From NCBI GenBank assembly GCA_030694425.1, contig JAUXYI010000008.1, positions 1 to 38,914 on the forward strand: a stretch of DNA of 38,914 nt. The letters run 5' to 3'. The notes under the pieces were generated by a model. It made no database searches and was not told where the DNA came from. It saw nothing but the letters and a program-made list of their open reading frames with translations. The position numbers were made by a program, and so were the translations under genes. Positions 1 through 38,914 of the stretch are shown here, one piece after another; position 1 is the first letter of the stretch; the number at the start of each line of letters is the position of its first letter. The stretch comes from Thermodesulfovibrionia bacterium. Its GTDB lineage: Bacteria > Nitrospirota > Thermodesulfovibrionia > UBA6902 > BMS3Bbin08.

Positions 1-350
1 AGGAGAGGTATTCCCGCTTCTTTTTCTGTCATTCTCCCGATGCTTCGTCCCGAAGCATCGGGAGGAATCATTCTTTAAAGAAAGATGTCCCGAAAGCTTT
101 CGGGACATGACAGACATGAGTGGTTTAAAAGGGCAATATAATATGACTGTTTTTAGAATATTTCTACTTTAGCAGATTAGGACATTTCTATTTTGGTATT
201 ACAGAAAATGACGAAATTTGTTAATTGCCGAAAAATACAAAAAAGTGTTACTATTTTTGTCAATAACTCACAGAGATGCATAATATTATGCTCTTATGTG
301 CAATTGAGGGCAGAAAACAATAACATACGAGAAATTAAAAAACTATCTAC
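1..350. repeat. Upstream noncoding stretch with two perfect hairpins
   Basis: No convincing gene lies before ribF. Two strong palindromes are visible. At 35-47/51-63 there are 13-bp arms (TCCCGATGCTTCG and its complement) with a 3-base loop. At 85-108 there is a 24-bp perfect palindrome (arms ATGTCCCGAAAG/CTTTCGGGACAT). Similar CCCGA/TCGGG-type palindromes recur elsewhere in the window, so they look like members of dispersed repeat families rather than a gene-specific terminator. Positions 111-350 are AT-rich with no clear promoter I would defend. Confidence 0.6.
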
Positions 351-1292
351 ATGGAAAAACTCATTGACGGAATAGAAAAGTTAACTGAAAAATTTCCATA
401 TCCAGTGCTTGCAATCGGAAATTTTGACGGCGTACACCTCGGACACCAGACCATCTTCCGCATGCTTGTAGAAAAGACAAAAGAAAAGAACGGGACATCA
501 ATTGTTTTAACGTTTGAACCTCATCCTCTCAGAATAATCTCTCCAGAAAAGGCGCCTAAGACCCTTACCCCTTTTAAAGATAAGGTAAACCTGATAAAAA
601 GCTTCGGCGTTGACGTTGTAATCTGCGTAAATTTTACAAAAGAGTTTGCAAATATTGAAGCAGAAGACTTTGCAGAAAAAATTCTTTACAAGACCATCGG
701 GGTAAAGGAAGTTTTTATAGGCTCAAACTATCGGTTTGGGAAAGGCAGAAAAGGTTCTCCGCAGCTTTTGAACGAACTGGGAGAAAAATTTGGATTCAAG
801 GTCACCGTGGTTGATGATATAAAATTAAATGACATAACAGTAAGCAGTTCCAAAATAAGAACTCTTATTGCAAAGGGCAAGATTGAAGAGGCATCAGTAT
901 TTTTGGGAAGGCATTATTCAGTAATTGGCATAGTAATTGAAGGGGCAAAACGCGGTAAACGTCTTCTTAATACGCCGACAGCGAATATCGCTATTTTCAA
1001 TGAGCTGCTTCCAAAAGACGGGGTTTACGCAGTTACAGTTGATATAGACGAAAAAATTTATGGAGGCGCTGCAAACATAGGTTATAATCCAACCTTTGAA
1101 GATAAAAAATTCAGCTTTGAAGTCCACATACTAGATTTTGACGGCAACCTTCTCGGCAAAACATTAAGGGTTAATTTCATCAAGAGAATCAGAGATGAGA
1201 TGAAGTTCACGAATATTGAAGACCTTACCCTTCAGATAAGAAAAGACGTAGAAGAAACAAAACAAATCCTTAAGAAACAAGTTACCGTTTAG
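351..1292 (+). CDS. ribF: Bifunctional riboflavin kinase / FMN adenylyltransferase
   Basis: Makes FMN from riboflavin and then FAD from FMN with ATP, in the cytoplasm. The N-terminal FAD-synthetase nucleotidyltransferase half shows the HxGH-type motif in GNFDGVHLGHQ (about residues 23-33), then GSNYRFGKGRKGS and SSSKIRTLI. The C-terminal riboflavin-kinase half shows GKRLLNTPTANI and ANIGYNPTFE. The length of 313 aa is normal for the family. The ATG at 351 puts the first motif where it belongs; no strong Shine-Dalgarno sequence precedes it. It stands alone on this strand and faces a converging radical-SAM gene 71 bases downstream. Confidence 0.95.
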   Translation: MEKLIDGIEKLTEKFPYPVLAIGNFDGVHLGHQTIFRMLVEKTKEKNGTSIVLTFEPHPLRIISPEKAPKTLTPFKDKVNLIKSFGVDVVICVNFTKEFANIEAEDFAEKILYKTIGVKEVFIGSNYRFGKGRKGSPQLLNELGEKFGFKVTVVDDIKLNDITVSSSKIRTLIAKGKIEEASVFLGRHYSVIGIVIEGAKRGKRLLNTPTANIAIFNELLPKDGVYAVTVDIDEKIYGGAANIGYNPTFEDKKFSFEVHILDFDGNLLGKTLRVNFIKRIRDEMKFTNIEDLTLQIRKDVEETKQILKKQVTV

Positions 1293-1363
1293 AAGTTAGG
1301 TCGGTTTTCAGCGAGAATCGAGCTATTATTCTGTGAATAGAACATAGAGGCCAGCGATTTGTT

Positions 1364-2482
1364 TCACTCAGAAATCACATAGCTTTTTACCTTTTCGAGT
1401 CGTTTCCCTTTTATGCCCAGAGCCTCAAGACGCGTAATCTTTCTATCCCGTCTCATCTTGAGTATTCTGCTGACTGTATCAAGACCCAGACCCGGAACTC
1501 TCAGCAATGTCTCCCTGTCTGATGTATTGATTCTGACAGGGTAATATTCAGGATGGCTGTCAGCCCAGACTTCTTTGGGATCTTTATCCATTCTCAAATT
1601 GCCGCTTTGATCGAGGAGGATGTCATTTCCCTTAAATCCATATCTGCGGATGAGAAAATCAACCTGATATAAACGGTGTTCTCTCAGAAAAGTTTTTTCC
1701 GGATTAGGGGATTGCCTCTCACCAGGAATTTCCGGATTCCCCAGACCTTTCTGGTAAGCTGAAAAATACACGCGGTTGAAATTCAGACGGTTATACAGAC
1801 CGAACATATACTCTATGATTTCCGAGTCAGTCTCATCAGAGGCGCCGACAATGAACTGGGTGGTGCATTTGACCCTCGAAAATTTGCTGCCCTTCTCTGT
1901 GAGTTTGCTTATCAGCTTCAAAGGATGAATAATATCTCTCGTGTAATCTTTTTTACTCGAAAGCGCATCAAAGTGTTTTTTGCCGGGTGTCTCGATATTG
2001 AGTGAGACTGCACTTGCCAAGGAAAGGGAATCTTCAATTGCCGCATCAGAAGCTCCAGGGATAATCTTCAGGTGAATATAGCCCCTGAAATTATGCCTGT
2101 ATCTAAGGAGACGGGCAACTGCATTGATTTCATCCATGGTGTAGTCAGCATTATTGATAACAGCAGAACTCAGGAACAGGCCAAAGACCTTTTTTCTTCT
2201 CACATATTCCATGAACACGCTTGCGACCTCTTCAGGCTGAAGCGTGCAGCGTCTCACATTCGTTCCAGAACGCAGCGGGCAGTACTTGCAGTCGTTTGCA
2301 CAAGCATTAGAGAGGAGAGTTTTTAAAAGAATTGAATAGCCGCCCTGAGGCAAAGTAACAGGATAAAGCCATTTGCCGTCAAGCCCTCTCTTGCGCCGGT
2401 CGTCCTTACTGGTGCCGCATGCGCAGGCGAGGTCATACTGCGAATCTTCTGATAGCACCTTAAGTTTTTCAATGGTATCCAT
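1364..2482 (-). CDS. Radical SAM protein with C-terminal helix-hairpin-helix (putative DNA modification/repair type)
   Basis: The radical-SAM cluster motif CxxxCxxC is seen at C61, C65 and C68 (CANDCKYC), preceded by the conserved YDLACACGTS and QGGYSILLKTLLSN segments. The C-terminal roughly 60 residues (LLRVPGLGLDTVSRILKMRR) form a helix-hairpin-helix fold typical of DNA-binding repair proteins. This architecture matches the family annotated as 'putative DNA modification/repair radical SAM protein'. That family is usually encoded next to a uracil-DNA-glycosylase-like partner; none is visible here. The substrate is unknown. The 372-aa length is slightly short for the family but both ends look intact. 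Confidence 0.85.
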   Translation of the reverse strand: MDTIEKLKVLSEDSQYDLACACGTSKDDRRKRGLDGKWLYPVTLPQGGYSILLKTLLSNACANDCKYCPLRSGTNVRRCTLQPEEVASVFMEYVRRKKVFGLFLSSAVINNADYTMDEINAVARLLRYRHNFRGYIHLKIIPGASDAAIEDSLSLASAVSLNIETPGKKHFDALSSKKDYTRDIIHPLKLISKLTEKGSKFSRVKCTTQFIVGASDETDSEIIEYMFGLYNRLNFNRVYFSAYQKGLGNPEIPGERQSPNPEKTFLREHRLYQVDFLIRRYGFKGNDILLDQSGNLRMDKDPKEVWADSHPEYYPVRINTSDRETLLRVPGLGLDTVSRILKMRRDRKITRLEALGIKGKRLEKVKSYVISE

Positions 2483-2624
2483 TGGATTGCCTTATGAATT
2501 ATATCACAGACCCACTGGTTTAAATAATTAGTCATGGAGGATTCAAATCCCAGAACCGCTAATAATGAAACTGTAATGAAACTTGCATTTCTCTAAAATT
2601 TATAGTATTAATTCTGTATATACG

Positions 2625-3161
2625 ATGAAAAAGCACTTTCCCATAATCCTTCTCTCCTTTTTAATACTCTCCTCCTGTGCCCCTGTGCTGAGAGAAGACC
2701 TCATGAGAAGGGGAATTTTCGATGTTCGGCTTTCAGAAATAAAGCAGAGTTCTGAAATCTACAGGGGAAGGCTCTTTATCCTCGGCGGCATAATTGTGAA
2801 TACAACCATAACGAATAACGGTTCACTCATTGAGGCACTCTATGTACCTGTAGATTCCAGAGGTTATCTGAAAAACGTTGAGACACCAAACAAGAGGTTC
2901 CTGGCTCTCTACCCTGGCAAAGAAATATTAGACCCGATGATTTTCCGTGAAAAACGCGAGATAACCCTTGCAGGAGAGTTTATCGGAACGCGTTCAGGAA
3001 AAATAGGTGAGATGGATTATACCTATTCCCTTTTTGAAATAAAAGAACTCTATCTCTGGGAAGAGGAAAAAGAGTATTATCGAATTCCATCTTATCCACC
3101 GTGGTATTACCACAATTATCCATACTGGTGGTATGACCCGTGGTGGAGGTACCGCTATTAA
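2625..3161 (+). CDS. Slp-family outer-membrane lipoprotein
   Basis: The start chosen (ATG 2625) gives a classic lipoprotein signal: MKKHFPIILLSFLILSSC with a lipobox cysteine at residue 18. An upstream in-frame ATG at 2583 would bury the signal. The following region has Slp-type features (YRGRLFILGGIIVNTTI, LIEALYVPVDSRGYL, ITLAGEFIGTRSG), so it is probably anchored in the outer membrane facing the periplasm. The last 25 or so residues are unusually rich in Tyr, Trp and Pro (PPWYYHNY, WWYDPWW). Slp proteins are induced in stationary phase or starvation in enterobacteria; the role here is not known. It is monocistronic, with opposite-strand genes on both sides. Confidence 0.82.
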   Translation: MKKHFPIILLSFLILSSCAPVLREDLMRRGIFDVRLSEIKQSSEIYRGRLFILGGIIVNTTITNNGSLIEALYVPVDSRGYLKNVETPNKRFLALYPGKEILDPMIFREKREITLAGEFIGTRSGKIGEMDYTYSLFEIKELYLWEEEKEYYRIPSYPPWYYHNYPYWWYDPWWRYRY

Positions 3162-3236
3162 ACTATACCCACTAAGTAATTAGTCTTCCTGAGAGATTGT
3201 GGAGGAGATGGCGCACATTCATTATTCTGACTTGAC

Positions 3237-3482
3237 TTATGCACTCTTTTGATTTTTATAATGTGAAGTGTAGTAATCAATTATCTGCCTAATCATTTTC
3301 TGGTACGAAGTATGATGCTTTTTTGCTTCTTTCTTAAAAAAATCAATACTTGATTTTTTTAAGGCAATCGTTATCTTAACGTTTTCCTCTTTCAATATCA
3401 ACTGATCCGGCGGTGGAAGAAAATCTTTAATGACTCTCGGTTCACCCATTGGTTCGTCAGTATATTTTATTTTGCTCTTCAT
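3237..3482 (-). CDS. Ribbon-helix-helix antitoxin-like protein (CopG/BrnA type), orphan
   Basis: The C-terminal half, with KITIALKKSSIDFFKK and TSYQKMIRQIIDYY, looks like a CopG/BrnA ribbon-helix-helix DNA-binding fold (beta strand plus two helices). The ATG at 3482 is preferred over one 8 codons upstream because a GAGGAG Shine-Dalgarno sequence lies seven bases before it; this gives 81 aa. BrnA-type antitoxins normally follow a BrnT toxin gene. No toxin ORF can be seen upstream (3483-3800), which instead holds a dispersed repeat, so this looks like an orphan antitoxin or autoregulator. Confidence 0.7.
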   Translation of the reverse strand: MKSKIKYTDEPMGEPRVIKDFLPPPDQLILKEENVKITIALKKSSIDFFKKEAKKHHTSYQKMIRQIIDYYTSHYKNQKSA

Positions 3483-3658
3483 AATTTTTCTCCTCATCCC
3501 ACTCAAAGCGGGTCTTCCTCATGAATATAACATACTACAGACAGGATAGAAAAGCAATATAAAAGTATGGTTATTTATATGGAGCAAATAAATTGGCTGA
3601 TTTTAGCTTATTCAATCTGAAAATTATTGATCCCTGCACAACAAATTTCCTCCAGAGC

Positions 3659-3755
3659 TGTCATTACCGCACAAGCGAAATCATACCCTGTCTGTCACTC
3701 CCGCATGTCGGGAGTCCTTCTGTAAGAAAGATTCTCTACGAGTCGAAGAATGACA
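3659..3755. repeat. Dispersed palindromic repeat (TGTCATT...AATGACA)
   Basis: The outer ends TGTCATT (3659-3665) and AATGACA (3749-3755) are inverted repeats. Inside is a hairpin with arms ACTCCCG (3697-3703) and CGGGAGT (3709-3715). The same GTCATTCCCGC...GCGGGAATGAC style recurs at 10905-10970, 29790-29823 and 38775-38876. An ORF reading across it (3593-3781) is not credible. The 3507-3813 stretch holds nothing else I recognise. Confidence 0.65.
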
Positions 3756-3813
3756 AGGTTACAGCCTATTTAGGACATTAGATTTACAAAAATAATTCCG
3801 GCTATTTTCTTCA

Positions 3814-5934
3814 TCACAGCAGATTTATCGGGTCGACATCCACGTCAACTCTTATATTTTTAATATCTTTTGTTATTTCTAAAATCCCTAAAGCTGTATG
3901 ACGGAGGGATTTTGAGTTTTTGCCTTTTAGAATGAGATGCCATCTCCAGTAATTCCTGATTTTTTCAATGGGTGCAGGTGCAGGACCGAGAATCTCAATG
4001 TCTGATGTGTTCACTTGATAATCCCCCCTTCCCCCCTTTGTTAAAGGGGGGCGAGGGGGGATTATTTTTTCTATTCTTTTTGAAATATCTTTAATAATAT
4101 TCGCTGCACTATCTTTATTTTTAAAACTAAGAATAATTCTTATTAACTTGCCAAAAGGCGGATAAGACAGTTCTTTCCTTAATTCTATTTCTTTTTTATA
4201 AAATCCTTCGTAATCGTGATTCCTTACGTAGTCAAAGACATAATGAAGCGGTTCATAAGTCTGTATGTAAACCTCTCCTGCAACATCACCCCTCCCTGCC
4301 CTTCCGGCAAGCTGAGTAAAAAGCTGGAATGTTCTTTCTGACGACCTGAAGTCAGGCAGGTTCAACGCCACATCAGCAAACACAACCGCAGCAATCGTTA
4401 CATCGGGAAAATCATGCCCTTTAGCCACCATCTGCGTACCCAGAAGCACATCAATTTTCTTTTCTTCCATATCCTTTACTATTCTGTAGTGCGCAAGTTT
4501 TCTCTTAGTGGTATCCCTGTCCATTCTCTTCAGCGAAAGCTCAGGTATCAATGCGCGGAGTTCCTCTTCAATCCTCTGGGTGCCGATGCCTATATATTTT
4601 GTTTTGGTGCCTTTGCATTCAGGACAAAAATCCTGCGGCTCCAGATATGAATTGCAGTAATGACAGTTCAAGGTTTTCGTGTCTTTATGGTATGTAAGCG
4701 TGATGCTGCATGCGGGACACTTATATGTATATCCGCAGTCAGTGCACATGAGAAAAGGCGAATACCCTCTTCTGTTAAGCATTATGAGAGACTGGTGGCC
4801 CCGTGAAACATTTTCCTTCAAAACGCTCAATAATTTATTTGAATATGACAATGCCCTTTTATCCTCTTTTGTCATGTCTATAATCTCGACACGCGGCATT
4901 GGTTTTTGTTCAATTCTATGTTTAAGTTCAAGGTATCTGATGTTTCCTTTTTTTGCATGATAAAACGTCTCCATAGAAGGCGTAGCAGAACCAAGGACTA
5001 TTTTTATACCTTCAATCTTAGCCCTTGCAAGCGCAACGTCTCTTGCGCTGTATCTCAACCCCTCAAACTGTTTGTAAGATGCCTCATGCTCTTCATCAAT
5101 AACAATGAGTCCAAGATTTTTAAAAGGGGCAAATACGGCGCTTCTTACGCCAAGCGCAACTTTAACATCACCATTTCTAATCTTCCACCACTGCGATATT
5201 CTTTCACCCGGGGAAAGTCCGCTGTGGAAAAAAGCAACCTTTTCATGGAAACGGCTGCGGAATCTGTCAATAATCTGTGCTGTAAGGGCAATCTCAGGCA
5301 CAAGGACGATTGCCTCTTTATCGCCAAGCGCCTCAATAGCTCTGAGATAGACCTCGGTCTTTCCGCTCCCTGTGACTCCGTGAAGGAGAAAGGCGCCTGA
5401 CTGAACATTGGTAATCTCAGATAAAGCCTTTTTTTGTTCTGAATTTAGATTGAGGATTTTTACTGGTCTGATATCATCATAGGTAATTCTACTTTTCCCG
5501 CTTTTTTTCCCTTCAAAAATTCCTGATGGCACAGCGTTTTTCAATGCCAAACCAGAAGTGGAAATATAATATTGCCCTGTCCATTTAATTAGTTTTAATA
5601 AATTTTCAGGGATAAGAGGCTCTTCATCCAGAACTGCCTCGATTGTCTTGAGGGTTATTTCTTTTTTATCATTTAATTTATTTTTGTCGTTGCGAGCATC
5701 CGAAGGGTGCGTGGCAATCTTTTCGTCTGTCTTGAGATTGCTTCGTGGACTTTGTCCCCTCGCAATGACAGCTACGGAAGGATCCTTGTCAAATCCAACA
5801 ACTATGCCGACCTTTTTCCCTTTCTTAAACGGTGCAAGCACACGTATGCCGGTTTTGATTTTTGATTGCAGTTCGTCAGGAACTAAATACGTAAATGCCT
5901 CGGCGTTGATTGGGAATAAAACTTGGACATGCAT
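3814..5934 (-). CDS. priA: Primosomal replication-restart helicase PriA (with two repeat-derived insertions)
   Basis: A 3'->5' DEXH helicase that reloads the replisome at stalled forks. Motifs in order: Walker A GVTGSGKTE (about 184-192), DEEH (about 278), four Cys pairs for the two zinc ions (CTDC, CPAC, CHYC, CPEC, about residues 395-445), GTQMVAKGHDFP and QLAGRAGRGD. ATG 5934 is chosen because MHVQVLFP is the family's usual N-terminus and AAGAAGG precedes it at good spacing; a start 15 codons upstream is possible but not needed. Two stretches do not belong to the family: one from a GTCGTTGCGAG...CTCGCAATGAC repeat (about residues 55-83) and one reading PPRPPLTKGGRG (about 624-639). Both are in frame and in likely surface linkers, so the protein is probably functional. 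Confidence 0.95.
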   Translation of the reverse strand: MHVQVLFPINAEAFTYLVPDELQSKIKTGIRVLAPFKKGKKVGIVVGFDKDPSVAVIARGQSPRSNLKTDEKIATHPSDARNDKNKLNDKKEITLKTIEAVLDEEPLIPENLLKLIKWTGQYYISTSGLALKNAVPSGIFEGKKSGKSRITYDDIRPVKILNLNSEQKKALSEITNVQSGAFLLHGVTGSGKTEVYLRAIEALGDKEAIVLVPEIALTAQIIDRFRSRFHEKVAFFHSGLSPGERISQWWKIRNGDVKVALGVRSAVFAPFKNLGLIVIDEEHEASYKQFEGLRYSARDVALARAKIEGIKIVLGSATPSMETFYHAKKGNIRYLELKHRIEQKPMPRVEIIDMTKEDKRALSYSNKLLSVLKENVSRGHQSLIMLNRRGYSPFLMCTDCGYTYKCPACSITLTYHKDTKTLNCHYCNSYLEPQDFCPECKGTKTKYIGIGTQRIEEELRALIPELSLKRMDRDTTKRKLAHYRIVKDMEEKKIDVLLGTQMVAKGHDFPDVTIAAVVFADVALNLPDFRSSERTFQLFTQLAGRAGRGDVAGEVYIQTYEPLHYVFDYVRNHDYEGFYKKEIELRKELSYPPFGKLIRIILSFKNKDSAANIIKDISKRIEKIIPPRPPLTKGGRGDYQVNTSDIEILGPAPAPIEKIRNYWRWHLILKGKNSKSLRHTALGILEITKDIKNIRVDVDVDPINLL
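4018..4065. repeat. C/G-tract palindrome inside priA
   Basis: The arms ATAATCCCCCC (4018-4028) and GGGGGGATTAT (4055-4065) form a long hairpin. On the coding strand it reads PPRPPLTKGGRG, in frame. A related palindrome lies in the moeA-PBP fusion gene at 34558-34603. Confidence 0.8.
5686..5771. repeat. Dispersed repeat (GTCrTTGCGAG...CTCGCAATGAC) inside priA
   Basis: The ends GTCGTTGCGAG (5686-5696) and CTCGCAATGAC (5760-5770) are near-perfect inverted repeats around an imperfectly palindromic centre. It is translated in frame near the PriA N-terminus as ARGQSPRSNLKTDEKIATHP, a stretch with no counterpart in normal PriA. Confidence 0.75.
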
Positions 5935-5984
5935 TATGTGCCTTCTTCCTTCGTAGATTATTCCGAAAATTAAAAGCAAAAATT

Positions 5985-6040
5985 AAAAATCAAAATGTAT
6001 CCCGAATAGTCGGGATGATTTTTGATATTTAATTTTTAAT
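5985..6040. repeat. AT-rich palindromic repeat between priA and the P-ATPase
   Basis: An inverted repeat of the form ATTAAAAATCAAAA ... TTTTTGATATTTAATTTTTAAT is centred on a small hairpin ATCCCGA-ATAG-TCGGGAT (6000-6017). The P-ATPase stop codon and its last residues (KIKN) fall within the element. A similar AT-rich block lies at 20456-20575. Confidence 0.6.
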
Positions 6041-8791
6041 CTTTCTCCTGAACCACCATTTTTCTATTTCAACTGCAAAGAATACCACGGTTGAAAGGGC
6101 AAGTGTGAACGTCAATTCATTCAGAGATAATGGTTCTGTCTTGAATATGGGATTTAATACTGGTAAATATATGGTTGCCATTTGCAGGGCAAAGGTCAAG
6201 GCAAAAGCGCCTAACAGAGGTTTGTTCGACAGCAGTCCCTGACTGAAAAGGGATTCTTTCTCCGACCTTATGGCAAGGACATGCCCCATCTGACTTAAAC
6301 AGAGCACGGTAAATACCATGGTCTGCCAGTGAGCGCTGCCTGTCCTTATGGACCATGCCTGCGTAAAAAGCGATGCCGCTCCCATTAAAAGACCAACCCA
6401 GACAATATGAGTTCCGAGACCATGTGAAAATATACTCTCCTTTGGATGTCGCGGTGGCCTCTGCATAATGCCCTTTTCTGCGGGCTCTGCTGAAAGGGCA
6501 AGTCCGGGGAGACCGTCAGTAACGAGATTAATCCAGAGTATATGTATCGGCAGAAGGGGAATAGGGAGACCCAGAAATGGCGCAAGAAATATTGTCCATA
6601 TCTCACCTGAATTGCTTGTCATGGTGTATTTTATGAACTTTCGGATGTTATCGAATATCCTTCTCCCTTCTTTCACTGCCTTAACAATAGTGGCAAAGTT
6701 GTCATCAATGAGAATCATATGGGCTGCCTCTTTTGAGACATCTGTCCCTGTAATTCCCATTGCCACGCCGATATCCGCCCTCTTTAACGCAGGTGCATCA
6801 TTGACACCATCCCCTGTCATGGCAACAAACTGTCCTTTGTCCTGAAGCGCCTTTATTATCTTTAACTTCTGTTCAGGCGCAACCCGTGCATATATCCTTA
6901 TATGCTCAACTCTTTCTTCAAACTCCTCTAAAGATAATTTTTCAAGCTCCCTTCCCGTAATTATTGCCTTTGAGTCTTCTTTAAGAATGCCAAGACTCCT
7001 TGCAATTGTCCTTGCTGTAAGGGGGTGATCACCTGTTATCATCACTGGTTTTATTCCTGCTGTTTTGCACATAGCAACAGCTTCTTTTGCCTCTTCTCTC
7101 GGAGGGTCCATCATACCTGTTAGACCTAAAATAGTGAGGCCTTTTTCCGTCTTCTCATGAGACATGTCATCAGGCAGGCTACCCCACTTTCTCATGGCAA
7201 TGCCAAGAACCCTCAGCCCATCAGCAGCCATCCTATCGCTGACCTTCAGGATTTCTTCTCTGTCTATTTCCCTCAAACCCTCAGACGTCAGGATGCTGTC
7301 TGATTTATCAATCAGGACTTCTATCGCACCCTTGGTGAAGGAAACAAATCTATTTCCACCCTCCCCCTCACCCCCTCCCATCAAGGGAGGGGGAATAGTT
7401 GGGACGTCTCTCATCAATGGAGAAGAAAGTCCCCTCTCCCCTTGCGGGAGAGGGATAGGGTGAGGGGGGATTTTGTGAAACGTCGTCATGCATTTTCTGT
7501 CTGAGTCAAACGGAATTTCAGCTACTCTCGGAAATTCTTTTTCAAGTTCCTGCTTATTGAATCCATTCTTATCCGCAATATCAAAAAGTGCAGTCTCCGT
7601 GGGGTCTCCCATCAGCTTGCCGTCTTTATCCAAAACAGCGTCATTGCTGAGGGCAAGAGCAGTGAAAAAAGTGACAAGTGACGGGTGACGAGTGACAAGT
7701 TCTGGATGCTCTCTCAGATCTTTACTCGTAACTCGTAACCCGTAACCCGTTACTATCTTCCCATCCACATACATCTCTTCCACAGTCATCTTGTTCATCG
7801 TAAGCGTGCCTGTCTTATCTGAACATATGTAAGTAACAGAGCCGAGGGTTTCTACCGCAGGAAGTTTCCTTATGAGGGCATTCTGTTTTACCAGCTTCTT
7901 TGCCCCGAGGGCAAGGGATATTGTTATCACTGCAGGAAGCGCCTCAGGTATTGCAGCAACTGCAAGAGAAATTGCCGTAAGAAGCATCAGTAACGGCTGT
8001 TCTCCCCTGATCAAGCCGACACCAAAAACTATGGCGCATATGGCAAGGACAGCAATGGCAAGTTTTTGTCCGAATACGGCGAGCCTTTTCTGGAGAGGTG
8101 TTTTTACCTCTTCTTCTTCCTGGAGCATGGCAGCGATCCTGCCAAGCTCCGTATTCATGCCTGTTGCAACAATAATGCCGGTTCCGCGCCCATAGGTCAC
8201 GAATGTGCCTTTGTATGCTATGTTCTTCCTATCTCCTATTGGCAAATGCTCATCATGCAAGGCATTGGTATGTTTTTCAACCGGCACTGACTCGCCGGTG
8301 AGGGCTGCCTCTTCTACCTTCAATTGTGCAGACTCAATTAACCTTATATCAGCAGGAACAATCTTCCCAGCCTCAAGGATTACAACATCTCCCGGAACAA
8401 GCTGAGAGGCTGATACGGTTTCAGGCACGCCATTCCTTATTGCCGTTGCAGAAGGCGCAGCCATCTTTTTAAGGGCAGCCATCGCTTTTTCAGCCCTGTA
8501 CTCCTGTATGAAACCGATAACTGCATTGAGAATAACAATTACAATTATTGCTATGGTGTCCGAAAGTTCGCCTATGAACCCTGAGATAACCGCAGCAGCG
8601 ATTAGCACGATAATCATAAAATCCTTGAACTGGTCAAGGAACATCATGAAAAGGGTCTTCTTCGCTTTCTCCTTTAATTCGTTAGGACCATATTCCCCGA
8701 GCCGCCTGACAGCTTCCTCGGAAGAAATGCCCTGTAAGGATGACTTTAGTTCGTCAATGACCTCATTTATATTTTTTTGATGCCAGCGCAT
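6029..8791 (-). CDS. Cation-transporting P-type ATPase, probably Ca2+ (SERCA/PMR1-like)
   Basis: An inner-membrane ATP-driven cation pump. Motifs in order: TGES (about 165), phosphorylation loop DKTGTLT (about 323), TGDHPLTA and hinge [11 protein letters not shown] (about 654). Ca2+-type transport motifs are PEALP in M4 and [12 protein letters not shown] in M6, which point to the type IIA Ca2+ family; the exact ion is not provable here. ATG 8791 is favoured over 8797 because GAGG sits eight bases upstream. Two in-frame insertions of repeat DNA are visible: about residues 346-373 (LRVTS ... VTRHPSL) and about 440-478 ([12 protein letters not shown] ... [11 protein letters not shown]), both in the cytoplasmic nucleotide-binding domain. 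The core motifs are intact, so it is probably active. Confidence 0.9.
7357..7470. repeat. C/G-rich compound palindrome inside the P-ATPase gene
   Basis: About 114 bases with inverted ends (CCCTCCCCCTCACCCC ... GGGTGAGGGGGGA) plus inner C-rich/G-rich hairpins. It is read in frame as [13 protein letters not shown]...[12 protein letters not shown]. The composition is unlike the surrounding gene, and the stretch has no place in the P-ATPase nucleotide-binding fold, so it is interpreted as an inserted repeat. Confidence 0.75.
7671..7752. repeat. Two-part GTGACGAGT / GTAACTCGT repeat inside the P-ATPase gene
   Basis: On the plus strand, tandem GTGACAAGTGACGGGTGACGA-type heptamer-like units (7671-7700) are followed about 20 bases later by CTCGTAACTCGTAACCCGTAA units (7722-7752). 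The gene reads them as GLRVTS and VTRHPSLVT. The same two-part arrangement, and the same translated words, appear in fdhA at 21438-21555. Confidence 0.8.
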
Positions 8792-8873
8792 GCACATTAC
8801 CTCAATTTACTAATATAAGTTCATAAAGTAACACCACGACAACTTTTTGGACTTTTTACAAGTTCGTCAAGAT

Positions 8874-10892
8874 TTATAACTTCTCAATCACAAACAGAAG
8901 CTGTCCTTCCCGGACAGTGTCATTAAGCTTAACGCAGACCTCAACAATCTGACCGTCAAAGGGCGCTAAAATTGCATTCTCCATCTTCATTGCCTCAAGA
9001 TTTGCAATCTCCTCTCCTTTATGAACAATATCACCTGCCCTGAGAGCGCCTCTTTCGGGATTGCCTATCCTCCAGATGCTGCCGTTAATAGGAGCGCCTA
9101 TATCGCCGGCGCCTTTTGCCAACCTTACTTCAATTTTCTTTGCCCTTGGAGTTTCTACCGTGTAAACCCTCGTTTTGTTATTGACCCGCATCACGACATG
9201 AATCAGACCTTCATGTTCAGAGCCGATTGATACAAGTTCTATGGAATAAGGCTTGCCCCAGAGTTCAAAATCTACTTTGTCGCCCGGCTTTTTCAGTCCC
9301 TCTCTCCAGACATCAGTTGGAAGCACAAGGGGAGATTCCCCATATTTGTCCCTGAATTCAATATATTCCAGAGCGTCTTTTGGATGCATAAGATAGAGGA
9401 TAAACTCCTCCTCCGCAGGTTTTCTGCCGATATTTTCAGTGAGGTCATTTCTAAGTTTTTCAATATTGTCTTCTTTTAACAGATCCAGAGGCGACAATTC
9501 TTTGCGCTCCTTTATTTTTGCTTCCCACTCATCACTGAAGGCGCTCCTGTATACCCACTCTGCTGCCCAGCCCACAGGGAGCCTTCCATAATTTCCGAGC
9601 AGGAGATTCTTAAAATCACCGGGTGCACCCCTGAAGAGCAGGAGCAATTCTTCCTGCTCGTCTTTTTCCATTGAATTAAAATCCTGATTCTTCTCCTCAA
9701 TAAATTTTGTTATGAGTTTAATTATATGCTTGACCCCTGCGTCTCCGCGCTCTTTTGCATATCTGTTTATTATTCCGCTGCATGTTACCCATGTTATCTG
9801 TGAGCCGGGTGTGACATCAAAATACTTAACAATTCTGTTGTACAGAGCCATTACCTTTAAAATTGCCGGCATAAGATGAAGGAACTCGCCCTTGTCTGCC
9901 TGTTCAAACGAGCTGGGGAATGCGCCGCCGGGCATTTTGTGAAGCGTTACTGTGTGGTCAAGCCCTTTAAATGGCGATTCAGCCCATTCATAATGTCCTA
10001 TCCATTCCCTGACTTTCTGGACAGCAGCCTCTGCCTCTGTCCTGTTGAGATAGACAGGGATGCCTGATTCTTCAAAGACTGCATGCACGCTGAGTATTGG
10101 AGAATGGCCATAAAAGCGGACTAAAGAATCTTCCTCTACATCAAATATTTTTGCGCCTGCCTTTGCGGCTGATAAGAATGCCGGTATTGCAAGCCCGTCT
10201 GTTATATGCCTGTGATAATTAATGACGAGTTCCGGATATGCCTGCTTTATAACATCTATAAGATTGCCAATCCGGTTAATATCCCCGACCCCTGCCATAT
10301 CTTTAATGCACAGGATTATCTCATCGGTTCCTGCACAGAGAGCAACAATCTCGCGAACAACTCCAAGATAATAATCGTTTGTTGTCCAATCTGCTGCAGT
10401 AAAAGATATGGTAGGCTCAAACAGCCTTCCCCTTTTCATGACTACTTCCGCAACTGCACGCATGTTGCGTACATCATTCAGAAAGGAAAAACATCTCCAT
10501 ACATCTATATCCACCTTTGAGACAACATATTCGATAACATTTTTTGGATAAGGCCTGTATCCAAAAAGATTGGTCTCCCTGATCAGCGTCTGCAGCAGAA
10601 CATCCGGCATGAGTTCTCTCAGTATGCTGATTTCTTCAAACGGGCTTTCCCTTCTGTTCATTACGCCCACATGCCATCTTGCGCCGCCGTGACATTCAGC
10701 GCTGAACAATCCCATATTATTGTAATAAGGCGCAAGTGTCTTGAGATCGTATATGCGATGGCGGTTCTTAAAGTCAGACTGCCCGGCATCCCTCATCCCG
10801 ACAGAAGTAAGACAGACGCCTGGAAGCGAGCGGACAGCTTTAACTATTTCTTTAGGCGACATCCCCGGTTTGACAAAAATAAAATTATTCAT
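8874..10892 (-). CDS. pycB: Biotin-carrying carboxyltransferase subunit, pyruvate carboxylase subunit B-like
   Basis: The carboxyltransferase half of a two-subunit biotin carboxylase that transfers CO2 to a 2-oxo acid (pyruvate -> oxaloacetate most likely). The N-terminal HMGL-like barrel has GMRDAGQSD near residues 32-40, the lysine-containing KDMAG, and the metal-binding HRH in INYHRHITDG. The C-terminal biotinyl domain carries EAMKMEN with the biotinylated Lys at about 636. Length is 672 aa. The RDAGQSD and HRHITDG motifs differ from the commoner RDAHQS and HTHDTSG forms, so another 2-oxo acid such as 2-oxoglutarate (CfiA-type carboxylase) cannot be excluded. It follows pycA on the minus strand, with a dispersed repeat between them. 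Confidence 0.85.
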   Translation of the reverse strand: MNNFIFVKPGMSPKEIVKAVRSLPGVCLTSVGMRDAGQSDFKNRHRIYDLKTLAPYYNNMGLFSAECHGGARWHVGVMNRRESPFEEISILRELMPDVLLQTLIRETNLFGYRPYPKNVIEYVVSKVDIDVWRCFSFLNDVRNMRAVAEVVMKRGRLFEPTISFTAADWTTNDYYLGVVREIVALCAGTDEIILCIKDMAGVGDINRIGNLIDVIKQAYPELVINYHRHITDGLAIPAFLSAAKAGAKIFDVEEDSLVRFYGHSPILSVHAVFEESGIPVYLNRTEAEAAVQKVREWIGHYEWAESPFKGLDHTVTLHKMPGGAFPSSFEQADKGEFLHLMPAILKVMALYNRIVKYFDVTPGSQITWVTCSGIINRYAKERGDAGVKHIIKLITKFIEEKNQDFNSMEKDEQEELLLLFRGAPGDFKNLLLGNYGRLPVGWAAEWVYRSAFSDEWEAKIKERKELSPLDLLKEDNIEKLRNDLTENIGRKPAEEEFILYLMHPKDALEYIEFRDKYGESPLVLPTDVWREGLKKPGDKVDFELWGKPYSIELVSIGSEHEGLIHVVMRVNNKTRVYTVETPRAKKIEVRLAKGAGDIGAPINGSIWRIGNPERGALRAGDIVHKGEEIANLEAMKMENAILAPFDGQIVEVCVKLNDTVREGQLLFVIEKL

Positions 10893-10904
10893 TTCCCCTC
10901 AATT

Positions 10905-10970
10905 GTCATTCCTGTGAAAACAGGAATCCATCTCCTTTGTATACTGGATTCCCACTTTCGTGGGAATGAC
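10905..10970. repeat. GTCATTCC...GGAATGAC palindromic repeat between pycA and pycB
   Basis: The inverted ends GTCATTCC and GGGAATGAC enclose two small hairpins (CCTGTGAAAACAGG and CCCACTTTCGTGGG). It fills most of the 90-base gap between the two carboxylase subunit genes. It belongs to the same style as the repeats at 3659, 29790 and 38775. Confidence 0.75.
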
Positions 10971-10982
10971 CCTTGTAAGTAC

Positions 10983-12440
10983 TCACATCCATTTCTGCTG
11001 CCCAAGCGCTGAAATCTCTGCAACATATCTTGCAATCTTGAGCACCTCGTCTTCACTGTTTTTTTCCTTAAACATAGATATAAGCTCATCCATATGTTCT
11101 TCTATAAACCGGGTAGAAAACTCGCCTGAAATAAAAGCAGGATGCCTTATAATGCTCAGGAGCAACGGCGCAAGAGTTTTCACGCCTTCAACTCTTAAGT
11201 TTCTGCTGATGGAACGGTCCATAACCCTTATCGCATCTTCCCTGTTAGCGCCTGCTGTCATCAGCAGCATAAAAAGAGAATCATAATATGGCGGTATATC
11301 AGCGCCCTCATAAACGCCTGAGGCTACTCTGACATTAGGACCCATCGGCACCTGGAGCCGGGTAATTGTTCCGAAAGAAGGACTGAAATTCTTGGGGTCT
11401 TCTGCATTAAGACGGACTTCCAGCGCCCAACGGTTTGGGTGTATGTCTGACTGTTTAAACGGCAGCTTCTTGCCCATAGCCACATCAAGCATTATTCCAA
11501 CTATATCCAGCCCTGTTATGAGTTCTGTAATGCCATGTTCAACCTGCAAACGAGTATTCACCTCAAGAAAATAAAACTTCCTTGCGGATGAATCAAAGAT
11601 AAACTCTACTGTGCCCGCAGATGTATACCCTATCTCCCGCATCAGTCGGGTTGCTGTAAAACATATGTCCTGACGGAGTCCATCATCGAGGCTTGGGGAA
11701 GGAGCCTCCTCAATTATCTTCTGATTGCGCCTCTGAATAGTGCACTCCCTTTCAAACAGATGAACCACTTTGCCGTATTCATCTGCAATAATCTGAACCT
11801 CAATATGCCTGCCCCGTTCAATATATTTTTCAACTAATATTGTTTCATCTCCAAACGCTTTCTTGGCTTCTGAACGTGCCTGAGAAAATGCCTGTGCCAA
11901 TTGTTCATTATTTTCAACCTTTATCATACCCTTACCACCGCCGCCTGCGGCAGCCTTGATAATGATGGGGAAGTCCACCTTTTCTTTTTTCATCCATCTC
12001 TTGATCTGCTCAATATCAGTGACATCACTGATGCCTGTGATGGTAGGGACATTGGCTTTCTGCGCAAGCAGTTTGGCCTTTATCTTGTCTCCCATCATCT
12101 TTATAACTTCAGGGGAAGGGCCTATCCATATCAGACCTGCATCTATAACCATTTGCGCAAATTTCTCGTTCTCTGCAAGAAAGCCCCAGCCGGGATGTAT
12201 TGCGTCTGATTTGCTTTTTATTGCAGCAGCAATCATCTTATCCATATTAAGGTAAGACTCTATAGGCGGCGCCTCTCCGATATGCACCGCTGTATCGGCC
12301 ATAAATACATGATGGGCAAGCCTGTCAGGAGCGCTGTATACCGCGGTGGTGGAAATCTTCCTGTCCATGCATGTATGCATTATCCTGACAGCAGGAACCC
12401 CCCTGTTTGCAATTAAAACTTTTTGTATCTTTCTTTTCAT
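10983..12440 (-). CDS. pycA: Biotin carboxylase subunit (pyruvate carboxylase subunit A)
   Basis: ATP-dependent carboxylation of the biotin on the partner PycB protein. The fold is biotin carboxylase: N-terminal KVLIANRGVPAVRIMHT, ATP-grasp glycine loop AAAGGGGKGM (about residue 165), and the catalytic region FLEVNTRLQVEHGITE near residue 290, which keeps the Arg and the QVEH. The length of 485 aa is in range (accC/pycA are about 450-500). It could in principle serve acetyl-CoA carboxylase, but its position directly upstream of a biotin-carrying carboxyltransferase subunit argues for the 2-oxo acid carboxylase complex, feeding anaplerosis or a reductive carbon cycle. Confidence 0.88.
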   Translation of the reverse strand: MKRKIQKVLIANRGVPAVRIMHTCMDRKISTTAVYSAPDRLAHHVFMADTAVHIGEAPPIESYLNMDKMIAAAIKSKSDAIHPGWGFLAENEKFAQMVIDAGLIWIGPSPEVIKMMGDKIKAKLLAQKANVPTITGISDVTDIEQIKRWMKKEKVDFPIIIKAAAGGGGKGMIKVENNEQLAQAFSQARSEAKKAFGDETILVEKYIERGRHIEVQIIADEYGKVVHLFERECTIQRRNQKIIEEAPSPSLDDGLRQDICFTATRLMREIGYTSAGTVEFIFDSSARKFYFLEVNTRLQVEHGITELITGLDIVGIMLDVAMGKKLPFKQSDIHPNRWALEVRLNAEDPKNFSPSFGTITRLQVPMGPNVRVASGVYEGADIPPYYDSLFMLLMTAGANREDAIRVMDRSISRNLRVEGVKTLAPLLLSIIRHPAFISGEFSTRFIEEHMDELISMFKEKNSEDEVLKIARYVAEISALGQQKWM

Positions 12441-12491
12441 AGAAAATGCGCCTTTCCCATGGTAGTGTTGAATAACGCTAACTACTGAGGC

Positions 12492-12794
12492 TTATTGTTT
12501 TTTAAATACACCAAACAGTTTGTCAAGCCCTGTCTTCTCAAGCCTTGATACAGCCTCAAGCTCTCCTGCATCCAGCCATATCCCTTCACATTCGGAGCAT
12601 TTGTCTATTTTTATGCGCCTGTAATCAATTTCAATTAACTCCATGCCGCATTTAGGACATCTCATAAGATGCAGTTCTTTCAATTTTTTCTTTTCTTCTG
12701 CCTTAAGCTTCTTGTGTTTTTCCTCCTCAATCTTCTTCCTTTTTTCAAATTCCATTCTTACAAAATGCTCCTCTTCTCTTTCACTCGGCTTCAT
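12492..12794 (-). CDS. Small zinc-finger protein (TFIIB-type zinc ribbon)
   Basis: The N-terminal 40 residues are a charged Lys/Glu-rich helix, probably a coiled coil. They are followed by a four-cysteine zinc ribbon: C46-P-K-C49 and C66-S-E-C69 with the family ending GIWLDAGELE. This is typical of zf-TFIIB-like (PF13453-style) proteins of unknown function. ATG 12794 is chosen over a GTG three codons earlier because a strong GGAGGTG Shine-Dalgarno sequence sits eight bases upstream; this gives 100 aa. It lies between the antiporter and pycA on the same strand. No function can be assigned. Confidence 0.8.
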   Translation of the reverse strand: MKPSEREEEHFVRMEFEKRKKIEEEKHKKLKAEEKKKLKELHLMRCPKCGMELIEIDYRRIKIDKCSECEGIWLDAGELEAVSRLEKTGLDKLFGVFKKQ

Positions 12795-12982
12795 TGATAG
12801 CACCTCCTTTATTTGTTTTCTGAGATTTGTTTTTAGTCTTTTTCAACACCCGCCCTGCCCGGTGAATTCAGTACAAGGATTTACGGACCGGTTAGTATGC
12901 AATTATAGCAGACACGGATAAAACAATCATTGCAATTCCGATCAGTGTCACCGTAAAACCCGGTATCGCTATTATCAGTCTC

Positions 12983-14968
12983 TTATATCACGCTTTTAAA
13001 ATAATTCAATGCCATATCCATACTCTTTCTTTCCCCTGTAAATAGTATAATGTCAGCTTTCTTAAACCTAAATTCAGGCGCTGGATTTGTAAAAACCTCA
13101 ACACCCCTTCTTACTGCTATGATGGTAACGCCTGTCTTTTTTCTTATCTGAAGTTCTGAAATGCTTTTCCCAATAAGATGAGAGGCATCAGGCGCTTTGT
13201 AACCATCTATCTCTATTTCAGGAAGCCAATCCCATTTTTCAAAAAGATGTTTCTTTGGTAAATCAACACTTCTTAATGCAGTATAACCATCACTCCTTAT
13301 CTTATCTACCAAATCAAGTGTTATATTATTAGGAAAATTATATTTATGTAGTACTCTTGAGAATATTTCTATTGAGGTCTCAAACTCCTCTGGTATCACA
13401 TCGTCTGCCCCAAGTTTACGCAGGTCATCCACTTCGGCAATGTATCTTGTCCTTACGATAATGTAAATATTAGGGTTTTCATGCCTTGCAATAGAGACTA
13501 TCCGCCTTGTAGAAGCAGGGTCAGATATGGCTATAACAAGAAGCCTTGCATTTTCAATGCTAAGTTTATGTAGGATCTCTTTACTCGTCCCGTCACCGTA
13601 GTATATCGGTTCCCCTTTTTTCTTCATTTCCAGAACGGTATCACTGTTCATTTCAAGCACAACATACGGTATATCCATTTCTCTCAATACCCTTGCCAGA
13701 TTTCTTCCATTAAGACCGAATCCAATAATGATTACATGTCCGTGTCTCTTACGAGGTGTTCCCTCTATTTCTGAGATTTTTTTGAGTCTGCCAACCTTTT
13801 TTAATAGATGCCAAGATATGACCCATGCAGAAAAAGAAGGAGCAGTCTTTAATATAAACGGTGTCATTATCATTGTCACAACAGAAGATGAAAGAAAAAC
13901 CTGATAAAAATCCACTGTTATAAGCCCTGATGCCTTGCCTGCAATTGCAAGCACAAAAGAAAATTCACCAACCTGAGCGAGACCAAGACCTACATGAAAG
14001 GAAGTTCTCAAAGGGATTCCCGTTAGCATAGCTGAGAACATCCCTGTAATTATTTTAAGTCCGAATATTAATATAACAGCAATTGCTATTTTTAGATAAT
14101 TATCAGACACGTAACCAATGTCCATCAACATTCCGACAGAAACAAAAAACAGGCCAATAAAGGTCTCTTTAAATGGTAATATATCTGCTGTTGCCTGATG
14201 CGCGTACTCTGATTCTGATATTATAAGACCTGCTAAAAAGGCTCCAAGAGCTAGTGAAATGCCAAATCGTGAGGTTAGAAGGGCAATGCCAAGACATAAA
14301 AGTATAATTGTAGTTATAAAAAGTTCACGACTCCTTGTATGCACAATCTGATGTAGAAGGCTGGGGACTATCCACCTTGCACTCAGAAGCACAGCTATTA
14401 TAATCAGGACTGCCTTGGCCATTTTTATTGACGCATCTATTATGTTTATCACCTCTCCAGACAAAACAGGGATAAAGAGCATAAGGGGCACAACACAGAG
14501 GTCTTGAAAAATCAATATTCCTGTCATTATTCTCCCATGTGGAGAGTCTGTTTCTCCTTTTTCTGTAAGCATTTTTAAAACAATTGCAGTGCTGCTTAAT
14601 GCTATGAGGAATCCGAAAAAGATAGACTTATTAGTATGTCCTGTTACAAGATACGCAGCAACAGCAGACAGAGTTATGGTAAGTAAGACTTGAACTCCTC
14701 CACCGACAATAACAGCCTTCTTCATCCTGAGAAGTTTTTTCATGGAAAACTCTATGCCGATAGTAAAAAGTAAGAGTATGACACCTATTTCTGCGAGCAT
14801 CTCTACAGCATGCGTGTCTTTTACCAATCCAATACCGTAAGGGCTAATAATAACCCCTGCTACAAGGAAGCCAACAATGGAAGGTATCTTTAATTTTTGA
14901 AGCAAAAAAACCACTACAGCAGATATGCCAAAGATAATAACAAGTGATTTTAAAAATTCGGATTCCAT
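12983..14968 (-). CDS. Kef-type monovalent cation:proton antiporter with TrkA domains
   Basis: A CPA2-family membrane protein of 661 aa. About 12 hydrophobic segments fill residues 1-390, beginning FLKSLVIIFGISAVVVFLLQ, with the LSSTAIVLKML and GLGLAQVGEFSFVLAIAGKA signatures. A Rossmann TrkA-N (RCK) domain follows from about 408, with GHVIIIGFGLNGRNLARVL. A TrkA-C domain follows at the C-terminus (SISELQIRKKTGVTIIAVRRG). It probably exchanges K+ or Na+ for protons at the inner membrane under nucleotide control. Kef proteins of E. coli respond to glutathione adducts, but no KefF/G partner gene is adjacent, so the regulator here is unknown. The 175 bases upstream contain only a weak 40-codon ORF. 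Confidence 0.88.
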   Translation of the reverse strand: MESEFLKSLVIIFGISAVVVFLLQKLKIPSIVGFLVAGVIISPYGIGLVKDTHAVEMLAEIGVILLLFTIGIEFSMKKLLRMKKAVIVGGGVQVLLTITLSAVAAYLVTGHTNKSIFFGFLIALSSTAIVLKMLTEKGETDSPHGRIMTGILIFQDLCVVPLMLFIPVLSGEVINIIDASIKMAKAVLIIIAVLLSARWIVPSLLHQIVHTRSRELFITTIILLCLGIALLTSRFGISLALGAFLAGLIISESEYAHQATADILPFKETFIGLFFVSVGMLMDIGYVSDNYLKIAIAVILIFGLKIITGMFSAMLTGIPLRTSFHVGLGLAQVGEFSFVLAIAGKASGLITVDFYQVFLSSSVVTMIMTPFILKTAPSFSAWVISWHLLKKVGRLKKISEIEGTPRKRHGHVIIIGFGLNGRNLARVLREMDIPYVVLEMNSDTVLEMKKKGEPIYYGDGTSKEILHKLSIENARLLVIAISDPASTRRIVSIARHENPNIYIIVRTRYIAEVDDLRKLGADDVIPEEFETSIEIFSRVLHKYNFPNNITLDLVDKIRSDGYTALRSVDLPKKHLFEKWDWLPEIEIDGYKAPDASHLIGKSISELQIRKKTGVTIIAVRRGVEVFTNPAPEFRFKKADIILFTGERKSMDMALNYFKSVI

Positions 14969-15143
14969 TGTTTTTATGGTAACATAAGCTATGCTTTACT
15001 TCAGTGCGATTTTCTCTATGATATTAAATTTAATAGGGAACGCCCATGATTTAAAAAACTTTAATACTTCAAGCATAGGAAAAGAGGCGATACCGTAGTC
15101 TGCAAAAAATGCGGCCATTAATTTGTGCTGAAATAAATATCAC

Positions 15144-15773
15144 TTATCCATAAACGATATTTTCAAAATTCTCTGTTATCGGATTATAGGCATAAACTTT
15201 GCCTGTGTAAATCTCATAATACCATCCATGCAGATAAAGCAACCCATCTTCTAAAGCCTTTGCCACAAATGTATATGTTTGAATATTTCTAAGTTGCGCA
15301 AGAATATTTTCTTTTTCCAAAATCCTCTGACGGGACTCGTTTGAATAGTCAGGATAAAATGCATCAACCGTCTCTTTTACAGGAGATGCGATTTTCAACC
15401 AATCCTTCAGGTGAGGCATACTCTCAAATTCTCTCTCATCCTTATAGAGCGCCTGCATTGCTCCACAATTGGAATGTCCACAAATAATAATATCCGTTAC
15501 CTTTAACATCAACACTGCAAGCTCTATTGCAGCTGCAACGCTGTTCTTATCCTTTATTGCATCATACGGTGGAATAATATTGCCTACATTTCTCACAATA
15601 AAAAGCTCGCCGGGTTTGCTCTGTGTGATAAGATTCGGGTCTACACGTGAGTCAGCACAGGCTATAAACAGAACATTGGGTTCTTGCTTTTCAGAAAGCC
15701 GTTTGAAAAACTCCTCTTCTTTTTTGAAGTATGATTCCTGAAATTTATGGATGCCTTTATAAAGCCTCTTCAT
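15144..15773 (-). CDS. Beta-class carbonic anhydrase
   Basis: Interconverts CO2 and bicarbonate. The zinc ligands are complete: C39, H100 and C103, with the catalytic dyad D41/R43 in ACADSRVDP and the GHSNCGAM motif. The 209-aa length is normal and no signal peptide is present, so it is cytoplasmic. It begins three bases after the stop of the DsbA-like gene, so the two are almost certainly co-transcribed. In this window it could supply bicarbonate to the PycAB carboxylase or CO2 to formate dehydrogenase; that link is inference. Confidence 0.93.
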   Translation of the reverse strand: MKRLYKGIHKFQESYFKKEEEFFKRLSEKQEPNVLFIACADSRVDPNLITQSKPGELFIVRNVGNIIPPYDAIKDKNSVAAAIELAVLMLKVTDIIICGHSNCGAMQALYKDEREFESMPHLKDWLKIASPVKETVDAFYPDYSNESRQRILEKENILAQLRNIQTYTFVAKALEDGLLYLHGWYYEIYTGKVYAYNPITENFENIVYG

Positions 15774-15776
15774 TAA

Positions 15777-16403
15777 TTATTTAAGTATACTCTTCAGAAT
15801 CATGATAACATTCTCCCTAAAGGCATCAGTGTTATGACCAAAGGGATGGAGATTTGTCATAATATTACCAGCAATGATTAAAGTAGGGGTTTCGTCAACG
15901 CCATACGCACCAGCCATATCCAGAGCCTTCCGGACATCTTTTGCCTTGTCTCCAGCCCTCAGTTTTTTACTGAAATCAAAACCAAGCCCTATTCCCCTCC
16001 CTATCTCCTCAAGCACTTTCACATCACCAATGTCCTTTTTTTCAACAAAATGGGCATAGAACAAATCCTTCTTCATCTGTTCCCCCTTGCCTGCATCCTC
16101 TGCCAGAAAGTATGCCTCTCCCGGTTTTGGAGAACCCTTTCCCCAGTAGATTGGGATGGTCTTCCATTTAATCTTTTTTGGGAAGTTTCCTTTGATAACA
16201 GGGATTGACTTTTCAAAGGAATAACAACCGTCACAGTAGAAGCTCAAGAATTCTATTACCTCAACTGTCTTACCATCAAATTTGAATTGCTGCCCCGGTA
16301 ATTGAGTATAGATACCTTTGATAGAAGTTTCCGATTCTACACGTAAAGGCAAAAACGCCATAACTAATAAAGTTAACACTAAAAACATTTTTTTAACCCT
16401 CAT
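15777..16403 (-). CDS. DsbA-like periplasmic thiol-disulfide oxidoreductase
   Basis: An N-terminal signal peptide is evident (MRVKKMFLVLTLLVMAFLPL, cleavage near residue 23-25). A thioredoxin-fold domain follows with the redox pair C57-D-G-C60 in FLSFYCDGCYSF and the cis-proline loop DETPTLII. The length of 208 aa matches DsbA. A strong GGAGG precedes ATG 16403. DsbA proteins introduce disulfides in exported proteins; a DsbB-type partner is not visible. Immediately upstream is the remnant of a multihaem cytochrome gene, so this protein may once have served cytochrome maturation. Confidence 0.85.
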   Translation of the reverse strand: MRVKKMFLVLTLLVMAFLPLRVESETSIKGIYTQLPGQQFKFDGKTVEVIEFLSFYCDGCYSFEKSIPVIKGNFPKKIKWKTIPIYWGKGSPKPGEAYFLAEDAGKGEQMKKDLFYAHFVEKKDIGDVKVLEEIGRGIGLGFDFSKKLRAGDKAKDVRKALDMAGAYGVDETPTLIIAGNIMTNLHPFGHNTDAFRENVIMILKSILK

Positions 16404-16426
16404 CTTATTCCTCCTTTGCCTTCCAG

Positions 16427-17187
16427 TTAGTTATGTTTAATCTTCTCCAGATAAACAGGATAATTGAAATCCGGGCCCTGGCTCTTTGCATGGCATTTCA
16501 AACAGACAGACTCTGTCACAGGCTGCATATGTCTGGAAAAGTCCGTGAAGTGATCCCTGCCCAGTCCGTGACACACCTCACACTGGACATCTGCCAGCCA
16601 TGGTGTTGTATTAATACTGTAAAACCCTTAGAAACACCGAGATAAGAAATCTCTGCTGGCGGCTTGTAGTCGTCTTTTAAAAGTTTGGCAACTTTGATAT
16701 CATATTTCTTTAAAATTTTTTGGATATTTATATCTTCTTTTATATCTCTGCCAAGGGCTTGCCATCTGTGTTTAAATTCTAACATTTTTTCACTCCTGCT
16801 ATCAATCTGTAGTGTCAGGATACCCAATCGTTCCCCCTTTGGATAACCGCTTACAATAATAGTTCCATTTACCCCGTTAGAAAGTTCCGTCATATCTTTT
16901 CTAACGGGGTTTGCCTTGAGAGGTTCCTCAAGGGTTTCTCCTGATGAAAGTATTATAATATCCCATCCCTTCAAGAGTTTAATCTCAGAAATGGGCATAT
17001 CGGATAGAAGGATGTTTAATTTCCCCTCTTTAAAATTCTTTGGATTCATACTCAGGTTCACCTCGATACCATTACGCCTCATAGAGACTGACTGTCTATA
17101 TTTCACCATATCAGAAACAACAGGCAGTTTATATTTCTTCAAGAGTGCTGAAAGAAAGTCATAAAGAAGTGCAATAGCATTTGAATG
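16427..17187 (-). pseudogene. Decayed 5'-nucleotidase/metallophosphatase-like multihaem c-type cytochrome gene
   Basis: In one frame (about 17187-16630) the sequence reads FLSALLKKYKLPVVSDM, LLKGWDIIILSSGETLEEPL, NGTIIVSGYPKGERLGIL, resembling the metallophosphatase (UshA-like) domain fused to cytochromes in some anaerobes. Near 16620-16630 the frame shifts, and the other frame continues TTPWLADVQCEVCHGLGRD ... SVCLKCHAKSQGPDFNY to a stop at 16427. It carries two CxxCH haem-binding motifs (CEVCH, CLKCH), the typical C-terminus of cytochrome c554-like proteins. A stop (TAA 17188-17190) precedes the visible N-terminus and the expected upstream haem motifs are missing, so there is at least a 5' truncation, an internal deletion and a frameshift. 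The unbroken 208-aa reading frame over the shift is therefore not a true protein. Confidence 0.75.
16872..16909. repeat. 12-bp-arm palindrome inserted in the cytochrome pseudogene
   Basis: The arms CCCCGTTAGAAA (16872-16883) and TTTCTAACGGGG (16898-16909) are perfectly complementary. The stretch is read as PVRKDMTELSNGV between KAN and NGTIIV. Removing it restores a family-like KANGTIIVSG, which supports an in-frame insertion of about 45 bases. Confidence 0.8.
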
Positions 17188-17228
17188 TTAATCTTTTGGC
17201 CAGTGTTAGGCGGAGTGGCAGGGCACCC

Positions 17229-17630
17229 CTACTCTTTATTCCAATTCTCCATCTTTAGCCCTTTAATCTTGCCAAAGTGTTTCTCATTGTTTGTTACTAA
17301 TGTGTAATTCATCGTCAGGGCAGTAGAAGCAATTAATAAATCCATATCGTCAACAAGGCTGCCAATCTTTTGCATAGCGGCTTTTATACCACTAAACGTT
17401 TCAATTACTGCGTTATCTATTTCAATAATAGGGAATAACTCCTTTATCCTGTAAACAACAGCAAGGTTCTTTTCGGCATTTTTCGACTTCCTGGCTCCAA
17501 AAAGCAATTCGCCATACGTAATGACGGAAATCGCTTTCGGAATATTCTCATTCTTCAAAAAACGATTCTGAACAGTACGGTTTCCTTTTATGCTATAGAT
17601 AATAATGTCAGTATCAATCAAATACGACAT
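17229..17630 (-). CDS. vapC: PIN-domain ribonuclease toxin (VapC/FitB-like)
   Basis: A 133-aa PIN domain protein, probably a metal-dependent RNase toxin. The acidic pocket residues are visible: D6 in YLIDTDIII, E41 in TYGELLFGA, D97 in DDMDLLIA, with N114/N115 in the last position (TNNEKHF). ATG 17630 is chosen over a TTG four codons earlier because the family starts at the MSYLIDTD strand. Its start overlaps the antitoxin stop by about 17 bases, the usual arrangement of translational coupling. Inverted GTTAGGC/GCCTAAC heptamers lie on either side of the pair (17208-17214 and 17977-17983). Confidence 0.88.
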   Translation of the reverse strand: MSYLIDTDIIIYSIKGNRTVQNRFLKNENIPKAISVITYGELLFGARKSKNAEKNLAVVYRIKELFPIIEIDNAVIETFSGIKAAMQKIGSLVDDMDLLIASTALTMNYTLVTNNEKHFGKIKGLKMENWNKE

Positions 17631-17892
17631 TTTCTGCCCCAAATCGTTTGCTGTTCTTCCTGCTCCTCTTTATATCAGCAACGATTTCATCAGCTGTCCG
17701 GTTATCGTCCCATGAGCCGGATAAAGACAGGAAATCTCTTGTGGGATTACTCTTAAACACCACCGGATTTGATAAATATTTCTCTAAAATAGAGACAACC
17801 TCTTGACTTAAAGAACGATTCTCGGATTTCGCGAGTTCTTTAAGGGAAGAATATAATCTGTCATCAATGTCACGAACTTGCAGTATAGCCAT
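17614..17892 (-). CDS. Antitoxin partner of the PIN toxin (FitA/VapB-like ribbon-helix-helix)
   Basis: The N-terminus MAILQVRDIDDRLYSSLK with ENRSLSQEVVSILEKYL is a ribbon-helix-helix DNA-binding fold of the FitA type. The C-terminal 40 residues, rich in Arg, Lys and Ser, would neutralise the toxin. ATG 17892 is preferred over an ATG 16 codons upstream because GGAGGTG lies just before it and the family begins there; this gives 92 aa. It would bind its own promoter and repress the pair. It is placed next to a broken cytochrome gene. Confidence 0.85.
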   Translation of the reverse strand: MAILQVRDIDDRLYSSLKELAKSENRSLSQEVVSILEKYLSNPVVFKSNPTRDFLSLSGSWDDNRTADEIVADIKRSRKNSKRFGAENVVFD

Positions 17893-18052
17893 AATAACAC
17901 CTCCATAAACAATTATATGTTCATATTCATGAAATGTCAATCAATTTGCATGAATATCTCGGTGCCCGGTCATTTTGCCTAACGGTGATATCCGAACTCG
18001 GGTTCGTCTATCATCCCAAATGTGGAAATCATATTCGTAAAACAAAATTCTT

Positions 18053-18081
18053 TTGACACCAATATCATTTCTATGATAAAG
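18053..18081 (+). promoter_or_regulatory. Possible sigma-70-type promoter for the formate dehydrogenase operon
   Basis: A perfect TTGACA (18053-18058) is followed after 16 bases by GATAAA (18075-18080), a weak -10 box. It sits about 100 bases before the first gene of the plus-strand cluster, and the 17893-18180 gap has no gene. Upstream (17977-18013) there is an imperfect palindrome GGTGATATCCGAACTC/GGGTTCGTCTATCATCC of unknown role. The assignment is tentative. Confidence 0.35.
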
Positions 18082-18180
18082 TTTTATCTCTAATAATTTC
18101 AAAGTATTTTTAAAAACCACTGAAGGACAGAAAGTTTTAATTTTCTGAAAATCTAATTTTAAAAACGGGATGAAGCGTCA

Positions 18181-18660
18181 ATGTTAGAGGTATCTCCAGA
18201 AATAGAAAAAACATTAGACGGAATCCTCAATAAATATATTTCTGATGAAGGAAATGTTATTTCCCTTCTTCAGGATATACAGGATGCATTTGGTTATATA
18301 CCAGAAAAAACTGTTGACTGGTTTTCCAGAAAACTTGACATCCCTGAAAGCCGTTTTTTCGGCGTTATCACATTCTATGCCCAGTTTCATTTAAAGCCGA
18401 GGGGTAAGAATCTGATTACAGCCTGCTGCGGAACAGCCTGTCATGTTAAAGGTTCAGACCGTTTAATAAGCGCTCTTTTCAGGGAACTCAATATCCCCGA
18501 AGGCGAGAATACAACAAAAGACGGGCAATTTACTGCTGAGAAGGTTGCTTGCGTTGGAGCATGCAGCATTGCGCCTGTAATTATTATAAATAAAAAGGTC
18601 TACGGTGAAATGAACATAAGTAAACTTCTCAAACACATAAAAGTCAAACATGAAGAGTGA
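18181..18660 (+). CDS. nuoE: NuoE-like [2Fe-2S] subunit of an NAD-linked formate dehydrogenase complex
   Basis: A thioredoxin-like [2Fe-2S] protein of the 24-kDa (NuoE/HndA) family, 159 aa. The cluster ligands are C82 and C87 (CCGTAC) and C124 and C128 (CVGAC), in the usual Cx4C...Cx3C pattern. The N-terminal helices (LLQDIQDAFGYIPE, FYAQFHL) are typical. It carries electrons between the flavin subunit and the catalytic subunit. Its stop overlaps the start of the NuoF-like gene by 11 bases. With fdhA downstream and no other complex I genes in the cluster, it belongs to a soluble formate dehydrogenase rather than to respiratory complex I. Confidence 0.92.
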   Translation: MLEVSPEIEKTLDGILNKYISDEGNVISLLQDIQDAFGYIPEKTVDWFSRKLDIPESRFFGVITFYAQFHLKPRGKNLITACCGTACHVKGSDRLISALFRELNIPEGENTTKDGQFTAEKVACVGACSIAPVIIINKKVYGEMNISKLLKHIKVKHEE

Positions 18661-20455
18661 TATCAAGATAAAAGTATGTATGGGCACAGGCGGCATTGCA
18701 GCCGGCGGTGCTGATGTAATGAATGCCTTTAACAAGGAACTCAAAGAAGCAGGCATTGATGCTTCTGTAGAGAAGTTCTGCTCCATGCACAAAGTGGGCT
18801 GCCGTGGTCTGTGCGCTAAGGACGTTTTGGTTGATGTAATTATTAACGGCAAAAAAACAATTTATCAATATACTAAACCCGACATGGTCTCAAAGATTGT
18901 GAATGAGCACTTAATCATGGGTGAACCGGTCGCTGAATGGGTTGCTGGTGAAGATTATTACAATTTCCATGAAAAGCAAACAAAGGTTGTGCTCTCTGAC
19001 TGCGGTAATATAGACCCCGAAGACATAAATGCCTATATAGCAGTAGGTGGTTACGAGGCACTCAAAAAGGTCCTCACATCACTCACACCTGAAGAGACCA
19101 TCGCAATTATAAAAAAATCAGGACTAAGAGGTCGTGGCGGCGCAGGGTTCCCAACGGGATTAAAATGGGAAATTTGCAGAAAAGTTGTCTCCTCAGGCGA
19201 CTCGCCAAGGCAAGAGTCTGACCAGAAGTACATAATCTGTAATGCAGATGAAGGCGACCCCGGTGCATTTATGGACAGGGCAGTGATAGAGGGAAACCCT
19301 CACTCAGTAATTGAAGGAATGATTATCGGAGCTTATGCCATAGGCGCTACAAAAGGCTATGTGTATATAAGGGCAGAATATCCCCTTGCAGTTGAAAGAC
19401 TCAGGAAAGCATTAACACAGGCGAGAGAGAAAAAACTGCTTGGTAAAAATATTCTAAACGCTGAATTAAATTTTGACATAAAGGTAAAGCTCGGGGCAGG
19501 CGCATTTGTTTGCGGAGAAGAAACTGCGTTAATTGTATCAATAGAGGGTCAACGCGGCATGCCCAGGGCAAAGCCGCCCTTTCCTGTTCACAGCGGTTTG
19601 TGGGGCAAGCCAACAGTAATAAATAATGTTGAGACGCTTGCGAATATACCTTATATCATAAGAAAAGGCGCTGATTGGTTCTCTTCATTCGGAACCGAAA
19701 AAAGCAAAGGGACAAAGGTTTTTGCTCTCACAGGAAAAGTAAAAAATACAGGTCTTATTGAAGTTCCTATGGGAATTCTGCTTAAAGAGATAATCTATGA
19801 TATCGGCGGTGGGATAGACAAAGGCAGGGCATTGAAGGCTGTTCAAACAGGGGGACCTTCCGGGGGATGCATACCTGCTGAACTCGTTGACATAAATGTG
19901 GATTATGAGTCGCTTGCTAAAGTAGGCTCTATTGTGGGTTCGGGCGGCATGGTTGTGCTGGATGAGACTGACTGCATGGTGAGCATCGCTAAATTTTTCC
20001 TGGAATTTACGCAGGCAGAATCCTGCGGTAAATGCGTTCCTTGCAGGATTGGGACAAAAAGACTTCTTGAAATACTTGATAGAATAACAAGAGGTAAAGG
20101 CAAGGATGGCGATCTTGAGCTTCTTGAAAACCTTGGAAATGACATAAAAGCGGCATCGCTCTGCGGACTGGGACAAACCGCTCCTAATCCGGTGCTCAGC
20201 ACTCTTAAATATTTTCGGCATGAATATGAAGCGCATATAAAAGATTTAAAATGTCCTGCGGGTGTATGCAACGACCTGATTGAATACAGTATTTTGGAAG
20301 AATTCTGCAAAGGATGCGGTGCGTGTATAAGGGTATGTCCTTCAGGCGCTATCACTGGCGAGAAAAAGAAACTTCATAAGATAACAACTGCTATGTGCAT
20401 AAAATGCGGAGCGTGCTTTGATGTATGCAAATTTGATGCAGTGAAGAAAGGATAA
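18650..20455 (+). CDS. nuoF: NuoF-like flavin/NAD-binding subunit with extra ferredoxin domains
   Basis: The diaphorase subunit (HndC/HymB/FdsB-like), 601 aa. The domain order is as follows. First comes an N-terminal thioredoxin-like [2Fe-2S] region (KVCMGTGG ... CRGLCAKD). Next is the FMN/NAD fold with GLRGRGGAGFPTGLKWE and GAGAFVCGEETAL. It is followed by a [4Fe-4S] site in SCGKCVPCRIGT...LCGLG. Last is a C-terminal 2x[4Fe-4S] ferredoxin (CKGCGACIRVCPSGA and CIKCGACFDVC). It passes electrons between NAD(H) and formate, possibly with ferredoxin. A short non-family loop SSGDSPRQESD (19192-19222) interrupts the usual 'CRK..DQKYIICNADEGDPGAF' and may be a small repeat-derived insertion. It is followed by an AT-rich repeat and fdhA. 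Confidence 0.92.
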   Translation: MKSDIKIKVCMGTGGIAAGGADVMNAFNKELKEAGIDASVEKFCSMHKVGCRGLCAKDVLVDVIINGKKTIYQYTKPDMVSKIVNEHLIMGEPVAEWVAGEDYYNFHEKQTKVVLSDCGNIDPEDINAYIAVGGYEALKKVLTSLTPEETIAIIKKSGLRGRGGAGFPTGLKWEICRKVVSSGDSPRQESDQKYIICNADEGDPGAFMDRAVIEGNPHSVIEGMIIGAYAIGATKGYVYIRAEYPLAVERLRKALTQAREKKLLGKNILNAELNFDIKVKLGAGAFVCGEETALIVSIEGQRGMPRAKPPFPVHSGLWGKPTVINNVETLANIPYIIRKGADWFSSFGTEKSKGTKVFALTGKVKNTGLIEVPMGILLKEIIYDIGGGIDKGRALKAVQTGGPSGGCIPAELVDINVDYESLAKVGSIVGSGGMVVLDETDCMVSIAKFFLEFTQAESCGKCVPCRIGTKRLLEILDRITRGKGKDGDLELLENLGNDIKAASLCGLGQTAPNPVLSTLKYFRHEYEAHIKDLKCPAGVCNDLIEYSILEEFCKGCGACIRVCPSGAITGEKKKLHKITTAMCIKCGACFDVCKFDAVKKG

Positions 20456-20575
20456 AAAAAAATTAAAGATTAAAAATAAAATATCAAAATTCTGGAAATA
20501 AAAAATATAATTTTTAATAAATAATCCTTAATTTTGATTTTTGCATTTTGATTTTTGATTTATAAATAATATTTG
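20456..20575. repeat. AT-rich inverted repeat between nuoF-like gene and fdhA
   Basis: AATTAAAGATTAAAAATAAAATATC on the left is balanced by a T-rich right arm (AATTTTGATTTTTGCATTTTG, TTTTTGATTT). It is the same style as the element at 5985-6040. The fdhA ribosome-binding site (GAGG) comes just after it. It adds about 120 bases inside an otherwise tight operon. Confidence 0.55.
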
Positions 20576-20587
20576 AGGTTTTAAATT

Positions 20588-23377
20588 ATGGTAAATCTTA
20601 CAATAGACGGAATCAAATTTACTGCTCCTGACGGTACATCTGTGCTTGATGCAGCCAGACGGCATGGCATCTCTATACCGACATTATGCCACCATCCAAA
20701 GCTTACGCCATACGGCGGATGCAGACTCTGCATAGTTGAGATTAAAGGAATCCCCAGACCTGTAACAGCGTGTACTACGCCTGTAACCGAGGGAATGGAG
20801 GTTACCACAATAAATCCCTATTTAGAAAAATTAAGAAGAACCACCCTTGAGCTTATTTTATCAGACCATCCTAATGACTGCATGGTTTGTGAGAAAGCAG
20901 GAGACTGCACCTTGCAGGAGCTTGCATATTTTTATGGTCTGAGAGAAAACAGATTTCTTGGAGAAAGGCGGATTTATACAAAAAAGGATGGAAATCCATT
21001 AATTGAAAGGGATATGGAAAAATGCATACTCTGCAATAAATGCGTGAGGGTATGCAATGAGATCCAGGGAGTAACTGCTATTGATATTGCATATAGAGGT
21101 TTTAAATCTAAAGTATGTCCGCCCTATGAGCGCGATTTAGACTGCGAATTCTGCGGCCAGTGTATAAGGGTTTGTCCGACCGGAGCGCTGACAGGGAAGA
21201 TGTGGACTCTTAAAGGCAGGCAAAAAGATATTAAAGAGATTGACACTATCTGCCCTTACTGTGGATGTGGATGTAATCTCACTCTTAACATAAGGAAAAA
21301 CGAAATAGTCAGAGTAACCTCAAGAGAGGATACTATAAATGAAGGTTGGCTGTGTGCTAAAGGAACTTTTGGATATACCTTTGTCAATAACCCCGCCAGA
21401 TTAACAAAGCCCCTTATAAGAATAGCACCAAAAAACAGTAACGAGTTACGAGTTACGAGTTACGAGTTAAAAAACAAAAAAGATTCCGAAGACTTGTCAC
21501 TCATCACTCGTCACTCGTCACTTGAAAAGTCACTCGTCACTCGTCACTCGTCACTTTTCAGGGAAGCAACATGGGATGAGGTGTTTGACCTCATAGCAAA
21601 AAAATTTACAAAAATAAAAGAACAATACGGCCCTGATTCCATCGGCAGTCTATCTTCCGCAAGATGCACGAATGAAGAGAATTATCTTTTCCAGAAATTC
21701 ATGAGGGCAGTAATAGGAACAAATAATGTAGACCACTGCGCCCGTTTTTGACACAGCGCAACCGTGGCCGGTCTGGCCGCAGTGTTCGGCTCAGGCGCAA
21801 TGACAAATTCAATACCCGAGATAGAAAACAATGACGTCCTTTTTGTAATAGGCTCTAATACCACCGAAACACATCCGATTATCGGCATCAGGATGAAAAA
21901 GGCAGTTAGAAAAGGCGCTAAACTCATTGTCGCAGACCCGAGGAAAATAAATTTAGTCAGATTCGCAGACTCATGGATGCAGCAAAAACCAGGCACAGAT
22001 GTGGTACTGCTCAATGCAATGATGCATGTACTGCTCAAAAATAATCTCATTGACAGAGTATTTATTCTCATAAGAACCGAAGGGTTTGAATCTTTCAAAG
22101 AGGGTCTTGAAAAATACACGCCTGAATACGCCGAGAAAATTACAGGCGTACCCAAACAGGATATAATTAAAGCCGCATTGTTATATGGCAATGCCGAGAG
22201 ACCTGCTATTTATTACACCATGGGCATTACCCAGCACTCGCACGGCACAGACAACGTCTATGCCATAGCAAACCTCGCACTAATGACAGGCAACCTTGGA
22301 ATGGAAAGCACAGGCGTTAATCCGCTCAGAGGACAAAACAATGTTCAGGGCTCTACAGACATGGGCTGCATACCTGACCAGTACCCGGGTTATCAGAAAG
22401 TCAATTTATCAGCAATAAAGTCAAAATTTGAAAAGGCATGGGGAGTAAAACTTTCAAACAAAGTCGGCCTAACTGCCATGGAGATGATGGGCGCAGCTAT
22501 TGAAGGCAAAATGAAAGCAATGTATATAATGGGAGAAAATCCTGTGCTCAGCGACCCTGACATGAACCATACACTTAAGGCGCTTAATAAACTGGATTTC
22601 CTTGTTGTTCAGGATTTATTCCTGACAGAAACAGCAGAGCTCGCCGATGTAGTGCTGCCTGCTGCATCTTTTGCAGAAAAAGACGGCACATTCACCAATA
22701 CCGAAAGAAGGATACAGAGAGTAAGAAAGGCATTAAATCCTCCCGGAGAGGCGAAAGAAGATTCAGTGATAATCAGGGAATTAAGTGAAAAACTTGGTTA
22801 TCCAATGAAATATAATTTTATAGAAGAGGTGTTTCAGGAAATCGGAAGTCTCTGGCAGGCAGTAGCAGGGGTAACATACGGCAGAATAGACAAGTGGGGA
22901 GTCCAGTGGCCATGCCCTACCCTTGACCACCCGGGCACTCCATATCTTTTCAAAGGAGGATTTCCAAGAGGAAAAGCTGCGTTTACTGTGGTAGAATACA
23001 AACCATCCAAGGAACTGCCTGACGAAGAATATCCATTTGTTCTTTCAACAGGAAGACACCTGTTCCTTTATCATACAGGAACAATGATAAGAAAAGGGGA
23101 TGCCCTGAGTAAAGTTCTTCCGGAAGCCTATGTTGAGCTAAGCCCTGATGATGCTAATCAGTTAGGTGTAAGTAACAGCCAAAAAGTAAGGGTATCTTCA
23201 AGAAGGGGTTCAATAGAAGTAAAAATACAGGTGTCCAAAAGGGTCGGGAAAGGCATGGTTTTCATACCATTTCATTATAAAGAGGCAGCAGCAAATATGC
23301 TTACAAACACTGCCCTTGATCCGATTGCCAAAATTCCTGAATTAAAAGTATGTGCAGTGAAAATAGAAAAAATATAA
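20588..23377 (+). CDS. fdhA: Selenocysteine-containing formate dehydrogenase catalytic subunit (molybdopterin)
   Basis: One gene of 929 residues read through an in-frame TGA at 21749-21751 (residue 388). The sequence before it, NNVDHCARF, and after it, HSATVAGLA, are the formate-dehydrogenase active site, where Sec or Cys binds the Mo/W; here it is Sec. Domains: N-terminal [2Fe-2S] (C-H-H ... CRLC), His-Cys [4Fe-4S] (HPNDCMVCEKAGDC), 2x[4Fe-4S] ferredoxin (CILCNKCVRVC, CEFCGQCIRVC), [4Fe-4S] Mopterin domain (CPYCGCGC), catalytic domains, and the C-terminal molydopterin-binding domain. It oxidises formate or reduces CO2, with electrons via the NuoE/F-like proteins. A 45-residue linker before REATWDEV (21424-21560) is repeat-derived and in frame. 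Expression requires SelA, SelB, SelC and SelD, none of which is in this window. Confidence 0.93.
21438..21555. repeat. Two-part GAGTTACGAGTTACGA / CACTCGTCACTC repeat inside fdhA
   Basis: Tandem TAACGAGTTACGAGTTACGA units are followed, after a spacer, by CACTCGTCACTCGTCACTTG units. They are translated as NELRVTSYEL and ITRHSSLEKSLVTRHSSL in the linker before the Mopterin fold. The same words occur in the P-ATPase at 7671-7752. Confidence 0.85.
21749..21790 (+). promoter_or_regulatory. Bacterial SECIS-like hairpin directing selenocysteine insertion at UGA
   Basis: Directly after the TGA, a 6-bp stem (21764-21769 with 21775-21780: GTGGCC/GGCCGC, one G-T pair) closes a GGTCT loop at 21770-21774. 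The 18-base spacing from TGA to the loop and the GGUCU loop match the E. coli fdhF SECIS as I remember it. It would be the SelB binding site. Confidence 0.85.
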
Positions 23378-23383
23378 AATTAT

Positions 23384-23500
23384 TAACAAAGGCACAAAGT
23401 GGCAAAGGCACAAAGAAGGACAAAAACTCTGTGCCTGTTGCCTTTTCTTTAATTTTGCATTTTAAATTTTAATTTTTAAATTATTATTAAGGAAACGGGG
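23384..23500. repeat. GGCACAAAG-type repeat between fdhA and the cNMP gene
   Basis: Tandem units AAAGGCACAAAGTGGCAAAGG face an inverted copy CTCTGTGCCTGTTGCC. An AT-rich tract follows (TTTAATTTTGCATTTTAAAT). This 128-base gap contains no gene; the ribosome-binding site of the next gene lies at its end. Confidence 0.5.
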
Positions 23501-23505
23501 GCAAT

Positions 23506-23964
23506 ATGACCAAGATAACAAGTTTACTAAAAAAACAGGTTCTTCTTGAAGACCTGGAGAAAACAGACCTGGAGAAAGTAGCAAAAATAGTTAAAAACCT
23601 GTCCTTTAAAAAAGGAGAATATCTTTTCAGGGAAAAAGAAGATACAAAAGGGCTTTATCTTATTAATTCAGGTAAAGTAGAGATTTCAAAAGTAACCCCT
23701 GACGGCTGGAAACAGACACTTGCGGTTTTGCGCAGCGGACATTTTTTAGGAGAACTCTCAATCATCGAGAAAAGGCTGCATGAAGCAACCGCCATTGCAT
23801 TAGAAAATACCGATGTTTTTTTAATTGAAAAGAAGGATTTTGAAAAAATGGAAAAACAGGACACTGCGGTGACCTCAAAGATAATGAAAAAACTTGTTCT
23901 GGTAATGAGCAAGAATCTGAGGCGCATGAATGAAAAGTTCCTGAATTCATTAATCAGCTACTGA
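23506..23964 (+). CDS. Cyclic-nucleotide-binding domain protein (Crp-like sensor without HTH)
   Basis: A 152-aa protein consisting essentially of a cAMP-receptor-type beta-roll: KKGEYLFREKEDTKGLYLINSGKVEIS, then the phosphate-binding-cassette-like GHFLGELSIIEKRLHEATAIA. No helix-turn-helix follows, unlike Crp/Fnr regulators; the C-terminal helix (VMSKNLRRMNEKF) may dimerise. It probably senses a nucleotide or other small ligand and regulates a partner protein. It sits between fdhA and fhs, so a role in C1 metabolism is possible but is inference. Confidence 0.8.
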   Translation: MTKITSLLKKQVLLEDLEKTDLEKVAKIVKNLSFKKGEYLFREKEDTKGLYLINSGKVEISKVTPDGWKQTLAVLRSGHFLGELSIIEKRLHEATAIALENTDVFLIEKKDFEKMEKQDTAVTSKIMKKLVLVMSKNLRRMNEKFLNSLISY

Positions 23965-23969
23965 AGGCA

Positions 23970-24039
23970 GTGAATAGTGAATAGTGAACAGTGAATAGTG
24001 ACAGTCACTGACACTAACAACTGACACTGAACACTAACA
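23970..24039. repeat. Tandem AGTGAATAGTGAA repeat upstream of fhs
   Basis: AGTGAATAGTGAATAGTGAA-type units are followed by inverted CACTGACACTAACAACTGAC units, occupying most of the gap before fhs. The structure resembles the two-part tandem repeats inside fdhA and the P-ATPase but with another unit sequence. Confidence 0.6.
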
Positions 24040-24057
24040 TAAAAGGAGGATTTAACT

Positions 24058-25821
24058 ATGCCGCTTGACCCTACAAAACATGCAGACTGGGAAATTGCCG
24101 AAGCTGCAGAAGCACACATGAAGACAGTTTATGAATTAGGGGAACAATTGGGCCTGGACAAAAAAGAGCTCCTTCCCCACGGACACTATGTCGCAAAGCT
24201 GGATTTTAATAGCATCCTCAAACGTCTCAGCAGTAGACCTGACGGAAAGTATATTGATGTTACTGCTATCACCCCCACTCCTTTAGGAGAGGGGAAATCT
24301 ACAACTACTATGGGCTTAACTCAAGGGCTTGGCAAACGGGGGAAAAAAGTTATAGCAGCTATCCGTCAACCCTCTGGCGGGCCCACAATGAATATTAAGG
24401 GCTCTGCTGCAGGCGGCGGGCTGTCGCAATGCATTCCTTTAACGCCTTTTTCTCTTGGACTTACCGGAGATATCAATGCAATTATGAATGCACATAATCT
24501 GGCAATGGTCGCTCTTACTTCACGCATACAGCACGAGTTCAATTACAATGACGACCAGCTTGCAAAACGCAAATTAAAGAGACTTAACATTGACCCGCGC
24601 AACGTTGAGATGAAATGGATAATGGATTTCTGCGCTCAGGCGTTGAGGGATATAGTCATAGGACTCGGCGGCAAAAATGACGGCTTTATGATGAATTCCG
24701 GATTCGCAATAGCGGTTTCATCAGAAGTCATGGCTATTCTTGCCGTTGCAAAAGACCTTAAGGACATGAGAGAGAGAATGGGCCGGATCGTTGTCGCTTA
24801 TGACAAGAGCGGAAAACCTGTTACAACAGAAGACCTCAACGTGGCAGGCGCAATGACCGCATGGATGGTTGAGGCATTAAATCCCAACCTCATGCAAACG
24901 ATCGAGGGACAGCCTGTACTGGTACATGCAGGACCTTTTGCCAATATCGCGATCGGACAGTCCTCCATCATTGCAGACAGGATTGGACTCAAGCTTGCTG
25001 ACTATAATGTAACCGAGTCAGGGTTTGCTGCTGATATCGGATTTGAAAAATTCTGGAATTTGAAGTGCAGATTCTCAGGGCTTAAACCAAATGCAGCGGT
25101 TCTTGTTGCAACGATACGGGCATTAAAATGCCACGGCGGAGCTCCGATTCCTGTACCCGGAAGACCGATACCTGAAGAATACAAAGGTGAAAATGTAGGA
25201 TGGGTGGAAAAAGGCTGCGAGAATCTCATTCATCATGTTAATACGATTAAGAAAGCCGGAATCAATCCTGTTGTTTGCATCAACGCTTTTTACACGGATA
25301 CCGACAACGAAATTAAAGCAGTTCGCAGACTCGCAGAAGCATCAGGCGCAAGGGTTGCCCTGTCCAAACACTGGCAGTTTGGCGGCGATGGCGCATTGGA
25401 ACTTGCAGACGCGGTTGTTGACGCATGCAATGAGCCGAATGACTTCAAATTGCTGTATGAACTTTCTACGCCATTGCGCAAACGCATCGAACTGATTGCA
25501 AAAGAAGTCTATGGAGCTGACGGCGTTGAATATACTCCTGATGCCCTTGCAAAGGCAAAGAGAATGGAGGAAGACCCTGAGACCTCAAAACTCGGAACAT
25601 GCATGGTAAAGACACATTTGAGCCTTACGGATAATCCAAATATAAAAGGTGTCCCTAAAGGATGGAAGCTCCTTATCCGTGATATACTGACATATAAAGG
25701 AGCAGGTTTTGTCGTTCCTGTTGCAGGCGCCATTAAATTGATGCCCGGCACAGCCTCAGACCCGGCTTACCGGCGTGTTGATGTGGATGTTAATACAGGC
25801 AAGGTTAAGGGTTTATTTTAA
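24058..25821 (+). CDS. fhs: Formate-tetrahydrofolate ligase (formyl-THF synthetase)
   Basis: ATP-dependent joining of formate to THF, giving 10-formyl-THF: the second step of the Wood-Ljungdahl methyl branch after formate dehydrogenase. The nucleotide loop TPLGEGKST is at about residues 74-82, and the glycine-rich [19 protein letters not shown] and LTGDINAI segments are typical. The length of 587 aa is slightly longer than the roughly 556 usual because of a longer N-terminus. A strong AAAAGGAGG precedes ATG 24058. Its location behind formate dehydrogenase argues for formate-dependent C1 entry, although the enzyme is also used for serine and purine C1 supply. Confidence 0.96.
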
Positions 25822-25831
25822 ATTAAAAACA

Positions 25832-25919
25832 GATAGCCCCTGTATGGTACAAATAGTTTAAGCAGTTTAAATAGTTCAAACGGTTTAAACGGTTTGAACT
25901 ACTTATGGCAGGGGCTATC
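25832..25919. repeat. Nested palindrome after fhs, possible terminator
   Basis: An outer stem GATAGCCCCTG (25832-25842) / CAGGGGCTATC (25909-25919) encloses an inner stem TAGTTCAAAC (25872-25881) / GTTTGAACTA (25892-25901). T-rich sequence follows some 15 bases later. It could be a terminator or a dispersed hairpin element; it is the only such element next to fhs. Confidence 0.6.
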
Positions 25920-26009
25920 AAGATTTAAAAGTTTTTTATTAAGATTTTCAAACTCGAACAGTTAATTTAACACTTTTCTTATTGTTTTTTAAAAGGAGCG
26001 GTCTTCTTG

Positions 26010-26549
26010 ATGGTCGGTAATCTCCCTAATATTTTAACAATTGCAAGGATATTACTTTTGCCATTTTTTGCTGCCTCTCTTATTTACGGCAACTATCAAT
26101 ATGCCCTGATACTATTTTTAGCAGCAGCAATCACTGACATTCTTGACGGACTCATTGCAAGAATAAAAAAACAAACAACAGATTTAGGAAGTATACTTGA
26201 CCCGGTAGCAGACAAATTTCTCATGATAACATCATTTATAGTTATGAGTGTTTATGGATGGATTCCGAAATGGTTGACCATTACTGTAATAAGCAGGGAT
26301 TTAATAGTGGTAACAGGCTGGTTAATTCTTTACTTTGTTACGCATAATAAAAAAGTTGAGCCGAGCATTTTAGGAAAAGCGGCAAATTTTTTTCAATTTT
26401 GTTTAATTGGACTAATTCTTATTTCTATTAATACAAAAAATGCTTCTTTTGTTCCGAGAAGTTATTTAATCGCAGTTGCTGCTCTCACTGCGGCATCAGG
26501 TGTACTTTATATTTATAAAGGTCTGAAAATAGCCAATGTTTCGGTATAA
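26010..26549 (+). CDS. pgsA: CDP-alcohol phosphatidyltransferase, PgsA-like
   Basis: A membrane enzyme of phospholipid synthesis, most likely CDP-diacylglycerol + glycerol-3-phosphate -> phosphatidylglycerophosphate. The signature D-x2-D-G-x2-A-R-x8-G-x3-D-x3-D is complete (DILDGLIARIKKQ...GSILDPVADK). Four to five hydrophobic segments surround it. The 179-aa length fits. ATG 26010 is used; a TTG one codon earlier is also possible, with AAAAGGAGCG about 8-11 bases upstream of the two starts. The exact alcohol (glycerol phosphate versus inositol or serine) cannot be told from this. It runs six bases before the DUF512 gene and is likely co-transcribed. Confidence 0.87.
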   Translation: MVGNLPNILTIARILLLPFFAASLIYGNYQYALILFLAAAITDILDGLIARIKKQTTDLGSILDPVADKFLMITSFIVMSVYGWIPKWLTITVISRDLIVVTGWLILYFVTHNKKVEPSILGKAANFFQFCLIGLILISINTKNASFVPRSYLIAVAALTAASGVLYIYKGLKIANVSV

Positions 26550-26554
26550 AAACT

Positions 26555-27850
26555 ATGCATCCAACAATAACTCATATTGCTGAAAACAGCATTGCGCACG
26601 AGATAGGTCTCCAAAAAGGCGACATGCTTGTAGAGGTTAACGGGCATCCAGTCAGAGACGTCATAGACTATATGTATTATTCTTCAAAAAAGGATGTTGT
26701 TGACCTGAAATTCCAGCGCGGCAACAAAACATATTCGTTTAAAATAAAGAAAAAGGAAAAGCTTAACATCGGTTTTGAATTAAAGCCATTCAAAATAAAA
26801 TTATGCAGGAATAAATGCATTTTCTGTTTTGTTGACCAGCTTCCAAAAGGCATGAGAACGTCCCTTTATCTTAAAGATGAGGATTACCGCATGTCTTTTC
26901 TTCACGGCAATTACATAACCCTCACAAATCTTTCTCCCTCTGACAAGGCAAGAATCATAGAACAAAGACTTAGTCCGCTTTATGTATCCGTTCATACAAC
27001 AAACAATGACCTTAGAAGGAAAATGCTCAACAACTCTAAAGCGCCTGATATCCTCAAAGAGGTACAGGACTTCACATCGAATAAAATAAGGATACATGCA
27101 CAGATTGTATTGTGCCCGGGTTTAAATGACGGAGACGAACTCTCAAAAACCATTCAGGATTTGCAGAGGTTTTACCCATATGTATCATCAATAGCGGTTG
27201 TGCCTGTGGAAGTCACAGGACATAGAAAAACAAATTTAAAAACCGTTGAAAAAGCTGACGCATTAAAGACCATTGAAATCATTAAAAAATTCAGAAAAAG
27301 ATTTAAGAAGCGCAATGGCGACGCCCTCGTATACCCTGCAGATGAGTTTTATATCAAGGCAGATATCCCCTTCCCTGCACTCAGTGAATATGGAGACCTG
27401 CCGCAGATAGAAAACGGTGTTGGAATGGTTCCGCAATTTTTAAATTCCGCAAAAAAAATAAAACTTCCTAAAAAAATAGAGCCGAGAAAAATAGCGACTT
27501 TCACCGGTACGGCATTTATGCCTTATCTTGAAGAATTTTCTCAAAAATTAAAATCAATAGAGGGGCTTACTCTGGATATTTTTAAGGTTGAAAATAAATT
27601 TTTAGGCCCCACGGTAACAGTAGCAGGACTCCTTACCGGAAAGGATATACTGAAAACCATTATGGGCAGGACAAAAGCTGACTGCCTGCTGGTGCCAAAT
27701 GTTACACTCAGAGATGGAGATGATATGTTTTTAGATAATGTCACACTGGAAGACATGGGGGAAAGCCTGGGTATGCAGGTCAGACCCATGGAACCAACAC
27801 CTGGAGGACTTTTGAAAGGAATAACAGATGGATGTAAGTGGGAAGACTAA
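26555..27850 (+). CDS. DUF512 radical-SAM-like protein with N-terminal PDZ domain
   Basis: The N-terminal PDZ-like segment AHEIGLQKGDMLVEVNGHPVRD spans about residues 14-35. It is followed by a radical-SAM-type CxxxCxxC at C84, C88 and C91 (CRNKCIFC) and FVDQLPKGMRTSLYLKDEDYRMSFLHGNYITLTNL, which is diagnostic of the DUF512 family. The C-terminal half carries YPADEFYIKADIPFPA. The family is widespread in anaerobes and its substrate is not established. It overlaps aroE by 23 bases, so they are translationally coupled. Confidence 0.88.
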   Translation: MHPTITHIAENSIAHEIGLQKGDMLVEVNGHPVRDVIDYMYYSSKKDVVDLKFQRGNKTYSFKIKKKEKLNIGFELKPFKIKLCRNKCIFCFVDQLPKGMRTSLYLKDEDYRMSFLHGNYITLTNLSPSDKARIIEQRLSPLYVSVHTTNNDLRRKMLNNSKAPDILKEVQDFTSNKIRIHAQIVLCPGLNDGDELSKTIQDLQRFYPYVSSIAVVPVEVTGHRKTNLKTVEKADALKTIEIIKKFRKRFKKRNGDALVYPADEFYIKADIPFPALSEYGDLPQIENGVGMVPQFLNSAKKIKLPKKIEPRKIATFTGTAFMPYLEEFSQKLKSIEGLTLDIFKVENKFLGPTVTVAGLLTGKDILKTIMGRTKADCLLVPNVTLRDGDDMFLDNVTLEDMGESLGMQVRPMEPTPGGLLKGITDGCKWED

Positions 27851-28655
27851 AATAGCAGGGATTTTCGGCTATCCGGTAGAGCACAGTCTCTCACCTTTGA
27901 TGCATAATGCTGCTTTTAATTCCCTGGGACTTGATATTCGCTATGTTGCATTTAAGGTTTCTCCTCAGGATTTATCCGATGCTGTAAAGGCTATCAGGGC
28001 TTTAAATATGCTTGGTGTAAACATAACAGTGCCGCATAAAGAACAGGTAATTCCCCTGCTTGACAGGGTTGATAAAGAAGCTTCTTTCATAGGCGCAGTC
28101 AACACAATAGTCAATTCAGAAGGTAAATTAACAGGATATAACACAGACGGAAAAGGGTTTATGCACTCTTTGTCTGAAGAAGGGATAACAGTTGGGGGTA
28201 AAGATATTTTTATAATCGGAGCCGGAGGTGCATCAAGGGCAATAAGCTATTATTTAAGAGAGAAAGCGTCTAAATTGTTTTTATACGACATTGATAAACA
28301 AAAGGCAGAAAAATTAGTAAGTGACCTCAAAAAAATCAGCAATAACGTATTCCTTCTTGAAGATATAAAAAACATCAACAAACCTTACATAATTATTAAT
28401 GCCACACTTCTTGGATTTAAGCCTGATGACCCCCTGCCCTTAAATCCTGATTTTGTTGCAGTTGATATGGTTGTATGCGACCTCATTTATAAAAACACAA
28501 AGTTTCTGCAGGAAGCAAAGAAAAAAGGGGCAAAAACCATTGATGGTTCAGGAATGCTTCTATGGCAGGGTGTCCTTGCCTTTGAACTCTGGACTGGTGT
28601 AAAACCGCCCGTTGATATCATGCGCAAGGCGCTGATGTCAGGGATTAATAAGTGA
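27828..28655 (+). CDS. aroE: Shikimate dehydrogenase
   Basis: NADPH-dependent reduction of 3-dehydroshikimate in aromatic amino-acid synthesis. The shikimate-binding EHSLSPLMHNAAF (about residues 18-30), catalytic Lys in NITVPHKE, NTDGKGF, and NADP Rossmann loop GAGGASRAI are all present. The length of 275 aa is normal. ATG 27828 overlaps the previous gene and places HSLSPLMHN correctly. No other shikimate gene is nearby. Confidence 0.96.
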   Translation: MDVSGKTKIAGIFGYPVEHSLSPLMHNAAFNSLGLDIRYVAFKVSPQDLSDAVKAIRALNMLGVNITVPHKEQVIPLLDRVDKEASFIGAVNTIVNSEGKLTGYNTDGKGFMHSLSEEGITVGGKDIFIIGAGGASRAISYYLREKASKLFLYDIDKQKAEKLVSDLKKISNNVFLLEDIKNINKPYIIINATLLGFKPDDPLPLNPDFVAVDMVVCDLIYKNTKFLQEAKKKGAKTIDGSGMLLWQGVLAFELWTGVKPPVDIMRKALMSGINK

Positions 28656-29501
28656 ATGCATAATGAAATCAAACTCTTAAAGTCTGAAATAAAAAAGTTA
28701 AGAAAAGCCCTCTCAGAACTTACTCCTTCATTAGATATCTTGCTCAAACGCAGAGGATTTAAAGTATACAAAAAAGAACCTTCAGAAGACCTGTTACTGC
28801 CAGGGGAAAAATATATAAATATCTTCTATGAAAAATTAAAAAAATATTCATTCAGGTTGTTTCTCAGAGACGTCATTAAGCATCAGAATTTTTTCACAAT
28901 TGATAAGGTTGCCAGATATGCAACAAAGGAGGTTACATCACAGTATATTGATTTTCTTCTGAAGGCAAATCTTGCTGAATCAACCGCTAAGGGGTACCGC
29001 CTTAAAAAACGGCCAATAAAGAGTTTCGGAGAAACACTTGAATGGTTCATTGCCAGATTAATAGAAAAAGAATTTGAAGCTGAAACTATATGGGGTGTGA
29101 AATTTAAAAGACCAAAAGTTGGCGGCGATTATGACCTCATAGCCAAGATTGATTCATCAATTCTCTATATGGAAATCAAGTCCTCTCCGCCTAAACAGAT
29201 TTATGATAAAGAAATCACCGCTTTTCTAAGCCGGGTAGAAGACCTGTCGCCAGAGATATCAATTTTCTTTATGGATACGGAACTCAGAATGAAGGATAAG
29301 ATTGTCCCTATGTTTGAAGCTGAACTGCAAAGGCGTTATAAAAAATCAGTATCAGTTGAACGGATAGTAAAAGAATTATTCCATATAAACAAAAAAATCT
29401 TTATAATAAACTCAAAAGACAGCATTATAGCAAATATTGGGACAGCGTTAAATTTTAAATGGCATAACAATGAAGTTTTAATTTGCAAGGAATCTATTTA
29501 G
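28656..29501 (+). CDS. Uncharacterised protein with a PD-(D/E)XK-like nuclease core
   Basis: I do not recognise a named family. The 281-aa protein starts immediately after the aroE stop. An N-terminal Lys/Glu-rich helix (EIKLLKSEIKKLRKAL) is followed by a winged-helix-like middle (NFFTIDKVARYATKEVTS). The C-terminal half contains GGDYDLIAKI ... ILYMEIKSSPP, a D...ExK arrangement of the kind found in PD-(D/E)XK nucleases and their inactive relatives. No restriction-modification partner is present. Function is unassigned; nuclease activity is inference from this single motif. Confidence 0.6.
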   Translation: MHNEIKLLKSEIKKLRKALSELTPSLDILLKRRGFKVYKKEPSEDLLLPGEKYINIFYEKLKKYSFRLFLRDVIKHQNFFTIDKVARYATKEVTSQYIDFLLKANLAESTAKGYRLKKRPIKSFGETLEWFIARLIEKEFEAETIWGVKFKRPKVGGDYDLIAKIDSSILYMEIKSSPPKQIYDKEITAFLSRVEDLSPEISIFFMDTELRMKDKIVPMFEAELQRRYKKSVSVERIVKELFHINKKIFIINSKDSIIANIGTALNFKWHNNEVLICKESI

Positions 29502-29517
29502 AAGGAGCTAACTTTTA

Positions 29518-29691
29518 GTGGAAAAAACTATTTGTGCAATTTGTGCATGGAGGGCTGACTGCCAGAAAAAATTTTCAGTAAGCGGTAGAGACATGAGGTG
29601 CCCTGACTTTGTAAGAGACCTTACCATTCCAGAAGACAAAGAAGAAAAAGCAGAAGAAACCAAAAAAGAAAAAGAAAAGAAAAAAACATGA
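29518..29691 (+). CDS. 57-residue four-cysteine protein with charged C-terminal tail
   Basis: A GTG start at 29518 follows AAGGAGC with nine bases of spacing. The N-terminus MEKTICAICAWRADC and later MRCPDF place cysteines at 6, 9, 15 and 28, a likely zinc or Fe-S site. The last 20 or so residues are almost all Lys/Glu. It follows the PD-(D/E)XK-like gene by 16 bases and is probably translated with it. Function is unknown. The Shine-Dalgarno and coherent cysteine pattern are the reasons for calling it real. Confidence 0.6.
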   Translation: MEKTICAICAWRADCQKKFSVSGRDMRCPDFVRDLTIPEDKEEKAEETKKEKEKKKT

Positions 29692-29732
29692 GGTAAAAGT
29701 TTTCATCATCCATCGCAACCCTTGTTATAAAT

Positions 29733-29823
29733 TACTAATGAGTTCATTAGTAAAGACTCATAGGCAGTCATTCCCGCTTAAGACCCCGTATCAAGTACGG
29801 GGCAGGCTCTGCGGGAATGACGA
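29733..29823. repeat. Compound palindromic element before moeA
   Basis: Palindrome ACTAATGA-GT-TCATTAGT (29734-29751), then ACTCATAGGCA, then GTCATTCCCGC ... GCGGGAATGAC around an inner CCCCGTA/TACGGGG hairpin. The same order of parts (TAATGAGTTCATTA, CTCATA, GTCATTCC...GGAATGAC) recurs at 38738-38876. A potential upstream moeA start at 29817 falls inside it and is unlikely. Confidence 0.7.
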
Positions 29824-29873
29824 AAAGGTGGACATTACTTACGCAGTTTTCAATAACAACTAACACCCAAACT

Positions 29874-31127
29874 ATGAAAGACATGTTAGGCCGTGAGGAT
29901 GTTCTTACATTAGAAAATGCAAAGGAACTTCTTTTTAAATCAGTACACTTCAAATTACTGCCAGAAGTTGAAATAGAGATAAACAACTCACTGAATAAAG
30001 TATTATCACGGGATATAATATCTCCTGAAGACCTCCCTGATTTCACCCGTTCAACAATGGACGGTTTCGCTGTAAATTCATCTGATACGTTTGGCGCAAC
30101 AGAAGGATTACCGGCTTATCTGAATATAACAGGAGAGGTTCTGATGGGCAAGCAGCCTGCCCTCGAAGTAAAGAAAGGAGAAACAGCGAAAATTGCTACG
30201 GGAGGGATGCTGCCGATAGGCGCTGATGCTGTTGTTATGCTTGAACACACTAATCTTGTAAGTGAGAAACTGGTTGAAGTCCTTAAACCGGTTAGTCCAG
30301 GAGAAAACACTATACAAAAAGGGGAAGACTGTAAAATAAATGAAGTGGTACTTAATAAAGGTCAACGAATCAGACCCCAGGATATAGGGGTACTCGCAGG
30401 AATAGGGATAACAAAAATATGGACTTATGAAAAACCAAAGGTTGCACTTATTACAACAGGCGATGAAATAGTGCCGGCATCACATCCTCTGATGCCCGGA
30501 CAAGTGAGAGATATAAATTCTCATACCCTCTCAGGACTTGTTGAAATACATGGAGGAAGTGCAATAGAAAAAGGGATATTCCCTGACCGATATGACGTAT
30601 TGCATAAAGCAGTAGAAGATTCATTTAAAGAAGCAGACATTGTCGTTATTACGGGGGGCAGCTCAGTAGGAACAAAGGATATAACAGCAAAGGTAATAAA
30701 TAACATCGGAAAGCCCGGAATTTTATTTCACGGGGTCTCTATAAAACCCGGGAAACCAATAATCGTTGGTATTGTAAATGAGAAGCCTGTATTCGGTCTT
30801 CCAGGTCATCCGGCAGCAGTAATTGTATGCTTTGAAGTTTTTGTAAAACCTGTTTTAAGAATATTAAGCGGAGAGACAGAAAAATTACATCACAGACTGA
30901 AAAAAACTGTAAAGGCAAAGCTCTCAAAAAATATTTCTTCTTCTGCCGGACGAGAAGACTATATAAGGGTCTTTCTTGAAGAAAAAAATGGCGAACTCTG
31001 GGCAACTCCTATCTTAGGCAAATCGGGACTTATTACAACCATTGTTAAAGCTGATGGAACAATTGTGATACCGCTCAGAAAAACAGGGCTTGAGCAGGGC
31101 ACAGAGGTAGAGATGGAGTTGTTTTAA
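29874..31127 (+). CDS. moeA: Molybdopterin molybdenumtransferase
   Basis: Inserts Mo (or W) into molybdopterin to give the cofactor needed by formate dehydrogenase. The MoeA signatures are DFTRSTMDGFAV, GADAVVMLEH, LITTGDEIV, and VVITGGSSVGTKD in the MogA-like domain, with a final C-terminal beta domain. ATG 29874 gives 417 aa, the usual length; an ATG at 29817 lies in a repeat and an ATG at 29883 is also possible. No strong Shine-Dalgarno is visible. A second MoeA, fused to a binding-protein domain, is encoded at 33074. Confidence 0.94.
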   Translation: MKDMLGREDVLTLENAKELLFKSVHFKLLPEVEIEINNSLNKVLSRDIISPEDLPDFTRSTMDGFAVNSSDTFGATEGLPAYLNITGEVLMGKQPALEVKKGETAKIATGGMLPIGADAVVMLEHTNLVSEKLVEVLKPVSPGENTIQKGEDCKINEVVLNKGQRIRPQDIGVLAGIGITKIWTYEKPKVALITTGDEIVPASHPLMPGQVRDINSHTLSGLVEIHGGSAIEKGIFPDRYDVLHKAVEDSFKEADIVVITGGSSVGTKDITAKVINNIGKPGILFHGVSIKPGKPIIVGIVNEKPVFGLPGHPAAVIVCFEVFVKPVLRILSGETEKLHHRLKKTVKAKLSKNISSSAGREDYIRVFLEEKNGELWATPILGKSGLITTIVKADGTIVIPLRKTGLEQGTEVEMELF

Positions 31128-31190
31128 AATATGTTACATTAAGGAAATCATGAATTGCCTGTAAATGACTGCTTGTTTTTTCTGACCATT

Positions 31191-31376
31191 TTATTTTCCC
31201 CATTGGTCAACTCTTGCCAAAAGGTCTTCTGTCGATAATAATCTGCCCTCATCAGCGTCTTTAAGCCCCTCAAGGACTTGAGCAACAAAATTAATTTCAT
31301 ACATTATATCTTCGACAGAGCATCCATCAGGAAGACGTTTTATCGTTTCAACGGTTGCTTCTTTGAGTAAATCCAT
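31191..31376 (-). CDS. Small antitoxin-like protein, orphan
   Basis: 61 aa beginning MDLLKEATVETIKRLPDGCS at ATG 31376, which follows AGGTGG at eight bases; a GTG four codons upstream is less good. The middle LPDGCSVEDIMYEINFVAQVLEGLKDADEGR resembles the antitoxin at 32309-32497 (LPDEVTVDDIMAELYFRLQVDAGLKELDEGK). Both look like the antitoxin of a RelE/ParE pair, but here no toxin follows; the next gene on this strand side is moeA, converging. It may be an orphan antitoxin or the remnant of a pair. Confidence 0.65.
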   Translation of the reverse strand: MDLLKEATVETIKRLPDGCSVEDIMYEINFVAQVLEGLKDADEGRLLSTEDLLARVDQWGK

Positions 31377-31394
31377 TATTTCCACCACCTTTCA

Positions 31395-31841
31395 TTATGT
31401 CTTTTCATAATTATAACAAATATCATATCGTTTGTTCTTTCGCATAACGTTGTGGGCTTGCGAAACAAAAACGCCAGAGTCGAGAGATTCAACAATAGAG
31501 CGTTTTTTGTTTGCCTTTGGCCTTTGCGCAAGTCTGTTGTTAAATGAAGTTTCGGGCATTCCTAAAATAGAACCGTCCCCTTTTTCTTTCTTGAGAAGGC
31601 TGGCCTCGACAAGTTTAGGAATCAGACTTTCTGCTACTATCGGGCGCATCGCTATGTCGTATTTTTCCTGAACTGCTTTTGCAAAATCGGTGGGATTAAA
31701 GATTTGGCCTGAGCGCGCGTGAATAATAGGCGCGAATAGGGGCATGAGCCCCGTTGTTATATCTCCACTCTTTTGGTAGGCCTCTTGGACATACGCAAAG
31801 GCTATCAATTCTTTCGAGGTGGCTACAAATTTATCTTTCAT
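31395..31841 (-). CDS. Uncharacterised, probably truncated protein reading into an attC-like repeat
   Basis: ATG 31841 has a strong AGGAGG upstream. Residues 1 to about 90 (KFVATSKELIAFAYVQEAYQ ... VQEKYDIAMRPIVAESLIPK) look like the intact N-terminus of a helical protein I do not recognise. From about residue 93 on (MPETSFNNRLAQRPKANKKR...) the frame reads through a palindromic repeat (31441-31561), so the natural 3' end was probably lost when that repeat was joined. 148 codons in total. Whether it is expressed or functional is not clear. Confidence 0.5.
   Translation of the reverse strand: MKDKFVATSKELIAFAYVQEAYQKSGDITTGLMPLFAPIIHARSGQIFNPTDFAKAVQEKYDIAMRPIVAESLIPKLVEASLLKKEKGDGSILGMPETSFNNRLAQRPKANKKRSIVESLDSGVFVSQAHNVMRKNKRYDICYNYEKT
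31441..31561. repeat. Imperfect palindrome resembling an integron attC site
   Basis: Read on the minus strand it begins ATTTAAC (matching RYYYAAC) about 31547, then ACTTGCG, the arm AAACAAAAAACGC, a roughly 25-base loop, the arm GCGTTTTTGTTT, then CGCAAGC and GTTATGC (close to GTTRRRY) at about 31447. Spacers of 6 and 8 bases separate the outer and inner boxes. That order (R''-L''-...-L'-R') and size (about 105 bases) suit attC, but R' is imperfect. A 21-base sequence beginning GTTAAATGAA at 31541-31561 recurs inverted at 31992-32012 with one mismatch. Confidence 0.4.
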
Positions 31842-31991
31842 GTATTTCCTCCTACGCAAGTTTCCTGTTTATCTTGAATCGGAGAACCCTCTCTAACGGC
31901 ATCACAGCCCACTGTTTGCCACAGCATTCAGCACGGTTGAAGTTGTCAAAAGGGCCCACTTCTATTTCTGATAAATAGCTTCTTTCCTTTC

Positions 31992-32012
31992 ATGCCCGAA
32001 ATTTCATTTAAC
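31992..32012. repeat. Second, inverted copy of the GTTAAATGAARTTTCGGGC repeat
   Basis: A 20/21 match, in opposite orientation, to 31541-31561, ending TTTAAC just before GTTCACGGC. It lies nine bases from the inverted repeat that flanks the RelE/ParE pair. The 31860-31990 stretch between truncated gene and this repeat holds no gene I can support. Confidence 0.7.
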
Positions 32013-32021
32013 GTTCACGGC

Positions 32022-32032
32022 TTTGCCCGCTT
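32022..32032. repeat. Left arm of an 11-bp inverted repeat flanking the toxin-antitoxin pair
   Basis: TTTGCCCGCTT here is exactly complementary to AAGCGGGCAAA at 32548-32558. The two enclose the whole toxin-antitoxin pair, and this copy touches the toxin's stop codon (32031-32033). This suggests insertion of the pair as one module. Confidence 0.7.
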
Positions 32033-32324
32033 ATAAAACATTTTCCAAAAGTCTTGAGCCATGACATATGGCAACAATCTCGATGAATTCTCCTTTAATC
32101 CGATAAACGATTCTGTAATTCTCATAAATCTTTTCCCGTAGATTCTCATCTCTGTATTCGGGAACAATTCGTCCAGATTTGGGAAATTGAGGAATGGATT
32201 TTACAATGACATTTACTTTCTTTGCAAAAAGAGCAGCATAATGTTTGGAATCCTTTGCAATATAATCACAGATTTCTTCAAAGTGGGAAGCAGCCCGTGG
32301 GGACCATCTTATGTTGTAAGCCAT
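32031..32324 (-). CDS. RelE/ParE-family toxin
   Basis: A 97-aa toxin: MAYNIRWSPRAASHFEEI, then SGRIVPEYRDENLREKIYENYRIVYRIKGEFIEIVAICHGSR. The strand pattern and conserved Arg residues (R in VPEYR and in NYRIVYR) are those of RelE/ParE proteins, which cut mRNA or inhibit gyrase. Which of the two it does cannot be told here. Its start overlaps the antitoxin stop by 16 bases, as expected for a coupled pair. Confidence 0.88.
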   Translation of the reverse strand: MAYNIRWSPRAASHFEEICDYIAKDSKHYAALFAKKVNVIVKSIPQFPKSGRIVPEYRDENLREKIYENYRIVYRIKGEFIEIVAICHGSRLLENVL

Positions 32325-32497
32325 TTAGACATCCGCTTTTCAATTTCTTCATGAGGAATTCCTTTTCCCTCATCTAATTCTTTCAAACCAGCATCAACCT
32401 GTAGCCTAAAATAAAGCTCAGCCATAATGTCATCAACCGTTACTTCATCGGGAAGGGATTCAATCATATGAATCACTTGTTGTTTGATAGCTGCCAT
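32309..32497 (-). CDS. Antitoxin of the RelE/ParE pair
   Basis: A 62-aa protein, MAAIKQQVIHMIESLPDEVT ... GIPHEEIEKRMSKWL, of the small acidic antitoxin type that precedes a ParE/RelE toxin. A strong GGAGGTGG lies just upstream of ATG 32497. It is the upstream gene of the pair and resembles the orphan at 31191-31376. Confidence 0.85.
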   Translation of the reverse strand: MAAIKQQVIHMIESLPDEVTVDDIMAELYFRLQVDAGLKELDEGKGIPHEEIEKRMSKWLTT

Positions 32498-32547
32498 TTA
32501 AACCACCTCCTCAATATCAAATATACCATTTACCCTGTTTCTCTAAC

Positions 32548-32558
32548 AAGCGGGCAAA
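32548..32558. repeat. Right arm of the 11-bp inverted repeat flanking the pair
   Basis: AAGCGGGCAAA, complement of 32022-32032. It is preceded by CTCTAAC and followed by GTTTAAC, which fits the RYYYAAC pattern of attC R'' boxes, although no full attC can be drawn. Confidence 0.6.
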
Positions 32559-32689
32559 TTTTTGTTTAACTCATTCACAAGTGAAATAGGTGCGTATATC
32601 CCCCTGTTTTTGGGGTTATAGACGAACCTGTTTCGTTTATCCCGATTCTGGCTGAGAAGCCATAATACCCTGTTGCCTGACTTTTTTTG

Positions 32690-32845
32690 TCAGTTACCAC
32701 CTCCTTTCCCCAGATTCATGCTGTCCAATGGACTGCGAGTTTTAGCAAGACTTTTCGTGCTGACGTGTGTATAAATCTCTGTTGTTTTGCTGTCTTTGTG
32801 TCCTAACAATTCCTGTATGTATCTTAAATCTGTTCCACCTTTATT
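32690..32845 (-). pseudogene. C-terminal remnant of a tyrosine recombinase/integrase
   Basis: Translating this strand gives [20 protein letters not shown], then [19 protein letters not shown], then a stop at 32690. The catalytic LLGHK histidine and the nucleophile tyrosine in EIYTHV are present, the typical C-terminus of XerC/D- or integron-type tyrosine recombinases. A TAG stop precedes the fragment and the rest of the enzyme is absent. The remaining intergenic sequence (32498-33073) holds the 11-bp repeat and AT-rich DNA before the moeA-PBP gene. Confidence 0.8.
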
Positions 32846-33073
32846 CTACCGGAAACATCCTTACTGACTGTTACTACCCCTCTACAAGTCGTAGACATGG
32901 CTGATACCTCTGTTTGAAGGATGGGAATTATATGATTTAATTATTAATTAAACCCCACGCATTGTCAAGGAATTTTAACTCAAATTTTAACTCAAATAGC
33001 ATACTTCAAATGACAACTAAAACTTCCCTGATGTATAATTCATAATCTTCAACATATCTGGAGGTTTTTCATT

Positions 33074-35089
33074 TTGGAACGAAAAATTTATCTTGAACAG
33101 ACACCGCTCAATGAAGCAATTGAAAAATGGACAAATAAATTCATTGAAAATGGTATGAATAAGCCTTTAGAGGGAGAGCATATTAAGGTCATTGATTCCC
33201 TCGGAAGGATAACCGCCGAGCCTGTATTTGCAAAAATCTCCTCTCCCTTCTACCATTCCTCTGCAATGGATGGCTATGCTGTGAAATTCACTGATACAAT
33301 TGGCGCTTCTGAGGGTAGACCAAAAAAATTAAAGATACCCGACCAGGCTGTTTATGTCTCCACCGGTGATCCGATACCTGATGGATTTAATGCGGTAATA
33401 ATGGTAGAAGACGTCAATTTAATCAGAACACAGACATCAGACATCAGACATCAGACATCAGAAACACCGATAGAATATATTGAGATAATTGCATCAGTTA
33501 CACCCTGGCAGCATATCAGGACAGTCGGAGAAGACATTGTCATTACAGAACTTCTCCTGCCGGAAAACCACAAAATACGACCCATTGATATTGGTGCAAT
33601 ACTCGCAGGCGGGTTAACAGAAATAAAAGCAAGAAAAAAACCAAAGGTTGTCATTATCCCAACAGGCAGTGAAATTGTAGAGCCGGGGAGCAATTTAATA
33701 AAAGGCAATATAATAGAATCCAATTCAAGAATACTTGCCGGTCTTGTTTCAGAATGGGGCGGTGAACCAATAAGGTTCAGCATTGTACCTGATAATATTG
33801 AAGCACTTAAAGAAGCCGTGCTTAAAGCTGCTCAAATAGCTGACCTTGTTGTGATTAATGCCGGAGCATCTGCGGGGAAAAAAGACTTTTCATCTGCTGT
33901 AATTGGAGAACTCGGTGAAGTAATACTCCACGGACTTAATATCAAACCCGGGAAACCCGCTATCCTCGGCTGGATTAATAATAAACCAGTACTCGGCATA
34001 CCGGGTTATCCTGTATCTGCATATATCACATTTGAAATATTTGCAAAACCCATCATTTATACATGGCAGGGAATTGAGATAAAAGAATCCGAAACACTCA
34101 AGGCAAAATTAAGCAGACCAATTGCTTCTACGCTCGGCATGGAAGAATTTATAAGAGTAAAAGTCGGAAAAGTCGGGGATAACATCATTGCAAGTCCCGT
34201 AAGCCGCGGGGCTGGTATATTGATGAGTCTTGTAAGGGCTGATGGTTTTGTCAGAATCCCTGCAATGAGTGAGGGTATAGGAGCAGGCACAGAGGTGGAA
34301 GTTAAGCTGATGCGGCACAAAGACGACATAACAAATACAATAGTATGCATAGGAAGCCATGACAACACGCTTGATATCCTCGGCAATTTCTTAAAGAAAA
34401 AATATCCAAAATTCTCACTCTCCTCCGCCCATGTAGGTTCAATGGGCGGACTGATAGCATTAAAACGCGGAGAGGCGCATTTAGCAGGCACTCATCTTCT
34501 CGACGAAAAAACAGGTGAATATAACGTCCCATTTATAAAACGTCTATTCAATGAAAATAATCCCCCCACCCCCTTTTTGGCAAAGGGAGGTAAGGGGGGA
34601 TTTGAAAAAATCATTCTCATCAATCTTGTTTACAGACAGCAAGGCTTTCTGGTGTTAAAAGGAAACCCCAAAAACATAAAAGGATTTGAAGATTTAGCAA
34701 GAGACGACATCACGTTTATCAACCGGCAGTCAGGCTCTGGCACAAGACTGTTAACAGATAAACACTTAAAGGGGCTCGGTATTGACCATCGGAAAATAAA
34801 AGGCTATGACAGGGAAGAATTTACTCACATGGGTATTGCATCAGCAGTGCTGACCGGGGTTGCAGACACAGGTCTTGGCATCCTTGCTGCATCAAAGGCG
34901 CTCGGACTTGATTTTATCCCAGTTGCAAAGGAGCGCTATGACCTTGCTGTGCCTGAAAAATTTTATAACTTAGATATGGTTCAAAAACTTTTAGATATAA
35001 TTAAAAATGATTCGGAATTTAGAATTACTGTTACAAATCTCGGCGGCTATGATATTACAGATATGGGGAAAATAATTTATTCGGGCTGA
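33074..35089 (+). CDS. MoeA fused to a periplasmic-binding-protein-like domain (molybdopterin biosynthesis)
   Basis: A 671-aa protein. Residues 1 to about 410 are MoeA-like (SAMDGYAVKFTD, IPTGSEIVEPG, VVINAGASAGKKDF). Residues about 415-670 are a PBP-like domain (TIVCIGSHDNTLDILGNFL ... INRQSGSGTRLLTDKHL), a known MoeA-PBP fusion. The start is TTG 33074, chosen because GGAGG lies nine bases upstream. It probably binds molybdate or tungstate or a metal chelate before insertion. Two repeat insertions are in frame: CAGACAT tandem units (about residues 119-129, TQTSDIRHQTSE) and a C/G palindrome (about 495-510, NPPTPFLAKGGKGG). It converges with scpB, with a 13-base stop overlap. Confidence 0.9.
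   Translation: MERKIYLEQTPLNEAIEKWTNKFIENGMNKPLEGEHIKVIDSLGRITAEPVFAKISSPFYHSSAMDGYAVKFTDTIGASEGRPKKLKIPDQAVYVSTGDPIPDGFNAVIMVEDVNLIRTQTSDIRHQTSETPIEYIEIIASVTPWQHIRTVGEDIVITELLLPENHKIRPIDIGAILAGGLTEIKARKKPKVVIIPTGSEIVEPGSNLIKGNIIESNSRILAGLVSEWGGEPIRFSIVPDNIEALKEAVLKAAQIADLVVINAGASAGKKDFSSAVIGELGEVILHGLNIKPGKPAILGWINNKPVLGIPGYPVSAYITFEIFAKPIIYTWQGIEIKESETLKAKLSRPIASTLGMEEFIRVKVGKVGDNIIASPVSRGAGILMSLVRADGFVRIPAMSEGIGAGTEVEVKLMRHKDDITNTIVCIGSHDNTLDILGNFLKKKYPKFSLSSAHVGSMGGLIALKRGEAHLAGTHLLDEKTGEYNVPFIKRLFNENNPPTPFLAKGGKGGFEKIILINLVYRQQGFLVLKGNPKNIKGFEDLARDDITFINRQSGSGTRLLTDKHLKGLGIDHRKIKGYDREEFTHMGIASAVLTGVADTGLGILAASKALGLDFIPVAKERYDLAVPEKFYNLDMVQKLLDIIKNDSEFRITVTNLGGYDITDMGKIIYSG
33431..33461. 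repeat. CAGACAT tandem repeat inside moeA-PBP
   Basis: About four and a half copies of the 7-base unit CAGACAT are read in frame as TQTSDIRHQTSE. Because the unit is not a multiple of three, copy-number changes would shift the frame unless three copies at a time are involved. Confidence 0.8.
34558..34603. repeat. C/G-tract palindrome inside moeA-PBP
   Basis: AATAATCCCCCCACCCCC ... GGTAAGGGGGGATT, a close relative of the palindrome in priA (4018-4065). It is read as NPPTPFLAKGGKGG, in frame, between PBP-domain secondary structures. Confidence 0.78.
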
Positions 35090-35676
35090 GAAAAATCATC
35101 ATGTGTCTCGGACAAACCATCTTCCTGTACTGCCGTCCTAAAGGGCTCAATACCTCCAACGTCCTGAAATTCTTTAAGCGTAGGCAGTTCTGAAAGATCT
35201 TTAAGTCCAAAATACTGAAAGAACTCTTTTGTTGTCCCGTACATAAGCGGCCTGCCCGGGACTTCCTTTCTGCCAAGAATTTTTATAAGTCTCCTCTCAA
35301 GAAGGGTTTTGACAACCCCGTCTGAATTAACTCCCCTTATAGCTTCAATCTCTGTTTTAATAATCGGCTGCTTGTAAGCAATAATGGCGACGGTCTCAAG
35401 AGACTGCTGTGAAAGCTTTGTAGGAATAACCGCAGCAATGAGTTTCTTTACCCATGGGGCGCTTGCGGGGTTTGTAACCATCTGGACACCCCCTGCTACC
35501 TCCGCAACAAAGAGCCCGGAGTTTCTCAACTGGTAGTCGTTGATAAGTTCCCTGACAAGCTTCTCAATCTCTTCCTTACCTATCTCAGTTATATTCTTTA
35601 AAACATCTATTGTAAGAGGTTCAGAAGATATAAAAAGAAGGGACTCAATTATAGATTTTGCTTCTTTATCATTCAT
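35077..35676 (-). CDS. scpB: Segregation and condensation protein B
   Basis: A kleisin-associated subunit of the SMC-ScpAB condensin complex. Typical sequence: IIESLLFISSEPLTIDVL near the N-terminus, SGLFVAEVAGGVQMVTNP, and the winged-helix part LSQQSLETVAIIAYKQPIIK ... VPGRPLMYGTTKEFFQYFGL. The 199-aa length is normal. scpA is not in the window. It converges on the moeA-PBP fusion and is separated from ispA by an ACACAGAT-type repeat. Confidence 0.94.
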   Translation of the reverse strand: MNDKEAKSIIESLLFISSEPLTIDVLKNITEIGKEEIEKLVRELINDYQLRNSGLFVAEVAGGVQMVTNPASAPWVKKLIAAVIPTKLSQQSLETVAIIAYKQPIIKTEIEAIRGVNSDGVVKTLLERRLIKILGRKEVPGRPLMYGTTKEFFQYFGLKDLSELPTLKEFQDVGGIEPFRTAVQEDGLSETHDDFSQPE

Positions 35677-35692
35677 AAAATAATAAATAGAA

Positions 35693-35769
35693 CACAGATT
35701 TTACAGATACACACAGATAACATTTTTATTATATTAAAAATCCTGATAATCTGCGTTTATCTGTGTCCA
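35693..35769. repeat. ACACAGAT inverted repeat between scpB and ispA
   Basis: ACACAGATTTTACAGATACA ... CACACAGATAAC on the left is balanced by ATAATCTGCGTTTATCTGTG on the right, an intergenic repeat of yet another family. The rest of the gap to 35895 is AT-rich; I see no clear promoter. Confidence 0.6.
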
Positions 35770-35895
35770 AAACAGAATTATTTTTAATTGTAGAATCGTA
35801 TCAAAATTTCCTTAAAAACGCAATTCAATTCTGATTGAACTGCCTATGCAAAAATTTACTTGACTCAATATATATTAAAAGGCAAGAATAATTAA

Positions 35896-36783
35896 ATGGA
35901 CTTAAAATCTTATCTCCCCAAAAAGCAAGAAGTCATAGATAGATTTCTTAAAAACTACCTTGCTGCAAAAAAGGTAAACAGCAACTGCCCAAAAAAATTA
36001 TACAAAGCCATGGGATATTCTTTGATGGCTGGAGGAAAAAGACTGCGGCCAATCCTTGCAATTGCCAGCTATGAAACAGCAGGCGGTAAATCAAAAAACA
36101 TTATTCCGATTGCTGCTTCCCTTGAATTAATTCATACTTACTCTTTAATCCATGACGACCTGCCTGCTATGGATAACGATGACTTCAGAAGAAACAAGCC
36201 AACCAGCCACATGGTATTTGGAGAGGCTGTTGCAATTCTTGCTGGCGATGCGCTGCTTACAGAGGCCTTTGGCATTATTGCAAATACCCCTGCTAAGCCT
36301 GAAATTTTAATAAAGATAATTAATGAGCTGACACATGCCTGTGGTACCAGAGGCATGGTCGGCGGTCAAACTGCAGACATAATTTTTGAAGATAGAAAAA
36401 TTAAAGAAAAAGATTTATTCTATATCCACACACATAAAACCGGTGCCCTTATAAGAGCATCAGTTCTTATTGGAGCAATAATGGCAGAGGCTCCACCAGA
36501 TACATTGAGCGCACTGTCAAAGTATGGAGAAAAAATAGGTCTTGCCTTCCAGATTATTGATGACGTTCTTGATATAATAGGCACAAAAGAAGAACTGGGA
36601 AAATCACCGGGCGCGGATATCATAAAGGGTAAAAACACTTATCCATCTATATATGGTCTGGAGGAATCAAAGATAAAAGCAGAAAATCTTATAAACGCCT
36701 CTCTTAAAGCAATAGAAGATTTTGACTTAAAGGCAGAGCCATTAAGGGAGATTGCAAAATACATTCTTAACCGGCGGAATTAA
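35896..36783 (+). CDS. ispA: Polyprenyl (farnesyl/geranylgeranyl) diphosphate synthase
   Basis: Chain elongation of isoprenoid diphosphates. The motifs are GGKRLRP (about 46-52), the first aspartate-rich motif DDLPAMDND (about 87-95), and the second, IDDVLD. The 295-aa length is normal. The product chain length (C15 versus C20) cannot be read with certainty. Four bases after its stop is dxs, so the two form an isoprenoid operon. Confidence 0.94.
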   Translation: MDLKSYLPKKQEVIDRFLKNYLAAKKVNSNCPKKLYKAMGYSLMAGGKRLRPILAIASYETAGGKSKNIIPIAASLELIHTYSLIHDDLPAMDNDDFRRNKPTSHMVFGEAVAILAGDALLTEAFGIIANTPAKPEILIKIINELTHACGTRGMVGGQTADIIFEDRKIKEKDLFYIHTHKTGALIRASVLIGAIMAEAPPDTLSALSKYGEKIGLAFQIIDDVLDIIGTKEELGKSPGADIIKGKNTYPSIYGLEESKIKAENLINASLKAIEDFDLKAEPLREIAKYILNRRN

Positions 36784-36787
36784 ATCA

Positions 36788-38695
36788 ATGCCTCATAAAA
36801 ATATAAAAAAATTGGAAGATCTAAAAAAACTCACGATTCTGGAGCTGAAGGAACTTGCAAAGGAATTAAGGCAGATAATCTTAGAAAGAGTTGCAATAAA
36901 TGGCGGACACCTTGCATCAAACCTTGGAACTGTTGATATCACCATTGCACTGCATTATGTTTTTAATTCTCCGAAAGATAAGATAATATGGGATGTAGGG
37001 CACCAGTGTTATTCTCACAAGATTCTTACGGGAAGGGCTGAGGCCTTCTCCACTATCAGACAGTACGGCGGTATTTCTGGTTTTCCAAAAATAGATGAAA
37101 GCCCTCATGACGCATTTGGAACAGGCCATAGCTCAACATCTATTTCCTCTGCACTTGGAATAATTGAGGCAAGAGATCAGAAGAAAGAGGACTTCAAGGT
37201 AATAGCCGTAATCGGTGACGGCGCTTTAACCGCAGGGCTTGCGTTTGAGGGTTTAAACCACGCAGGACACCTTCAAAAAGACCTTATTGTTGTATTGAAC
37301 GACAACGAGATGTCCATTTCTCCTAATGTTGGCGCTTTATCCGCTTATTTAAACAGAATAATGACAGGCGATTTATACACTAAATTCAAAAAAGAAACCA
37401 AGTTGTTTTTAGAGCGTATCCCAAAAGTAGGAGAACCATTTCTTAAAATAGCACAAAGGGCAGAGGATACTGTTAAAGGCTTCTTTGTGCCCGGAATGTT
37501 ATTTGAAGAATTAGGATTTGAATATGTTGGTCCTATTGATGGTCATAAAATTGAATCTCTTATAGAAACGTTTGAGAGATTTAAAGACTTTCCAGCGCCG
37601 GTATTGATACACGCAATAACAAAAAAGGGTAAAGGTTATTCACCGGCAGAAAAAAGTCCATGGATATTCCATGGTGTTGGCCCTTTTGATATAGAAACAG
37701 GCAGTCAAATATCCTCTGCAAACCCGACTTACAGCGAGATATTTGGCAGCTATCTTGTTAAACTCGCAAGAGAAGACAGTCGAATTGTTGCTATAACAGC
37801 AGCAATGACAGAAGGAACAGGACTCTCGGAATTTGCCAAAACATTCCCATTAAGATTTTATGATGTTGGAATTGCCGAATCCCATGCAGTGACCTTTGCA
37901 GCAGGGCTTGCAAGCCAGGGACTTAAACCTGTTGTAGCTATTTATTCAACTTTTCTGCAAAGGGCATATGATGAGATTGTGCATGATGTCTGTCTCCAGA
38001 ATCTTCCTGTGGTATTTGCGATAGACAGGGCTGGCATTGTTGGAGAAGATGGGCCAACACATAACGGAGCTTTTGATATCTCATATCTCAGACACATACC
38101 GAACATAGTCATTATGGCTCCAAAAGATGAAAATGAACTCGGTAGAATGCTCAAAACCGCTATTTCTCATGATGGACCAGTTGCAATACGATACCCGCGC
38201 GGCGCTGTATCTAAAATACCAACTGACATCGAACTAAAAAAACTCACTATCGGAGAATCTGAAATATTGAAAGACGGCAAGGATATTTTAATTATTGCCA
38301 TAGGAAGCGCCGTTCAGCCAGCTAAACATGCATCAGAGCTTCTTAACGAAATGGGAATAAGCGCCTGTGTAATCAATGCAAGGTTTGCAAAACCAATTGA
38401 TGCCTCCTTAATTGGAAATCTCGCAAAAGAGATAAAAAGTGTTCTTACAGTGGAAGAAAATGTTGTCCAGGGAGGCTTTGGAAGCGCTGTATTAGAACAG
38501 CTATCAGAAATGGACATTGATGGATTAAAAATAAAAATGCTCGGACTCCCTGACAAATTTATAGAACATGGGCCACAAAATCTACTCAGAAAAATGCTTG
38601 GTTTAGATGCAGAGAAAATTACAAAAGAAGCCCTGACCCTGATAGGCAAAAAGGGGTTAATCTTGAACCACTTCAATATAACTGTTGATAATTAA
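36788..38695 (+). CDS. dxs: 1-deoxy-D-xylulose-5-phosphate synthase
   Basis: The first enzyme of the MEP isoprenoid pathway: pyruvate + glyceraldehyde-3-phosphate -> DXP, with TPP. Motifs: GHQCYSHKILTGR, the TPP-binding GDGALTAGLAFEGLNHAGH ... NDNEMSISPNVG, and the transketolase-like middle DRAGIVGEDGPTHNGAFD. ATG 36788 gives 635 aa, the usual length; a start 12 codons earlier would overlap ispA and is not needed. It is coupled to ispA. Confidence 0.96.
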   Translation: MPHKNIKKLEDLKKLTILELKELAKELRQIILERVAINGGHLASNLGTVDITIALHYVFNSPKDKIIWDVGHQCYSHKILTGRAEAFSTIRQYGGISGFPKIDESPHDAFGTGHSSTSISSALGIIEARDQKKEDFKVIAVIGDGALTAGLAFEGLNHAGHLQKDLIVVLNDNEMSISPNVGALSAYLNRIMTGDLYTKFKKETKLFLERIPKVGEPFLKIAQRAEDTVKGFFVPGMLFEELGFEYVGPIDGHKIESLIETFERFKDFPAPVLIHAITKKGKGYSPAEKSPWIFHGVGPFDIETGSQISSANPTYSEIFGSYLVKLAREDSRIVAITAAMTEGTGLSEFAKTFPLRFYDVGIAESHAVTFAAGLASQGLKPVVAIYSTFLQRAYDEIVHDVCLQNLPVVFAIDRAGIVGEDGPTHNGAFDISYLRHIPNIVIMAPKDENELGRMLKTAISHDGPVAIRYPRGAVSKIPTDIELKKLTIGESEILKDGKDILIIAIGSAVQPAKHASELLNEMGISACVINARFAKPIDASLIGNLAKEIKSVLTVEENVVQGGFGSAVLEQLSEMDIDGLKIKMLGLPDKFIEHGPQNLLRKMLGLDAEKITKEALTLIGKKGLILNHFNITVDN

Positions 38696-38737
38696 TCTTA
38701 AACCCGTCCTTAATTTTATTTAACCACACTATTGAAT

Positions 38738-38914
38738 TAATAATGAGTTCATTAGTAGAGCCTCATAAGAAGCAGTCATTCCTGCCCCGTATGAAACACG
38801 GGATAAACTCCAGCAGGAATCCAGGAAAACCAAAGAAAATACTGGATTCCCGCTTAAGGACTGCGGGAATGACGGAAAAAGCAATGTGCTCTTACTTATG
38901 GTCTTCTTAGTAAT
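38738..38914. repeat. Compound palindromic element (MITE-like) at the end of the window
   Basis: TAATGA-GT-TCATTA (38741-38754), CTCATAAGAAG, GTCATTCCTGC ... GCGGGAATGAC and a second, inverted CTTACTTATGGTCTTC resembling the first flank (imperfect). It shares the order of its parts with 29733-29823. It contains no gene and runs into the window edge. Confidence 0.6.

What the first reader, a model, noticed from the sequence alone, without database searches (positions are those of the whole stretch)
5686..5771. GTCrTTGCGAG...CTCGCAATGAC dispersed repeat forms part of the PriA N-terminal region
Seen: inverted ends and an imperfect palindromic body of 85 bases, read as about 28 extra residues between the N-terminal DNA-binding part and the helicase core. 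With the second insertion, priA carries two different repeat families in one essential gene.
Basis: partly seen in the sequence, partly recalled or inferred. Interest (0 to 1): 0.55.

Follow-up and report, generated by a model that had tools for sequence, protein, structure and literature searches.

The report
Mobile-type repeat translated inside PriA loop
A small dispersed hairpin repeat has landed in frame in a flexible loop of the DNA-repair helicase PriA and adds 28 amino acids; related bacteria carry quite different repeats in that same loop, so this looks like junk DNA being tolerated where a protein can afford it rather than a new function.

Summary
Confirmed. Window 5685-5770 is a full-length copy of a dispersed palindromic repeat: two half-units with TGTC tags outward. 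The arm GTCRTTGCGAG occurs 176 times in this 2.42-Mb genome, against 1 for the reversed control. On the minus strand it is an open part of priA (3814-5934) and encodes residues 56-83. The second insert (about 4022-4060) is a different family. It is not special to priA: 18 of 110 repeat clusters lie inside ORFs, 15 of them in Pfam-recognised genes. The same priA loop carries repeats of four families in 13 of 46 priA genes, and the mnmE G4-G5 loop carries repeats in 12 of 30 genes. The sister species G034 and G019 carry different families in the priA loop. Best reading: a CGTC/TGTC-tagged REP element tolerated in a permissive loop, as described for Rickettsia palindromic elements and intragenic REPs. 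The kind is known; repeated occupation of the same loops by unrelated repeats is a testable variant.

The parts
3814..5934 (-). priA (primosomal protein N', 706 aa, ATG at 5934)
   Evidence: Pfam PriA_3primeBD, DEAD, Zn_ribbon_PriA, PriA_C; PDB PriA E 8e-127
5685..5770 (.). complete repeat element, HH-type dimer with outward TGTC tags; encodes PriA residues 56-83
5686..5719 (+). half-unit 1 (GTCGTTGCGAG, inner stem, GTGGCAATC)
   Evidence: sequence; half-unit pattern counted
5736..5769 (-). half-unit 2 (GTCATTGCGAG, inner stem GGAC/GTCC, GAAGCAATC)
   Evidence: sequence
5720..5735 (.). spacer between the half-units
   Evidence: sequence
4022..4060 (-). second insert, different family (CCCCCYTT..AAGGGGG), read as PPRPPLTKGGRGD in the C-terminal domain
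   Evidence: aligned loop in relatives

Best explanation
The 86-bp stretch is one copy of a REP-like, hairpin-forming dispersed repeat (TGTC/CGTC-tagged, head-to-head dimer). It multiplied in this lineage and inserted into a loop inside PriA's 3'BD. It survived because it kept the frame, is free of stops in that frame, and adds a charged, probably flexible 28-residue stretch where PriA tolerates length change. Shown: the repeat family, its in-frame position, its absence from most relatives, the presence of unrelated repeats in the same loop in relatives, the same pattern in mnmE, and the rarity of copies inside genes. Inferred: that the peptide is translated and retained, that it is functionally neutral, and how the element moves.
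For: 176 exact 11-mers against control 1; 19 full sites against 0. Lineage-specific bursts: 138, 95, 90 and 37 copies in G034, G012, G009 and G013, but 0-2 in many relatives. Half-unit anatomy: T or C precedes GTC in 117 of 120 units; inner stem of at least 4 bp in 34 of 82 distinct units against 6.8% of shuffles. Adjacent copies: 46 HH, 17 HT, 3 TT. Copies are depleted in genes: 18 of 110 clusters inside ORFs, against 0.74 of window positions (p 4e-36). Same loop, other families: 13 of 46 priA genes (A in 4, B in 5, C in 3, D in 1) and 12 of 30 mnmE genes. All 11 strict gene-by-family occurrences (A, C, D) in priA and all 12 (A, C, D, E) in mnmE fall in these loops. Tree: at least 11 state changes; sisters G034 and G019 (SH-aLRT 100) carry families A and C. 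The loop is more hydrophilic than the protein (Kyte-Doolittle -1.39 against -0.34).
Against: No expression or protein data. No DNA-level empty site was compared. No mobiliser was found: of 7 Y1-transposase loci only one has a single copy nearby. The loop is in the domain reported to recognise the DNA 3' end, so neutrality is not certain. Of the 15 Pfam-supported in-gene clusters, 12 read the left arm as VIA and 1 as SLR (my count), although both phases are open equally often in dimers (28 and 28 of 66 orientations); plain tolerance does not explain that bias. In the three relatives' priA genes with this family the phase is SLR.
Confidence: 0.85

Rival explanations
1. The insert is a useful module: repeat-derived peptides tune DNA binding of PriA or slow translation at a domain boundary, and the same loop is refilled because occupation is favoured.
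For: Repeated occupation of one loop by four repeat families in 13 of 46 genes, and of the mnmE loop in 12 of 30; phase bias of in-gene copies.
Against: Different families encode unrelated peptides in the same loop; most relatives lack a counted repeat there (33 of 46); many unrelated genes carry the same element.
Confidence: 0.08
2. One ancient insertion inherited vertically and since degraded or replaced.
For: Family A sits at nearly the same aligned residues (54-56 to 80-86) in four genomes; G006 and G013, both family A, are sisters.
Against: Family A needs 3 changes on the tree; relatives in between have other families or none; bodies of the inserts differ.
Confidence: 0.05
3. Assembly error, or a decaying priA pseudogene.
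For: The genome is a 101-contig assembly and the repeat is multicopy.
Against: The whole 706-codon frame is open with all PriA domains; the same kind of insert is seen in separate assemblies of relatives.
Confidence: 0.02

Closest known systems
CGTC-tagged REP superfamily (PMC3733652; passages and sections 5, 6 and 15 read)
   Same: (C/T)GTC tag outside the stem, stem starting AT, HH dimers predominant, no dedicated transposase, some units inside genes, many of them DNA synthesis and repair genes
   Different: The stem here is 5 bp plus a variable inner hairpin, not a plain 8-9 bp stem with a 4-5 base loop. The terms Nitrospira, Thermodesulfovibrio, priA and mnmE do not occur in that main text.
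Rickettsia palindromic elements, RPE (review PMC10969869, passages seen; original papers recalled, not held)
   Same: Palindromic repeats inserted in frame in many unrelated genes and read as part of the protein
   Different: Different bacterial group; elements of about 150 bp in the review passage against 86 bp here. RPE-4 and RPE-6 are equated with CGTC-4 and CGTC-1 in PMC3733652, but their sequences could not be compared here.
REPINs with RAYT transposases (PMC3116915, search listing only)
   Same: Two inverted hairpin units with a spacer, within-genome spread
   Different: Tag TGTC, not GTAG; no RAYT-type gene flanked on both sides by the repeat

Membership tests
CGTC-tagged REP | Unpaired CGTC (often TGTC) tag at one end | tested here: met
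   T in 110 and C in 7 of 120 half-units before GTC
CGTC-tagged REP | Stem beginning with complementary A and T | tested here: met
   ATTGC/GCAAT in this element except one A-to-G change in one arm; the half-unit pattern itself requires most of it
CGTC-tagged REP | Stem of 8-9 bp and loop of 4-5 bases | tested here: inconclusive
   Outer stem 5 bp, then mismatches and a variable inner stem (sequence); the family figure is not held
CGTC-tagged REP | HH dimers predominant | tested here: met
   46 HH, 17 HT, 3 TT among adjacent copies within 250 bp
CGTC-tagged REP | No associated transposase | tested here: met
   7 Y1_Tnp loci, one with a single copy upstream, none flanked on both sides
Rickettsia palindromic element | In-frame insertion within conserved protein genes | tested here: met
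   15 of 110 clusters lie in Pfam-recognised ORFs
Rickettsia palindromic element | Sequence match to an RPE family | not tested
   No RPE sequence was available; the paper PMC186582 is not held
REPIN/RAYT | GTAG-tagged units mobilised by a flanking RAYT | tested here: not met
   Tag is TGTC; no RAYT-type gene flanked on both sides

The most novel reading that the evidence does not exclude
In this order, a few surface loops of core proteins (PriA 3'BD, PriA C-terminal domain, MnmE G4-G5) are recurrent docking sites that are emptied and refilled by unrelated repeat families, so that repeats are a continuing source of new protein segments, some of them kept for a benefit or guided there.
Probability: 0.12. 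Interest if true: 0.7.

Novelty: new variant of a known kind. Interest (0 to 1): 0.42.

Why it matters
In-frame palindromic repeats are best known from Rickettsia and a few REP-rich genomes. Here one small genome and its relatives show them in many core genes, and the same loop is filled by different families in sister species. That gives a natural test of which protein loops tolerate insertion, and warns annotators that peptides such as VIAR...KQS...RNDK or PPLTKGG are repeat products rather than protein family features.

Tried and rejected
Rfam on 5400-6060 gave only matches below gathering scores. A Y1/RAYT mobiliser next to the repeat was looked for and not found. Plasmid records gave only short, mostly weak matches. 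PriA relatives among viral contigs: none. Searching papers for the arm sequence and repeat peptides gave nothing on point, nor did priA with palindromic repeat terms.

Results against or off the pattern. Family B (7-base CAGnRG units) also hits priA outside the loops in four genes (aligned residues 453 in G015, G027, G043 and 679 in G008), probably ordinary codons; family B was left out of the strict count. Two one-mismatch family A hits lie outside the loop in mnmE (G017, G043), one B hit lies at the start of the G040 mnmE frame, and several 'A' hits in mnmE are ends of family E; these rows were left out of the strict count, whereas the one-mismatch arms of G006 priA were kept in. G010, G012 and G036 have degenerate repeat-like priA loops that the patterns did not count. 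Of 50 priA loci, 4 (G049, G050, G052, G055) gave no ORF and were dropped. mnmE was read only in the 30 loci returned, of 60 genomes with a match. Three of the 18 in-ORF clusters have no Pfam match, and two of these (C21, C59) are probably spurious ORFs.

Full report
Observation. The stretch 5686-5769 begins with GTCGTTGCGAG and ends with the reverse complement of GTCATTGCGAG; with the T before each GTC the element is 5685-5770. Each end belongs to a half-unit of the form TGTC-ATTGC-GAG-(inner hairpin)-GAAGCAATC or GTGGCAATC, and the two half-units face each other with tags outward. The strand folds at -27 kcal/mol, z -3.13 against shuffles.

Dispersal. In the window's own genome (2,417,392 bases, 101 contigs) GTCRTTGCGAG occurs 93 + 83 = 176 times, the reversed control once. 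Full-length sites with 35-65 bases between the arms number 19, each listed on both strands, control 0. The 176 arms fall into 110 clusters. Among 120 half-units read in the fetched loci, the base before GTC is T in 110 and C in 7; of 82 distinct inner segments 34 have a perfect stem of at least 4 bp, against 6.8% of shuffled ones. Adjacent copies are head-to-head 46, head-to-tail 17, tail-to-tail 3. Among 61 genomes (own and 60 relatives) the counts are very uneven: 176 here, 138 in G034, 95 in G012, 90 in G009, 37 in G013, 303 in the more distant G060, but 0-2 in many.

Place in PriA. The gene at 3814-5934 on the minus strand is priA: Pfam finds the 3'BD, helicase, Zn-ribbon and C-terminal domains, and solved PriA structures match at E 8e-127. 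The element encodes residues 56-83 of 706. The 3'BD model matches in two stretches, and in the PDB alignment query 3-48 pairs with chain 22-64 and query 94 onward with 74 onward, so 45 residues here stand for 9 in that chain. The insert is therefore inside the 3'BD, not between the DNA-binding region and the helicase core. Asp17 of E. coli PriA, in the same 3'BD, is reported as crucial for recognising the DNA 3' end (PMC4129139, passages); that Lys61, just behind the loop, takes part is recalled and comes from no call. A second insert, PPRPPLTKGGRGD, lies in the C-terminal domain (4022-4060) and belongs to another palindromic family that is abundant in this genome (96 forward and 60 reverse matches, sites counted more than once; control 0).

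Relatives. A PriA-like match was found in all 61 genomes by protein search, counting weak helicase matches; 50 priA loci were read and 46 gave ORFs. Loop 1 (own residues 46-86) holds the present family in G000, G006, G013 and G034; 7-base CAGnRG units in G015, G029, G031, G037 and G040; GTAGGGGC hairpins in G008, G019 and G028; and the CCCCCTT..AAGGGGG family in G023: 13 of 46. Loop 2 holds the last family in G000, G006 and G031. All 11 strict gene-by-family occurrences (families A, C, D) are in these two loops, none elsewhere. Pattern counts show these families as dispersed repeats among these genomes, above the reversed-pattern control in most of those that carry them in priA. On a PriA tree built without the loops the loop states need 11 changes and family A 3; G034 (family A) and G019 (family C) are sisters with support 100. 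Counts of changes do not separate gain from loss.

A second gene for comparison. mnmE of this genome carries the same repeat plus a run of another one in its G domain. In 30 mnmE loci (of 60 genomes with a match) the same loop holds repeats in 12 genes: the present family with a second one (G000), GTAGGGGC (G008, G027, G028, G029, G040), CCCCCTT (G009, G018, G036), ATTCCCGCGAAAGCGGGAAT (G006, G013, G043). All 12 strict occurrences are in that loop. So priA is one case of a general habit.

Genome-wide. All 110 clusters were fetched and classified. 18 lie inside an ORF of at least 150 codons with 30 codons on either side. In the window 73.7% of positions meet that criterion, so copies are strongly depleted in genes (p 4e-36; the window is taken as typical, an assumption). 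15 of the 18 are in ORFs with Pfam matches: priA, mnmE, rsmG (GidB), queH, a PmbA/TldD peptidase, a GH3 hydrolase, an SLT transglycosylase, a CobB/CbiA-type protein, a UDPGP protein, a DHODB-type Fe-S protein, a ferredoxin, a DNA methylase (two clusters) and two integrases. The inserts mostly read VIAR...KQS...RNDK.

Mechanism. The simplest account is insertion of a REP-like element, mechanism of movement unknown, followed by selection that removes nearly all insertions in genes except those that keep the frame and fall in permissive loops. Of 33 dimers 13 have a length divisible by three, and in 66 orientations the three phases are open in 28, 28 and 24 cases, so an in-frame, stop-free insertion is not rare. 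That different families occupy one loop in sister species argues that the site, not the sequence, is what is tolerated. The bias of in-gene copies towards the VIA phase (12 against 1, my count) is unexplained.

Known kinds. CGTC-tagged REPs (PMC3733652: passages, sections 5, 6 and 15) share the tag, AT-starting stem, HH dimers, lack of transposase and intragenic units; that paper also notes different REPs at about the same site in recB of two Xanthomonas species, a precedent for the priA pattern. Rickettsia palindromic elements are the classical case of repeats inside protein genes (review PMC10969869, passages). The main text of PMC3733652 does not contain priA or mnmE, and my searches found no paper on repeats in priA; the library lacks most subscription journals. 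I file the element as a CGTC-type REP with the stem-length criterion open, and the phenomenon as RPE-like.

Noticed in passing
window 7363-7478 and 7665-7757: The neighbouring P-type ATPase gene (6029-8797) also reads through two repeat-like stretches, one of CCTCACCCC/GGGAGAGGG type and one of GTGACnnGTGAC / AACTCGTAAC type.
   Followed up: partly
window 21529-21547: GTCACTCGTCACTCGTCAC tandem units inside an ORF at 20585-21748.
   Followed up: no
L242 (mnmE), L291-L320: The MnmE G4-G5 loop is filled by repeats of several families in 12 of 30 loci read.
   Followed up: yes
L103-L220: The same repeat arms occur in many phyla, from Chloroflexota to Pedobacter and Okeania, which is unusually wide for a short repeat.
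   Followed up: partly
L031 against relatives (PriA tree): PriA of this genome groups among genomes of genus g9 (family f3) rather than with G003 of its own family f1: possible transfer or a classification conflict.
   Followed up: no
in-gene copies listed: 12 of 15 Pfam-supported in-gene copies use the VIA reading phase although the SLR phase is open as often in dimers.
   Followed up: partly
own-genome contigs C12:748, C48:13227, C62:12554 (L013, L011, L030): Several copies share near-identical bodies and flanks (aaatgttgttacatt...), so a larger composite repeat seems to exist.
   Followed up: no
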